Shown: piece after piece, positions 1 through 54,522 of the stretch | Layout: each line of letters begins with the position of its first letter | Position numbering within the stretch: position 1 is the stretch's first letter | Assembly: GCA_029975765.1 (NCBI GenBank) | Contig: JARKOK010000187.1 | Coordinates: 1-54,522, forward strand | From: Aggregatilineales bacterium | Lineage (GTDB): Bacteria; Chloroflexota; Anaerolineae; Aggregatilineales; Phototrophicaceae | Direction: 5' to 3' | Length of the DNA: 54,522 bases | Translations under genes and position numbers: made by a program | The notes under the pieces: model-generated | The model's database searches: none | Told to the model about the DNA's origin: nothing | Seen by the model: only the letters and a program-made list of their open reading frames with translations

Positions 1-51
1 ATTTCGATGGAAGCCGGCTTAATCGCTGCGACCTGAACGGCACCCGGCAGC

Positions 52-1464
52 CTATTGACCTTTATGTGTATCAATCCCCATTTCGGGCAGGTCTAGCTGC
101 CACCAGGTTTCCGGGTCTTTTTGCACACCGTAGCCAAAGGCATCATCCAGGTTACGTGTCAGATCATCGGCAGCCGGTACGGTGGCGATCTGCATCTGAA
201 TCAGCCGGTGAACAAAACTTTTGCCCATTTTGGAAAACGGACACACCGAAAAACAGATGCCGCAGTTCGTCCCGGCCTTCTCGTGCCAGTAGGTGCGGCA
301 TTTACGCGAGTCCTCAAACCACTCCTGATGGCCGGCCTGATTCCACGAGCCAACCGGAGTCCAACCGTGTTCAGTGTCAAAACTTAACGCGCCAGGAGGG
401 CAGGCTTCAGCGCACATTTTGCAGGTGCGTCAGAACCGCGCGATCCCGGCATCTATCGGGCGATCAGGCGCTAACGGCAGATCGGTGATGAGCTTGAACA
501 GGCGCACCATCGGCCCGTACTCCGGCGTGATGACCCGGTTCTGGCGCGATAGTTCGCCCAGCCCGCCCATGACGGCCAACGCCGGGGCAATACCCAGCCC
601 GTTCAGGGTCGCCTCACCCAATCCCTGATAACCCAACCCGCGCAGAAATTCCTGCAAACTGTTCTGGATCGTCAGGCCGCGCAGGTAGCTCAATTCGGTC
701 GTCATTTCCGCGAGTTTTGTCGGCGCGCGTTTCATCGTTTCGGTGGACATCTGGACGGCGTATACAATCACCCATTCGGCGCGGTTCGGAATCACCCGGC
801 GGGACTCATCCTCATAAGCAGTGGGGACATCCTCAAACACCAGTTCTTTGCCATCCGGGTCAACACTGTAAATCAGCCTGCGGGTGCGCTCATCCAGATG
901 GACAATACCGACGCTGGCCGCGCCCATGTGCCGCATCGCCACCTTGATGATCTGCGCGGCCACTGCCGGCGTTCCACTCCAGCGCGGGACGCCGCGTTCT
1001 TCGGGCGTTTTCGCCTGCTGCGAGCCGAGAAAACTGCGATGCATGGTGTGCTGTCCGGCAGTAAAGGCCGCGTCCAGCGCGTAATCCTTCAAGGTGTAAC
1101 CGGATACAGCGTTCAGAATTCGCTGCTGCTCGTTCTCCGCTGTAATCTGCTGCATTCGCGCCGCCTCGTCCGTACCAACCAGATGGCGCCAGCCTTCTCC
1201 GATCAGGATATTCGTTCGGGCATTCACGCGCTGGACGGCCTCCCAGTTCACGCCGGTGGTGGGTTCATCCACCTGCCGCACCCACCAGGGACGTTTGTAC
1301 ACATCACCGGCGGTTGCTGCTCCCAGCGTTTCGCCGGCCAGCACCAGCGCCCCCGCCCCGGCAGCGCCCACCACTGCGCCGGCGGCGGCAGCATTCTTTA
1401 AAAAATCACGCCGGTTGATCTGGTGTTCGTCACTCACGCGCCTGCATCCCCGCTCAGCCATCAT
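52..1464 (-). CDS. rdhA: RdhA-like reductive dehalogenase with one in-frame UGA
   Basis: This is a corrinoid/Fe-S reductive dehalogenase catalytic subunit, exported by Tat and expected to remove halogen from organohalides as a respiratory step. The N-terminus has a Tat signal (RRDFLK followed by an Ala/Gly-rich helix). The C-terminus has two ferredoxin motifs: RTCKMCAEACP, and CGICFSVCPF with an upstream Cys at DSRKC. The frame is open to the TAG at 52 except for one TGA at 430-432, immediately before RTC. RdhA proteins usually read FCRTCxxCAxxCP here, so the UGA replaces the first cluster Cys. The whole product would be about 470 residues, normal for the family. The ATG at 1462-1464 is taken as start; an in-frame TTG (1482), ATG (1461) and GTG (1437) are alternatives. 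It is the last gene after a kinase, a regulator and a small membrane protein. It may be a selenoprotein, a recent nonsense mutant, or carry a base-call error. Confidence 0.85.
430..432 (-). other. In-frame UGA in place of a [4Fe-4S] cysteine codon
   Basis: On the minus strand the reading is ...GIARF-UGA-RTCKMCAEACP..., with the frame unchanged on both sides, so this is a substitution and not a frameshift. One base (TGC or TGT to TGA) separates it from Cys. A short hairpin starts directly after the UGA: CGCAC (429-425) pairs with GTGCG (415-411) around a 9-base loop. Bacterial SECIS elements lie just 3' of the UGA, but this stem is shorter than the well-studied ones, so it only weakly supports selenocysteine. 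Confidence 0.75.
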
Positions 1465-1511
1465 TCCAACACTGGTTAACAACCAGTTTCAGGAATCACA
1501 CAGGCTGCGGT

Positions 1512-1775
1512 CTAGTGATATTTATCCTGTTCTTCGGCTTCTATCCGCCGGATCACACCCGCTACCACACCGCCCAGCAGTAAAATCAGCAACAGCGCAC
1601 CCGCAAGTGTCGCCGCCTGCCATTCATATTCGCGGCGGCTTGCCAGCGTAAATTCCAGCAGCACAACCAGCACCAGCAGCCACAGACCCCATAATAGCCA
1701 TTCGTACAGCGGTTTCCGCCGGATTCTGACGGTGAAGAAGCGGGATTTATCCGGTGATTTTCTGGGCTGGCTCAT
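1512..1775 (-). CDS. Small two-helix membrane protein, possible RdhB-type anchor
   Basis: An 87-residue protein with a basic N-terminus, a first hydrophobic helix at about residues 27-46, a second at about 55-75, and a charged tail rich in Glu, Asp and Lys. Size and topology fit the small membrane proteins (RdhB) that hold reductive dehalogenases at the cytoplasmic membrane. Its place between the regulator gene and rdhA, all on the same strand, fits that role; an anchor gene upstream of the catalytic gene is known from cprBA. Sequence alone does not prove it, because RdhB proteins are very divergent. Otherwise it is an unassigned small membrane protein. Confidence 0.6.
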   Translation of the reverse strand: MSQPRKSPDKSRFFTVRIRRKPLYEWLLWGLWLLVLVVLLEFTLASRREYEWQAATLAGALLLILLLGGVVAGVIRRIEAEEQDKYH

Positions 1776-1787
1776 TATGACCGCGAC

Positions 1788-2453
1788 TCATGCTTCAATA
1801 TCCAGCAGACCTTTACGCAGTGCGTACTGCACCAGCGCCACCCGGTTATGCAGTTCCAGTTTTTCCATCAGCCGCTGGCGGTAGGTATCTACGGTTTTGG
1901 GGCTGATGATCAGTTTTTCACCGATCTCACGGCTGCTGTAACCCTGGGCGGTTAAGGTCAGCACCTCGCGTTCGCGCTCGCTCAGGCTATCCAGTTCATC
2001 CTGCGGCGCTGCCGACCGGCTGGCCTGCTGCCGGTAGTGGTCAAGCAGCACCTGCGCCGCTTCCGGGTAAAGATATGTCTTGCCCCGGTGGACCTGCCGG
2101 ATTGCATCCACCAGATCACGATCAGCCGCGCTTTTGAGGACATAGCCGGCGCCGCCCGCTTCGATCACCCGCACGATGTACTGTTTTTCGGTGTGCATCG
2201 TCAGCACCAGCACCTTTGTATCAAAATAAACGGCGGTAATATGTTCCAGGACATCCAGACCGTTCATACCGGGCATGGATAAGTCCAGCACCACCACATC
2301 CGGGGACAAATTTTTAACCTGGCGGATCGCGCTGTCGCCGTCGCCGGCTTCGCCCACAACACTCATATCCGGTTCGGCGTTCAGCAAAGCCCGCAGGCCG
2401 GCGCGCAGCACCGCATGGTCATCGGCCAGCAGAATATTTATTTTTTCCATCAC
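1788..2453 (-). CDS. NarL/FixJ-family response regulator
   Basis: A 221-residue two-domain regulator. The receiver domain (about 1-125) has the acidic pair D11/D12, the phosphorylated D57 in VVLDLSMPG, and a Lys in VLKSA. The C-terminal LuxR-type HTH (about 150-215) shows LSEREREVLTLTAQG and the recognition segment SPKTVDTYRQRLMEKL. Its start overlaps the end of the kinase gene by 4 bases (ATGA), so the two are translationally coupled and form one two-component system. Because rdhA and its putative anchor follow on the same strand, organohalide-responsive control of that locus is the simplest inference, as is common for rdh operons in Dehalococcoidia. Confidence 0.93.
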   Translation of the reverse strand: MMEKINILLADDHAVLRAGLRALLNAEPDMSVVGEAGDGDSAIRQVKNLSPDVVVLDLSMPGMNGLDVLEHITAVYFDTKVLVLTMHTEKQYIVRVIEAGGAGYVLKSAADRDLVDAIRQVHRGKTYLYPEAAQVLLDHYRQQASRSAAPQDELDSLSEREREVLTLTAQGYSSREIGEKLIISPKTVDTYRQRLMEKLELHNRVALVQYALRKGLLDIEA

Positions 2454-4108
2454 AACAGGCGCTCCTGTGCCAGCTTTACCTGAGCATAAACGCGCGTTCC
2501 CTCGCCCGCACTGGATGTGAGCCGCAGCGTCCCACCAATCAACGCCATCCGTTCCTGCATCCCCAGCAGCCCTAAGCCGCGACCGGTTGATTGTAACGTT
2601 TCTTCCAGATTAAACCCCTGGCCGTTGTCCCGGACGCAGACCTCTACCAGCTCACCCTCGCGCCGGATTTCGACCCAGACCTGGGTGGCCCGCGAATGGC
2701 GGGCGATATTGGACAGGGCTTCCTGGACGACGCGGTACACGGTCGCTTCGGCTTCGTGGGGCAAACGCACGTCGTCCATGTCCTGCGCCTGAAAATCAGT
2801 CCTGATGCCCACCTTGCGGCTGTATTCGCTGACGAACCAGTCCAGGGCGGCCACCAGTCCCAGATCATCCAGCGCCGCCGGGCGCAGATCAAGCGACAGG
2901 CGGCGGACTTCTTCCAGGGTTTGCGCCGTCAGGTCGCGCAGATCACGAACACGCTGCCGCATCGTTTCGATGTCGCCGGTGCGTTCGAGCACCTTCAACT
3001 GGACAAGCAGCGAGGTGAGCGACTGTCCGGTTTCGTCATGCAGCTCACGGCTGATGCGGCGGCGCTCCTCCTCCTGCGCCGATACCACTTTGCTGAGTAA
3101 CTGCGCCCGCACGCGTTCTTTATGTTGCAGTTCTTCCCACAGGCGGCTGTTTTCGATGGCGATGCCCAACTGGCTGCACACCGTCATCAGCAGCGTGTGC
3201 CGTTCCGCGTCCAGGCACGCGCGCCCGGTACATAATACATTCAGCACACCCAGCACTTTGCTCCGGGTGCCAATCGGCAGACAGACATAACTGGAATATC
3301 CCGCTGCCCGGCAGACCGCCGCCAGTTGGGCAGGTGCAGCCACCATGTCCATGATCAGCACCGGTTCCCCGGTTGTCGTCACCTGTGTGATCAGATCGGT
3401 AAGCGGGCTGGCAGCACTCGTGGTATCGAGCAGCTCCGGGGGCATATTCCGGTGCGCGCTAACCACCCGCTCCGCGCTGCTGTTCAGCAGCACCATCATA
3501 CCCGCCTCTGCCCCACTGATGGCAAGCACCTGTTCCAGACCGTACTCCATAATCCTGCCCGTTGTGGTATACCGGTTTGCCATCTGCGCCAGTTCAAACA
3601 GCGCCGCCAGTTCCCGATTGCGCCGGCGAAGCTGGTCATTCGATGCTTCCAGTTCGGCGCGGGAACGGGACAGGCTCTCGATCATGGCGTTGAAGGTGCT
3701 GCCCAGTTCGCCGATTTCGTCTTTCGCCCACACCGGCGCGCGCAGCGACAGATCCCCTTTTTCGACCTGCCGCGCCACACGGGTGATATGCAGAATCGGA
3801 CGGGTCAGCACCCAGATCAGCAGCGAGGCAATCACCAGCCCGGCGAAGGCCGCGAACACGGTGATGATGAATACGCCGCGCATTCCGACCAGCATGGCCT
3901 GCTCAACCCGTTCTTCACTCAGCAGGTATGAAAGCCACCCCCCTAACTCGCTGCTGACCCACCAGGCCATCGTGAAACCCAGAATGAGCAGCGGGGCAAC
4001 GACAATCCCGATAATCTTCTGGCTGAACGGCACGCGACCGGCAAAGATCCAGAACCGGCTCCAGAGATTGAGTTTCCTGGTCACATCGTGTTGAGGGCTG
4101 GCATTCAT
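2450..4108 (-). CDS. NarX/LiaS-type sensor histidine kinase (HAMP-GAF-HisKA_3-HATPase)
   Basis: A 552-residue membrane kinase. Two transmembrane helices (about 31-52 and 72-100) enclose only a very short external loop, so sensing is probably intramembrane or through the cytoplasmic GAF domain. HAMP spans about 101-153, a coiled coil about 145-170, and GAF about 175-320. The HisKA_3 box ISRELHDETGQ puts the phosphoacceptor at H357. The HATPase has the N-box EALSNIARHS, then DNGQGF and GRGLGLLGMQER. It is the first gene of the minus-strand group ending in rdhA and is coupled to the NarL regulator. The ligand cannot be told from sequence. Confidence 0.93.
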   Translation of the reverse strand: MNASPQHDVTRKLNLWSRFWIFAGRVPFSQKIIGIVVAPLLILGFTMAWWVSSELGGWLSYLLSEERVEQAMLVGMRGVFIITVFAAFAGLVIASLLIWVLTRPILHITRVARQVEKGDLSLRAPVWAKDEIGELGSTFNAMIESLSRSRAELEASNDQLRRRNRELAALFELAQMANRYTTTGRIMEYGLEQVLAISGAEAGMMVLLNSSAERVVSAHRNMPPELLDTTSAASPLTDLITQVTTTGEPVLIMDMVAAPAQLAAVCRAAGYSSYVCLPIGTRSKVLGVLNVLCTGRACLDAERHTLLMTVCSQLGIAIENSRLWEELQHKERVRAQLLSKVVSAQEEERRRISRELHDETGQSLTSLLVQLKVLERTGDIETMRQRVRDLRDLTAQTLEEVRRLSLDLRPAALDDLGLVAALDWFVSEYSRKVGIRTDFQAQDMDDVRLPHEAEATVYRVVQEALSNIARHSRATQVWVEIRREGELVEVCVRDNGQGFNLEETLQSTGRGLGLLGMQERMALIGGTLRLTSSAGEGTRVYAQVKLAQERLL

Positions 4109-4225
4109 TCCTGAGACTTTTCAACAATCCCATCCAATCGTTAGTTCATTTTACCCCGGCTGGATTGAATACAAATTACACAGGTTCTTAACGGCTTCTG
4201 CACGCCGATCTGCGATTATACCGTT

Positions 4226-4244
4226 CAGGCAGATGAACTGCCTG
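4226..4244 (+). other. Short leader hairpin
   Basis: CAGGCAG (4226-4232) pairs with CTGCCTG (4238-4244) around a 5-base loop. It lies 28 bases before the ATG of the secreted protein gene at 4273, in the divergent region between the kinase and that gene. It could be a small operator or an mRNA 5' stem. Confidence 0.35.
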
Positions 4245-4272
4245 ACTGATCTACGTAACAAGGAGTAACATC

Positions 4273-4731
4273 ATGTCGAAGAAGAAGCTGGTTGGGCTGC
4301 TGGCGGTGGCAGCTTTCTCCCTGAATGCGGTAACGGTCGCCTTCGCTCAGGATTTCGCCTGGGTGGATACCGAAGATTACGGGCGGGTGCTGGTCATCGA
4401 GGACACACGGCTCAACAAATTTGATGTCGCCGCGCCGGTAGCCATCTATTACACCTATCACAGCGTCGTTAATGACGACGCCACTGTTCAGGAGGTGCCG
4501 GATGGCATCGAACTGCTGGCAATTGACCCGGAAACCAACCAGGGGCATCTGGTGCTGGCCGCTGACCTGACGGCGCTGCAAAGCCTGATCAGCGGTGAGG
4601 TCGAAACCGTTGCCGCCGGCGGCTACAGCCTGCACTATTCATCCGGCTACTTCTGGGTGACGGCCCCGCCGGATGCAGAAGGGAAGGTATACAGCTTCAC
4701 CTGGGCGAACGAAACCTTCGCCGCCGGTTAA
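4273..4731 (+). CDS. Secreted hypothetical protein
   Basis: A 152-residue protein with a clear signal peptide (MSKKK, a hydrophobic core, and probable cleavage after AFA at about residue 25). The mature part is acidic, has no Cys, and is rich in Val and Ala with alternating polar and hydrophobic residues, suggesting a small beta-rich exported domain. I do not recognise a family. It has a good ribosome site (AAGGAG, 4259-4264), stands alone and divergent from the rdh two-component system, and is followed by a strong terminator, so it is a single-gene unit. A link to the dehalogenase locus is only positional. Confidence 0.75.
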   Translation: MSKKKLVGLLAVAAFSLNAVTVAFAQDFAWVDTEDYGRVLVIEDTRLNKFDVAAPVAIYYTYHSVVNDDATVQEVPDGIELLAIDPETNQGHLVLAADLTALQSLISGEVETVAAGGYSLHYSSGYFWVTAPPDAEGKVYSFTWANETFAAG

Positions 4732-4764
4732 ATCCTCTGGCGTTTCTCTCCCTTTTCCTCCACC

Positions 4765-4800
4765 ATCTCCCTTCTCCATCCGAGAAGGGAGATTTTGCTT
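4765..4800 (+). terminator. Rho-independent terminator after the secreted protein gene
   Basis: A perfect 12-bp stem: ATCTCCCTTCTC (4765-4776) pairs with GAGAAGGGAGAT (4782-4793) around a 5-base loop, followed by TTTGCTT. It lies 34 bases past the stop codon at 4731. Confidence 0.85.
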
Positions 4801-4834
4801 CGCCTGCGGTCACCGGTCAGTGTGAGGGTATCAA

Positions 4835-5542
4835 TCACCCGTCGCTGTCGTCCAGTTGATGATTAAAACGATAGCCGACACCGAACACAGTCAGGACATA
4901 ACGCGGCTGGCCGGGGTCGGGTTCGAGCTTGGCGCGCAGGTTACGGATATGCACATCTACCGTTCGCTCCACGTTTTCGAACATGCTCCCCTTCAGGCGT
5001 TCCAGCAGATCGGCGCGGGAAAATACCTGGCCGGGCGCGGCCATCATGATCGCCAGCAGATCAAACTCGGACGGCGTTAACTCCACCACCCGCGTGCCAG
5101 CCTTAACCAGCCGGGTGGTTTTGTCCAGCACCACATCGCCCACACGCAGCACTTTGGGCGCGGACGCTTCCTCGCTGACACGCCGCAGCACGGCCCGGAT
5201 GCGCGCCGTCAGTTCGGCCATACCAAACGGCTTGGTCACATAATCGTCCGCGCCCAGTTCCAGCCCGATCACCTTATCCGTTTCTTCCATTTTCGCTGTC
5301 AGCATAATCACCGGGGTGCTGCGCTCCTTGCGGAAATAGCGCATGAACTCGTAGCCGTCCATCTCCGGCATCATGATATCCAGCAGGATCAGATCGGGGT
5401 TTTCATGGCGCGCTACAAACAGCGCCTCACGGCCATTGCTGGCCGTCGCGGTGCGATACCCTTTCTCCATCAGGTAATCCGCAATCAGCCGTTGAACACT
5501 CAGTTTGTCGTCAACGATGAGGATGGTTTTCATGGTTGCCAT
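4835..5542 (-). CDS. OmpR/PhoB-family response regulator without an adjacent kinase
   Basis: A regulator of 235 residues from the ATG at 5542. Receiver: acidic pair D11/D12, phospho-acceptor D55 in LILLDIMMPEMDG, and KPF at the end of the receiver. The C-terminal winged helix carries LTPSEFDLLAIMM, VERTVDVHIRNLRAKLE and YRFN. An upstream in-frame ATG at 5590 would add 16 residues that are unlike the family, so the shorter start is preferred; ATG 5533 is also possible. It lies downstream of marR on the same strand as the export operon. No kinase gene is nearby, so its partner is encoded elsewhere. It probably regulates the exporter. Confidence 0.92.
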   Translation of the reverse strand: MATMKTILIVDDKLSVQRLIADYLMEKGYRTATASNGREALFVARHENPDLILLDIMMPEMDGYEFMRYFRKERSTPVIMLTAKMEETDKVIGLELGADDYVTKPFGMAELTARIRAVLRRVSEEASAPKVLRVGDVVLDKTTRLVKAGTRVVELTPSEFDLLAIMMAAPGQVFSRADLLERLKGSMFENVERTVDVHIRNLRAKLEPDPGQPRYVLTVFGVGYRFNHQLDDSDG

Positions 5543-5586
5543 TCTTTCGTATCGCACCCACTGCCCGACACCTGACAGCCCGGAAC

Positions 5587-6045
5587 TCACCGGGATGTGG
5601 ATTCAGCCATGCTGCCCTGAAGCTGCGTCAGAACGTGGAGGAAGGTCATGTAGTCGGTGCGCTCGAACAGACTGCCCAGCTTTTGTTGAATCTGACGCTC
5701 CGTTTCAAGCACCTGATGGTACAGTTCCCAGCCCTTTTCGGTCAGGAAAATATGCACCGCCCGCCGGTCAGACCGGTCGGGCTGGCGCAAAATCAGCCCT
5801 TTTTCCTGAAGCCGGTCGAGCGTGGGCGTAAACGAGGTGGCCGCCCGGCCAACGGCGTGTGCCAGTTCGGAAGCGTGGATCCCGTCCTGTTCGTACAGGG
5901 CTTGCAGGATATACCACTCAATGACGGTCAGGCCGAGTGGTTCAACACTCTGAATGTAAATCTGGTCGAGGCGGCGCCGGGCAATTTCGAGATTGCACCA
6001 CAGTGACCCATTAAACCGGAGCGAATGGTTTTGGTGATGGTTCAT
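5587..6045 (-). CDS. MarR-family transcriptional regulator
   Basis: A winged-helix repressor-type protein of about 152 residues from the ATG at 6045; longer in-frame starts exist up to 6114. The HTH is visible in GIHASELAHAVGRAATSFTPTLDRLQEKGLI (described by its ends, GIHASELAH and LDRLQEKGL), followed by the wing RQPDRSDRRAVHIFLTEKG. MarR proteins usually sense aromatic or toxic small molecules and repress efflux genes. It is placed after the SH3 protein at the end of a MacB-type export operon, which fits a local repressor. Candidate half-sites lie upstream of the operon at 13572-13598. Confidence 0.9.
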   Translation of the reverse strand: MNHHQNHSLRFNGSLWCNLEIARRRLDQIYIQSVEPLGLTVIEWYILQALYEQDGIHASELAHAVGRAATSFTPTLDRLQEKGLILRQPDRSDRRAVHIFLTEKGWELYHQVLETERQIQQKLGSLFERTDYMTFLHVLTQLQGSMAESTSR

Positions 6046-6153
6046 GGCATGTATCCTGTCTCTCATAGCCTGATGGTAGAACCCGCTGTCGGGTTCGGAT
6101 GACCTGGGATTCATGGCGGCGCGCTGCCGCCTGGTCGTGTATCGTCTTTATGA

Positions 6154-7428
6154 TTACGGCGCTTCTGGCAGCGCGGCACAGCCGGACGCCGGTGTTACGT
6201 AATCGCCGCTGACCCAGCCTGTCTGCCCTGAATACGTGACCTGATACCAGCCCCCGGCATTACGACGGCTGGCGAGAACGGTGCTGCCGTAGGGAATGGA
6301 CAGCAGCACCGCGCTGTCCGTGTTCGGCGCGGCGCGCAGATTCAGGTTGTAGTTGATGGTGAGGTTACAGCTTGCGGCGGCCTCCACCGTTGCAGTCGGG
6401 GTTTCGGTCGCCACCGGCGTAGGGCTGGCCGTTGGAAAAACGATAAGCGTCGGGCGAATGGTGACGGCAGTCGCCGCTGCCGAAACCTCAGACGGCTGGA
6501 CGGTCGGCTCGATGACCGTCTGGTTTGCATTTCCCGGATCGCCGCCCGCCGGCGGCATGAAACCACCTGGCGCGTTTGGCGTGCCATCTCCCGCTGGCGG
6601 CATAAAACCGCCGGGAGCGTTCGGCGTGCCATCCTGCGTCCGGGGCTGGCCGCCCGGCATAAAGCCGCTGCTGCCACCCACCAGCATCATGAGCAGAAAC
6701 TGCTGCGCGCGGCTGTCCAGCTCGCCGTTGACAAACTGAGTGGCAGTCGCCGTTGAGTCCGTGCCCAGATTGGCGAGCATCTGCGCTGGCATCCCGTCCT
6801 GCCCTCGCAGTTCATCCAGCGCGCCGGCGATGGCGCTAATGACGGCCTCCAGATTACCACCATACGCCGCCACTAACCGGGCAATCGTGCTGCCCGACTG
6901 CACTTCCGCCAGCAGCGCGTCGCTGCTTAAACCGGTGTGTTCGGCCAGCACAGCGGCTACGGCGGTGGTTTCAGCCGCCGTATTCGCGGTGATGTTGCTC
7001 ACGGGCTGGAGCATCGCGCCGGGTAAGGCGGCACTGTCGGCGGTGCTGGCCGCCGGTGTCGTGCTGCTCGCCGATGAACTGGAGACGAACGGAAAAATAA
7101 AGGCTCCCGCCGCCAGCAGCACACCCAGGCCAATGCCCAGCATCCCGTAGGAACGGCTGGTCTGCGACCGGCGTTTTTCGATCAGCATAATCACCAGACT
7201 GGTCGCAAACACGATGACCGCATTGAGCGCCAACGCGCTCATCAGGTCGGAACGCAGCGCCGCATCCTGCGTGGAGAACAGCGCGGCTGTTGGCGCGGCC
7301 AGCGCGATCAGCGCCAGCACCACCGCGCCCCAGCCCTGCCGCTGCCGGCGCAGCGCCTGAAGCAGCGCAAAAGCCAGATACAGCAGACTGAGAAACGGAG
7401 CAAAAGCCATCAGTGATTGGAGATTCAT
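6154..7428 (-). CDS. Membrane protein with low-complexity region and C-terminal SH3 domain
   Basis: About 424 residues from the ATG at 7428, which follows AGGA. The N-terminal part has three or four transmembrane helices. A long Ala/Thr/Ser-rich stretch follows, then a Pro/Gly/Met region with two copies of a 15-residue repeat (DGTPNAPGGFMPPAG), a Thr/Pro linker typical of cell-surface proteins, and a bacterial SH3 domain at the end (NLRAAPNTDSAVL ... GWYQVTYSGQTGWVSG). SH3b domains often bind cell-wall material. The gene directly follows and overlaps the control region of the second permease, so it belongs to the export operon. The role is unknown; it could anchor or gate the transporter at the envelope. 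Confidence 0.8.
   Translation of the reverse strand: MNLQSLMAFAPFLSLLYLAFALLQALRRQRQGWGAVVLALIALAAPTAALFSTQDAALRSDLMSALALNAVIVFATSLVIMLIEKRRSQTSRSYGMLGIGLGVLLAAGAFIFPFVSSSSASSTTPAASTADSAALPGAMLQPVSNITANTAAETTAVAAVLAEHTGLSSDALLAEVQSGSTIARLVAAYGGNLEAVISAIAGALDELRGQDGMPAQMLANLGTDSTATATQFVNGELDSRAQQFLLMMLVGGSSGFMPGGQPRTQDGTPNAPGGFMPPAGDGTPNAPGGFMPPAGGDPGNANQTVIEPTVQPSEVSAAATAVTIRPTLIVFPTASPTPVATETPTATVEAAASCNLTINYNLNLRAAPNTDSAVLLSIPYGSTVLASRRNAGGWYQVTYSGQTGWVSGDYVTPASGCAALPEAP
6545..6634 (-). repeat. Two 45-bp tandem repeats inside the SH3 protein gene
   Basis: Units 6545-6589 and 6590-6634 differ at only a few, mostly silent, positions and each encode a 15-residue Gly/Pro/Met segment. This looks like recent in-frame slippage or unequal crossing-over. 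Confidence 0.85.
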
Positions 7429-7441
7429 ATTGCGTCCTACT

Positions 7442-8644
7442 CTACTCATACCGCAGGGCGTCAATCGGGTTCAGCCGGGCCGCCCTGGAAGCGGGATAAA
7501 CACCAAAGAAAATGCCAATAATGGCTGAGATGCCGACCGCCAGCAGCACGCTGGACAGCCGTACGACAACGGTGAAGTCCTCAACCAGCGTGGTGACCAG
7601 CGTCGCGCCAGAAACTGCGATCAGCACACCAACCGCGCCGCCAATGAGCGTCATCACCACCGCCTGAATCAGAAACAGGGTCACGATGTCCCCATTCTGC
7701 GCGCCGGTGGCCTTCCGCAGGCCAATCTCGCGGGTGCGTTCCGTGATGGTCACCAGCATGATATTCATCACGTTGATGCCGCCCACCACCAGCGAGATAC
7801 CGGCCACAATGCCGAGGAACAGCGTAATCATCTGGATCGTGCTGGTGAGCGACTCGACGATGGTGGAGGCGGTAAAAGTGCGGAAGTTATCCGTATCCCC
7901 CGTGCCAATCCCGCGCTCTTCGCGCAGTACCTGTTCCAGTTGGTCAATGGCCGCCTCCACCTGATTAACATCCGCCGCGCGCGCGAGGATGGTATTCACC
8001 ACCCATTCGCCGGTTGTCGTGCGGCTGTTGTTCAGCCGCGCCTTGAAGGCCGTGATGGGGATAATCACCAGATCATCCGATGTGCCACTTTCGTTCAGCA
8101 CCCCGATCACGGTGAACACCACGCTGCGAATACGAATCGCCTTGCCCAGCGGGTCAGCCGTTTCAAACAGGTTTTCGGCGGTGGTAAGGCCGATTACGGC
8201 CACCTGCGCGCTGCTGTCCACTTCCGCCTGGGTGAAGAAGCGGCCCCGGTCAGCCGTTCGTCCCTCGATTTCCGGGTAGTCGGTCGTCACCCCTTCCACA
8301 CTGACGCTGAATTCATTGTCCGCGTAGGCTGCCCAGAAGTTGCCGGACACCTGCGGCATCACTAGATCAATCAGCGGCAGGCGGTCGGTTTCGCGCAGGG
8401 TGTCGGCCAGTTCCATCGTCAGCGATTCCATCCGACCGGTGCTGCCCGGTATGGCCGAAATCCGAATGGTATTGGTGCCCAGACTTTCAAACTGGCCGGT
8501 TATATAATCCTGCACCCCCTGTCCCAGCGACAGCAGCAGTACTACCGCCGCAATGCCGATGGTGATGCCCAGCACCGTCAGGAAGGCGCGCAGTTTATGA
8601 GTAACCAGTTCCAGCAGCGACAGACGCAGGTTATCAAGCAGCAT
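7442..8644 (-). CDS. MacB/FtsX-type ABC permease (second)
   Basis: A 400-residue permease. An N-terminal helix (KLRAFLTVLGITIGIAAVVLLLSLG) is followed by a large external MacB periplasmic-core domain (about 45-260) and three C-terminal helices with the family motifs GGINVMNIMLVTITERTREIGLRKATGA and a final NPIDALRYE. Its ATG shares one base with the stop of the first permease, so expression is coupled. It is about as long as the first permease and homologous to it, indicating a heterodimeric membrane part. This transporter type powers export or envelope extraction of peptides, lipids or drugs rather than import. Confidence 0.93.
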   Translation of the reverse strand: MLLDNLRLSLLELVTHKLRAFLTVLGITIGIAAVVLLLSLGQGVQDYITGQFESLGTNTIRISAIPGSTGRMESLTMELADTLRETDRLPLIDLVMPQVSGNFWAAYADNEFSVSVEGVTTDYPEIEGRTADRGRFFTQAEVDSSAQVAVIGLTTAENLFETADPLGKAIRIRSVVFTVIGVLNESGTSDDLVIIPITAFKARLNNSRTTTGEWVVNTILARAADVNQVEAAIDQLEQVLREERGIGTGDTDNFRTFTASTIVESLTSTIQMITLFLGIVAGISLVVGGINVMNIMLVTITERTREIGLRKATGAQNGDIVTLFLIQAVVMTLIGGAVGVLIAVSGATLVTTLVEDFTVVVRLSSVLLAVGISAIIGIFFGVYPASRAARLNPIDALRYE

Positions 8645-9867
8645 TATTCAAACCTCAGGGCCTGGATCGGGTGCAGGCTGGCCGCCCGTTGGGCCGGATA
8701 CACACCCGACAGAATGCCGATCAGACTGCTGATGCCGGTCGCCAGCACAGCGGACGCCGGCGTCAAAGCAATAGGCAGGTCGGGCGCTAACCGGCCACCG
8801 ATCAGCAGCACCACGCCGCCTAAGGCGATGCCAATCCCGCCCCCCAGCAGGGATAACAGAACCGCTTCCAGCAAAAACTGTGACAGAATCGAGCCGGGCT
8901 GCGCGCCAACAGCCTTTCGCAGCCCGATTTCGCCCGTGCGCTCGGTCACGGACACCAGCATGATGTTCATCACGCCGATGCCGCCCACCAGCAGCGAAAT
9001 CCCGGCCACCGCGCTCAGAAACAGCGTGACCAGACTCAACGTTGAAGTCAGCGAGTCCAGAATGGTCGAGGAACTTCGCACATCAAAATCCGCCGCATTC
9101 GAATTGGTAATACCATGCGCCTGCATCAGATAGGCTTTCACTTCGTCGGACGCCAGCGTCACCGTAGCCGAATCGCTGGCAGAGGCTTTGGCCTGAATCG
9201 AACTCACCCGGTAGCCTTTCCCGGCAACGCGCGCGTTGGCAAGCCGGGTCTGCGCCGTCGTGACGGGAATCAGCGCCGTCTGGCTGGACATACCGCCGGT
9301 AGAACGCTCCTCCATCACACCGATGACGGTGAACACCTGCCCGCCGATCAGCAGCGTTTGCCCGACCGGGTTAGCCGTACCGAATAAATCCTCGGCAGTC
9401 GTCGCATCCAGCAGCGCCACACGCGCGCTGGCGTCCACATCACTCTGGGTGATGAACGTGCCGCCCGCGCCGGGGTGCCAGTTGTTGAGGTCGGCATAGT
9501 TGGCCGTCACCCCCTGGACTGACAGGCTGGTGCTGTTTTCACCGGCCCATACCGTCGCCTGCACACTGTACGTCCAGGCGACCTGCTTCACATGCGGGGC
9601 GGCGGCCAGCAGCCCTTCAGCGTCCTGCGTGGTCAGCGGCTGCGTGCCGGATGAGGTATTCCGAAAACGTGCCGAACTGATTTGCAGAATATCCACGCCC
9701 AGGCTTTCAAACTGGCTTTGAATATAGGTTTGCAGGCTGCCGCCCAGGCTGACCAGGCTGACAACCGACGCCACCCCGATCATGATGCCCAGAGTTGTCA
9801 GCAGCGCGCGCAGCCGGTTGGTGCTCAAAGCCGTCAGCGCGACCCGGAAGGTTTCCAGCACATTCAT
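8644..9867 (-). CDS. MacB/FtsX-type ABC permease (first)
   Basis: 407 residues with the same plan as its neighbour: one N-terminal helix (NRLRALLTTLGIMIGVASVVSLVSLG), a MacB core domain, and three C-terminal helices with GGIGVMNIMLVSVTERTGEIGLRKAVGA and the terminal HPIQALRFE. It overlaps the ATPase gene by 4 bases and the next permease by 1 base. The pair probably arose by duplication, but the external domains have diverged clearly, which suggests unequal roles in binding the substrate or the two adaptors. Confidence 0.93.
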   Translation of the reverse strand: MNVLETFRVALTALSTNRLRALLTTLGIMIGVASVVSLVSLGGSLQTYIQSQFESLGVDILQISSARFRNTSSGTQPLTTQDAEGLLAAAPHVKQVAWTYSVQATVWAGENSTSLSVQGVTANYADLNNWHPGAGGTFITQSDVDASARVALLDATTAEDLFGTANPVGQTLLIGGQVFTVIGVMEERSTGGMSSQTALIPVTTAQTRLANARVAGKGYRVSSIQAKASASDSATVTLASDEVKAYLMQAHGITNSNAADFDVRSSSTILDSLTSTLSLVTLFLSAVAGISLLVGGIGVMNIMLVSVTERTGEIGLRKAVGAQPGSILSQFLLEAVLLSLLGGGIGIALGGVVLLIGGRLAPDLPIALTPASAVLATGISSLIGILSGVYPAQRAASLHPIQALRFE

Positions 9868-10679
9868 GACACGGCCTCGGTCTTGACACCGTTATAGGCG
9901 GTTTCCAACACTTCATGCAGTTCGGCGGCTTCCGTCGGACGTTCGGCGGTCGCCGCGTCCAGCGGTGACTTGATGCGCTGGTCAGCGGTGATACTGCCGT
10001 CGCGCAGCATAATCACGCGGTCGGTATGGCGAGCGATCCAGGGGTCATGCGTCACGAATACCGTTGTGATGCCCTGTTCGCGGTTCAGCCGCTGGAAAAT
10101 CTGCATCACTTCCTTACCGCTGCGGCTGTCCAGGTTGCCGGTGGGTTCGTCCGCCAGAATCAGGGACGGCTCGTTCACCAGCGCCCGCGCAATCGCCACC
10201 CGCTGCTGCTGCCCGCCGGAAAGCTCGCTCGGTTGGTGGTTAACGCGGTCGGCCAGCCCGACAGCCTCCAGCGCCGCCCGCGCTTTCTGCGCCCGCCCGC
10301 GCACCCCGGCGTACATTAACGGCAGCTCCACCTGCCGCAGGGCGCTGGTGCGCTTGAGCAGATTGAAGTTCTGAAAGACGAAGCCGATTTTTTTGTTACG
10401 GATGCGCGCCAGTTCGCGTTCGCCCAGCTTCGAAACATCCGTCCCATCGAGATAGTATGTGCCGGCGGTGGGCTGGTCGAGCGCGCCGAGGATGTTCATC
10501 AGCGTACTTTTGCCGGAGCCTGACGGCCCCATGATCGAGACAAACTCACCGCGCTGGATCGTCAGGTCAATCCCTCTCAGGACCTGAAGCTCAATTTCGC
10601 CCAGATGATACGTTTTGATAATGCCCTGTATCTGAATGACCGGTTGAGTATCCGGCTGATGATGGTTGTTGTTCATCAT
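9864..10679 (-). CDS. LolD/MacB-type ABC exporter ATPase
   Basis: A 271-residue ATPase. Walker [10 protein letters not shown] is at about 51-59, the signature LSGGQQQR is in the second half, and Walker [14 protein letters not shown] and the switch His in VFVTHDP are present. The N-terminal His/Asn-rich tail ([13 protein letters not shown]) and a Thr/Ala/Glu-rich C-terminal extension of about 30 residues go beyond the usual 225-230 residues. It lies between the adaptor and permease genes with overlaps of 1 and 4 bases, forming a complete adaptor-ATPase-permease tripartite-like exporter. Confidence 0.95.
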
Positions 10680-12316
10680 TACCCTCCGCCCATTCTGCCG
10701 CCGCCGGGCATCCCGCCGCTGGGCGGCCCGCCGGATGGCATTCCACCGCTCGGCATCGCGCCGCCGGGCATCCCGCCCCCACCGAACAGATTGAATCCGC
10801 CCTCGGTCGCGGCGGCTTCGGAGGCCGTCGGCAGAATGACGAGCGTCTGCCCGACGCTTAAGCCGTCGGTGACGGCGCTCTCGCTGTCCGTGCGTGTGCC
10901 AAGTGTTACCGGAATATCTTCGTAAACACCGTCCGCCGTTTCCACTTTGACGGTGGCCTGCTGCGTGGTCGCATCAACCGTTATGAAGCGGTTTGGCACG
11001 ACGATCACATTTTTAACTTCGTTAAGTGTCACCGTTGCGATAGCCGACAGGCCGGGGCGCAGCGCCGCCTCAGTCGTATCGAGTGTGACCTGCACGCTGT
11101 ACGTCACCAACTGCCCGGATTCTGAGGTCGCCGGCGCCAGATCAATCCGCGTGACCTTACCTGCTACGGCAGCCGTGTCCAGCGCCGGCACACGCAGCGT
11201 GACCGGCTGGCCGACCGCTAACTGCGTGATGTCCTTTTCATCTACTGACAGCGTGATGGTATAAGCACTGGTATTGATGAGCGTGATGCTCCCACTGGAT
11301 GACAGCGTACCTTCTACAAAATCCACCGCCGCCACCAGACCATCGAACGGCGCGACCAGTACGGCCTGTGTCAGATTACGCTGCGCGGTTTCCAGCGCCA
11401 GCCGGGCGGTTTCGACGGAAATTTCGGCCTGACGCAATTCGGCATCAGTGGGGCCGGCCAGCAGGCTGTCAAGGTTGGCCTGCGCGCTGATGAGCGACGC
11501 ATTGCCAGAGGCCAGCGCGCTGGCGTCCGGCCCGTCATTGAGCGTGGCCTCATAGCTGATCTGCGCGCTGGTGATGCTGTTGTCGCTCTGTTCAAGCTGG
11601 GCATCCTGTTTGATTTCGTTGGCGTAAGCGTTCACCACCATATTGGGGTTGTACTGTCCCCGCGCGACGGCGGCATCCCGGCTCAACTGCGCCTGATACA
11701 GTGAATTTTTGGCGAGTTCCACTTTCAACCGGGCGATCTCAATGTCCTGCTCCGACGCGCCGGATAACGACGCGGAACTTAACGACGCCCGCGCCGCCTC
11801 AACCTGAGTTTTAGCGATTTCGATTTCGAGTTCGCTGGCCGGTTCTTTTAAGGCCGCCAGCGTATTTTCGGCGGCAGTCAGATTCAGCTCCGCGCTGCGT
11901 ACCTGCGCGTCCAGCGCAGTCGTCTGGATGCGCGCCAGCACGTCGCCCGCCCGCACCCGGTCACCGGCGGATACCAGCACCTCGGCCACCGGCGCGATAC
12001 TGCTGAACGTCAGCGTAGACTGGTCAGCCGCCGCCAGCGACCCGGTTGCATTCAGGCTGACGATCAGCGTGCCGGTTTGAACAGTCATGCGCTCCGACGG
12101 CACAATGGCTGCCTGCGGGACAGCCGTTGCCTGCGCCTGGTTGTCCGACAGCGCCAGCACGCCGGCGATACCGATAAACGCCGGCACCGCCACCACACGC
12201 GCCAGCGTGCGAACTATCCGCGAAAATACCGGGCGGCTGGTCAGCCGCCAGATCAGCATAATGCCGCCCATTGCCAGCACGCCAGCCGCCGCGACGGTCA
12301 TGGTAGATAAATTCAT
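10679..12316 (-). CDS. HlyD/MacA-type periplasmic adaptor with Met/Gly/Pro-rich tail
   Basis: 545 residues. Two hydrophobic stretches lie at the N-terminus (about 10-24 and 42-56). A first lipoyl half-motif (ADQSTLTFSSIAPVAEVLVSAGDRVRAGDVLARI), a long alpha-helical hairpin (about 130-300), the second lipoyl half (VLVAPFDGLVAAVDFVEGT, described by its ends) and a beta-barrel region follow. It ends in about 35 residues of Gly, Met, Pro and Ser (repeats such as GGMPSGG). The tail is unusual for MacA and may bind metal or cell-wall material. Chloroflexota generally lack a classical outer membrane, so this adaptor may act at the cell-wall side. It overlaps both neighbours. Confidence 0.9.
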   Translation of the reverse strand: MNLSTMTVAAAGVLAMGGIMLIWRLTSRPVFSRIVRTLARVVAVPAFIGIAGVLALSDNQAQATAVPQAAIVPSERMTVQTGTLIVSLNATGSLAAADQSTLTFSSIAPVAEVLVSAGDRVRAGDVLARIQTTALDAQVRSAELNLTAAENTLAALKEPASELEIEIAKTQVEAARASLSSASLSGASEQDIEIARLKVELAKNSLYQAQLSRDAAVARGQYNPNMVVNAYANEIKQDAQLEQSDNSITSAQISYEATLNDGPDASALASGNASLISAQANLDSLLAGPTDAELRQAEISVETARLALETAQRNLTQAVLVAPFDGLVAAVDFVEGTLSSSGSITLINTSAYTITLSVDEKDITQLAVGQPVTLRVPALDTAAVAGKVTRIDLAPATSESGQLVTYSVQVTLDTTEAALRPGLSAIATVTLNEVKNVIVVPNRFITVDATTQQATVKVETADGVYEDIPVTLGTRTDSESAVTDGLSVGQTLVILPTASEAAATEGGFNLFGGGGMPGGAMPSGGMPSGGPPSGGMPGGGRMGGG

Positions 12317-13488
12317 GAGCCTGTACCCCCTGTTTCGATAGTCGCTTCACCGGTCATCCCCAGCCGCACGCGAGCATCAGGGGTGTTCAGGCTGACGACC
12401 ACCGCGTAAGTAACGATGCCATCGCTGCTGGTGCTGGCAATCCAGCCGACCTGCTCCACCGTTCCGGGGATTGCCAGATCGTTCAGCGCGTCCAGTTGAA
12501 TCGTGGCGTTCATGCCTTCCTTCACCTGGTTAATATCGAGTTCATTGATCGGAACGGTCATTTGCAGTTGTGACAAATCCGAGATCACAACGGCGGCGCT
12601 GCCGGTCGAGACAGTATCGCCGGCGGCGATATTCACGGCGGTAACGTAACCGGAGATCGGCGCGACCAACTGTATCTGCTGCAAGGCCGTCTGGGCGTTC
12701 TGAACGGTCGCCTGTGCGCGCTCAATCGCCAGCTGGGCGTTCGCCAGTTCTGATGTGGTTGGCCCGGCCTGAAGCTGCTGAAGCTGAAGCTGCGCCTGCC
12801 GGATGCGAATGGAGGCCGACCAGGCCGAAGAACTATCGGTCGTCTGAAGTTCTTCAAGCTGAAGCCGGGCAATTTCAGTATTGAAGCTGGCCGCGCCGAT
12901 CTGCGCCTCGGCCTGCGCGATTTCATTCGCGCTGCCGTTCATGTGGCGGCGGGCGGTTTCCAGCGCCTGCTGCTGTAATACCGCATTCTCATAGCTGATC
13001 TGCGCTGCCGCCAGTTGTTCCGCGCTGACAGGATTAGCCGCCGAACTGTAGGCGGCCTGGGCGCTGGTGATATTCGCGCGGGCGACCCGCAGATCATCTT
13101 CGGAAGGCGGTTGTTGCAGCACCTCCAGCGAAAGCTGCGCGCTTTCAAGGTTGAGCAGCGCCTGATAGTACGTCTGCCAGGCGTCGCTGGCGTCAAGATC
13201 GGCCACCACTTCACCTGCCGACACGTAATCGCCCACCTGGACGTAGACCCCCTGCACGGTGCCGCTGGTCTGGAATTGCAGCGATGCCACGCGCCGGGCG
13301 GCGACCGAACCGAGCGCGGACAGCGCGGCGGAGGTTTCGCCGGTCACAGCGGTCAGATCAGAGAAGGGCTGCAACGTGGGGCTGCCGGCCTGCATCACCG
13401 CGCTGTCTGCCGGGGCGGCTTCCAGCGTCGTCGTCAGCAGGGTCAGTCCCAGCAATAACGGAATGAAAACGAGTCGTTTGACGGTCAT
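12313..13488 (-). CDS. HlyD/MacA-type adaptor, first gene of the export operon
   Basis: 391 residues with a signal peptide/anchor (MTVKRLVFIPLLLGLTLL). Lipoyl half-motifs (VQVGDYVSAGEVVADLD and LVAPISGYVTAVNIAAGDTV) flank a long Ala/Gln/Glu-rich helical hairpin. A C-terminal barrel follows and the protein ends GMTGEATIETGG. It has a strong ribosome site (GGGGAG before ATG 13488). It overlaps the second adaptor gene by 4 bases. Two tandem adaptors with two permeases suggest a paired, asymmetric export machine. Confidence 0.9.
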   Translation of the reverse strand: MTVKRLVFIPLLLGLTLLTTTLEAAPADSAVMQAGSPTLQPFSDLTAVTGETSAALSALGSVAARRVASLQFQTSGTVQGVYVQVGDYVSAGEVVADLDASDAWQTYYQALLNLESAQLSLEVLQQPPSEDDLRVARANITSAQAAYSSAANPVSAEQLAAAQISYENAVLQQQALETARRHMNGSANEIAQAEAQIGAASFNTEIARLQLEELQTTDSSSAWSASIRIRQAQLQLQQLQAGPTTSELANAQLAIERAQATVQNAQTALQQIQLVAPISGYVTAVNIAAGDTVSTGSAAVVISDLSQLQMTVPINELDINQVKEGMNATIQLDALNDLAIPGTVEQVGWIASTSSDGIVTYAVVVSLNTPDARVRLGMTGEATIETGGTGS

Positions 13489-13571
13489 GAAAATCTCCCC
13501 GTTTGATCTTCATGGCCTACTGTGCCGCAAACTCGTGTAGATATGATGGGAAAGTTATTCAGAAGTTGTTC

Positions 13572-13598
13572 AGGTTTATATTAACCTATAATAAGGTT
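13572..13598. promoter_or_regulatory. Three alternating AGGTT/AACCT half-sites
   Basis: AGGTT (13572-13576), AACCT (13583-13587) and AGGTT (13594-13598) are spaced exactly 11 bp apart in alternating orientation, separated by A/T-only bases. They lie about 85-110 bp upstream of the first gene of the export operon. Such phased palindromes fit binding of a dimeric regulator, possibly the operon's own MarR or OmpR-type protein. No binding data exist here. Confidence 0.45.
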
Positions 13599-13647
13599 GC
13601 GGCGGGTTACTAAATACTTCGTCCGGTAAATCTCTGTATTATCCTGC

Positions 13648-13675
13648 GTAGGGGCGCACGGCGGCGCGCCCCTAC
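13648..13675. repeat. GTAGGGGC-type interspersed palindrome, copy 1
   Basis: GTAGGGGCGC (13648-13657) and GCGCCCCTAC (13666-13675) form a perfect 10-bp stem. It belongs to the same family as 24395-24422, 34553-34582 and 41811-41838; 44578-44603 and the hairpin at 15310-15336 look related. Confidence 0.8.
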
Positions 13676-13683
13676 AAAAGCCT

Positions 13684-13872
13684 ATCGTGTTCCTTGAAAC
13701 ACTTGCCGGACGCAGCACTAAACATGCGTTGCCAACGTGTTCCGGTTTGACCAACTCCCCAATGGTTCGTTGTATTTCCGGCCAGTACATCTTAAACTCT
13801 GTGAGGTACGGGGGTGAACCCGCTGGCTGCCCCGCACGATTGACCGGGCCTGAGGCCCACCTCAAAAGGAGT
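13684..13872 (+). ncRNA. Structured leader, possible cis-regulatory RNA
   Basis: The 5' region of the serine hydrolase gene folds well by eye. P1 is TGAGGT (13802-13807) with ACCTCA (13859-13864). It encloses P2, CGGGG (13809-13813) with CCCCG (13830-13834), and P3, GGGCC (13846-13850) with GGCCC (13854-13858). The 3' strand of P1 touches the ribosome site AAAAGGAG (13865-13872). Upstream, CCGGACGCA (13706-13714) and later TGCG and TCCGG segments can also pair. A three-way junction beside the Shine-Dalgarno fits a riboswitch or other translational control. I do not recognise a known class. Confidence 0.45.
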
Positions 13873-13876
13873 TCTT

Positions 13877-15301
13877 ATGCCCTATTCATTACCACGCAGC
13901 ACACCTGAGGCGCAGGGGGTTGCGTCAGCTTCGATTCTCGCTTTTTTGACAGCGGTGGAGCAGACGATTCAGGAAATGCACAGTTTCATGCTGGTGCGGC
14001 ATGGCTGCGTCGTGGCGGAAGGCTGGTGGAAACCTTACGCGCCGGAACACCCGCACGTCCTGTTTTCCCTCAGCAAAAGTTTTACTTCTACCGCCGTTGG
14101 GCTGGCCGTCATGGAAGGCCGGTTATCGGTAGATGACCCGGTTATATCCTTTTTCCCTGACGACGTACCCGCCGACATCAGCCCGACGCTGGCCGCGATG
14201 CGCGTGCGGCATCTGCTTTCGATGGCAACCGGCCATCATGAAGATACGACCGCCCGGCTAGCCGAGCGCGAGGACGGCAACTGGGTGAAGGGTTTCCTGG
14301 CGCTGCCGGTCGAACACGAACCCGGCACGCATTTTGCCTACAACAGCGGCGCGAGTTACATGCTGTCGGCTATCGTGCAGAAGCTCACCGGGCTGACGCT
14401 GCTGGACTATCTGATGCCGCGTTTGTTCCAGCCGCTTGGCATCGAACAGCCGACGTGGGAGAGTTCGTCCCAGGGTATCAACTTCGGCGGCTGGGGACTG
14501 AACATTCGAACGGAGGACATCGCCCGGTTTGGGCAGTTGTACCTGCAGGGCGGCCTGTGGCAGGGGCAGCGCCTTGTGTCGGAAGCGTGGGTGCAGGAAG
14601 CCACCGCGCGCCAGGTGAACAACGGCACCCAACCGGACAGCGATTGGGAGCAGGGTTACGGCTACCAGTTCTGGCGCTGCCGTCATGGCGCTTACCGGGG
14701 AGATGGGGCGTTCGGCCAATACTGCGTCGTGATGCCGGAGCAGGATGCGGTGCTGGCGATCACCGGCGGCCTGGATGATATGCAGGCGGTTCTCAACCTG
14801 GTCTGGGAACACCTGCTGCCGGCGATGCAGCCCTCCCCCCTGCCAGCCAATGCTGCCGCCCACGAGGAACTCAAGCAGCGATTGGCGCAGTTGGCTTTCA
14901 TGCCGCCAGCCGGCGCGGCGGCCTCACCGGTAGCGGCCAGCGTATCCGGCAAAACCTTCCAGATTGACGCGAATCCTGACGGCTTTCAGTCTATCGCCTT
15001 TGACTTTGCCGAAACGGGCTGTACGGTCACGCTCCACAATACACGCGGGGAACATCACTTCACCTGCGGCTACGGTGCATGGCAGGCCGGCGCCGCCGCG
15101 ATCTACGAACACAGCCCGTGTCTGGTCGCCAGTGGGGTATGGACGGCGGACGATACCTTTGTCATGACGCAGCGGTATTACGAAACGCCGTTCTATTACA
15201 CGACGACCTGCCGCTTTAGCGACAGCCGCCTTGAGGTGAACCAGCAGGTGAATGTGTCGTTCGGGCCGCTGAGATTTTCGTGGGTCGGACGTTCGGGTTA
15301 A
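13877..15301 (+). CDS. Serine beta-lactamase-like hydrolase (class C / esterase type)
   Basis: 474 residues. The catalytic SxxK is in LFSLSKSFTSTAVGLAVMEG (Ser-Leu-Ser-Lys, about residues 72-75). The second motif is the Tyr in FAYNSGASYML, and a GDGAFGQY loop stands near the expected third motif. No signal peptide is seen, so it is probably cytoplasmic. A C-terminal domain of about 130 beta-rich residues follows the catalytic part. Family members include esterases, D-aminopeptidases and amide hydrolases as well as beta-lactamases, so the substrate is open. The start is fixed by AAAAGGAG 4 bases upstream. It converges with the next gene. Confidence 0.88.
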   Translation: MPYSLPRSTPEAQGVASASILAFLTAVEQTIQEMHSFMLVRHGCVVAEGWWKPYAPEHPHVLFSLSKSFTSTAVGLAVMEGRLSVDDPVISFFPDDVPADISPTLAAMRVRHLLSMATGHHEDTTARLAEREDGNWVKGFLALPVEHEPGTHFAYNSGASYMLSAIVQKLTGLTLLDYLMPRLFQPLGIEQPTWESSSQGINFGGWGLNIRTEDIARFGQLYLQGGLWQGQRLVSEAWVQEATARQVNNGTQPDSDWEQGYGYQFWRCRHGAYRGDGAFGQYCVVMPEQDAVLAITGGLDDMQAVLNLVWEHLLPAMQPSPLPANAAAHEELKQRLAQLAFMPPAGAAASPVAASVSGKTFQIDANPDGFQSIAFDFAETGCTVTLHNTRGEHHFTCGYGAWQAGAAAIYEHSPCLVASGVWTADDTFVMTQRYYETPFYYTTTCRFSDSRLEVNQQVNVSFGPLRFSWVGRSG

Positions 15302-15309
15302 TGGTAATG

Positions 15310-15336
15310 CGGGGCGAACCGGTGTGGTTCGCCCCG
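15310..15336. terminator. Hairpin between convergent genes
   Basis: CGGGGCGAACC (15310-15320) pairs perfectly with GGTTCGCCCCG (15326-15336) around a 5-base loop. It lies between stop codons at 15301 and 15346. No T-tract follows on either strand, so it may be a bidirectional terminator or transcript-end stabiliser, or a degraded copy of the GGGGC palindrome family. Confidence 0.55.
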
Positions 15337-15345
15337 ATCCCAGCC

Positions 15346-16362
15346 TCACAGGTGCGCCTTAAAGAAGGCAATCGTCCGCCGCATCGCCAGATCGAAAGCG
15401 GGTGGGCTGATGTTGTGCCCGCCGCTGTCATATTCGTAGGACTCATACGTTTTGCCGCTGGCCTGTAATACGGCGGCCAGATCACGCGAGTAGCCCACGT
15501 TTACGACATCATCATTTACCGCGTGATGGAGCTGCACCGGGCTGTTGAGATACTCGATATTGGCCGTGAGCGATACCGACTGCCAGAACGGGACGGTGGT
15601 ATCCGGTCGCCCGTAGGTTTCGAAGATTTGCCGGCTGCGCCGCCGCCCCGGCGACTCGGTTGTGGGAGGGACAAACGAGGTATCGGAGATGGCGTACTTT
15701 TCAAAGTCATCGTAGCTGTACACCGCGCCCGCCCAGATCACCCCGGCCTTCACCGCCGGTTCCACCAGCATCGCCCGCAGCACCAGATTACCCGCCATGC
15801 TGTGGCCCCACATGCCAATCCCATCGGGATCCACAATGGTCATGCGCTGCAAGCTGCGGAGCGCGGAAATCGCGTCAATCGTATAGGCGGGGGAAAAGTA
15901 CGAGCCGATGGCCTCCCCTTCCGACTGGCCGTGCCCGCGCAGATCAATCTTAAAAACGACAAAGCCGCTCTGCGCCAGCAGGTCAACATACGCGACGTAG
16001 CGTTCCGTCGTGACATAAGACGCCGGCGGAATATAACCGTGATTAAACACGATGGCCTTAAAGCCGCCGGCGGGCACATCGCCAAACGGGATGGTGAGCA
16101 GGCCGTAGATTTTATTGCCTTCCGAGACATAACTGGCGATATAACGTGAGTAGTTCGCGCCGTTGATCAAGGCCTGCTCAATCAGGATGTCGCTGCCTTC
16201 GATCTCTCGCTCGCGCAGGGCGGCGATGGTGAGATCATAGCCGACGGGAGTTTCAGTCGCTTCGGGCGTGACTTCCTGGGCGGCGGTCGTGCCCGGAACA
16301 CTCAGCATGACCATAACCAGGATAATCCATAACCAGCGTAAATGATATGAGCGCGTCGTCAT
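15346..16362 (-). CDS. Secreted alpha/beta-hydrolase (dienelactone hydrolase/peptidase S9-like)
   Basis: 338 residues with a signal peptide (MTTRSYHLRWLWIILVMVML ... TTAAQE). The oxyanion region is NHGYIPP, the nucleophile elbow GHSMAG carries the Ser, the acid is probably an Asp in HHAVNDDVV, and the catalytic His is in SGGHNI. This is the fold of extracellular esterases and acyl-peptidases. The start has GGAG 6 bases upstream. It is a single-gene unit facing the serine hydrolase. The substrate cannot be assigned. Confidence 0.9.
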   Translation of the reverse strand: MTTRSYHLRWLWIILVMVMLSVPGTTAAQEVTPEATETPVGYDLTIAALREREIEGSDILIEQALINGANYSRYIASYVSEGNKIYGLLTIPFGDVPAGGFKAIVFNHGYIPPASYVTTERYVAYVDLLAQSGFVVFKIDLRGHGQSEGEAIGSYFSPAYTIDAISALRSLQRMTIVDPDGIGMWGHSMAGNLVLRAMLVEPAVKAGVIWAGAVYSYDDFEKYAISDTSFVPPTTESPGRRRSRQIFETYGRPDTTVPFWQSVSLTANIEYLNSPVQLHHAVNDDVVNVGYSRDLAAVLQASGKTYESYEYDSGGHNISPPAFDLAMRRTIAFFKAHL

Positions 16363-16464
16363 CCGTTACTCCTGCACCTTGATTCGATTGGAGAATACGT
16401 TGAACCCGCGCCCTTCGTCAAGTCACCGGTCTGCTCTGCCCGGTGTTACTCTCGATTCACTCAT

Positions 16465-16490
16465 AAAAAAAAGCCCCTCGGTTGAGGGGC
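16465..16490 (-). terminator. Rho-independent terminator of the GH3 gene
   Basis: On the minus strand GCCCCTC, a 4-base loop and GAGGGGC (16490-16473) are followed by eight T. It lies 28 bases past the stop of the GH3 gene. Confidence 0.93.
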
Positions 16491-16518
16491 TGTCAGGCTG
16501 TTCTGTACGGATAATGAA

Positions 16519-18861
16519 TTAGTCCACGCGGACGGCGCTGGTGAACACTTTTGTCACCGGCGCGGCCTCACCCACGATCTCGAACGTGCCGTTTAACCGG
16601 ATGTCCACCGCCGACGCGCCCACCATCACCTGCACGGTGCCGGGTTCCACGACAAACTGCATGTCGTGGTTGTAGAAACCCAGCAGATTCACCGGCAGTT
16701 CGAAGGTCACGGTGCGGGTTTCGCCGGGGGACAGCGCCACCCGCTTAAAGCCTTTCAGTTCCTTCACCGGACGGGTGACAGCCGCCGAGGGCACATGCAC
16801 GTATAACTGCACCACTTCTTCGCCGGCGCGCGCCCCACTGTTGCACACATCGGCGCGAATGACTACCGTATCGCCGGCCCGCGCCTGCGGCGTTTCAATC
16901 CGCAGATTGGCATAGTCGAAGGTGGTATAACTCAGGCCGTAACCAAACGGATACAGCGGCTTGCTGCTCGTCTCAACATAATCGCCCTTCCAGTGCGACC
17001 GCCCGCCGGACGGCTTGTGGCCGTAGTACACCGGCACCTGTCCCACATCTGCCGGGAAGCTCATCGGCAGCCGCCCGCCGGGATTCACGTCGCCGAACAA
17101 CACATCGGCAATCGCGCCCGCCCCTTCTTCCCCGGGGAACCACGCTTCCAGAATCGCCGGCAGATCGTCTGCCATCCAGCCCAGCGTCACCGGACGACCG
17201 GTAACCAGCACCAGCACGACCGGTTTGCCAGTGTCATAAATCGCTTTGACCAGGTCGGCCTGCACGCCGGGCAGATCAAGTTCGGCGCGGTCGCGGGCTT
17301 CGCCGGAAGTGCAGTCGTCGGTCAGGCCGGCTTTATCGCCCATGACCAGCACCACCACATCCGACTGCTGCGCCGCTGCCACCGCTTCGGCAAAACCCTG
17401 GCGGGACTCATCACGCACGCCGCAGCCCTGCGCGTACCGGACAGCCGTCTGAGGTGACACGGCGCTTTTGATGGCTGTTAGGACGCTGACCACCTCGATA
17501 AAATCCTTCATCTCGGTGATGTGATCCGGCAGCGCCTGGCCGAATGGGTTCTTGTGGCGCGTTTCCAGCAGCGTTTCGATATGCGCCGGGTACGAATAAT
17601 CGCCAAACAAATGCCGCACCTGATCGGCGTTCGGGCCGATGACGGCCAGCGAACCGATGTCTTTTGCCAGCGGCAGCAGGCCGCCGTCGTTCTTCAGCAG
17701 CACGATGGATTTCTGCGCGATTTCCCGCGCCAGTTGGCGCTGCGGCGGCGTGTCAAATATTACGCTGCTGGCCTCTACATACGGATTTTCAAACAGGCCG
17801 AGCGTGAACTTCTGCGCCAGCACGCGGCTCACGGCCACGTCCACCAGCGATTCGCGCACCAGACCGCGCTCCACCGCCTCGCGCAGCGGGTCGCCATAAC
17901 AGTTGGTGCTGGGCAGTTCCACGTCAATTCCGGCTTCCAGCGCCAGCCGGGCGGCTTCGGCTTTGTCGTTCGTTAGCTGGTGATATTCCAGCAGCATATT
18001 GATGGCGAAGTAGTCCGACACCACCGTGCCGTCAAAACCCCACTCATCACGCAGGATGTCCGTCAGCAGTTCCTTCGAACCGCCGCACGGCACGCCGTCG
18101 AGTTCATGGTAGGCGTTCATCAGCGAGGCAAGTCCCGCCTCTTTCACCGCCGCCTCAAAGGTGTGCAGATACACTTCGCGCAGTTCACGCGGGGGGATAT
18201 GCGCCGGCGCCCAGTTCATGCCACCTTCCGACAGGCCGTAGCCGACAAAGTGTTTGGCGGTCGCCACGATGCCGCGCTTTAAATCCACGCCCTGCAAGCC
18301 CTTCACATAACTGTTGCCCATCTGCGCCACCAGATACGGGTCTTCGCCAAACGTTTCTTCCACCCGTCCCCAGCGCGCATCCCGCGCCACATCAATCACC
18401 GGCGCGAGCGCGTGGTGCGCCCCGACCGAACGCATCTGCTCCCGGATGACGGTCGTCATCGCCTCGACCAGCTCCGGTTCCCAGGTGCTTGCCACCCCGA
18501 TCGCCTGCGGGAACACCGTCGCACCGTAGGCCATGTACCCGGCGCAGCATTCCTCATGGATGACGGCAGGAATTTTCAGGCGAGTCGTATCCTGCAAGAA
18601 TTTCTGGATGGCATTTGCCAGTTCAGCCGCCTGGCGCGGCTTTAGATTGCTGGCGCCGCCCAGGCGTGTCACCTGACCCACGCCGTGCGCCATCAAGCGG
18701 CGCGCCTTTTCCAGCGAGAAGCTCAGGCCGTCCAGCACTTCATAAACCCAGTAGCTGCCTAACTGGGCAATTTTTTCGTCCAGCGTCATGCGGGACAGCA
18801 GATCAGCGACGCGCTCGTCAACTGAACGGGATGCATCTGAATACAAGTGATGACTGGTCAT
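16519..18861 (-). CDS. GH3-family beta-glucosidase
   Basis: 780 residues with no signal peptide, hence cytoplasmic. The order is N-terminal TIM-barrel (about 30-330) with the KHFVGYG segment and the catalytic Asp in GTVVSDYF, then the alpha/beta sandwich (about 380-600) with LLKNDGGLLPL and GPNAD, then the fibronectin-III-like domain (about 650-760) with AGEEVVQLYVHVP. It hydrolyses terminal beta-linked glucose (or xylose) from oligosaccharides taken into the cell. It lies downstream of lacI on the same strand, where a sugar importer would be expected, but only a permease remnant is present. It is probably controlled by LacI through read-through from the operator-bearing promoter at 20192-20240. 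Confidence 0.95.
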   Translation of the reverse strand: MTSHHLYSDASRSVDERVADLLSRMTLDEKIAQLGSYWVYEVLDGLSFSLEKARRLMAHGVGQVTRLGGASNLKPRQAAELANAIQKFLQDTTRLKIPAVIHEECCAGYMAYGATVFPQAIGVASTWEPELVEAMTTVIREQMRSVGAHHALAPVIDVARDARWGRVEETFGEDPYLVAQMGNSYVKGLQGVDLKRGIVATAKHFVGYGLSEGGMNWAPAHIPPRELREVYLHTFEAAVKEAGLASLMNAYHELDGVPCGGSKELLTDILRDEWGFDGTVVSDYFAINMLLEYHQLTNDKAEAARLALEAGIDVELPSTNCYGDPLREAVERGLVRESLVDVAVSRVLAQKFTLGLFENPYVEASSVIFDTPPQRQLAREIAQKSIVLLKNDGGLLPLAKDIGSLAVIGPNADQVRHLFGDYSYPAHIETLLETRHKNPFGQALPDHITEMKDFIEVVSVLTAIKSAVSPQTAVRYAQGCGVRDESRQGFAEAVAAAQQSDVVVLVMGDKAGLTDDCTSGEARDRAELDLPGVQADLVKAIYDTGKPVVLVLVTGRPVTLGWMADDLPAILEAWFPGEEGAGAIADVLFGDVNPGGRLPMSFPADVGQVPVYYGHKPSGGRSHWKGDYVETSSKPLYPFGYGLSYTTFDYANLRIETPQARAGDTVVIRADVCNSGARAGEEVVQLYVHVPSAAVTRPVKELKGFKRVALSPGETRTVTFELPVNLLGFYNHDMQFVVEPGTVQVMVGASAVDIRLNGTFEIVGEAAPVTKVFTSAVRVD

Positions 18862-18898
18862 GGAAACCTTGCCTTTATCATTTATATAGTGCGGCGGA

Positions 18899-19040
18899 TC
18901 ACCCCTTTAATTCACCACCCGTCAAACCTGTTACGATATATTTTTCCGCGTACAGGTAGAAAACCACCGCCGGAATGATGAGCAGGGTGACATATGCCAT
19001 TATACGCGCATAATCCGCAGGACGTTGGTGAACTCCTTTC
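18899..19040 (-). pseudogene. Remnant of a sugar ABC permease (MalG-type C-terminus)
   Basis: Between lacI and GH3 the minus strand holds a clean ribosome site (GAAAGGAG, 19040-19033) directly after the lacI stop, but no full gene follows. Instead a frame ending at 18899 encodes one hydrophobic helix and the tail YAEKYIVTGLTGGELKG. That is the typical last segment of a MalG-type permease (compare YYIGGIIGSGMKG at the end of the permease at 53267-54175). An ATG at 19000 could still give a 33-residue peptide. The simplest reading is a deletion fusing the start region of one transporter gene to the end of the last permease gene. The substrate-binding protein and permeases of a LacI-controlled importer are therefore missing here. 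Confidence 0.75.
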
Positions 19041-19043
19041 CGC

Positions 19044-20108
19044 TCAGGCGTTGATGTGAATAGACGGGCGCTCCGTTGGTGCCGGAGGCTGGCAGGATTC
19101 GCGGATAACCAGTTCGGTAGGCAGGACAATCCGTTTCACCGGGCTGTCCTGTTCATCAATGGATTCCAGCAGCATCCGGGCGGCAAGCTGTGCCATATCG
19201 AGCAGCGGCTGTCGCACGCTGGTCAGCGCCGGATGCATATACGCACACTGTGGAACATCGTCAAAACCGGCGACGGACAAATCACCCGGTATCTGAAGTC
19301 CCCGACTGCGGGCGACATCATAAACGGCAAAGGCCATCAGGTCGTTGGCGGCAAAAATCGCGGTGGGCGGCTGCGGCAGATCGAGCAGCGCCAGTGTCGC
19401 CGCGTAACCGGAGCGATACTGGTAATCACCGGGTTGAATCAAAGCCGGATCGAGCGGCAGGCCGTAGGCGGCCAGCGCCGCCCTATATGCCTCCAGCCGT
19501 TCCGCCGCGCTGATAAAATCCGACCGTCCGGTGATAAAACCAATACGGCGGTGTCCCAGTTCGATCAGGTAGCGCATCACATCATACGCGCCCTGCCAGC
19601 TGGTGGTCGTGATCGTCGGACTAAAGTCGTCAAACTGCTGGTGATCGCAGACGATAACGTAGGGGAAACGCCGCTTATGAAGCTGCTGCAAATACGTCGT
19701 AGGCCCCAGCGGAATCAGCATCATCAGGCCATCCACCATGCCATGTGTCAGGATGTCAACATAAATTGCTTCTTTATGGTGGTGGCCGTGAGTGGTGTGC
19801 AGCACCAGCTCGTATTCAGCATGAGCCAGAGCTTCATCTATGCTCTGCACTACCTGCGCCGTATAGGGATTGCCGAGGTCATGGACGATCAGGCCGATTA
19901 CCTGCGAGTGGCCGCCCGCCAGACTGCGAGCTTGCAGGTTGACGCTGTACCCCAGCCGCTCCATCGCTGCCAGCACGCGCTGGCGTTTATCCGGCCTGAC
20001 ATGCTGGTAATCGTTTAAAACACGCGATACGGTTGCATAAGACACGTTGGCTTCGCGCGCCACATCCTTAATCGTGGCGCTGCGGGGTTTGCCCGATTTT
20101 TCCGTCAT
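19044..20108 (-). CDS. LacI-family transcriptional repressor
   Basis: 354 residues. The N-terminal HTH and hinge have ATIKDVAREANVSYATVSRV and the hinge helix NLQARSLAGG. A periplasmic-binding-protein-like sugar domain follows (GLIVHDLGNPYTAQVVQSID; PTAIFAANDLMAFAVYDVAR; VAGFDDVPQCAYMHPALTSV). It probably senses a beta-glucoside or its product, given GH3 downstream. The start follows AAGGAT. It is very likely autorepressed, since two operators cover its promoter. A C-terminal extension of about 20 residues (CQPPAPTERPSIHINA) is poorly conserved. Confidence 0.94.
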   Translation of the reverse strand: MTEKSGKPRSATIKDVAREANVSYATVSRVLNDYQHVRPDKRQRVLAAMERLGYSVNLQARSLAGGHSQVIGLIVHDLGNPYTAQVVQSIDEALAHAEYELVLHTTHGHHHKEAIYVDILTHGMVDGLMMLIPLGPTTYLQQLHKRRFPYVIVCDHQQFDDFSPTITTTSWQGAYDVMRYLIELGHRRIGFITGRSDFISAAERLEAYRAALAAYGLPLDPALIQPGDYQYRSGYAATLALLDLPQPPTAIFAANDLMAFAVYDVARSRGLQIPGDLSVAGFDDVPQCAYMHPALTSVRQPLLDMAQLAARMLLESIDEQDSPVKRIVLPTELVIRESCQPPAPTERPSIHINA

Positions 20109-20191
20109 AGACGATCCTTCGTCAAACGACCAGTTGGGCTAATCTTTTTGGAGCGCAGAAAAAAACCCATGATCAAACAACTGAATCATTC

Positions 20192-20240
20192 TTGAAAACG
20201 TTTACAAAATAAGTGTAGCGCAGATTGAAAACGTTGTCAA
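20192..20240 (-). promoter_or_regulatory. lacI promoter with two LacI-type operators
   Basis: Minus-strand promoter: -35 TTGACA (20240-20235), 17-base spacer, -10 TACACT (20217-20212). Operator O2, TTGAAAACGTTGTCAA (20225-20240), covers the -35. Operator O1, TTGAAAACGTTTACAA (20192-20207), lies over the expected start site. Both share the AACGTT centre typical of LacI/GalR sites. Their centres are 33 bp apart, three helical turns, on the same face. Confidence 0.85.
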
Positions 20241-20271
20241 ACAAGTCACGGCAGTCGCGGCTGTCTGTGTT

Positions 20272-20473
20272 AACGTCAGTTAGGGATAAGGGATTTGCGC
20301 CTTTTGCCCTCATCCCCCGGCCCCTTCCGATCCGCGTCAGGGCGAAGGGGAGAATTCGGATCAGGAGCGGTCTTCAAGTCCCTCGCCATGAGGGAGAGGG
20401 CGACTCGAATGGGGACGCATGTCCCCTGAGAGAAGTCGGGTGAGGGCTATAAACGTTATCCCTAACTGATGTT
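20272..20473. mobile_element. MITE-like element with 14-bp perfect terminal inverted repeats
   Basis: TCAGTTAGGGATAA at 20276-20289 is exactly repeated in inverse orientation at 20456-20469, extending to about 18 bp with one mismatch. Inner sequence is also inversely symmetrical (CCCTCATCCC near the left end, GGGTGAGGG near the right) and includes a GTCCCTCGCC...GGGAGAGGGCGA hairpin. It is about 200 bp and holds no gene. The outer end falls in the promoter region of the GNAT gene: TAGAAT (20478-20483) could use sequence in the terminal repeat as its -35. No clear target duplication is seen. Confidence 0.7.
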
Positions 20474-20501
20474 GTGTTAGAATGCCGGGCAGGAGGCACA
20501 T

Positions 20502-21002
20502 ATGATGATCGAACAGTTTTCCAGCGACCATCCCCGGTGGGCAGCTTACCGGGCACACCTTGACCGGGTGCGGATGGCACGCTGGGCCGTAACCGCCGGC
20601 GGCCAGCCACTGGCGCAGACCTATTATCTGGGCGTGATGGTGGAGCAGGAGGTCGTAGGGCATCTCTCGCTGCTGCGACAGCCGCTTACCCTGCCAGCCG
20701 CCGGTGACCAGCCGCCCGCGCCGGTAAGCCGGCCTGATGGCACCCCACTGGACGAACTATTCGTGCAGACCTTCGCTGTAGATACCGGACACCGCCGCCG
20801 GGGATATGGTCGTGCGCTCCAGCAGGCTGCGCTGCAACTGGCGCGTGATCTGGGCGTGTACCAACTGCGGTCGTGGTCGTCCTACGATCACCCGGAGAAC
20901 TACGCGCTGAAACTACGCCTGGGCTTCGCGGCCTGTCCGGCGGTTTTCGAGACGGATACGGGTCTTAAAGTAAGCGGTATATATTTTGTGAAAACGGTCT
21001 AA
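20502..21002 (+). CDS. GNAT-family N-acetyltransferase
   Basis: 166 residues. The acetyl-CoA binding motif is HRRRGYGRALQQAAL (about 101-115), with the following strand and loop (YQLRSWSSYDHPENYALKLRLGF) typical of GNAT. Substrate unknown. It has a strong ribosome site, AGGAGG at 20491-20496; ATG 20502 or 20505 could be used. It stands alone just downstream of the MITE-like element. Confidence 0.88.
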   Translation: MMIEQFSSDHPRWAAYRAHLDRVRMARWAVTAGGQPLAQTYYLGVMVEQEVVGHLSLLRQPLTLPAAGDQPPAPVSRPDGTPLDELFVQTFAVDTGHRRRGYGRALQQAALQLARDLGVYQLRSWSSYDHPENYALKLRLGFAACPAVFETDTGLKVSGIYFVKTV

Positions 21003-21016
21003 CAGGCCGCGCCAGG

Positions 21017-21421
21017 TTATTTTTGAACCTGCACCCGCGCGTCCTTAAGAACGGAAGCGGCACTACCGGAACGAGGTCGCATGGTCTTAACCGCCAGCAC
21101 AGGGCGACTCCGGCTGAGATGCACCACCCGCAGCCCTTGCTCGACAATCAGCCGTTCAACATACGGGTTGCTAATCACCGGCATAGCAACTGATTGATCG
21201 CCGTGCAGCAGTTCAAAGTGATAGATGTTGATACGGCGGGAGCCACCAAGCCAGTGATGTTCGAGCAGGACGATATTTTTGGACTTCCACCCCATAAACA
21301 GGGCGGTCGCCAGCGCATCGCCTCCGGCGTAGGGTTCGGACTGTGGGTGCCAGTGGCGGTAGGTGTCTATAAAGTCTTCTTCAATGGCAAACAACCCGTT
21401 GTCTACGGTATAGTCAGTCAT
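21017..21421 (-). CDS. Unknown small protein, RHWHP/GGDAL family, copy A
   Basis: About 134 residues from the ATG at 21421; a GTG at 21430 is also possible. I do not recognise a named family. It is a clear paralogue of the protein at 22492-22848: both share YRHWHPxSExYxGGDAL, an aromatic/His-rich middle (YHFELLHGD / YHFELSRDG) and PVIxNPYVxRIV. This copy adds a basic Ser/Arg C-terminal tail. It is soluble, with no signal or membrane helix. The two copies flank the deacetylase gene and point the same way. The conserved His and Trp residues suggest metal or ligand binding. Confidence 0.75.
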   Translation of the reverse strand: MTDYTVDNGLFAIEEDFIDTYRHWHPQSEPYAGGDALATALFMGWKSKNIVLLEHHWLGGSRRINIYHFELLHGDQSVAMPVISNPYVERLIVEQGLRVVHLSRSRPVLAVKTMRPRSGSAASVLKDARVQVQK

Positions 21422-21599
21422 ATCGTTCACCCTTTACCAAACTACGTATCTCTGTACTGGATGTAAGTGCTATGTTCGAGAACGATATTCGATGTGATTT
21501 CCCGTTTGAAAAATCATACACCGACTCTAGAAAAATTGTAATTATCCAAACTGCACAATCGAATCTTATTCGTAAATGTATTCTTGTGACCTGTACACC

Positions 21600-22508
21600 A
21601 TGAAGGTCTTTTACAGCGATCACTTTGTGCTGCCCCTGCCCCCGGAACACCGCTTCCCGATGCGGAAGTACCAACTGCTGCGTGAATGGGTGCAGGCGGA
21701 AGGCATCGTCGCGCCGGATGATCTGTGTATACCGGAAGCCGCCGCTGACGCCGATATTCTGCGGGCGCATGACGCCGACTATTTAGAGCGGGTGACCACC
21801 GGCAGCCTTACCCCCGCCGAAATCCGGCGCATCGGTTTTCCCTGGTCGCCGGCGATGGTCGAGCGGTCGCGGCGCTCGTCCGGCGGCACAATAGGCGCGT
21901 GCCGCTGCGCGCTGGCCGACGGCGCGGCGGTGAATCTGGCGGGCGGCACGCATCACGCCCACCACGATCACGGCGCGGGGTACTGCGTCTTCAACGACAG
22001 CGCGATTGCCGCCCGCGCCATGCAGGCGGAAGGCCGCGTGCGCCGCGTGGTTATCCTGGACTGCGACGTGCATCAGGGCGATGGTACGGCGGCGATCTTC
22101 GCGGGCGATACTTCGGTCTTCACCTTTTCGATTCATGGCGCGAAAAACTTCCCGTTCCGCAAAATGCGGAGCGACCTGGACGTGGAACTGGACGATGGCA
22201 CGGGCGACGACGAATACCTGGCGCTGCTGGAAGAAGGCGTCCAGCGGGCGCTGGCGCTGGCGTGCGCCGATCTGGCGATTTACCTGGCCGGGGCTGACCC
22301 CTACCGGGATGACCGGCTGGGACGGCTGGCGCTGACGATGGATGGGCTGGCCCGACGCGACCGCTTAATCTTCGACCTGTGCCGCCATTGGCGGCTGCCG
22401 GTGGCCGTCGTCATGGCCGGCGGCTACGCGCGGCGGGTTGAAGAGGTGGCGGCCATTCACCTGCAAACGGTGCGCCTGGCTGCCGAATACGCTACCGCGT
22501 GGGTCTGA
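21600..22508 (+). CDS. Histone-deacetylase-superfamily amidohydrolase
   Basis: About 302 residues from the ATG at 21600. It shows the arginase/HDAC fold motifs: the tandem His in GGTHHAHHDHGAGYCVFND, zinc ligands in LDCDVHQGDG, and the third zinc Asp in LAGADPYRDDRLG. Bacterial members deacetylate small molecules such as acetylated polyamines, or proteins such as acetyl-CoA synthetase (AcuC). The actual substrate is unknown. Its 3' end overlaps the convergent gene by 17 bases. A divergent pair with copy A and overlap with copy B suggest these three genes form a unit. Confidence 0.9.
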   Translation: MKVFYSDHFVLPLPPEHRFPMRKYQLLREWVQAEGIVAPDDLCIPEAAADADILRAHDADYLERVTTGSLTPAEIRRIGFPWSPAMVERSRRSSGGTIGACRCALADGAAVNLAGGTHHAHHDHGAGYCVFNDSAIAARAMQAEGRVRRVVILDCDVHQGDGTAAIFAGDTSVFTFSIHGAKNFPFRKMRSDLDVELDDGTGDDEYLALLEEGVQRALALACADLAIYLAGADPYRDDRLGRLALTMDGLARRDRLIFDLCRHWRLPVAVVMAGGYARRVEEVAAIHLQTVRLAAEYATAWV

Positions 22509-22848
22509 GCCGGTGGCTGGGATCGCCATCGTCCACGACAACCGGCACCAGAGTCGCCGGCATTTCGCGCACGATGCGGTTCACATACGGGTTGCGGATC
22601 ACCGGCATGACCATCGTTTCGCCGTCCCGGCTGAGTTCGAAGTGATACACCAACACGCTGCGCACGCCGGCGTGCCAGTATTCTTCGTATTTCACCTCAG
22701 GGTTCATCTGCCAGCCGTTTTCCAGCGCCGTGAATAATGCATCGCCCCCGGTATACTTCTCCGACCCTGGATGCCAGTGCCGGATCATATCCATATAGGC
22801 GTAGTGCCAGTTTGAGATGTTTGGGTCTGTTTCCACGACAATATCCAT
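22492..22848 (-). CDS. Unknown small protein, RHWHP/GGDAL family, copy B
   Basis: 118 residues, paralogous to the protein at 21017-21421, sharing IRHWHPGSEKYTGGDAL, VYHFELSRDG and PVIRNPYVNRIV. No family assigned. The C-terminus is divergent, and its last codons overlap the end of the deacetylase gene on the other strand by 17 bases. It has no signal peptide or membrane helix. The retained gene length and motifs argue that both copies are functional. Confidence 0.72.
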   Translation of the reverse strand: MDIVVETDPNISNWHYAYMDMIRHWHPGSEKYTGGDALFTALENGWQMNPEVKYEEYWHAGVRSVLVYHFELSRDGETMVMPVIRNPYVNRIVREMPATLVPVVVDDGDPSHRLRPTR

Positions 22849-22981
22849 TTAATCGCACAGTCTTTAAAACTGTACCCGGCGAACATTAACAGTTTGTAGT
22901 TCTTCAGTGAAAACAATATTAATTATAACGATAGAATATGCACACGACAATACGTAGTTTGGCCCATTTGTGATAGGTCAA

Positions 22982-23009
22982 TTGACGCTGTGCCGGGGGC
23001 GGCTATAAT
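22982..23009 (+). promoter_or_regulatory. Promoter of asnS
   Basis: -35 TTGACG (22982-22987), 16-base spacer, -10 TATAAT (23004-23009), 40 bases before the start codon. Confidence 0.75.
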
Positions 23010-23049
23010 CAGACGCATCTCATTCCAACTACCATGAAGGATAAGCGTA

Positions 23050-24387
23050 GTGGCAACGATCATCAACATCCGCGATATAGCCCGCTATGACGGGCAGGAA
23101 GTAACCCTGCGCGGCTGGGTCTATAACCGCACCGACAAAGGCAAACTGCAATTCATTCAACTGCGCGACGGCACGGGCATCACCCAGTGTGTCGCTTTTA
23201 AAAGGGAAATGGCTGAAGCGGAATTTGAGATTGCGGGCAAGCTGACGCAGGAGTCATCCATTATCGTGACTGGCAGCGTCCGCAAGGATGATCGCGCCCC
23301 CGGCGTTCCCGGCGGATTTGAGCTGGGCATCAAGTCCTTGCAGCTCATCCAGATGGCCGACGAATACCCGATCACACCGAAAGAACACGGCGTGGAATTC
23401 CTGATGGACAACCGCCACCTGTGGCTGCGTTCCACGCGCCAGTGGGCGATTTTACGGATTCGTGCCACCATCGTGCGCGAAATCCGCAACTGGCTGGACA
23501 ACCACGATTATATGCTGGTGGATACGCCCATCCTGACGCCAGCCGCCGGTGAGGATACCACCACGCTGTTCAGCATTGATTACTTTGGCGAACCGGCCTT
23601 CCTGGCGCAGACCGGACAGTTATATAACGAAGCCAACATGGCCGCGTTTGGCAAGGTGTACTGCTTCGGGCCGACCTTCCGCGCCGAGAAATCCAAGACG
23701 CGCCGCCACCTCATGGAATTCTGGATGCTGGAACCAGAGATGGCGTTCTTTTCGCTGGAAGACCTGATGGAGATGGAGGAGCAGTTCATCAGCCACATCG
23801 TGCAGACGGTGCTGGAAAAACACCCCGAAGAACTGAAAATCCTCGAACGCGACACTACCGCCCTCCAGCGAGTCGTCGCGCCGTTTCCACGCATCAGCTA
23901 TGACGAAGCGGTGGAGCGTCTGAACCGACGCGCCGCCGAGATCGAAGACCCGGAATACCGCGCCCAGGTGCAGATCGAGTGGGGTACGGACTTCGGCAGC
24001 CCGCACGAAACCGAACTGACGCAGATGTTCGACAAGCCGGTGTTTGTCTACAACTTCCCGTCGGTGTTTAAGGCATTTTATATGCAGCCGGTGGAAGGCC
24101 GCCCGGAAGTGTGCCGCAGCGTGGATTTGCTCGCGCCGGAGGGATACGGTGAAATCACCGGTGGCAGCGAGCGCATTTACGAACAGGATTTGCTGGAAGA
24201 GCGCGTGCAGAAAATGGGCATCGGGCGCGAGGCGTATGCCTGGTATCTTGACCTGCGGCGTTTCGGCAGCGTGCCCCACGCCGGCTTTGGCCTGGGTCTG
24301 GAGCGCACCGTCGCCTGGGTTTGCGGCCTGCCGCACATCCGCGAAACCATCCCCTACGCGCGGATGCTGAACCGGAAATACCCGTAA
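23050..24387 (+). CDS. asnS: Asparagine-tRNA ligase
   Basis: A 445-residue class IIb synthetase that charges tRNA-Asn in the cytoplasm. An N-terminal OB-fold anticodon-binding domain (about 1-105: [26 protein letters not shown]) is followed by the catalytic domain with motif 2 ([25 protein letters not shown]) and motif 3 ([16 protein letters not shown]), quoted in part. In motif 2 [10 protein letters not shown] favours AsnRS over AspRS (which has RPEFTQ). The start is GTG after AAGGAT. It has its own promoter and is followed by an interspersed palindrome. Confidence 0.95.
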
Positions 24388-24394
24388 AAACACG

Positions 24395-24422
24395 GTAGGG
24401 GCACGGCGTGCCGTGCCCCTAC
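24395..24422. repeat. GTAGGGGC-type interspersed palindrome, copy 2
   Basis: A perfect 12-bp stem, GTAGGGGCACGG (24395-24406) with CCGTGCCCCTAC (24411-24422), loop CGTG. It lies just after asnS and could act as a transcript end, but there is no T-tract. Same family as copy 1. Confidence 0.85.
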
Positions 24423-24464
24423 GGAATATCACTACACCAAGCCGTTCTACTTCGCCTGGTGTGA

Positions 24465-24493
24465 TTGACGGCGGTGTCCGCTCCTGATACAAT
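24465..24493 (+). promoter_or_regulatory. Promoter of the DinB-family gene
   Basis: -35 TTGACG (24465-24470), 17-base spacer, -10 TACAAT (24488-24493). Confidence 0.7.
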
Positions 24494-24534
24494 CAGAACA
24501 TATATTCCACTTCATAAACTCAAGGAGCACACAC

Positions 24535-25041
24535 ATGGCACATCCACTGGTTGACCAGTTTCGTTTCACGCGCGGTGAATGGCTGCGTGGGCTGGAAGGC
24601 ATTTCGGACGAGGATGGGGCGCGGCACTTTGGGCCGATGAACTGCATTAGCTGGACGGTGGGGCATCTGGCGTGGCATGAACAGCGTTACTGGCTGCACC
24701 GTTCGCAAAATATCATCCTGTTTCCAAAACTGAATGATTTATTCGCTTATGGCGCGCCAATGAATACCCCGGTTCTGACCGAAATGCTGGACATCTGGCA
24801 TCAGGTGACACAGGCGGCGGATCCATTCCTGGATACACTGACAACCGATAAATTCCAGGAGGAGCTGCTGCACAATGGCAAGCCGGTGGGGCAAAGTATC
24901 GGCTCGGTCATGCGGCGTATCACTTACCATTACTGGTATCACATTGGGGAGATACAGGCTATCCGGCAAATGCTGGGACATGCCAATCTGCCGGAGTACG
25001 TTGGCGATATTGAAACCATCGCCCCATATCGCCCGGAATGA
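24535..25041 (+). CDS. DinB-family protein
   Basis: A 168-residue four-helix bundle of the DinB/YfiT superfamily. The three His expected to hold the metal are seen in VGHLAWHEQRYW and in the second-half YHYWYHIGEIQAIRQ. Members include thiol-dependent S-transferases acting with bacillithiol or mycothiol, and stress proteins of unknown function. A good ribosome site (AAGGAG, 24522-24527) and its own promoter indicate a single-gene unit. Confidence 0.9.
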   Translation: MAHPLVDQFRFTRGEWLRGLEGISDEDGARHFGPMNCISWTVGHLAWHEQRYWLHRSQNIILFPKLNDLFAYGAPMNTPVLTEMLDIWHQVTQAADPFLDTLTTDKFQEELLHNGKPVGQSIGSVMRRITYHYWYHIGEIQAIRQMLGHANLPEYVGDIETIAPYRPE

Positions 25042-25069
25042 CAGCCTGCATTCTCAAAACACAGTGTCG

Positions 25070-25100
25070 AAAAATGCGGGGGCGGTTTGTGAACCACCCC
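25070..25100 (-). terminator. Terminator between the DinB gene and 25121-25666
   Basis: On the minus strand GGGGTGGTT, loop CACA and AACCGCCCC (one A-C mismatch) are followed by CGCATTTTT. It lies 20 bases past the stop of the minus-strand gene and could also stop transcripts from DinB. Confidence 0.65.
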
Positions 25101-25120
25101 TGCTGTAATCATAAAGATGC

Positions 25121-25666
25121 CTATTCCCAACTGACGATGATCACCGTTTTATCGGCGCCGCCCCGGTCAAGCCGGTAGTTATAATCCTCGTATTCCACCT
25201 TAAACGGCGTGCCTTTGGGCAGCATTTCACGCGCAAACCCATACGCCAGCCCGTAGTTGAGGCCATCAGGGTAGATGTGCTGGTGAGTGGTCTTGTAGGT
25301 CTTGTCGTTGACTTTCTCGGTGACAATCCGCCCCACCTCGCCGTTGCGGTGGTTGGCATGAAAATGGATGTCCCACCCTTCCAGCATTTGCCCCAGGGTG
25401 ACATGTTTCATTTCCGGCGGCGTCAGCGCAAATTCCACCACCTTCAGACCAACCGCGATCATGGTGGATTCAAAATCAGGCCGGGGGGCCAGTTCGTCCC
25501 AGATGACATCCAGCCAGGGCTGAAGCGGATACCACTGATCGGGTTGGATGTCGCGCAGCTTGTGTTTTTCCAGCAGCGGCAGAATGACATCGGCCTGAAT
25601 GTTGTTAATGTAGGACAGCATAGCCTGTCCAATGACCTCGGTTCCCGGAGTGCAAGAGCGTTTCAT
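25121..25666 (-). CDS. Hypothetical soluble protein
   Basis: 181 residues with no signal or membrane helix. The N-terminal half is helical (VIGQAMLSYINNIQADVILPLLEKHKL ... WYPLQPWLDVIWDEL, given by segments) and the C-terminal half beta-rich (GWDIHFHANHRNGEVGRIV ... FKVEYEDYNYR). The layout of an N-terminal helical part with an alpha/beta end reminds me of heme-NO-binding/V4R-type small-molecule sensor domains, but I cannot confirm it. A strong ribosome site (AGGAGG) fixes the start. It is a single gene with its own terminator. Confidence 0.75.
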   Translation of the reverse strand: MKRSCTPGTEVIGQAMLSYINNIQADVILPLLEKHKLRDIQPDQWYPLQPWLDVIWDELAPRPDFESTMIAVGLKVVEFALTPPEMKHVTLGQMLEGWDIHFHANHRNGEVGRIVTEKVNDKTYKTTHQHIYPDGLNYGLAYGFAREMLPKGTPFKVEYEDYNYRLDRGGADKTVIIVSWE

Positions 25667-25946
25667 AACTTAACCTCCTGAGAAGGACAACAACTCAACT
25701 GAACGTGTTTCGTGGTAAGCATTCACTGTTCCGCTCATAAACGGTCGAATAGTATGACAGCCTTACTTGAAATAATTGTAAGGCAACCTGAATACACCAA
25801 GCCTTAAGATTAACGCGGTCTATATTTTCAAACGTTGTAACAGTTTGTGAAATCAGGCCAGGCGTAGAAAGCGGGGTTTCGCGGTGAAACAGCAGGGCGG
25901 CCTGTGCAGCCGCCCCGATTTCAGTCTGTGAGATGTCAGAGGACGA
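25667..25946. other. Intergenic region with two hairpins
   Basis: 280 bases between two minus-strand genes. Two inverted repeats are visible: GCCTTAC (25760-25766) with GTAAGGC (25778-25784) around 11 A/T-rich bases, probably near the promoter of 25121-25666; and GGGCGGC (25895-25901) with GCCGCCC (25909-25915), which lies past the SWIM gene stop and may end its transcript. No reading frame worth calling is seen. Confidence 0.5.
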
Positions 25947-26441
25947 TCACTCGGTCACCGGCGCGCGGGCGGGCAGCATCACCCCCAGAATGCGCTCCAT
26001 CGCCATCGTGTGGCTGCACACGTGGCGGCTGTTGAAAAAGTCGCAGTCGCAGCGCCAGCGCGCGTCTTCGTGGCCGAAGTGATGGTCATTATTGTTGCCA
26101 TGAAAAGTAACATCAAAGGATTTGAAGCGGATGCGGTCGCGTTCCTCGGCATAACGCTTGGCTTTTTCCACGTCGCTCACCACATTCTGACCCGGCGCAT
26201 ACGGCAGCGGATTACGCTTAAGCATGGGGCGCAGCAGTTTTTCGAGCGCCATCACGTGCGGGCAAATCCTGTGGCTGCGAAAACCGGGGCACGAGCAGTG
26301 CCAGCCATCACCATTCATACTCATCTGGTAATGGTTGTTATCGCCCCGGAACTCTACAGCGAGCGCGTTAAAGGTGATACGATGGGGTTCTTCAGCATAG
26401 CGTCTGGCTTTATCAATTTTGCCGATCATGCCGTAATCCAT
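25947..26441 (-). CDS. Protein with two tandem SWIM zinc-finger units
   Basis: 164 residues consisting of one unit repeated twice (about 1-82 and 83-160). Each begins with ARRYAEEPHRITF / AKRYAEERDRIRF, continues with an Asn/His-rich strand (RGDNNHYQMSM / HGNNNDHHFGH), and ends with a SWIM finger CxCx(n)CxH: CSCPGFRSHRICPH and CDCDFFNSRHVCSH. All eight Zn ligands are present. SWIM fingers bind DNA or proteins. The partner is unknown, and no SNF2 helicase, the usual neighbour, is in the window. The start follows AAGGAG. Confidence 0.88.
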   Translation of the reverse strand: MDYGMIGKIDKARRYAEEPHRITFNALAVEFRGDNNHYQMSMNGDGWHCSCPGFRSHRICPHVMALEKLLRPMLKRNPLPYAPGQNVVSDVEKAKRYAEERDRIRFKSFDVTFHGNNNDHHFGHEDARWRCDCDFFNSRHVCSHTMAMERILGVMLPARAPVTE

Positions 26442-26477
26442 TGACGGAACTCCTTATAGACTACTGTAGACAGATGT

Positions 26478-26516
26478 AAAAAACGCGCGGTCGGGAATGC
26501 ACCCCAAACCGCGCGT
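26478..26516 (-). terminator. Terminator of the yceD-sigma operon
   Basis: On the minus strand ACGCGCGGT (26516-26508) pairs with ACCGCGCGT (26491-26483) around a 16-base loop and is followed by a run of T. It lies 145 bases past the stop at 26661. The same place could also be the leader of the SWIM gene. Confidence 0.6.
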
Positions 26517-26660
26517 TCAGAAGGCTAGATATTCGATTAGCAGAAACTTTCTCATGGCAGCACTGTCTTTCTCTAGGTGCCAGCATAAGGACAGTTTAAG
26601 CCGATTTTAACGCCCTGTCAAATGAAGGTTGCATGATTGGTACGAGAACCAACAATCTCT

Positions 26661-28262
26661 TTAACGTTCGGACGCCAGCACCAGCCGGAAGTCCCCTTTG
26701 ATGCCCATAAACGACGAGACTTCAATCCGGTAGTCACCATCAGCCGGCAGTTCCACCGCCAGCAGCGCCGCATCCCGGCTGCCTAAACCAGCCTCCACAC
26801 CCGAATCGTCGTCATAGTCCAGTTGGGTTCCATCCGGGTTATAAATCGCCACCGCCAGATCGAGGTTAGGCGACGGCGGGTTGACCGCCTGCGCGGTGAT
26901 CGTCACCAACTGCCCGGCCTGTCCGGTAAAGGTATATTCAAATGGACGGCTGCCTTCAATGCGTCCTTCGATGGTCTCAGCCAGGGACGGCGGCTGCGTG
27001 AGGGCATCGGCCTGCACCAGCCGTACCTCGACACCGCCCGTCTCACCCCGTCCGAAAGTGCCTAACTGAATCCGGTAGGCGCCCGGTACCGCAAGCGCCA
27101 GATTTTCAATTCCCGCGTCGCCGCTGGTCGTGTTCAGGTCGTCGTTCGCCGCCAGCGATACACCGTCCACGCCGAACACTTCCAGCGTGGTATCTACCGC
27201 CGCGTCAGAATCAACCAGACTGCGCGCGTACACGCTGATCGTCGTGGGCGCGGTGGCATAAAACACCAGATCAAGCGGCCCTTCGCCGGTCATCTGAATG
27301 CGTATCGGCTGGCCGGGAAACAGGGCTTTACCGGGAATCGGCTGCACGGCCAGCGGCGCGGGGGTCGGCGCGCTCACGACCGGGACGCCCACCCCTTCCG
27401 GCGCGGCAATCGTGCGCGGCTGGTCATAAGCATCCAGCCGCATCTCAGCATTAAAATCCACCGTCACCGGCGGGCTGCCGGCATCAAAAGCTGAAGGGTC
27501 AAAGTCCAGGTGCAGATCAAACGTTCCCGACCGCAGCCGCTGGTCATTTAAACCAAAAACGAACTCCGCCGTCAGGCGCGGGTCGCGGAACAGAGTGGTC
27601 ATCACCGCCGCGATGGCGGATACCTGCTGCGGCGTATAGGTGGTGCCGGTGTCGGATGCAGCCAGCAGTTCGCCCAGAAAGGTGGCGAAACCGGGCGACA
27701 GAAAAAAATCGCGGAACTGAAATTCAGCGACGAACCGGGGGAGCTGGCCGGGGCGCGTCATACGAATGAATTCCACCCAGTTGATCGCCTGAAGCGGCTG
27801 CGCCAGGCCGGCCAATGCTTCCATGTCCGCACTGCCCGTGCTGGACGCCAGCAGATCATTAATGGCGCTGACCGGCTGCGCCTGCCAGCCGTCGCTGGTA
27901 CCGGTGGTCAGGTCTGTGCCGCGCACGTAAACCATCCCCTCGACCAGTCGCAGGTCTACCGTAAAGCGGGCCGGCAGATCCGGCAGTCCGTCCGTCCGCG
28001 CGTTTATGGTGACATCCAGCGCCGGAGCATCACCGGACAGCACCGTACCGCTGCCATCGAGCGTGATCTGAACGCGTTCCGTGCCACTGGTGACATCCAG
28101 GGTGGCCGTCAGCGTAAACTGAAACGAGCGCGCGTCGCGCGTGGCTTGCAGCCCTTCGCGCAGCAGGCGCGCGTCACGGAGATTTAATCCAAACTCATCC
28201 TGCTGCGCCTGCGCCGGCAGCCACGCCAGCAGCATCAGCGCCAGAGCGATCAGGCGAACCAT
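26661..28262 (-). CDS. Secreted protein with LppX-like region and two PPC-type domains
   Basis: 533 residues with a signal peptide (MVRLIALALMLLAWLPAQAQ). An N-terminal part of about 250 residues resembles the LppX/LprG-type lipid-carrying or YdhR-like beta fold (VTSGTERVQITLDGSGTVL, then alternating strands). A Pro/Ala linker and two pre-peptidase C-terminal beta domains follow (about 310-410 and 420-530); the second shows NLDLAVAIYNPDGTQLDYDDDSG and DGDYRIEVSSF. There is no lipobox Cys, so it is secreted rather than a lipoprotein. The first part is assigned by resemblance only. It starts 20 bases after the sigma factor gene and shares its operon. Confidence 0.8.
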   Translation of the reverse strand: MVRLIALALMLLAWLPAQAQQDEFGLNLRDARLLREGLQATRDARSFQFTLTATLDVTSGTERVQITLDGSGTVLSGDAPALDVTINARTDGLPDLPARFTVDLRLVEGMVYVRGTDLTTGTSDGWQAQPVSAINDLLASSTGSADMEALAGLAQPLQAINWVEFIRMTRPGQLPRFVAEFQFRDFFLSPGFATFLGELLAASDTGTTYTPQQVSAIAAVMTTLFRDPRLTAEFVFGLNDQRLRSGTFDLHLDFDPSAFDAGSPPVTVDFNAEMRLDAYDQPRTIAAPEGVGVPVVSAPTPAPLAVQPIPGKALFPGQPIRIQMTGEGPLDLVFYATAPTTISVYARSLVDSDAAVDTTLEVFGVDGVSLAANDDLNTTSGDAGIENLALAVPGAYRIQLGTFGRGETGGVEVRLVQADALTQPPSLAETIEGRIEGSRPFEYTFTGQAGQLVTITAQAVNPPSPNLDLAVAIYNPDGTQLDYDDDSGVEAGLGSRDAALLAVELPADGDYRIEVSSFMGIKGDFRLVLASER

Positions 28263-28282
28263 GCGCGCCTCCGCTGTTGTAA

Positions 28283-29410
28283 TTAACTGAGATAATCGCG
28301 CAGTTGACGCGCGCGGCGCGGGTGGCGCAGACGGCGCAGCGCCCGGCCTTCAATCTGCCGGATGCGTTCGCGCGTCAGGCCGAACTTCTGCCCCACTTCT
28401 TCCAGTGTGTAGCAGCGCCCGTTTTGCAAACCAAAACGCAGCCGCAGAATACGCGCTTCACGCGGGGTCAGCGTGGCTAACACCTGCTCGATTTTTTCAC
28501 GCAGCAGGTTGTTATAGGCTACCTGCGTGGGTGTCAGCGTTGTATCGTTCTCGATGAAGTTGCCCAGTTCGCTGTCTTCATCATCACCAACGGGGTGTTC
28601 CAGGCTCAAGGGCTGCCACGACACGCGCAGCATCCACTGCACCTTACGCGGTTCGATGTCCATCTCCACCGCGATTTCGTCCGCCGTCGGCTTACGCCCG
28701 TATTCCTGTTCCAACTGCCGCGCCACGCGGTACAGCCGGCGAATACGGTCGCTCATATGCACCGGCACACGAATGGTACGCCCCTGATCGGCAATCGCGC
28801 GGGTGATCGTCTGGCGAATCCACCACGTAGCGTAGGTGCTGAAGCGGAAACCGCGCCGGTAATCAAACTTCTCGACCGCTTTCATCAGCCCCAGGTTACC
28901 TTCCTGAATCAGATCGAGGAACGGCACGCCCCGGCACATGTATTTTTTAGCAATCGAAACCACCAGCCGCGTATTGGCTTTAATCAGGTGTTCGCGGGCG
29001 TTCAGCCCGTCTTCCAGTTGCAGTTTCCATTCCAGGGCGTGAGGGCTGTGGGGGTCGCGTTCCAGGCGGCGCTGGCATTCCAGGCCGGTTTCCAGCCGCA
29101 CCGCCAGCGCGATTTCTTCATCGGTGGACAGCAGCGGCACCCGGGCCATCTCTTTCAGGTACAGCCCAACTGTGTCGCTGGAGGTCAGCCCGACCAGATC
29201 ATAGCCTTCGTCGAGGTCATCGTCGTCCAGTTCGAGGTCGTCATCCAGTTCGTCGTCGTTGAAATCGTCCTCAAAATCTTCTGCCGCCGTAAATAACAGA
29301 TCGTCAAACGGCTCGCCCCCCGGAAGATCGTCGGCAAAGAAATCAACATCGGGAATCATGTTCAAACCGGTATCGTAATCAGACCCGAAATCAATCAAGA
29401 TGACCCCCAT
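28283..29410 (-). CDS. Principal-type RNA polymerase sigma factor (SigA/RpoD family)
   Basis: 375 residues. After a strongly acidic N-terminal stretch (about 35-72, mainly Asp and Glu) in place of a normal region 1.1 come region 1.2 ([21 protein letters not shown]), region 2 ([35 protein letters not shown], the typical -10 reading block, quoted in part), region 3 and region 4 with [15 protein letters not shown] and the -35 reading [15 protein letters not shown]. All core elements are complete. It may be the housekeeping sigma factor or a close group 2 paralogue. Its operon partner is yceD. A weak ribosome site (AAAG) precedes ATG 29410. Confidence 0.93.
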
Positions 29411-29429
29411 CTTTTGCTTTAAGAAACGA

Positions 29430-29936
29430 TTACTTGAGCAGTTTCTTCAACTGCGCTAAACGCGGGTCTATGTCCTCCACCGCACAATCACAGGCAGCAT
29501 GATTGAGGTTCGTCCCGCAGTTCTGGCACAGCCCCTTACAATCAACCTGGCACAACCACCCGCGCGAGGCGACAATCAGAGCTTCATCACGCAGCAGCGG
29601 CGCCAGATCAAGGATTGCCGTATCATCCACCACCAGTTCAGCGCCGGGCTGGGGGGGGTACAGATACAGTTCTTCCAACTCCAGGGTGACATTTTGTGTC
29701 ACAGGATCGAGGCAGCGGTAACACTCACCACGAATACCTACATCAAGCTGTCCCTGAAGCAGAATACCTTCTTTAGTACGGCTGAGGCGCATAGAGCCGC
29801 GTACATAAGCCAGTGTCAGATCATCAGCCACCCGGATTTCCGGCACGTCAAAGGTGGTCTCATGGCTGTGACCGGGGCCGTCTGCCAGAAGGAACCCTAC
29901 ATTGATCTTAAGGACCCGGTTGCTGACATAGCTCAT
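29430..29936 (-). CDS. YceD/DUF177-family metal-binding protein
   Basis: 168 residues from the ATG at 29936; the frame is open further upstream, but that part lies in the promoter. It shows the DUF177 pattern: a beta-rich N-terminal part, CYRCLDPV in the middle, and the C-terminal [23 protein letters not shown]-type Cys-rich block, quoted by its Cys positions. Family members affect 23S rRNA or ribosome assembly and usually precede rpmF; here a sigma factor gene follows instead, 20 bases away. Several Cys pairs suggest zinc binding. Confidence 0.88.
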
Positions 29937-30017
29937 GACTGTGTGTCTCGCGGCCAATGGCCGGTGAGGGCCATCGAAACTGATGAAAACCGTAACAATC
30001 TTTCTAATTATGACTGC

Positions 30018-30047
30018 ATTATATGAGCATTCGTTTGGATGTGTCAA
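30018..30047 (-). promoter_or_regulatory. Consensus sigma-70 promoter for the yceD-sigma operon
   Basis: Minus strand: -35 TTGACA (30047-30042), 18-base spacer, -10 TATAAT (30023-30018). Both hexamers match consensus exactly. The leader to ATG 29936 is about 75 bases. Confidence 0.9.
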
Positions 30048-30201
30048 GATATGCGACAGGGCATTAACGGAAAACAAACCCTTTTTTCAAAAATTTTTAC
30101 ATTTGCGACACAAGATGTCACAAGTAAGTCTGTGAATTGTAGGACTTTATTCCCAGCGGCATTTTGTGACAAATGAAATGATAGATGATGCCAAACGACA
30201 C

Positions 30202-30230
30202 CCGACAGTCCCGGCGGCGGGCTTTATAAT
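30202..30230 (+). promoter_or_regulatory. Promoter of the PH-like protein gene
   Basis: -35 CCGACA (30202-30207, 4/6), 17-base spacer, -10 TATAAT (30225-30230), then a short leader to the ribosome site GGGAGG. The upstream stretch 30105-30169 has several TTGTGA/TCACAA half-sites (30118-30123, 30131-30136, 30164-30169). Confidence 0.65.
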
Positions 30231-30266
30231 ATATCTAGGGATTGGTGCTTTATGCGGGAGGTCAGT

Positions 30267-30584
30267 ATGGCAACAGGAACCGCTCCAACGCAGCCGACCC
30301 GAACACTGACCGGTATCCACAACGATCTCGAACTGTACCCGGATCGGCTGGTGCTTCGCCGGAAGGATGTTTTTTCCACGCTATTTCGGGGTGATCGAAC
30401 CATCTATCTGCATGAGATCGCTGCCGTCCATCTGTATGAATGCCGGTTTGAATCACTGGGCAAGCTGCGCTTCGATCTGCATGATCGCACGCACGACCCG
30501 ATTGTCGTCGAGTTTCGCTGCGGCCAGCATATTGCCGCAGCCGACATCAAGGCAGCGGTTGAAGCTGCCGTCCACCCCGCTTAA
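30267..30584 (+). CDS. Small PH-like (bacterial pleckstrin-homology) domain protein
   Basis: About 105 residues. GGGAGG (30256-30261) lies 5 bases before ATG 30267, which decides this start over ATG 30252. The sequence is beta-rich: LELYPDRLVLRRKDVFSTLFRGDRTIYLHEIAAVHLYE (given by ends LELYPDRLVL and EIAAVHLYE), then DPIVVEFRCGQ and a terminal helix. This fits a short PH/DUF4429-like domain as seen in many bacterial proteins. No membrane helix. It has its own promoter and a strong terminator. Function unknown. Confidence 0.75.
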   Translation: MATGTAPTQPTRTLTGIHNDLELYPDRLVLRRKDVFSTLFRGDRTIYLHEIAAVHLYECRFESLGKLRFDLHDRTHDPIVVEFRCGQHIAAADIKAAVEAAVHPA

Positions 30585-30596
30585 ACACTGTTCGTT

Positions 30597-30637
30597 CGGG
30601 CGAGACAGCCTGCCGGTTTGTCTCGCCCGCTTTCTTT
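30597..30637 (+). terminator. Rho-independent terminator
   Basis: CGGGCGAGACA (30597-30607) pairs perfectly with TGTCTCGCCCG (30619-30629), followed by CTTTCTTT. Confidence 0.85.
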
Positions 30638-30665
30638 GATCATCTCCACCTCTGGCGGCTATAAT
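30636..30665 (+). promoter_or_regulatory. Promoter of the cyanophycinase-like gene
   Basis: -10 TATAAT (30660-30665) with TTGATC (30636-30641) as -35, 18-base spacer. The -35 overlaps the tail of the preceding terminator. Confidence 0.6.
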
Positions 30666-30709
30666 CCTCTGGCTGCATGGGTTGTCTGTCTTGAAACCAG
30701 GAAAATCAT

Positions 30710-32503
30710 ATGCGTCCCTCCCTACCGCTTGCGGTCACTGTTCTCGCTGCGCTGTGCCTGTTGACTGGAGTTCCGCTGATGGCGCAAGCTACTTCACGAC
30801 TGTTCATTCCGATTGGCGGCGGTTACGCCGATACGTTCGCCGGGGTGTTCGCGGCGGCGCGGGCGCGTGACCGGGACGACCGCCTGACGGTGATCGTGCT
30901 GCCGGTCACCTATGCGTCCAGCGCCGGCAGCATCAGCGACGAGGAACGCGCGCAAAATCTGGCCGACGCTGATGAGCGCCGCGCTCAGATCGAAACGGCC
31001 TGCCGGGAACAGGCCGCCGAGGGCGTTAACTGCGCGGTATTGCTGGCGCCGGTATTCACCCGCGCTGACGCCGACGACCCGGTGAACGTCGCGCTGGCGG
31101 AAGACTCTGACCTTGACGTGGTTTTTATCCTGGGCGGCGACCAGATCATCGCCATGCAGGCGCTTGCCGGCACCCCGCTGGAAGCCGCGCTGGCCGCCGC
31201 TTACGAACGCGGCGTTATCATCGCCGGCACCAGTGCCGGGCTGGCCGTCCAGTCCCGGGCGATGATTGGTGGCTACAGCAGCGAGGCGTTCGGGCCGGAT
31301 AACGCCCTTAAACGGGGCGCGGTGGATTTGTGGAACGATGGCGACAGCCGCCGGCGCGGCCTGTCCTTTGGCCTGTCAGATGTCATCCTGGAACAGCACT
31401 TCTGGGAACGCGCGCGGCTGGCGCGGCTGCTGAACGCGCTGGCACAGCCCGGCGCGCCCCCAATTGGCATCGGGGTGGATGGCTATACTGCCGCCCAGAT
31501 AACCAACGAAACACGACTGGACGGCATCTTTGGTTTATACGGGGTGATGGTCGTGGATGCGGCCACCTTCGGCGCGGCGGACAGTGCCGCGTTTAACGAC
31601 GGCCTGCTGTCCATGCGGAATGTGCTGTTCCACACCCTCGCTCCCGGCGATTTCGCCTACGACCTCACAACGCACCGGCACTCGCTGGCCGCGCCGCCCG
31701 CCGCGCTCAACCGGGATTACACGGCGCTGGCGCTGCCGGATGCCGCCGGCCCGCTGCTGCTGGCTGGCAGCCTGCTCAATGCTCCGGCGAACGACTCGGT
31801 TTTGCCGCGTTTTACCGAATTATCCGGCGGAGCGGGCGCGCGGGTGCTGGTCGTTTTGTTCGCTTCCAACGACAGCCCGCTGGCGGCAGCCTACGCGGCG
31901 CGCTTGCAGGCCGCCGGACTGCCCGGCGCGCAGTTTGTCTATCTGCCCGATGATAACGCGGAACTAAACGCCGCCGCGTATGACGGCCTGATCATCGCCG
32001 GGGATGACGCTTCGCGCCTCAGCGCCGAGCCACTCGCGGACATTGCGGCGGCGTGGCGCGGGGGCCAGCCGCTGCTGCTGGATGGCGCGGCGGCGGCGCT
32101 GGCCGGTGTGTTCTATGCCGCGCATCCCCCTACACCCTTTGACGGTGACGCCGCCAGCATCGAAGCCGCCACACAGGGCAGTCTCATCCAGGGCAGCACC
32201 CTGTTTCGTCCCGGCCTGGGGCTGCTGAATATCACACTCGAAGCCCGTGTGATGGCGGACAACCGCTGGGGGCGGCTGATGGCGCTGGCCTACCAGCACC
32301 CGGATGTACCTGCGCTGGCGCTCAACGATGGCGCGGCGCTGGAAATAGCTGCCGGCGGCGCGCGCGTGCTGGGCAGCAATGGCCTCGTACTGTTTGACCT
32401 GAGCGCCGCGACCCTCGCCCTCGGTGACAACGGCGGCTACGTGATCGCTAACGGTTTGCTGGATGTGTTCGCGCCGGGGGAAACGGTAAAAAGTAACCCG
32501 TAA
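30710..32503 (+). CDS. Secreted cyanophycinase-like peptidase (S51) with degenerate second domain
   Basis: 597 residues with a signal peptide (MRPSLPLAVTVLAALCLLTG ... LMAQA). The first half is a typical peptidase S51/cyanophycinase unit: IPIGGGYADTF, VVFILGGDQI, and the catalytic Ser in IIAGTSAGLAVQS, followed by EQHFWERARLARL with the His. The enzyme class cleaves beta-aspartyl arginine polymer or similar dipeptides. The second half repeats the fold weakly (VLVVLFASNDSPLAAAYAARL; YDGLIIAGDDASRL), but the Ser motif has become LLLDGAAAAL, so it cannot be catalytic. Extracellular placement suggests scavenging of released polymer, not internal turnover. Confidence 0.88.
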   Translation: MRPSLPLAVTVLAALCLLTGVPLMAQATSRLFIPIGGGYADTFAGVFAAARARDRDDRLTVIVLPVTYASSAGSISDEERAQNLADADERRAQIETACREQAAEGVNCAVLLAPVFTRADADDPVNVALAEDSDLDVVFILGGDQIIAMQALAGTPLEAALAAAYERGVIIAGTSAGLAVQSRAMIGGYSSEAFGPDNALKRGAVDLWNDGDSRRRGLSFGLSDVILEQHFWERARLARLLNALAQPGAPPIGIGVDGYTAAQITNETRLDGIFGLYGVMVVDAATFGAADSAAFNDGLLSMRNVLFHTLAPGDFAYDLTTHRHSLAAPPAALNRDYTALALPDAAGPLLLAGSLLNAPANDSVLPRFTELSGGAGARVLVVLFASNDSPLAAAYAARLQAAGLPGAQFVYLPDDNAELNAAAYDGLIIAGDDASRLSAEPLADIAAAWRGGQPLLLDGAAAALAGVFYAAHPPTPFDGDAASIEAATQGSLIQGSTLFRPGLGLLNITLEARVMADNRWGRLMALAYQHPDVPALALNDGAALEIAAGGARVLGSNGLVLFDLSAATLALGDNGGYVIANGLLDVFAPGETVKSNP

Positions 32504-32516
32504 AAGACGGCCAGCA

Positions 32517-32543
32517 CCGCCGCCTGTTCGCGCGGCGGCTTTA
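32517..32543 (+). terminator. Weak terminator-like hairpin
   Basis: CCGCCGC (32517-32523) pairs with GCGGCGG (32532-32538), followed by CTTTAT. It lies 14 bases past the stop of the cyanophycinase-like gene, ahead of the convergent hydrogenase cluster. Confidence 0.5.
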
Positions 32544-32589
32544 TCGCCGGGAAAAGTCATCGCTGCGGGTGGCCGGCATTACTGGCTCA

Positions 32590-33750
32590 TCAGCAGAATT
32601 CGACTTTGACTTCTTTATGATGTTCCTGAAGAAACTGGGCGATTTCCTGCACCAGATGCTTACGAATCGAGAGATTTCGGGGCAGCAGCGGATTCTGATA
32701 GAACTCGTTGATTTTCTGGCCGACCAGAAAGAATACGGAATCCGCGCGCAGCAGTTCCCGCGCCAGCAGCGTAGCGCCGTTCCGGTCACGCGGCAGTTGC
32801 AGTTCATCGCCCCGGCACGCGCGCATGTAGTCCAGCGCGTGTGACATGGTGATGATGCCCTCGGTCAGCAGATCAATCTGGCTCAACCGGCCAATCGGGG
32901 GGACATCTTCCCGCAGCGTGGACAGATCAATCTCAATCACTTCACCCAGATAAGTTTCCAGAATGTTGCCGGTCGTGCCGCCGCAGACCACTTTACGGCC
33001 ATCAAAGTCGAGCAGCCGCTGCGCCTGATAATCATCGGTGTTTTCGTCCAGCGGCGGGCCAGTAAAAACCATCAGGCTGTGGCGCTCCCTGGCGTATATC
33101 CCGACAAAGGTGGCGTCGTCACCCACCTGCCGCCCGTAAAGCGACTGTGTTTTTGTCACCAAACCCTGAACCACCGGCCTGGCGCGGGATGCCGAACGCC
33201 GCAGCAGTTGTTCCACATAACCGGCGACATTCTCCCAGCCCCAGCCAAAGTTCCAGATGTTGCCCACCCCCGCGTGCAGTATGCCATCGGAACCCACGCC
33301 GATGAAATCACCCCGTTCCAGTTGGCCTTCCGTGATGTAAATCGGTTTTCCGGCAATCGTTTCGAGAGTGCGGTTGAGCGGCACGCGCTGGCTGCGGTGG
33401 AAATAAAACGTCGGCGGGTTGTCGAAATTGATGATCTTGAAATGGTTGGTCACATGATCAATTTCAATGGCGGTAAAGGTAGCGTAGGCGATCTTACGCT
33501 CGCGGCAGACCGGCAGGGTGCCGATCACGGTGCTGATGACTTCTTTCAGGGGCACGTCCGCCCGCAGCATCGTAACGATGATTTCGGCGGTCAGCGTCGC
33601 CAGAATATTCGCCTTCACACCGCTGCCCAGACCATCGGATAACACCACGATGGTTTTATGCTCGGTCTTAACCACCTTGACCTTATCACCGCACAGTTCT
33701 TCACCGCTTTTGTTCACGCTGGCGTACCAGATGTCCAGAAAGCAGTCCAT
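32590..33750 (-). CDS. SpoIIE-type PP2C serine/threonine phosphatase of the hydrogenase cluster
   Basis: 386 residues. The SpoIIE/PP2C catalytic part (about 1-220) includes the metal-binding Asp motif VLSDGLGSGVKAN, FTAIEIDHVTNHF and GSDGILHAG, ending in VGDDATFVGIYA. A further C-terminal domain of about 160 residues (LLDFDGRKVVCGGTTGN ... VGQKINEFYQNP) follows, as known from phosphatases encoded beside [FeFe] hydrogenases. It is the last gene of the cluster, 2 bases from the PAS gene. The likely job is switching hydrogenase activity or expression in response to redox signals. The target protein is unknown. Confidence 0.88.
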   Translation of the reverse strand: MDCFLDIWYASVNKSGEELCGDKVKVVKTEHKTIVVLSDGLGSGVKANILATLTAEIIVTMLRADVPLKEVISTVIGTLPVCRERKIAYATFTAIEIDHVTNHFKIINFDNPPTFYFHRSQRVPLNRTLETIAGKPIYITEGQLERGDFIGVGSDGILHAGVGNIWNFGWGWENVAGYVEQLLRRSASRARPVVQGLVTKTQSLYGRQVGDDATFVGIYARERHSLMVFTGPPLDENTDDYQAQRLLDFDGRKVVCGGTTGNILETYLGEVIEIDLSTLREDVPPIGRLSQIDLLTEGIITMSHALDYMRACRGDELQLPRDRNGATLLARELLRADSVFFLVGQKINEFYQNPLLPRNLSIRKHLVQEIAQFLQEHHKEVKVEFC

Positions 33751-33752
33751 CG

Positions 33753-34253
33753 TTACACCATACCCTGTTCCACCATCTGGCGCAGGCGCAGCAGACTGAT
33801 CTTGGTTTCGGCGGTGGTTTCTCCCAGCAGTTCGGCAATTTCCTGCGCCACCCGCATCTGGTTGTCCACGACCTCGTTCACTTTGGCAATCGTTTCGCGC
33901 TGCAAGCGTTGCAGTTCTTCGCGCTGCTGCTGTTCATGAGTCAGGTCAACCATAATGCAGGCGATGATACCCTGATCGGGAATGGGGAAAATCACCTTAC
34001 GCACATACAGCCCGTACCGGGCGTAATAATGCTCGCGGGACGGAATCACGCGGTTCTGCTCCCAGGCTTCGACAAACTCCGCGATGTCATCCAGGATGAG
34101 TACCCCCGGCTGGTCAACGATGGCTTCCGCCTCCACCCCAAACATCCGGCAGAAGGCGGGGTTCACCAGATGGACGTACATGTCCTTATCCAGCACCACC
34201 AGCCCGTTCGGGTCATAATCCCAGAGCAGTTCCCATAAACTTTTACTGTGCAT
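33753..34253 (-). CDS. PAS-domain protein of the hydrogenase cluster
   Basis: 166 residues. A PAS fold (about 8-115: GLVVLDKDMYVHLVNPAFCRMFG, then VRKVIFPIPDQGIIACIMVDLT, quoted in part) is followed by a helical coiled-coil tail (EQQQREELQRLQRETIAKVN) ending before any kinase domain. There is no output domain, so it probably works with its neighbours, for example by passing a redox or gas signal to the SpoIIE-type phosphatase. It has Cys residues in the PAS core. It lies 9 bases after the [2Fe-2S] protein gene. Confidence 0.85.
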   Translation of the reverse strand: MHSKSLWELLWDYDPNGLVVLDKDMYVHLVNPAFCRMFGVEAEAIVDQPGVLILDDIAEFVEAWEQNRVIPSREHYYARYGLYVRKVIFPIPDQGIIACIMVDLTHEQQQREELQRLQRETIAKVNEVVDNQMRVAQEIAELLGETTAETKISLLRLRQMVEQGMV

Positions 34254-34262
34254 CGGGGTTAG

Positions 34263-34529
34263 TCACCTGCTGACTTCTGCCAGCAGCGGCAGGATTTCAT
34301 CGGTAAATTTCTGGGCCACGTTGTCAGGATTCACGTCCAGAATCAGTTGATCGTTGACTTTTATGACAATCGCGCGCAGACACGGGCCAAGACAAAACGC
34401 CCCTTTGAGTTCCACCTGCGCCTCAAGGCCGCTGTCGGCCAGCAGTTGTTCCAGCGCCAGGCGCAGTTGGTAGACTCCCTTCTGGTGGCAGGCCGACCCC
34501 ATACACACAAACAGATTAATTTTTGTCAT
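34263..34529 (-). CDS. Thioredoxin-like [2Fe-2S] ferredoxin
   Basis: 88 residues from ATG 34529; GTG 34541 is an alternative. The four cluster Cys are seen in VCMGSACHQ and FCLGPCLRA, the NuoE/HydC C-terminal fold. Such proteins are common in clusters of trimeric [FeFe] hydrogenase together with PAS and SpoIIE genes. It may serve as electron carrier or as redox input to the sensory genes that follow. It is separated from hydA by a terminator-like hairpin and an interspersed palindrome, so its promoter may be separate. Confidence 0.9.
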   Translation of the reverse strand: MTKINLFVCMGSACHQKGVYQLRLALEQLLADSGLEAQVELKGAFCLGPCLRAIVIKVNDQLILDVNPDNVAQKFTDEILPLLAEVSR

Positions 34530-34552
34530 GCCGTTGACCACTATTACATCCC

Positions 34553-34582
34553 GTAGGGGCGGGTTTAGAAATCCGCCCCGAC
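34553..34582. repeat. GTAGGGGC-type interspersed palindrome, copy 3
   Basis: GTAGGGGCGG (34553-34562) and CCGCCCCGAC (34573-34582) pair with one mismatch. It lies inside the hydrogenase cluster, between hydA and the [2Fe-2S] protein gene. Confidence 0.75.
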
Positions 34583-34609
34583 ACCATATGTGCGTTATGA
34601 ATTGGCAGG

Positions 34610-34652
34610 CACAAAAACAACAGGAGTGCAGGGCTTATCCACCTGCACCCCT
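34610..34652 (-). terminator. Terminator after hydA
   Basis: On the minus strand AGGGGTGCAGG (34652-34642) and CCTGCACTCCT (34632-34622) form an 11-bp stem with one G-T pair and a 9-base loop, followed by GTTGTTTTTG. It lies 17 bases past the hydA stop and splits the structural genes from the sensory genes. Confidence 0.75.
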
Positions 34653-34668
34653 GACTGTCTGCCCGACT

Positions 34669-36390
34669 TTAGTGGCTGACGTGCAGTAACTCGTGCGCTT
34701 TCTCGCTGCCCGGTTCGCCCAGAAAATCCTGGTATAGCCGTTGAATCGCCGAGTTCTTATGCGACTTACGAACGGTTTGCCAGCCATCAATCAGATACAG
34801 CCCCTTGATACGCTGCTCGATGACTTCCATTCGTTCCTGGCTGTAGGGCTGGCCGCCGCCGTTCACGCAGCCGCCGGGGCAGGCCATGATTTCGATGACA
34901 TCGTATTGCGCGGTGCCTTTCTCGATGTTCTCCAGAATTTTGCGGGCGTTCCCCAGACCGGACGCCGCCGCGACCCGGACAGTGCGGCCATTCAGTTGAA
35001 TGCTGGCTTCCCGCACACCGGCCATACCGCGCACCGCCGTAAAGTTCACGTCCTCCAGTTCCTTGCCGGTCACCGACTCATAGACTGTTCGCAGCGCCGC
35101 TTCCAGCACGCCGCCCGACGCGCCAAAAATAACACCCGCGCCGGTGGATTCCCCCAGTGGGTCATCAAAGCCTTCGTCCGGCATGTGCCGCAGGTCAATC
35201 CCGCTTTCCTTCAGCATCTTCGCCAGTTCGCGGGTGGTAATCACATAGTCCACGTCCGCCAGATCGTTAGCGCGGTGTTCAGGCAGCGCGGCCTCGTACT
35301 TCTTGGCGATACACGGCATAACTGAAACCATCACCAGGTCTTTTGGCTCAATGCCCATCTTGCTGGCATAGTAGGATTTGCTGACCGCGCCGATCATCTG
35401 CTGCGGTGATTTACACGACGACGGCATGTAGTTCAGGCTGGGGAAATGATGTTTGAGGAAATTGATCCAGCCGGGGCAGCACGAGGTCAGAATCGGCAGA
35501 TTCTCGTTTTTGGTCACACGCTCGATGATCTCATGCGCTTCCTCGACCACTGTCAGATCAGCGCCGAAGGTGGTATCAAACACGGCGTTGAAACCCAGGC
35601 GGCGCAGGCCGGCCACCAGTTTGCCGGTCACCGGCTGGCCGGGCGGCAGGCCGAATTCTTCACCGATGGCGACCCGCACCGCCGGCGCCACCTGTACCAC
35701 GACAATCTTGGTTTTATCAAACAGCGCGTTCCACGTTTCCTGAATGTACCCTACCCCCGTCAGGGCGGCGGTCGGACACACGCTCACACACTGGCCGCAG
35801 TACACACAACTGGAATCCACCAGCGGCTGCATTTCCGCCGGCGCGACCACCGCATCGAAACCCCGGCCAAACGCGGTCAGCGCACCAACGGTCTGCACCT
35901 GATTGCACATCGTCTCGCACCGGCGGCACATGATGCATTTATTCGGATCACGTTTCAGCGCACCGCTGGTTTTGTCAACCGGGAAATCGTACCGTTCCCC
36001 CTGCTGGTAGGCCTGGAAGTTGATACCGAATTCCCAGGCCAGTTTTTGCAGTTCGCAGTCGGTGGACTTCGCGCATACCAGGCAGTCCGCCGGATGGTTG
36101 GACAGCATCAGTTGTAACAGCTTGCGCCGCGCCGCCAGCACGCGCCGGGAATTGGTGGTGATGTTCATGCCTTCCGTCACCGGTGTCGCGCAGGAGGGCG
36201 CGAGATTCCGCCGCCCGTCCACCTCGACCACACACATCCGGCACGACGCTACCTGATTGACCATCCTGAAGCGGCTGAGGTCAAGGTGGCACAGGGTTGG
36301 AATATGAATATGCGTTTGCCGTGCCGCTTCCAGAATAGTGGTGCCTTCGGCCACACTCACCGGCTGGTTATCAATAATGACATTGACCAT
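34669..36390 (-). CDS. hydA: [FeFe] hydrogenase catalytic subunit (HydA)
   Basis: 573 residues from ATG 36390, which has GAGG upstream. Order: N-terminal [2Fe-2S] domain (Cys in PTLCHL, CRMC and SCATP), the His-Cys [4Fe-4S] motif HPADCLVCAKSTDC, two [4Fe-4S] motifs (CIMCRRCETMCN; CVYCGQCVSVCP), and the H-cluster with TSCCPGW, MPCIAKKYE and MACPGGCVNGGGQP. All H-cluster Cys are kept. This is the trimeric, probably electron-bifurcating type that couples NADH and ferredoxin to H2. Direction in the cell is open: H2 release in fermentation, or H2 uptake feeding respiration. It overlaps nothing but lies 10 bases from the hydB gene. Maturases HydE, HydF and HydG are not in the window. Confidence 0.96.
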   Translation of the reverse strand: MVNVIIDNQPVSVAEGTTILEAARQTHIHIPTLCHLDLSRFRMVNQVASCRMCVVEVDGRRNLAPSCATPVTEGMNITTNSRRVLAARRKLLQLMLSNHPADCLVCAKSTDCELQKLAWEFGINFQAYQQGERYDFPVDKTSGALKRDPNKCIMCRRCETMCNQVQTVGALTAFGRGFDAVVAPAEMQPLVDSSCVYCGQCVSVCPTAALTGVGYIQETWNALFDKTKIVVVQVAPAVRVAIGEEFGLPPGQPVTGKLVAGLRRLGFNAVFDTTFGADLTVVEEAHEIIERVTKNENLPILTSCCPGWINFLKHHFPSLNYMPSSCKSPQQMIGAVSKSYYASKMGIEPKDLVMVSVMPCIAKKYEAALPEHRANDLADVDYVITTRELAKMLKESGIDLRHMPDEGFDDPLGESTGAGVIFGASGGVLEAALRTVYESVTGKELEDVNFTAVRGMAGVREASIQLNGRTVRVAAASGLGNARKILENIEKGTAQYDVIEIMACPGGCVNGGGQPYSQERMEVIEQRIKGLYLIDGWQTVRKSHKNSAIQRLYQDFLGEPGSEKAHELLHVSH

Positions 36391-36400
36391 GTTGGCTACC

Positions 36401-38281
36401 TCAGTTATTGCTAATGGCTTTGAACTTGCACTTGGCCTTGCAGGCCCCACACTTGATGCAGCGCATCTGGTCAATGGTGTGCAGTTGTTTGACAGTGCCG
36501 GAAATGGCATCCACCGGGCAGACACGGGCGCAGGCCGTGCAGCCGATACATTTTTCGGCGTTGATCTGGTAGCGCAGCATCTTCTCGCACGCGCCCGCCG
36601 GGCAGCGGTGTTCCTTCACGTGCGCTTCGTACTCGTCCCAGAAGTATTTCATCGTGCTTAAAACCGGGTTGGGCGCGGTTTGCCCCAGGCCGCACAGCGC
36701 CGTATCGGAGATCGTTTCGGACAGCTCGCGCAGTTCGACCAGATCGGCCTCGGTGCCCCGGCCTTCGGTGATATTCACCAGAATTTCATACAGGCGTTTC
36801 GTACCCACCCGGCACGGCAGGCAGCGCCCGCAGGACTCGTCCACTGAAAATTCCAGGTAGTACCGGGCGAACTTCACCATACAGGTGGCGTCGCTCAGGA
36901 CGATCATGCCGCCCGATCCCATCATCGAGCCGATGGATGCCAGCGACTCGTAGTCAATCGGCACATCCAGAAACTGGCCGGGGATGCAGCCGCCCGACGG
37001 GCCGCCGGTCTGCACCGCTTTGAACCGCGCATCACCCTTGATACCGCCGCCGATGTCATAGATGATCTCGCGCAGCGTCGTGCCCATCGGCACTTCCACC
37101 AGGCCGATGTTGTTCACCTGCCCCGCCAGCGCGAACACTTTGGTGCCTTTGGACGTTTGCGTGCCAATCGCGCTGTACCAGTCCGCCCCGCGCGTGAAGA
37201 TCACCGGCACGTTTGCCAGCGTTTCCACGTTGTTGACAATCGTCGGGCGGCCCCACAGGCCGCTCTGCGCCGGGAACGGCGGTTTGGTGGTCGGCTCGCC
37301 GCGTTCGCCCTGCATCGAGTGGATCAGCGCGGTTTCTTCGCCGCAGACAAACGCGCCCGCGCCCAGCCGAATATCAACATCAAAATCGAACCCCGACCCC
37401 AGGATATTTTTACCCAGCAGGCCAAGTTCACGCGCCTCTTTGATCGCCAGCCGCAGCCGGTCTACCGCCAGCGGGTATTCCGCCCGGATGTAGACATAGC
37501 CCTGGTTCGCGCCGATGGCGTATCCGGCAATCGCCATGCCTTCGATCACCGTGTGCGCGTCCCCTTCCATGATCGAACGATCCATGAACGCGCCGGGGTC
37601 GCCTTCGTCAGCGTTGCAGATGACGAACTTCTCCGGCGACTGATACTGCCGCGCGAATTCCCACTTTTTGCCGGCGGAAAAACCCGCGCCGCCGCGCCCG
37701 CGCAGGCCGGAGCGTTTCATTTCCTCGATGACCATTTCCGGCGTCATCTCGGCCAGCACTTTGCCCAAAGCCTGATAACCTTCGACGGCGATGTACTCCC
37801 GGATGTCTTCCGGGTTGATCAGACCGGAGTGGCGTAAGGCGATGCGCTGCTGCGGCTGGTAGAACGGTATATCGTGCTGCGCCGCGATTTTTTCCTTCAG
37901 CACCGGGTCCAGATACAGCAGGCGCTCGACCCGGCGGTTATCGAGGATGTGTTCCTCAAAAATCTCGGTGGCGTCTTCCGGTTTCACCTGGACGTAAAAC
38001 ACGTCATCCGGGTAGATTTTGACAATCGGGCCTTGTTCGCAGAAACCGAAACAGCCCGAAATCGTCGCCTGAATGGTATCGCTCAGGCCATTCTTCTCGA
38101 TAAGCGCCTGGAAATTCGCCACAAGCTGCTGGCTCTCGGAGGCATGGCAGCCCGTCCCGCCGCAGACCAGAATCGCCCGTTCCGAAGTCGGCAGGTCATG
38201 TCCGTTCAGGCGGAGGTTCAGCAGTGGGCGAAACTGCTGGTAGGTATCCAGTAGCTGCCGGTAAGACTTAATCCTGGGCAT
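36401..38281 (-). CDS. hydB: NuoF-like flavoprotein subunit of the hydrogenase (HydB)
   Basis: 626 residues from ATG 38281, preceded by AAGGAAGAAGG and overlapping the hydC gene by 14 bases. An N-terminal thioredoxin-like [2Fe-2S] domain (CGGTGCHASES ... CFGFCEQGP) is followed by the FMN/NAD(H)-binding NuoF core (GRGGAGFSAGKKW; CNADEGDPGAFMDR), a SLBB part, the [4Fe-4S] motif ESCGRCLPCR, and two C-terminal ferredoxin motifs (CIGCTACARVCP; CIKCGACKAKC). This is where NADH and ferredoxin electrons are thought to split or join. Confidence 0.95.
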   Translation of the reverse strand: MPRIKSYRQLLDTYQQFRPLLNLRLNGHDLPTSERAILVCGGTGCHASESQQLVANFQALIEKNGLSDTIQATISGCFGFCEQGPIVKIYPDDVFYVQVKPEDATEIFEEHILDNRRVERLLYLDPVLKEKIAAQHDIPFYQPQQRIALRHSGLINPEDIREYIAVEGYQALGKVLAEMTPEMVIEEMKRSGLRGRGGAGFSAGKKWEFARQYQSPEKFVICNADEGDPGAFMDRSIMEGDAHTVIEGMAIAGYAIGANQGYVYIRAEYPLAVDRLRLAIKEARELGLLGKNILGSGFDFDVDIRLGAGAFVCGEETALIHSMQGERGEPTTKPPFPAQSGLWGRPTIVNNVETLANVPVIFTRGADWYSAIGTQTSKGTKVFALAGQVNNIGLVEVPMGTTLREIIYDIGGGIKGDARFKAVQTGGPSGGCIPGQFLDVPIDYESLASIGSMMGSGGMIVLSDATCMVKFARYYLEFSVDESCGRCLPCRVGTKRLYEILVNITEGRGTEADLVELRELSETISDTALCGLGQTAPNPVLSTMKYFWDEYEAHVKEHRCPAGACEKMLRYQINAEKCIGCTACARVCPVDAISGTVKQLHTIDQMRCIKCGACKAKCKFKAISNN

Positions 38282-38825
38282 GGTTGCCTTCTTCCTTGAC
38301 GTTCGCTTCGACCAGATAGTGTTCCAGAATTTCCTGAACCTTCTCCGGTACGACTTTGCCATACACTTTGTCGTTGACGGTGACTACCGGCGCGAGGCCG
38401 CACGCGCCCACACAGCGCAAACTCTCAATGGAGAACTGGCCGTCTGGTGTCACTTCGCCGGACCTGATGTTGAGGATGCGCTCAAATTCCTGCAAGACTT
38501 TGTCCGCGCCGTTGACATAACAGGCCGTGCCGAGGCACACGTTGATCTGCACCTCACCTTTGGGGGTGGTGGTGAAGTAGTTGTAGAAGCTGATAACGCC
38601 CGATACCTCCGCGTGGGAGATGTTGTATTTCCGGGCGATATGACGCTGGACTTCCGCCGGCAGGTAACCAAAGATCCCCTGCGCCTGGTGCAGCGTCTGG
38701 ATCAGGGTTTCCTTACGGCGCGGGTTATCCGGGACGATATGCAGTGCTGCGATATAAGCGTCAAGCTGCTCGTAACGGTCGAGCGCCAACTGCTTTCCAG
38801 GGCATTCCTGGTGGGTACAGGTCAT
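38268..38825 (-). CDS. hydC: NuoE-like [2Fe-2S] subunit of the hydrogenase (HydC)
   Basis: 185 residues. The helical N-terminal part is followed by the thioredoxin-like [2Fe-2S] domain with CLGTACYVNG and RCVGACGLAP. It is the first gene of the hydCBA order and the first to be transcribed, with a good ribosome site (AGGAGAG). It passes electrons between the flavoprotein and the catalytic subunit. Regulation by Rex is suggested by the site at 39015-39032. Confidence 0.94.
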   Translation of the reverse strand: MTCTHQECPGKQLALDRYEQLDAYIAALHIVPDNPRRKETLIQTLHQAQGIFGYLPAEVQRHIARKYNISHAEVSGVISFYNYFTTTPKGEVQINVCLGTACYVNGADKVLQEFERILNIRSGEVTPDGQFSIESLRCVGACGLAPVVTVNDKVYGKVVPEKVQEILEHYLVEANVKEEGNHAQD

Positions 38826-39014
38826 GCGGTACTCTCCTAAATCTCAGGAAATAAACCCAGCCGGCATTAACGGCTGATGCCATGATGAGGCTCTGAAATT
38901 GACGGTATAAATGCGGTTGCAGCGACCGGCGAATTCTTTTCAAAAAGGACACAGGCCAGCAGTTTTCGCCCGTGTTGGTTTTATCCCCTGACGAAGCATG
39001 AACGCCATTGTATA

Positions 39015-39032
39015 TTGAGAAATTTTTCACAA
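39015..39032 (-). promoter_or_regulatory. Rex-like operator upstream of hydCBA
   Basis: Minus strand TTGTGAAAAATTTCTCAA matches the Rex pattern TTGTGAnnnnnnTCACAA except one base in the second half. TATACAAT, a -10-like sequence, follows it directly on the minus strand, so bound Rex would block polymerase. Rex senses NADH/NAD+ and would release when NADH is high, sensible for an NADH-linked hydrogenase. The leader to hydC is about 180 bases. Confidence 0.65.
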
Positions 39033-39230
39033 ATAGTTACAGATGTAATCCCTCAGTATGAAGATTTATCACTATTACCCGCGACATCCGGCACTTTATA
39101 ATGACAGGCGTCAGTGAAAATTATGGCCGGCAGCTCCCCTCAAAAAGCACGCGCGAACCCGCAGTTCACGCCTTGTTGACAGCAGTTGTTATTCCAGATT
39201 TGTGATTCTTAGACCCTGAGGTTGTTTCCC
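39033..39230 (+). other. Rest of the intergenic region before the importer operon
   Basis: Together with 38826-39014 this makes a gene-free stretch of about 400 bases between divergent operons. A TATAAT (39097-39102) faces the importer genes, but no good -35 is visible. GAGG (39218-39221) is the ribosome site for ATG 39231. I see no small gene or terminator. Confidence 0.5.
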
Positions 39231-40229
39231 ATGAAGGTGATGCGTGTGGTACTGCTGGTTCTGCTGGCTGCTGTTTTGATCGCGCCCGTTCCGCCCACTG
39301 CCGCTCAGTCTGCGGCGGCTGACCGGCTGGTGCTGGCCGGCCCGCCCGGCCCGCTGTCTATTCCACTGGCCTATCTGGTGGTGAATGACCGGCTGGCCGG
39401 GGTAGCCGATACGGTGGAACTGGTGCTGTGGGAAGACCAGAATCAACTGCGGGCGCTGGTTGCCGGTGGGCAGGCGGATTTTGTGACCATGCCCTCCAAC
39501 AACGCCGCGATTTTTTATAACAACGGCCTGGAAGTACAGTTATTGAACATCGCCGCGTGGAATGCGTCCTTCGGCATCAGCGCCGACGCCGCCGTTACCT
39601 CGCTGGCGGACGCGGCGGGCCAGCGGGTGGTCATCCCGTTTCAGAACAGCATCCCCGATCTGCTGTTCCAGTACATCGTGACGGCGCAGGAGCTAAATCC
39701 GGTTGAGGATTTCAGCGTTCAATACGCGCCGAATCCGCAGCAGGCGGCGCAGATGCTCATGGCCGGGCAGGCCGATCTCGCCATCCTGCCCGAACCCCTG
39801 GCGACCGCCGTCCTCCTGAAAACCAAAGACACACCAATGCCGCTGCGGCGTGCCTTCAGCCTGGCCGACGAATGGCGCTTCGTCAATGACGAGAGCCTGA
39901 AGACTCCCCTGACCGGGACGGTCGCCCTGCCGCGCGTTCAGGATCAGCCGGCGGTCATGGATGCGTTCCAGCGGGAATACGCGCTGGCGGTCGAGTGGGT
40001 GATGAACAACCCGGAAGCTGCCGGAGAACTGGCGGAAGAACACCTGCCGGAACTGGGGCTGGCGGCGAAACCGGTGGCGCTGTCCCTCCAGCAGACCGCC
40101 TGGGATGCGGTGCCGGCCCAGGCGGCGCGGGCGGACATCGAAAGCTTTTTCACGCGGCTGCTGGAACTGTCACCGGATGTGATCGGCGGCAGGCTGCCGG
40201 ACGACGATTTTTATTATGGCGGTGAGTAA
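39231..40229 (+). CDS. ABC importer substrate-binding protein (SsuA/NMT1-like)
   Basis: About 332 residues from ATG 39231. The signal peptide (MKVMRVVLLVLLAAVLIAPV ... TAAQS) has no lipobox Cys, so it is not a typical lipoprotein. The mature protein has the type 2 binding fold of the NitT/TauT family (GGQADFVTMPSNNAAIFYNNG; AGQADLAILPEPLATAVLL). Members bind nitrate, sulfonates, taurine or thiamine-precursor pyrimidines; the ligand here is not clear. First gene of a three-gene importer; it overlaps the permease by 14 bases. Confidence 0.88.
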   Translation: MKVMRVVLLVLLAAVLIAPVPPTAAQSAAADRLVLAGPPGPLSIPLAYLVVNDRLAGVADTVELVLWEDQNQLRALVAGGQADFVTMPSNNAAIFYNNGLEVQLLNIAAWNASFGISADAAVTSLADAAGQRVVIPFQNSIPDLLFQYIVTAQELNPVEDFSVQYAPNPQQAAQMLMAGQADLAILPEPLATAVLLKTKDTPMPLRRAFSLADEWRFVNDESLKTPLTGTVALPRVQDQPAVMDAFQREYALAVEWVMNNPEAAGELAEEHLPELGLAAKPVALSLQQTAWDAVPAQAARADIESFFTRLLELSPDVIGGRLPDDDFYYGGE

Positions 40230-41082
40230 CAACGTGCAGCCCACGCTGAAACGCGCGCCGCTCACCCTGCCGCCGGTATGCATCGGGCAGGCAGCGGCGC
40301 TGAAAAGAATCATCCCCTCATGCTCGCCGCGCCGATGCTGGAGCGCGGCGGGAGTTCTGCTGCTGCTGCTGGTGTGGCAAGGACTGGCGCTGACGACCCA
40401 TACCGCTATCGTCGCTTCGCCGGCGGACACGCTGGCCGCTCTGTCACAGTTGGCGGCCAGCGGCCAGCTTGGACAGGCGCTGACAACCACGCTGCGCCGC
40501 CTGCTGCTGGCGCTGGCGCTCGGCAGTATGCTCGGTTTTGGTCTGGGGCTGGCCGCCGGTTACAGCCGCGCCTGCCGCGCGCTGCTGGAGCCGGTACGCT
40601 GGGCTGCCATGACGCTGCCCACCGTCTTTGTCGCCATTCTGGGGTTGTTATGGTTTGGCATGGGTGACCGGCAGGTGATTTTTCTGGTCACGATCCTTGT
40701 CACCCCCCTGATCTACGTCAGCACGCTGTCCGGCTTCGACACGCTGGATTCACAACTTATCGAGATGGGGCGCGTTTACCGCTTCTCGCGCTGGCAGTTT
40801 TTCACGGATATTTATCTGCCTGGCATCAGTTCTCAGGTGATAACCGGCCTCACACTCGCGGCGGGTACTGGCGTGCGCGCGGTGCTGATGGCCGAACTGC
40901 TCGGCGCCGCTGACGGCATAGGCCAAAGCTTCAATCGCGCGTGGACATTCCTGAAAACCCCGGACCTGTTCGCCTGGATGCTGGCAAGTCTGCTGCTGAT
41001 GGCGCTGCTTGAGTTTGCCATCCTGAAGCCGCTGCGCTGCCGCATCACTCGCTGGCAGCCATCCGAAAAGGCGCTGCCATGA
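40216..41082 (+). CDS. ABC importer permease (SsuC/TauC-like)
   Basis: 288 residues with about six transmembrane helices. The conserved EAA-type loop is visible as DSQLIEMGRVYRFSRWQFFTDIYLPG. The N-terminal 35 residues are polar with basic residues, longer than usual. It overlaps the binding protein by 14 bases and the ATPase by 4, so all three are coupled. Confidence 0.92.
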   Translation: MAVSNNVQPTLKRAPLTLPPVCIGQAAALKRIIPSCSPRRCWSAAGVLLLLLVWQGLALTTHTAIVASPADTLAALSQLAASGQLGQALTTTLRRLLLALALGSMLGFGLGLAAGYSRACRALLEPVRWAAMTLPTVFVAILGLLWFGMGDRQVIFLVTILVTPLIYVSTLSGFDTLDSQLIEMGRVYRFSRWQFFTDIYLPGISSQVITGLTLAAGTGVRAVLMAELLGAADGIGQSFNRAWTFLKTPDLFAWMLASLLLMALLEFAILKPLRCRITRWQPSEKALP

Positions 41083-41747
41083 TCCGCCTCGACCGCGTGA
41101 GCAAATCCTTTAACGGCCTGCCGGTATTCAGCGGTTTGTCGCTGATGGTACATCCGGGAGAGGTCGTCGGGCTGGTTGGGCCTTCCGGCGCGGGCAAAAC
41201 CACCCTGCTGCGCCTCATCGCCGGCCTGACCCGGCCCGACAGCGGCATCGTTACGACTGCTGGTTCGCGCCTCAGTTATGTGTTTCAGGAAGCGCGTTTG
41301 CTCCCCTGGCGCACCGCTCTGGAGAACGTGGTTGTCGCGCTGCGGGCGGCAGGATTCAATCAGGCTGATGCACGTAACGAAGCCCGGTTGTGGCTGAAAC
41401 GGGTTGGATTGGCGCAATTTGCCGACTATTATCCGGCGCAGTTAAGCGGCGGAATGCAGCAGCGGGTGGCGCTGGCGCGCGCCTTTGCCGTCCATCCCGA
41501 TGTGCTGCTGCTGGATGAGCCGTTCAGCCACCTGGACGACGGTCATAAACAGGAACTCCGGGACATCCTGCGGCGGTTAATACGGGAAACGGGCGTTACG
41601 GTGGTCTACGTCACCCACGCGCTGCCGGAACTGGATGGATTAGCCAGCAGTATTCTCTACCTGAGCGGCGGTGGTCTGGTGCATAACCTCGTTCGGCGCG
41701 AGGACGTGGTTATCCCAACACCAGCCGGTATAAACACGGCTTCATAA
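41079..41747 (+). CDS. ABC importer ATPase (SsuB/TauB-like)
   Basis: 222 residues. Walker A GPSGAGKTT, Q-loop VFQEARLLPWRTALENV (typical of NitT/TauT ATPases), signature LSGGMQQR, Walker B LLLDEPFSHLD, switch VYVTHALPE. All catalytic residues are present. The C-terminus is short. Last gene of the importer operon. Confidence 0.95.
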   Translation: MIRLDRVSKSFNGLPVFSGLSLMVHPGEVVGLVGPSGAGKTTLLRLIAGLTRPDSGIVTTAGSRLSYVFQEARLLPWRTALENVVVALRAAGFNQADARNEARLWLKRVGLAQFADYYPAQLSGGMQQRVALARAFAVHPDVLLLDEPFSHLDDGHKQELRDILRRLIRETGVTVVYVTHALPELDGLASSILYLSGGGLVHNLVRREDVVIPTPAGINTAS

Positions 41748-41810
41748 AGCCGCACTACCGCGCCGGTTCCTCCTAAATACACCGACAAGATGAGAATAAT
41801 GGGTGTTTCC

Positions 41811-41838
41811 GTAGAGGCGCAAGGCCGTGCGCTCCTAC
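41811..41838. repeat. GTAGGGGC-type interspersed palindrome, copy 4 (degraded)
   Basis: GTAGAGGCGC (41811-41820) and GCGCTCCTAC (41829-41838) with two mismatches. It is 63 bases past the importer ATPase gene. Confidence 0.6.
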
Positions 41839-41884
41839 AACCAATGTTTTCAATTTGCTTGTACTTAGCCTCGATACGATCAGG

Positions 41885-41932
41885 TTGACAATCACTCGAA
41901 GGCATTCTATAATTTGACCATGTGGTCAAATT
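41885..41932 (+). promoter_or_regulatory. Consensus promoter overlapped by a TetR operator
   Basis: -35 TTGACA (41885-41890), 17-base spacer, -10 TATAAT (41908-41913): both hexamers are exact. Directly over the -10 and start site is a palindrome with perfect 10-bp arms, AATTTGACCA (41911-41920) and TGGTCAAATT (41923-41932), separated by TG. Repression of the TetR gene and the following hydrolase by the TetR protein is the natural reading. Confidence 0.9.
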
Positions 41933-41982
41933 CTATCTTGATGCTTCCCCGCTGAAGCTGAATGGATAGCTGCGAGGTCGAG

Positions 41983-42630
41983 ATGGCATCATTGCAGGCG
42001 TTCGAAAAGCTGTCAGACAGCGAGCGCAGCCGGATTATCAGCGCCTGTGTGGCGGAATTTGCCAGTCACGGCTACGGCAACGCCTCCACCAATAATATCG
42101 TCAGGCAGCTTGGTATTCCGAAGGGAAGCCTGTTTTACTGGTTCGGCAGCAAGGACGGCCTGTATTTGTATCTGGTTGATCTGGCGATGAAACGTTTTGT
42201 CGAAGCGTTCGCGGATGCCGCCCGCACCTGGCCGAACGAGATTCTGGCCCGATTTCGTATCCTGATCGAAGCGTCTCTTTCGTTCCTCGAACAGCATCCC
42301 AACCATTACCGTCTGGTGATGTCCTTTATGGACGGCGAGGCGCGGCATCTGCTGGGGCCGTATATGAAGGAACACTGGCAGGAGGGACTCTCAGTTTGGG
42401 CCAACTGGTTTGCCGGCGTGGATGTCAGCGATTTCCGCTCCACGCCGGAGGAAGTAGATCGGCTGCTGATGTGGGTGCTGGCGGGCATCAAACTGGAAAT
42501 GTTTGCGCTGGTTGATCACCGCGACACAGTCGGCGCATCCCATGCGAAGTTCATGGAGCATATTGACCTGGTGATTCGACTCCTGTCCCACGCCATTTAC
42601 CACCATCCTGAACGATGGGGTTACGCCTGA
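41983..42630 (+). CDS. TetR-family transcriptional regulator
   Basis: About 215 residues from ATG 41983, which has GAGG 5 bases upstream; ATG 41962 is less likely. The N-terminal HTH (RIISACVAEFASHGYGNAS ... GIPKGSLFYWFGSKDGLY) is typical of TetR. The C-terminal ligand domain is divergent, as usual. It is likely autorepressed through the palindrome on its own promoter and probably controls the alpha/beta hydrolase gene that follows by 72 bases. Confidence 0.93.
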   Translation: MASLQAFEKLSDSERSRIISACVAEFASHGYGNASTNNIVRQLGIPKGSLFYWFGSKDGLYLYLVDLAMKRFVEAFADAARTWPNEILARFRILIEASLSFLEQHPNHYRLVMSFMDGEARHLLGPYMKEHWQEGLSVWANWFAGVDVSDFRSTPEEVDRLLMWVLAGIKLEMFALVDHRDTVGASHAKFMEHIDLVIRLLSHAIYHHPERWGYA

Positions 42631-42702
42631 TCATCTCACGCCGCTGCCCCGGCCGGTTTCGGAGTATTTCTCGTCTGGGTTCAGATAGTTATGGAGGCGA
42701 GC

Positions 42703-43857
42703 ATGACCACGACACTACCCGTAGGTTTCCATCAGTTTCACCCGAACAAGTTCTACAACTACCAGTTGAACCGGTGGTATTCGGAGGGATTCACCCGGCT
42801 GGAGGACTTGAAACAGGCGGCGGCGGCCATCAGGACCAACGATGACTACAAAAACGCCTTCATCTCGCTTGCCAGAGCCGCATCAGCGGAGGATCGGCTC
42901 AAAAATGCCGCCTTCTACTACCGCGCGGCGGAATTCCTGACAAAGCCCTCCGACTCCGACAAAATCGCCATCTACGATCAGTTCATCAACGTCTTTTATG
43001 AGGCGTTCAGGGATGATCATATCGAGCGCAGCGCGGTTCCCTATGCCGGAGGATACCTGCCAGCCAGCCGCCTTGCACCCGTCGGGCAGCCAAAAGGGAC
43101 GGTGCTGATCGGCGGCGGCTTCGACTCGCTCATCGAGGAATTCTACTGCTTCTGGAAGCTGTTTTCAGAGGCCGGTTATGAAGTCATCGCCTATGAGGGT
43201 CCCGGTCAGGGCGGCGCACTGCGGAAGCACCATCTGCCTTTCGACCACGCCTGGGAAAAGCCAACCGGTGCCATTCTGGATTATTTCAACGTAACCGATG
43301 CCACCCTGCTCGGCATCTCGATGGGTGGTTACTGGTGTTTGCGCGCTGCCGCTTTTGAGAAGCGCATCCAGCGGGTGATCGTCTTTCCGCCGGTTTATGA
43401 CTGGATGGAAAGCACCAATGGTTTCTCGCGCGGCCTCGTCAACTGGATGATGAAGTGGCCGGGGCTGATGCGCGCCGGCATCCGCATGAAGATGCGCGTC
43501 CCGACGATGGAGCATGTGATCACGCATACTCTGTTTATCACCCAGAAGGATGATTTGCTGGACGTGGTGCGCTGGCAGATGGGCATGAACAAGGATTTCC
43601 TGCATTCGGAACTGGTTGATCAGGATGTTCTGCTGCTGGGCGGGGAGAAGGACGCCTTTCAGCCGCCGGTGCTGTATCACAAGCAGCGGAAAGCCCTGAC
43701 CCACGCCAGATCAATCACGGGCCGCATTTTCACCGAGGCCGATCAGGCGGCCAATCACTGCGGCATGGGTAATCTGGGACTCGTCATCCAGGTGATGCTG
43801 AACTGGATGGAGGAAAAGAACCGGGAGGTCATGCCAGACAGCCGCGTGGCCGGGTAA
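42703..43857 (+). CDS. Alpha/beta-hydrolase (FrsA/2,6-dihydropseudooxynicotine hydrolase-like)
   Basis: 384 residues from ATG 42703, set by GGAGG 5 bases earlier. A helical N-terminal lid region (about 1-110) precedes the hydrolase core: GTVLIGGGFDSL, YEGPGQG, the nucleophile elbow LGISMGGYW with Ser, an Asp in LLGGEKDAF, and the His in AANHCGMG. Members cleave C-C or ester bonds in cyclic ketones and similar compounds. The TetR regulator upstream suggests an inducible detoxification or catabolic role. Followed by a good terminator. Confidence 0.88.
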   Translation: MTTTLPVGFHQFHPNKFYNYQLNRWYSEGFTRLEDLKQAAAAIRTNDDYKNAFISLARAASAEDRLKNAAFYYRAAEFLTKPSDSDKIAIYDQFINVFYEAFRDDHIERSAVPYAGGYLPASRLAPVGQPKGTVLIGGGFDSLIEEFYCFWKLFSEAGYEVIAYEGPGQGGALRKHHLPFDHAWEKPTGAILDYFNVTDATLLGISMGGYWCLRAAAFEKRIQRVIVFPPVYDWMESTNGFSRGLVNWMMKWPGLMRAGIRMKMRVPTMEHVITHTLFITQKDDLLDVVRWQMGMNKDFLHSELVDQDVLLLGGEKDAFQPPVLYHKQRKALTHARSITGRIFTEADQAANHCGMGNLGLVIQVMLNWMEEKNREVMPDSRVAG

Positions 43858-43867
43858 GTTCCGGTGG

Positions 43868-43910
43868 AAACCCTTTCTTATCGGGAAAGGGTTTCTGCTT
43901 CGCTTTTTGA
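43868..43910 (+). terminator. Rho-independent terminator
   Basis: AAACCCTTTC (43868-43877) pairs perfectly with GAAAGGGTTT (43885-43894), followed by CTGCTTCGCTTTTT. Confidence 0.85.
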
Positions 43911-44027
43911 GGTTTTCACCCTGCCCGCCATCTGGCCGGTGGGCGTCAGGGTCAATTCTTAATGCGCCTCCCGACAGAATACTATTAAGATATATTTGCA
44001 ACTTATTCCCGAGGAGGAAATTCGATT

Positions 44028-44531
44028 ATGAAAAGATCGCGCCTTGAGATCGCGATACTGGTGGTGGTTGCCTCGATCCTGACACTCGATGCCCTGATCG
44101 TCGCTTCGCACCAGAAGCTCAACTGGACAACCTTCGCCCAGGCCTATGAAGTGCCAGCAGCCGTTCCGGGTATTGTGCAGCAGGGCGGTAATGCCGTAGT
44201 AGATACCCCGGACGAGAATACGCTCACGCTGACCAGTCTCGGACCGGATGGCACCTCGAATGAAACCTTGCAGATCAACATGGACGACCTGGCCGCTTTA
44301 CCCGATAATGCTGACGAGGCTCAGGAAGTTGCCAGTACCAGCGACGGTTACGTTGTTCTCTACAAGCTGCCGACGAGTGATGCACAGGGGAGCAATTTCC
44401 AGGTTAACATCGGGCCGGATAAAGAAGGAAAAATCTTCGTCTACGTGTTCGAAATCAATCCGTTCCGCTGTGTATCCCGCTATCAGTTTACAACTGCCGA
44501 CCCGACGCACGAGTATGAGGGGTCGTGCTAA
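44028..44531 (+). CDS. Membrane-anchored hypothetical protein
   Basis: 167 residues. One N-terminal helix (about 8-27: EIAILVVVASILTLDALIV) acts as anchor or uncleaved signal; the rest is acidic and external, with two Cys near the end (FRCVSRY and the terminal GSC), which may form a disulfide. No family recognised. Strong ribosome site (GAGGAGG, 44011-44017). It lies just before the glycan genes, but no overlap links them. Confidence 0.72.
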   Translation: MKRSRLEIAILVVVASILTLDALIVASHQKLNWTTFAQAYEVPAAVPGIVQQGGNAVVDTPDENTLTLTSLGPDGTSNETLQINMDDLAALPDNADEAQEVASTSDGYVVLYKLPTSDAQGSNFQVNIGPDKEGKIFVYVFEINPFRCVSRYQFTTADPTHEYEGSC

Positions 44532-44577
44532 TCTGAGATTTTCAGCAGCAGACTGCTAAAGCAGGTTATCGAATGGC

Positions 44578-44603
44578 TTGGGGTACGGCGCGCCGTGCCC
44601 CAA
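44578..44603. repeat. GGGGC-type palindrome, possible copy 5
   Basis: TTGGGG-T-ACGGC with GCCGT-G-CCCCAA: 11 of 12 pairs around the centre. The GTA ends of the family are missing, but the core matches copy 2. Confidence 0.55.
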
Positions 44604-44678
44604 CGGATGGCTGTTCTTTCGCTGGTTTCTTTCGAGAATCGGCTTTAGCGTTTGCTGCCGGGATTCGACTAAACATTT

Positions 44679-46175
44679 ATGACGGTTCTCGTTAAGCAGC
44701 ACCGGCAGCTTATACTACCGCTTGGGTTGTTTTCTCTGAGCCTGACTGTTCTCCTGCGGACAATGGCTCCTACCGTTTACACGCTGGACAGTGGCGAATT
44801 TGTTATTGCTGCTGCCCAGCTTGGCATCGCGCACGGCCCGGGCTATCCACTTTATCTTCTCTTACTTCATCTCTTCCTCCATCTGCCTGTTGGTGATCTC
44901 GGTTTTCGTGGCAATCTGTTTTCCGCTCTGTGTCTGGCCGCTGCTGTGCCTGTGCTCTATACCATGCTGGCGCGGCTTGTGGGCGACCGCCGCACAGCCG
45001 CGATCACGACGATGCTGTGGGTCTGGTCATATTATGTCTGGGCTGTTGGGCTGTTCGCGGAGGTATACGCCCCTCAACTTCTCACTTTAACGTGGGTAGG
45101 CTGGGCGCTGTTGAAGCTAAAATCGAACCAGCCACATCCCTGTCATGCCCTGCAGGCCGGCGCGCTGTTCGGCGTGGCGGTAGCCATGTGTCCATCATCC
45201 ATCCTGTTTGCACCCGGTATGGTGGCTGTATTTATGCAGTCGCGCATCTCATGGCGGCTGCGTATCGCTTCGGCAGCTCTGGCGCTGGCGTTATTCGTAA
45301 TCCCACAGTTTTACTTCCCCTGGCGTTATGCTCTACAGCCGACGTTTAATCTGGCTGGATCGTATAACGCCGACGGAGCGTTCCAGCCGATACATCTGGA
45401 TACGCTGTCCGGTCTGTCATGGTTTATCGCCGGGGGGCAGTTTCAGGGATTGTTTTTTAACCAGGGCATTATCCCGTCTGCCGGACAAATCAGTCAGGTG
45501 TTTCGACTCTATCTGCATAATTTTCTCGGTCTTGGGGTCGTGGTGGGCGTCATTGGGGCCGCTGCCCTGTGGCAGCAGTCCAGACGAACCTTCTGGTTGT
45601 GGCTGGTCTTTTTTGTGCCATACACCTACTTCTATACGACTTATGGGGCCGTAGACAAACAACTGATGTTTGGCCCCAGCTTTTTACTCTGGACTATCCC
45701 TGTTGCCTTTGGCCTCCGGCGGTTGGTCCAGCAGTTTTCAGCCAGATCGTTTTACGCCTTGCTGGTACTACCCCTGCTCGCGCTGGTGGTCTTCCTGCCA
45801 CAGCTCGATTTAAGCACCGAAACCACCATTTACCAACGGGCAGATGCGCTGCTCCAGCGCGTGCCTTTGCGGGCGGTGATTTTTGGTCAGTGGCACGATC
45901 TGGTGCCGGTCCAATTTTTGTACTATTTGGAAGGGAAACGGGCCGATGTCCGGTTAGTGAATCTGTTTCTCTTTCCACAACCTGAACTGACGCAATACCT
46001 GGATCATCTGACGGCGCAGCAGGAACCCGTCGTATTTATCAGCAGCCGTCTGGGTTCAGACGAGCAGCCGCATCCCAATCTCGCCTGGTTGTTTACCCGT
46101 TACCGGGTTGAAACCACGACGCTCAGTTTTGGCGATGAACCCCCGCTTGATCTGTTCCTGGTACAATCCAAATGA
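44679..46175 (+). CDS. DUF2723 multi-pass membrane protein (glycosyltransferase-like)
   Basis: 498 residues with about 10-11 helices. The N-terminal motif YTLDSGEFVIAAAQLGIAHGPGYPLYLLL matches the DUF2723 signature (Asp/Ser/Glu plus HxPGYP), which resembles GT-C glycosyltransferases. The C-terminal 100 residues are a soluble external part (VPLRAVIFGQWHDLVPVQFLYYLEGKRADV). It probably works on lipid-linked sugars at the membrane. It overlaps the ligase-like gene by 4 bases. The start has only a weak ribosome site. Confidence 0.88.
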   Translation: MTVLVKQHRQLILPLGLFSLSLTVLLRTMAPTVYTLDSGEFVIAAAQLGIAHGPGYPLYLLLLHLFLHLPVGDLGFRGNLFSALCLAAAVPVLYTMLARLVGDRRTAAITTMLWVWSYYVWAVGLFAEVYAPQLLTLTWVGWALLKLKSNQPHPCHALQAGALFGVAVAMCPSSILFAPGMVAVFMQSRISWRLRIASAALALALFVIPQFYFPWRYALQPTFNLAGSYNADGAFQPIHLDTLSGLSWFIAGGQFQGLFFNQGIIPSAGQISQVFRLYLHNFLGLGVVVGVIGAAALWQQSRRTFWLWLVFFVPYTYFYTTYGAVDKQLMFGPSFLLWTIPVAFGLRRLVQQFSARSFYALLVLPLLALVVFLPQLDLSTETTIYQRADALLQRVPLRAVIFGQWHDLVPVQFLYYLEGKRADVRLVNLFLFPQPELTQYLDHLTAQQEPVVFISSRLGSDEQPHPNLAWLFTRYRVETTTLSFGDEPPLDLFLVQSK

Positions 46176-47518
46176 TGCGGCAGCCTGAGACAGACCTCTG
46201 GCTGCACCGGGCACAGGGCCTTTCATTAGCGGCTGTCCCGGTACTGACGGCTCACTCGGCTTTTTACGTGTTAGGGTTTGTGCCTACCCGTTTTAGTATC
46301 ATCTTCGAACTGCGCGGCATTGTCTTTAAACTGGCTGATCTGGCCTTTATGGTACTGATCATAACGACCATTCTGCGGCTGATACTCAGCGGCAGCTATC
46401 GCCAGCAAATCAGCACAACCGCCATGCTCTGCCGGCGTTATGCTGCCTGCTGGGCGCTGTCAGGACTAACGCTCTGGATATTCGCCGGCGCGTTGTGGGC
46501 CGATCAGCCGTTCCTGACAGTCTACCACGCAGTGATGACCACCCTGCTGCTTGCGATGGGGTTAATCCTGGTAGATCGGGTGAGATTACACCGCCCGGTA
46601 GGGATAATCGCTGCGTTTGCCCTGACTGCCGCGTTTCAGGCCGGAATTGCCGTGCTGCAACATTGGAATGGGGGTTCGCTCGGCTGGACGTGGCTCGGAG
46701 AAGTCCCATTTACAGGAGAGCGCGGCCAGGGGCTAACTTTTAATCCCAACACCCTTGCTGATTTTCTGGTCATCGGCCACTTTATGGCGATCTGCTGGCT
46801 GGTGATGGTGGCCGCCGCCCCAATGAAACGGGCTGCCCTGCTGATGCTGTTGATCATTAACGCCGGCATTTTTGCAACGCTGTCACGCGGGGCTTTGGGT
46901 GCGGTATGGTTAAGCACCATTGTGCTGTTTATACTTCTGAAAACCCGGCGGCACCGGTATAAAAACTGGCTGCGCCTCGGCGGGATGCTCCTGGTTGGAA
47001 TGATTTTTATCATCTTGATTGTTAATCTTCGCTTCAATCGTGAGCAGAATCTGGCTCAGCGCCTGTTTTTTGCTTTTCCGCTGACTGCCGCCGTGATTCA
47101 GGAGTCGCCGTTCCTGGGTGTCGGTGCCGGAAACCTGATGCTGCGGGCAGATACCATTGCCAGCAGCGCGCAGATTTCCGTCGTTGAGCATCTGGTATAT
47201 GGGCAGTTGCAGCCCGCTCATAATGCTTATCTGACACTATGGGCTGAATTGGGGCTGCCTGGCGTGCTGTTAACGGTGCTGATCGGCTGGCAGATCGTGG
47301 CAGACCTGTTGACCTCCTCCAGCAAACTCCAGCTTGTTATCGGCTGCACCCTTCTCGCTGTCGGCATCATCATGGCATCGGAATTCCATTTCTGGCTGGA
47401 TGTGCAGTGGAGGCGCCTGCTGTTCTGGATAATAGCTGTGTCGTTGGGCAACGAGCTTACTCGGTTTACGAAAAACCCACCAGACCTTGCAGCCACTTCA
47501 GGATTTCTCCAGACGTGA
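46172..47518 (+). CDS. O-antigen ligase/polymerase-like membrane protein (Wzy/WaaL family)
   Basis: 448 residues with about 11-12 helices. A long external loop precedes the QPAHNAYLTLWAELGLPGVLL motif, the typical PAHNxYL...LG signature of O-antigen ligases. It joins or polymerises lipid-linked oligosaccharides. Coupled to the DUF2723 gene. Its last 53 bases overlap the end of the convergent kinase gene. Confidence 0.9.
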   Translation: MMRQPETDLWLHRAQGLSLAAVPVLTAHSAFYVLGFVPTRFSIIFELRGIVFKLADLAFMVLIITTILRLILSGSYRQQISTTAMLCRRYAACWALSGLTLWIFAGALWADQPFLTVYHAVMTTLLLAMGLILVDRVRLHRPVGIIAAFALTAAFQAGIAVLQHWNGGSLGWTWLGEVPFTGERGQGLTFNPNTLADFLVIGHFMAICWLVMVAAAPMKRAALLMLLIINAGIFATLSRGALGAVWLSTIVLFILLKTRRHRYKNWLRLGGMLLVGMIFIILIVNLRFNREQNLAQRLFFAFPLTAAVIQESPFLGVGAGNLMLRADTIASSAQISVVEHLVYGQLQPAHNAYLTLWAELGLPGVLLTVLIGWQIVADLLTSSSKLQLVIGCTLLAVGIIMASEFHFWLDVQWRRLLFWIIAVSLGNELTRFTKNPPDLAATSGFLQT

Positions 47519-49619
47519 TTCCTGGCGCTTTTGTGATGGTAACACATCCCTTTATGAGATTAGTGGTATCCCATTCGGCCTGGCCGGAGACGATCACGAT
47601 GCGCAGGTTCTGTCCGTCGGGGCTGGCGCGCAGATGCTCCACCACCTGAAAGCCGTCCAGATCAGGCATCTCCAGATCAAGCAGCATCAAATCCGGCGCG
47701 CCGTAGCGCAGCAGTGCCAGCGCCTCCTGACCGCTGTAGGCAGTGGTTACCCGGTAACGTTTGAGCGGGTTATCCAGCATCCGTTCGATCAGGCGCACGA
47801 AATCGCGGTCGTCGTCCACGATCATGATACTGGTCACCGCCTCGCCAAACTGGCGCAGCGTATCCCACAGGTCATTGTGAGAAATCGGTTTGATGAGGTA
47901 GCCCTGCGCCGCCAGCCGCCGCTGCAAAATACCTTCACCCGGCAGCGGGCAGGCGATGAAACTGGTCTGCGGGATACTCCATTCAGCGGCCAGTTCCGCC
48001 AGCCGGTCGGCGGCCAGGGGCGCGTCGGAGGTGTCAATGATGACCACCTGTGGCAGCATCTGCCGCGCGGCCTGTCCCGCCTGTTCCAGATCAGGCACGA
48101 TGATGGCGCGGACTGTCCGTAAATACCGGGCGATCATCGAAGCGGCTGCCGGACTGCGTGTAACCAGCAGCACCACATCGTCCTTGCTCGGCTGGCGGCT
48201 GGTGGCGGGACTGTCGCCATGAAGCTGCGGCAGCGCCTCAACCGGCGCGACCGGCAGGCTGAACGTCAACGTGCTGCCGGCTCCGAGCTGGCTGTCTACC
48301 CGAATGCGCCCGCCGTGCAGCTGCGCCAACTGCTGGCTGATTGTCAGCCCCAGGCCCGCTCCACCGCTGCGCCGCCGCAGCGGGTTATCCAACTGGCGAA
48401 ACGGCTCAAAGATGTGCTGGAGGTTTTCCGGGGCGATGCCAATACCGGTATCCGTTACGGCAAAACTCACTTCGGTATCCTGCTGCTGCACCCGCAGGGT
48501 GACGCTGCCCTGCTCGGTAAACCGCGCGGCGTTGTTCAGCAGGTTGAAGATGATCTGTTTGATACGAATTGGGTCAACCCACACCGTTGGCAGGTCGGGC
48601 GCGATGTCAGCTTCAAACCGCAGCCCGCGTGTTTCGACCAGGCTGCGCGCGGTGTTCACCGCCTCCTCCGCGATCAGGGTCAGGTCGGTTTCTTCCATTT
48701 GCAGGCTCATCTGCGCCGTTTCGACCCGCGCCAGATCCAGCACGTCATTCACCAGACTTTGCAGATGGCAGGCGTTGCGGTACACAATGCTCAGATCGCG
48801 CATGTACAGCGGCGGCAGGGCGCTGCCATAATATTCCGGCGACTGGATCATCGTTTCGGTAAACCCGACGATCAGATTCAGCGGCGTGCGGAGTTCATGG
48901 CTGATCGTCTGGGCAAAGTGCTGTTTCAGCCGCCGCGCCTCCTCTGCCTGATACCGCGCATTTTCCAGCGCGTAATTCGCCCGGTACAGGTTGTGGGTGG
49001 CAATATCGAGGCTCTTTAACGCCTGTTCCAGTTCGGCTTTACGGTCGCGGGCCATGTTCTGATTACGAAACGCCGACTCGTAACCGTTCAGCGCCCACGT
49101 CAGCGCCGTGTACAGGTTGCGCGTTGCAATCATCACGGCAACGGTGACGACGCCCAGCATAATCATCGGGAGCAGCAGCAGGCTGCCCGGTATGCCCGCG
49201 CCCGTCAGCGCCAGCGTGATGGCCGCCGCCGCGAAAGCCACCAGCAGAATACCCGACTGTCCCAGCAGCACACTCGAAAATATAACCGGCACAATGAACA
49301 GGTGCGCGATTTCAGCCTGCCGGAAGATGACCGCCGCCGCGCCCAGGCACGCCAGCAGCGCGACGATCAGCCCCACCGCTGCCCCCTGCAAAAACCGCCG
49401 CCGCGCCAGATAGGTTAAGCCGGCGACCGCCGCCAGCAGCAGGCACAGCAGCGCCACCGGCTGCCGGGCGCTGCCGGTGTTGACCGGCCACAGCGCCCAG
49501 ATAAATCCGGCGTAACAGACCCCCCCCAGCAGCAGCGCAATCCGCCGGAACGAACTGCTGCGAAGTTCCTCCAGGCTGCTTTTGAGCAGCGCCACTTCAT
49601 TCTCTGCGATCATCATCAA
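47466..49619 (-). CDS. Membrane hybrid histidine kinase with two receiver domains
   Basis: 717 residues. About six helices (about 25-170) of a MASE-like sensor are followed by a coiled coil and the kinase core: H in FAQTISHELRTPLN, N-box NLLNNAARFTEQG, DTGIGIAPENLQHIFEPF, GGAGLGLTIS. A first receiver-like domain (about 475-585) lacks a normal acidic pair (VLLVTRSPAAAS) but keeps an Asp in VVIIDTSDA, so it is probably inactive. The second receiver (about 590-715) has IMIVDDDRDF and LMLLDLEMPDLDG. It starts inside the end of the upstream HTH-receiver gene (23-base overlap), so both act together. Its 3' end overlaps the glycan gene by 53 bases. Confidence 0.92.
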   Translation of the reverse strand: MMMIAENEVALLKSSLEELRSSSFRRIALLLGGVCYAGFIWALWPVNTGSARQPVALLCLLLAAVAGLTYLARRRFLQGAAVGLIVALLACLGAAAVIFRQAEIAHLFIVPVIFSSVLLGQSGILLVAFAAAAITLALTGAGIPGSLLLLPMIMLGVVTVAVMIATRNLYTALTWALNGYESAFRNQNMARDRKAELEQALKSLDIATHNLYRANYALENARYQAEEARRLKQHFAQTISHELRTPLNLIVGFTETMIQSPEYYGSALPPLYMRDLSIVYRNACHLQSLVNDVLDLARVETAQMSLQMEETDLTLIAEEAVNTARSLVETRGLRFEADIAPDLPTVWVDPIRIKQIIFNLLNNAARFTEQGSVTLRVQQQDTEVSFAVTDTGIGIAPENLQHIFEPFRQLDNPLRRRSGGAGLGLTISQQLAQLHGGRIRVDSQLGAGSTLTFSLPVAPVEALPQLHGDSPATSRQPSKDDVVLLVTRSPAAASMIARYLRTVRAIIVPDLEQAGQAARQMLPQVVIIDTSDAPLAADRLAELAAEWSIPQTSFIACPLPGEGILQRRLAAQGYLIKPISHNDLWDTLRQFGEAVTSIMIVDDDRDFVRLIERMLDNPLKRYRVTTAYSGQEALALLRYGAPDLMLLDLEMPDLDGFQVVEHLRASPDGQNLRIVIVSGQAEWDTTNLIKGCVTITKAPGITSGEILKWLQGLVGFS

Positions 49620-50799
49620 CCATCTGTTTCAATTCCGCCAGCGCCCCCAGCAGCGCCGCTTCGGTAATCGGTTTGTCTAAAAAGACCGCCGCGCCCAGCG
49701 CCAGCGCCAGTTCCCGCTGTTTCAGCACGCTGCAAATCACCACGGGGATGTGCGCTGTCATTGGCTGGCTGACGAAGTTTTGCAGCAGTTCCCAGCCATC
49801 CTGTTCCGGCATCATCAGGTCGAGAACGGCACAGAACGGCTGCACCTGCCGCGCCAGTTCCAGCGCAGTGGCGGCGTGCTGGGTCGCCAGCACGTGATAG
49901 CCGTTGGGCGTCAGATACCGTTCGTAGAGGGCCAGCATGTCGGCGTTATCATCCACTACCAGCACCGTGTAATCGCTGTCCAGCGGCAGGCGCAGTTCGA
50001 ACCGCTGGCCGTCGTTATCGGCCAGCAGGGCGATGCTGCCCTGGTTATGCTGGAGCATATCGGCCAGCGTCCTGAACCATTCGTCATCAGTCTGCGGCGG
50101 CTGGGTGAGCGGCGGCTGAACACCTATCCTCAGCAGCAGGCTGCCGTCCACCGTGTGGGCGGTAAACCGCAGCGTGCCGTGCCGGGTGTGATTGGCAAGA
50201 TGCCCCAGCAGCCCCATCATGACCTGGCGCAGCAGGTTGCGCCCCATACCGGCGGTGGGCAGGCGCGGCGGCAGCGCCAGTTCGATACGCACGGCGCTGT
50301 CGTCCAGAATCCGTTTGAGCAGCGCCAGCACGCCTTCGATCACTTCCAGCACATCCGACCGGCTTTCGCTCTGGGTGATGCGCGCCATTTCGGAATGCAG
50401 CAGTTCGGTATGGTCAGGCAGCGCCGGGATGGCAGCGCCGCGATTCCATAAAATAGCGGCAATCGCTTCGATAGCGGCGGCGTGCTCACGATAATACTGG
50501 CGGCGGCTGATCGCCAGCTTGTCGGCTACCTGCTGCGGGTCGAGCGCATCCACATAACGCAGCACCATAATGCGGTGCCGCCGCCACTCGCGGGAATGCA
50601 CCGGCGCGCCCTGCCCCGGCGATAGTTCTTCGATGACCTCCAGCAGCAGATGGTGCAGCCGCCAGCCGCGCTCCTTGGGGGACAGTTCGGCGCCGGCCAG
50701 CAGGTAATCAGCGAGCGGTTGGGTGCGAAGCTGGACAAAATCGTAAAGATGCTGGTAGGCACTGGCAACCAGCGCCACAAATTCTATCTGGTTGAACAT
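49597..50799 (-). CDS. HTH / degenerate kinase-ATPase / receiver protein
   Basis: About 400 residues from ATG 50799; upstream codons in frame lie in the repeat region and are not protein-like. N-terminal part (about 1-115) includes an HTH-like segment DPQQVADKLAISRRQYYREH. The middle (about 125-275) resembles a HisKA/HATPase pair without a phospho-His and with poor N/G boxes (VMMGLLGHLANHTRHGTLRF; NQGSIALL). A good receiver domain is at the end (about 278-395: VLVVDDNADM, CAVLDLMMPEQDGWEL, FLDKPI). DNA-binding plus receiver in reverse order is unusual. It is encoded with the hybrid kinase and probably receives its phosphate. Confidence 0.8.
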   Translation of the reverse strand: MFNQIEFVALVASAYQHLYDFVQLRTQPLADYLLAGAELSPKERGWRLHHLLLEVIEELSPGQGAPVHSREWRRHRIMVLRYVDALDPQQVADKLAISRRQYYREHAAAIEAIAAILWNRGAAIPALPDHTELLHSEMARITQSESRSDVLEVIEGVLALLKRILDDSAVRIELALPPRLPTAGMGRNLLRQVMMGLLGHLANHTRHGTLRFTAHTVDGSLLLRIGVQPPLTQPPQTDDEWFRTLADMLQHNQGSIALLADNDGQRFELRLPLDSDYTVLVVDDNADMLALYERYLTPNGYHVLATQHAATALELARQVQPFCAVLDLMMPEQDGWELLQNFVSQPMTAHIPVVICSVLKQRELALALGAAVFLDKPITEAALLGALAELKQMVDDDRRE

Positions 50800-50800
50800 A

Positions 50801-50830
50801 ACTGGCACAAACTGGCACAAACATGGCACG
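50801..50830. repeat. 10-bp direct repeats next to the start of 49597-50799
   Basis: ACTGGCACAA occurs twice in a row (50801-50810, 50811-50820), followed by a partial third copy, ACATGGCACG (50821-50830). They end 1 base from the ATG on the minus strand. The 10-bp phase places the repeats on one DNA face, suggesting a cooperative binding site or an mRNA signal. Confidence 0.6.
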
Positions 50831-50962
50831 AAAGAAATTGATTTATTGCGCGCCTGCGAGCTTAATGAGAGTATAGCGGACAACATTTGGCCGGTAAAGC
50901 TGGCTTGCCAGATGAGACAAAAGGAGGCGCTGCCGTTTACGACCACCGTCCGTCCAAAACAG

Positions 50963-50976
50963 TTTCGTTATCGAAA
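50963..50976 (+). promoter_or_regulatory. Candidate operator before the sugar ABC operon
   Basis: TTTCG (50963-50967) and CGAAA (50972-50976) form a palindrome with centre TTAT, 19 bases before the ATG of the binding-protein gene and next to the ribosome site (GGAAGGAG, 50981-50988). Likely operator of a sugar-type repressor; no regulator gene is beside it. Confidence 0.4.
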
Positions 50977-50994
50977 TAAGGGAAGGAGAATTTT

Positions 50995-52269
50995 ATGTCT
51001 GTTCGTCGAAGTTTACCGCTGCTGGTGCTGGTGGTGCTGCTGGTCACGGCGGTCACCGTTACCGCGCAGGAGAAAGTACAGTTAAGCTGGATCACCGACC
51101 TGCCAGGCGCGGAAGAAGTCGCCGCCGCGTTCACGGAAATGCATCCGAATATCGAAGTCCGTGTGGACAAAGTGACATTCCGTGAGGTGTTCCAGCAAAA
51201 TCAGGTGCGCCTGGGTTCCGGGTCGCCAGAACCGGACATCGTCAGCGTGGATGCGCCGGTCGTGGCGTCCTACGGCCTGCGCGGCTGGCTGCTGCCGCTG
51301 GATGAGTATTTCGAGCAGGATCAGATTGACGGCTGGGTGGACGCGCTGTATACGTCCAGCCTGTACGATGGCAAGCTGCTGGCGCCGCCCATCTGGAATT
51401 CGACTCAGGTGATGTATATCAACAAGGACCTGTTCGAAGCCGCCGGTGTCACCCCACCCGGCCCCGAAGAACGCTGGACATGGGAGCAGGTGACGGACGC
51501 CGCGACGAAGATCGCCAAAGATAACGACGGCGACGGCACGAATGATGTATGGGGCTTGCAGTTCGGCCAGTACAACCGCATCTACCAGCTTCAGCCGCTG
51601 GCCCAGAGCCTCCCCGACGCGCAGGTGATCGGTGAGGACGGTCTGACCGTCAAGGGCATTATTGACGGCCCGCAGTGGCTTCAGGGCTTTGGCTGGTTCT
51701 ATGACCTCCACAACACACTGAAGGTTTCGCCACAGGGCAACATTGCCACCGGCGAACTGTTCCGCAACGGCCAACTGGCGATGTACGTGGATGGCGCGTG
51801 GATGATCGGCCAGTTCCTTAGCGACCCGCTGACGTTCGACTGGTCGGCTGCCCCGCACCCGTACTGGGAAGGTGGCCGCGTGATGGTGCCGGGTGACAGC
51901 TGGCATCTGGGCGTGAACCCGAACAGCAACCACATCCCCGAAGCGGTGGAATTCGTGAAGTATGCGTCCACGCCGGAAGCCGGACAGTTGTGGTACGATG
52001 TGTGGGGCGTGTGGCCGGCGCACAAAGTACTGCTGCAAAACCTGATTGACGACCCGGAAAATGCCGAGTTCCCGCGTAAAGCCTTCGTCGTCGCCGCGAA
52101 GGAAGCTGAATTCACCGAACCGCGCCCGCTGACGGTCGGTTATCTGGAATATGAAGAAATCCTGTCGGATGCCTTCGAGGATATTCGCAACGGCGCCGAT
52201 GTGACCGAGGCGCTCACCTTCGCCGCCGACCGCATCGAACGCGAGATGCAGAAGTATAAATCGCAGTAG
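50995..52269 (+). CDS. Carbohydrate ABC importer substrate-binding protein
   Basis: 424 residues. Signal peptide MSVRRSLPLLVLVVLLVTAV ... TVTAQ, without a lipobox Cys. Type I sugar-binding fold (family 1 extracellular solute-binding): WITDLPGAEEVAAAFTEMHPNI, PDIVSVDAPVVASYGLRGWL, GELFRNGQLAMYVDGAWM. It probably carries an oligosaccharide or sugar derivative. Nucleoside hydrolase downstream raises nucleosides as another option. First gene of the operon. Confidence 0.93.
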   Translation: MSVRRSLPLLVLVVLLVTAVTVTAQEKVQLSWITDLPGAEEVAAAFTEMHPNIEVRVDKVTFREVFQQNQVRLGSGSPEPDIVSVDAPVVASYGLRGWLLPLDEYFEQDQIDGWVDALYTSSLYDGKLLAPPIWNSTQVMYINKDLFEAAGVTPPGPEERWTWEQVTDAATKIAKDNDGDGTNDVWGLQFGQYNRIYQLQPLAQSLPDAQVIGEDGLTVKGIIDGPQWLQGFGWFYDLHNTLKVSPQGNIATGELFRNGQLAMYVDGAWMIGQFLSDPLTFDWSAAPHPYWEGGRVMVPGDSWHLGVNPNSNHIPEAVEFVKYASTPEAGQLWYDVWGVWPAHKVLLQNLIDDPENAEFPRKAFVVAAKEAEFTEPRPLTVGYLEYEEILSDAFEDIRNGADVTEALTFAADRIEREMQKYKSQ

Positions 52270-52280
52270 CAGCGGCCTGA

Positions 52281-52308
52281 GAGGGGGATGGGCAGTCTCA
52301 TCCCCCTC
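52281..52308 (+). other. Intercistronic hairpin after the binding-protein gene
   Basis: GAGGGGGATG (52281-52290) pairs perfectly with CATCCCCCTC (52299-52308), loop 8 bases, no T-tract. Such stems protect the 3' end of the binding-protein mRNA and reduce permease expression. Confidence 0.7.
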
Positions 52309-52379
52309 ATGCCGGTAAGCGCCCGATGCGCGGCCAGACGGCGCGCCCGTCTGAATAATATTCTTAACGGAGACGACCC

Positions 52380-53255
52380 ATGTTGAAACGAGCCGGCCTG
52401 GAAAGCTGGACGCCCTATCTGTTTCTGTTCCCCGCGATTGCGCTCCTCATCATCTTCCGCTACATCCCGATGGCGTCCGGCTTTGCCGAAGCCTTCTACT
52501 CCAACTCGCTCAGTCTGACCGGCGCGCGCACGTTCGTAGGGCTGGACAACTACCGGTTCATCTTTGAAGACCCGGTAGTGTGGAAGGCGTTCAGCACGAC
52601 ACTGGTGTTCAGCCTGGTGGTGAACCCGCTTCAGGTCGGCCTGGCGGTGCTGCTGGCGGAACTGACGAACCAGCGCGTGCCGGGCATCGGTATGTTCCGC
52701 GCCGTCTATCTCATCCCGGTTGCCATCTCGATGAATGTCACCGCGATTGCCTGGGGACTGGCGCTTGACCAGAACAACGGCCTGGTGAATGGCATTCTCC
52801 GCAGCATCGGCCTGCCGCGCCAGCCGTTCCTGAATAACGCCGGCCAGGCGCTCTGGACGATCATCGGCATCATTAGCTGGGTGGGCGTGCCGTACTGGAG
52901 TTTATTTTTCCTGGCCGGTTTGCAGGGTATCTCCAAAGAAGTGCTGGAGTCGGCGCACATTGACGGCGCGAACAACTTTCAGACGTTTATCTACATCAAG
53001 GTGCCGCTGCTGCGCCGGGTGATCGCCTTCGTGCTGGTGTCGGATACGGTCGTGAATTTTACACTGTTCGCGCCGGTTTACCTGCTCACGCGGGGCGGGC
53101 CGCAGCTTTCGACCAATCTGGTCATGTACGAAGCGTGGCGGCGCGGTTTCGTGTACGGCGATATTGGCGTGGCCGCCGCGATGATCTCAGTTCTGCTGAT
53201 TGTGATCATCGTTTTTGTAATCTTTGAGTTCCTCGTTCTGCGCCCGCAGCACTGA
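52380..53255 (+). CDS. Carbohydrate ABC permease (MalF/UgpA type)
   Basis: 291 residues with six helices. The EAA loop is visible in GISKEVLESAHIDGANNFQTFIYIKVPLL. GGAGACG precedes ATG 52380. Its stop shares a base with a possible start of the next permease. Partner of the MalG-type permease; the ATPase is not in this operon, as is usual for systems using a shared MsiK-like ATPase. Confidence 0.94.
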   Translation: MLKRAGLESWTPYLFLFPAIALLIIFRYIPMASGFAEAFYSNSLSLTGARTFVGLDNYRFIFEDPVVWKAFSTTLVFSLVVNPLQVGLAVLLAELTNQRVPGIGMFRAVYLIPVAISMNVTAIAWGLALDQNNGLVNGILRSIGLPRQPFLNNAGQALWTIIGIISWVGVPYWSLFFLAGLQGISKEVLESAHIDGANNFQTFIYIKVPLLRRVIAFVLVSDTVVNFTLFAPVYLLTRGGPQLSTNLVMYEAWRRGFVYGDIGVAAAMISVLLIVIIVFVIFEFLVLRPQH

Positions 53256-53266
53256 TGAGGTGGATT

Positions 53267-54175
53267 ATGACCAGCAAAGTCAGCGAACTGTACACATCAA
53301 CCTACGCGCTGCCCCGCCGCCTCCTGTACACTGCCCGGCTGCGGAAGATTCTGCGTTACACCCTGACGTATGCGCTGCTGATCGCCATCGCGCTGCTGAT
53401 CATCGTGCCGATCTGGTGGATTATCGTGTCCTCGTTTACCACGCGCGAAACGGTGTGGAAGAACGTGCTGCCGTTTTCGTGGCGGGCGTTCCTGCCGGAA
53501 CAGTTCACGCTGGAAGGGTATCAGGGTATCTTTCAGAAAGGGTTTGGTCAGGCGCTGCTGAATACGTTTTTTCTCGGCATTTCGACCGTCATCCTGAGTA
53601 CCGCGATCTGCGCGATGGCGGGTTTTGCCTTCGCGCGGCTGAAGTTTCGCGGTAAGAACATCCTGTTCGCCTTCATCGTGTTCAGCTTCATGGTGCCGGG
53701 TGACATCACCGTAATTCCGTCGTTCATTCTGATTAACAACCTGGGCTGGATGAACACCTGGCAGGCGTTGATCGTCCCGGCGCTGGCAAGCGGGATGGTC
53801 ATCTTTCTGTTTCGCCAGTTTTTCGCGGAAATTCCGCAGGACCTGATTGACGCGGCGCGGGTAGACGGCGCTAACTGGATGCAGGTGCTCACGCGCATCA
53901 TCCTGCCGATCTCCACGCCGGTCATTATCAGCGCGGCGGTGCTGATATTCCTCGGCCAGTGGAACAGCTTCTTCTGGCCGCTGCTGGTCGCGCCCGCGCC
54001 GCAGTTCCGCGTGGTGCAGGTGGCTGTTTCGATCATCGGTGTCGAACAGCAGATCAACCTGTGGGATCAGATGTTTGCCAGCGCCACCCTGGCGATGATC
54101 GTGCCGGTGCTGCTGGTGCTGCCGTTCCAGAAGTATTACATCGGCGGCATTATCGGGTCAGGGATGAAAGGCTGA
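53267..54175 (+). CDS. Carbohydrate ABC permease (MalG/UgpE type)
   Basis: 302 residues from ATG 53267, set by GAGGTGG (53257-53263); ATG 53255 would overlap the previous stop. Six helices; EAA loop EIPQDLIDAARVDGANWMQVL; the end YYIGGIIGSGMKG is typical of MalG and resembles the remnant at 18899. An N-terminal polar tail of about 25 residues precedes the first helix. Confidence 0.94.
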   Translation: MTSKVSELYTSTYALPRRLLYTARLRKILRYTLTYALLIAIALLIIVPIWWIIVSSFTTRETVWKNVLPFSWRAFLPEQFTLEGYQGIFQKGFGQALLNTFFLGISTVILSTAICAMAGFAFARLKFRGKNILFAFIVFSFMVPGDITVIPSFILINNLGWMNTWQALIVPALASGMVIFLFRQFFAEIPQDLIDAARVDGANWMQVLTRIILPISTPVIISAAVLIFLGQWNSFFWPLLVAPAPQFRVVQVAVSIIGVEQQINLWDQMFASATLAMIVPVLLVLPFQKYYIGGIIGSGMKG

Positions 54176-54226
54176 CGGCGGCGTGGTTGTTACCGCAAAT
54201 CTGAACCCTTAACCGGAGATTGAACG

Positions 54227-54522
54227 ATGGAAAAAGTCATTCTGGACACAGATATTGGCTCCGACATTGACGACGCCGTTTGTCTGGCGTATCTGCTGGC
54301 GCAGCCCCGGTGTGAGCTGCTGGGCGTGACCACCGTCAGCGGTGAGCCGGTCGCCCGCGCGCAGATCGCCAGCGCGCTGTGCAAGGCCGCCGGCAAAACG
54401 GTTCCGATTTATCCCGGCGTGGAACACCCCCTGCTGGTCGCGCAGCGGCAGCCGCGCGCGCCGCAGGCCGCCGCCCTCGAACGCTGGCCGCACGATACCA
54501 CCTTTCCCCAGGGTAAGGCCAT
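54227..54522 (+). CDS. Nucleoside hydrolase (IUNH family), cut by the window end
   Basis: The first 98 residues are visible. [18 protein letters not shown] holds the Ca2+-binding Asp cluster of ribonucleoside hydrolases, followed by [18 protein letters not shown] and [12 protein letters not shown]. These enzymes split nucleosides into base and ribose. It follows the permease by 51 bases and begins after GGAG, so it is probably in the ABC operon. That suggests uptake of nucleosides or ribosyl compounds. The C-terminal part lies beyond the window. Confidence 0.9.

Follow-up and report, generated by a model that had tools for sequence, protein, structure and literature searches.

A TGA codon at a conserved iron–sulfur cysteine of a Chloroflexota reductive dehalogenase gene: probably a recent nonsense mutation, in an operon that seems truncated

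The window, a 54,522-nucleotide stretch of contig C549 in the draft genome of an Aggregatilineales bacterium, begins with a respiratory-type reductive dehalogenase gene, rdhA1 (52..1464, minus strand), in which a single TGA (430..432, minus) occupies the column of the first [4Fe-4S] cysteine. We believe that this TGA is probably a fresh and real nonsense mutation in rdhA1 of a truncated rdh operon, and put the probability of this reading at roughly 0.62. The gene would have been intact until very recently, the TGA having arisen by one transversion in a TGC or TGT cysteine codon. Translation would most likely end at the UGA to leave a 344-residue Tat-exported fragment, predicted to be inactive because it contains neither iron–sulfur motif. 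rdhA1 would thus stand at the cut end of its operon, with the Zn ribbon, rdhA2, the second small two-hydrophobic-stretch (2TM) protein, the RdhC-like flavoprotein, and ApbE apparently absent from the genome, and we propose that the loss of these partner genes removed selection on rdhA1. We infer that termination at this UGA really happens, that the operon was lost before the stop arose, and that the TGA is present in the organism itself and did not enter as an error in the consensus.

rdhA1 runs from an ATG at 1464 to a TAG ending at 52 and has 470 sense codons, the TGA counted, giving a continuous 470-residue protein if the TGA is read as a residue. The TGA is the sole in-frame stop inside the gene, at codon 345 counted from the ATG (residue 352 of P0001), and its surroundings read DAGIARF-UGA-RTCKMCAEACPPGA. 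With the TGA taken as a residue, the TIGR02486 (RDH) profile scores 266.5 bits against a cut-off of 160.35 and the PF13486 domain 108.7 bits, and a twin-arginine motif (RRDFLK) lies near the N-terminus, where the Tat-type profile PF10399 matches weakly, under its cut-off. The original prediction of a TGA interrupting an otherwise open RdhA frame, complete with Tat signal, corrinoid part, and ferredoxin motifs, is therefore borne out in its elements; the strand, on which it was silent, is minus.

Compared with Sulfurospirillum PceA (PDB 4uqu), also a TIGR02486 protein, rdhA1 has the same Tat signal, corrinoid domain, and ferredoxin motifs apart from one cysteine, and keeps all three residues aligned with PceA Tyr246, Asn272, and Arg305, the catalytic Tyr, Asn, and Arg of that enzyme. 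The two differ in that one Fe–S cysteine codon, the counterpart of PceA Cys329 (4uqu chain numbering), is TGA in rdhA1, which departs at 430–432 from the uninterrupted frame of an RdhA and has seven cysteine codons plus the TGA in place of the eight cysteines that serve two [4Fe-4S] clusters. The 5′ open part (433..1464, minus; 344 codons) contains the Tat signal and the corrinoid-binding part and would be the whole product, devoid of both Fe–S motifs, if the TGA terminates. The 3′ open part (52..429, minus) carries the other seven Fe–S cysteines, in frame and conserved, and its first ATG is at 417–415. The closest homologue is 65% identical, the highest value among the homologues found; there were no relatives among viral contigs, and plasmid matches reached at most about 36% identity.

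Homologues were drawn from 300 related genomes and 400 genomes of the phylum (~700 in all), together with a wider collection of genome contigs. Every homologue spanning the TGA column has cysteine there, in an FC..C..CA..CP motif or a near variant, so the TGA does lie, as had been claimed, exactly at the first cysteine of FCRTCxxCAxxCP. Over 74 distinct sites the column is TGC in 57, TGT in 16, and TGA in 1, that is, 73 cysteine codons against rdhA1 alone. This is the alignment of UGA with cysteine that is looked for in selenoproteins, and no second homologue with UGA at the same column, which the original prediction had proposed to seek, was found among these sites. Zhang et al. (2005) ask for at least two TGA-bearing sequences before naming a new selenoprotein family, since a lone case may be a sequencing error (PMC1088965), and rdhA1 is such a lone case. 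Stops occur elsewhere in other homologues, at the C-terminus in the G139 paralogue, L089, L094, and L038, at the alignment end in L067, and as a TAG in L023. The last is a metagenome-assembled rdhA on a Bacillota contig (coverage ~1.2) whose lone in-frame TAG falls on a conserved non-cysteine site, and illustrates how genes of this kind show breakage or error as background.

Upstream of rdhA1 the rdh operon matches that of relatives. An 87-residue protein with two hydrophobic stretches (1512..1775, minus), without a confident Pfam match, is a putative small membrane partner whose position upstream of rdhA1 is kept in relatives (L053, L055, and L058 have equivalents by position). It is preceded by a LuxR-type response regulator (1788..2453, minus; Response_reg and GerE), 60–70% identical to its positional counterpart in the rdh operons of relatives, and by a HAMP-GAF histidine kinase (2450..4108, minus), 49–55% identical over its full length to the kinase of those operons. 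The rdhA1 group of Anaerolineales-type Chloroflexi (L053–L060), with which the gene forms one clade (100/100 support), has the same kinase, regulator, and 2TM genes upstream. In these relatives, however, the operon reads HK-RR-2TM-rdhA1-Zn ribbon-rdhA2-2TM-RdhC-like (FMN_bind/Fer4_5)-ApbE, whereas the window has the first four genes in that order and nothing past rdhA1. In L053, L055, and L058 the small Zn-ribbon protein sits between the two rdhA genes, and the ApbE flavin transferase follows the RdhC-like gene. The bin contains no second rdhA, and its best match to the RdhC-like protein is partial, at 38% over ~129 residues.

The contig itself breaks within the 3′ end of rdhA1, where positions 1..141 are shared exactly with another contig of the bin, C368, at its end (the end of L071). 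An overlap of exactly 141 bases suggests that the assembly used 141-base k-mers and that its graph branches here, and we read it as an assembly-graph break; the other branch is absent from the bin. Past the overlap, C368 has, in place of the remaining rdh operon, a short transposase-like N-terminus, which matches an annotated transposase weakly (51% over 35 residues, E = 0.03). On L071 a PKD/SH3-domain frame (4099–5961) runs into this transposase-like N-terminus (5877–6134; MEKQRRQYRAEFREEALRVWKSSGKSAVEVEQD), a junction that looks like a rearrangement scar. The rdh operon thus seems to be cut on the 3′ side of rdhA1, as judged from a binned draft and a contig break rather than from contiguous sequence (5.97 Mb in 594 contigs; 95.7% complete, 6.65% contamination). 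Those genes of the window that were scanned besides rdhA1 look intact. Among the window's genes is also an [FeFe]-hydrogenase set (34669–38825, minus), composed of HydA-like (34669–36525), NuoF-like with Fer4 (36401–38362), and NuoE-like (38268–38825) genes, as in electron-bifurcating hydrogenases.

The lesion appears to be young, because the terminal branch of rdhA1 is short (0.28 changes per site; the path from that fork to G139_L053a measures ~0.42) and conservation continues past the TGA, with identity to the rdhA1 group of 64–72% after it versus 59–64% before it. No second lesion was found in rdhA1. At otherwise invariant columns the gene has 4 changes versus 0–2 in the other rows (the exception being the distant L022, with 14), a modest excess. 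The stop is thus recent, or an error.

The latter, in which the organism's codon is TGC or TGT and the TGA is a consensus or assembly artefact or a minority strain variant, we regard as unlikely though by no means far-fetched. It would account for a lone TGA in an otherwise intact and constrained gene, which moreover contains the contig break and its implied branching, in a metagenome-type assembly of 594 contigs with 6.65% contamination; L023, likewise metagenome-assembled, offers a similar lone stop, and it is for this reason that Zhang et al. (2005) treat cases known from one sequence as no more than candidates (PMC1088965). Errors are, however, not rife in the window, since its other scanned genes look intact, and the TGA site is 290 bases away from the 141-base overlap.

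The host could, in principle, make selenocysteine. Its genome contains a tRNA-Sec with a UCA anticodon as well as SelA (541.6 bits), SelB (365.5 bits), and SelD (358 bits), so the absence of all sel genes, which had been put forward as grounds for dismissing selenocysteine, is an argument that does not apply here. In this genome selD is a selenoprotein gene in its own right, with an in-frame TGA (CAG-UGA-ASKLG, Sec being U; L074, G000:C448, at ~2399–2401 of the locus, minus) followed by a textbook SECIS hairpin of −21.8 kcal/mol, and makes a handy positive control for the phylum. It is the only Sec gene confirmed in the genome, because the formate dehydrogenase alpha genes have no internal stops.

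A bacterial SECIS for rdhA1 would have to sit at 372..429 (minus), and none was found there. The test was a scripted version of the published bSECIS model, which calls for an apical loop of 3–9 nt, an upper stem of at least 4 bp, a G at loop position 1 or 2, a distance of 16–37 nt from the UGA, and a free energy of at most −7.5 kcal/mol (PMC13188914). Four out of four positive controls pass (E. coli fdhF, fdnG, and fdoG, and selD of this genome), with G[G/U] loops 18–20 nt from the UGA, while the search for a SECIS after the rdhA1 UGA, one of the checks originally suggested, returns zero candidates. The filter is lenient, because 48% of arbitrary window TGAs pass it (n = 1,869; 28% with the G[G/U] pattern); rdhA1 fails nonetheless. 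With the stem relaxed to 3 bp, all structures obtained lack a G[G/U] loop, the best of them having the loop UGCCCUCCU, and the free fold of 64 nt from the codon preceding the TGA does not surpass that of shuffled sequences (z = +0.2).

Several structures near the TGA were considered and set aside as SECIS elements. The large one after it has an upper stem of just 3 bp and no G[G/U] loop, and the hairpin at the UGA itself (CGCAC/GUGCG) places its loop ~5 nt from the codon with no G in loop positions 1–2. By a looser, earlier hairpin score, rdhA1 reaches −10.7, in the mid-range of arbitrary TGAs (31% equal or better), and several cysteine homologues equal or exceed it. An Rfam search gave no match at or around the rdhA1 TGA, a result without sensitivity here because the selD control was missed too.

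A selenoprotein RdhA, in which the UGA encodes Sec, a selenolate is a ligand of the first ferredoxin-type [4Fe-4S] cluster, and the SECIS is non-canonical, is in our view improbable. It would fit the complete sel set, the Sec-containing selD, and a UGA at a universally conserved cysteine with the frame intact on both sides, and a 2026 review states that some putative bSECIS elements depart from the model and that ~20% of selenoprotein families are predicted to bind ligands, mostly metals including Fe–S clusters (PMC13188914). Like the bacterial selenoproteins of that review whose Sec is metal- or cluster-related, rdhA1 has an in-frame UGA at a conserved cysteine of a redox protein in a host with Sec machinery; unlike them, it has neither a SECIS nor a second UGA-bearing homologue. 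Against Sec stand the model that all four true positives pass and rdhA1 does not, the absence of UGA from every homologue, and the truncation of the operon. Cys-to-Sec changes have, in addition, been described for catalytic redox-active cysteines (PMC1794560) and not for structural cluster ligands, the same review of the prokaryotic selenoproteome makes no mention of dehalogenases (PMC13188914), and the literature searched contained no report of a Sec-containing RdhA. Were the UGA decoded, rdhA1 would be, within the reach of that search, the first reductive dehalogenase reported to contain Sec, and would provide a natural selenolate-ligated ferredoxin-type cluster.

Still less credible is decoding of the UGA as cysteine or another residue by a suppressor tRNA, or a split gene restarting at the in-frame ATG 12 bases past the TGA (417–415; a 121-residue ORF), as a pattern scan for UCA-anticodon tRNA-like genes gave only the tRNA-Sec (a tRNA without the T-arm consensus used in the pattern would escape), no Shine–Dalgarno-like motif precedes that ATG, and the restarted product would lack the first two cysteines of the motif. 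The same scan agrees with the view that the genetic code has not changed in general.

How surprising, then, is a stop on an Fe–S cysteine? Of the 151 single-base changes that could make a stop in rdhA1, 8 (5.3%) fall on the eight Fe–S cysteines, or 4.0% with transitions weighted 2:1; among the changes that make TGA the share is 8 of 33 (24%; 17% weighted). The position of the TGA is accordingly a 5% to 24% event, suggestive but not improbable, and not strong evidence when taken alone. A plain nonsense change is compatible with chance because 5% of all stop-making changes, or 24% of those making TGA, strike an Fe–S cysteine, and a random nonsense hit at precisely such a codon is, as had been allowed for at the outset, possible.

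Weighing the evidence as a whole, we find a nonsense mutation to be the best reading of the sequence, with the absent SECIS, the lack of UGA homologues, the missing rdhA2 and RdhC-like genes, the transposase-like N-terminus, and the short branch counting for it. The fall of the TGA on one of only eight Fe–S cysteine codons, the complete Sec machinery, a selD that is itself a Sec gene, and the lack of a second lesion count against it. Of the two options originally left open, selenocysteine and nonsense, the latter is the better supported, by the missing SECIS, the homologues without UGA, and the 3′ truncation of the operon, although the sel genes are all present.

A complete sel set together with a UGA at a conserved cysteine is insufficient to call a selenoprotein: the SECIS, a second UGA-bearing homologue, and the operon context all indicate a broken gene in this case. 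The finding also suggests that a reductive dehalogenation operon has been lost in this lineage and kept in its relatives.
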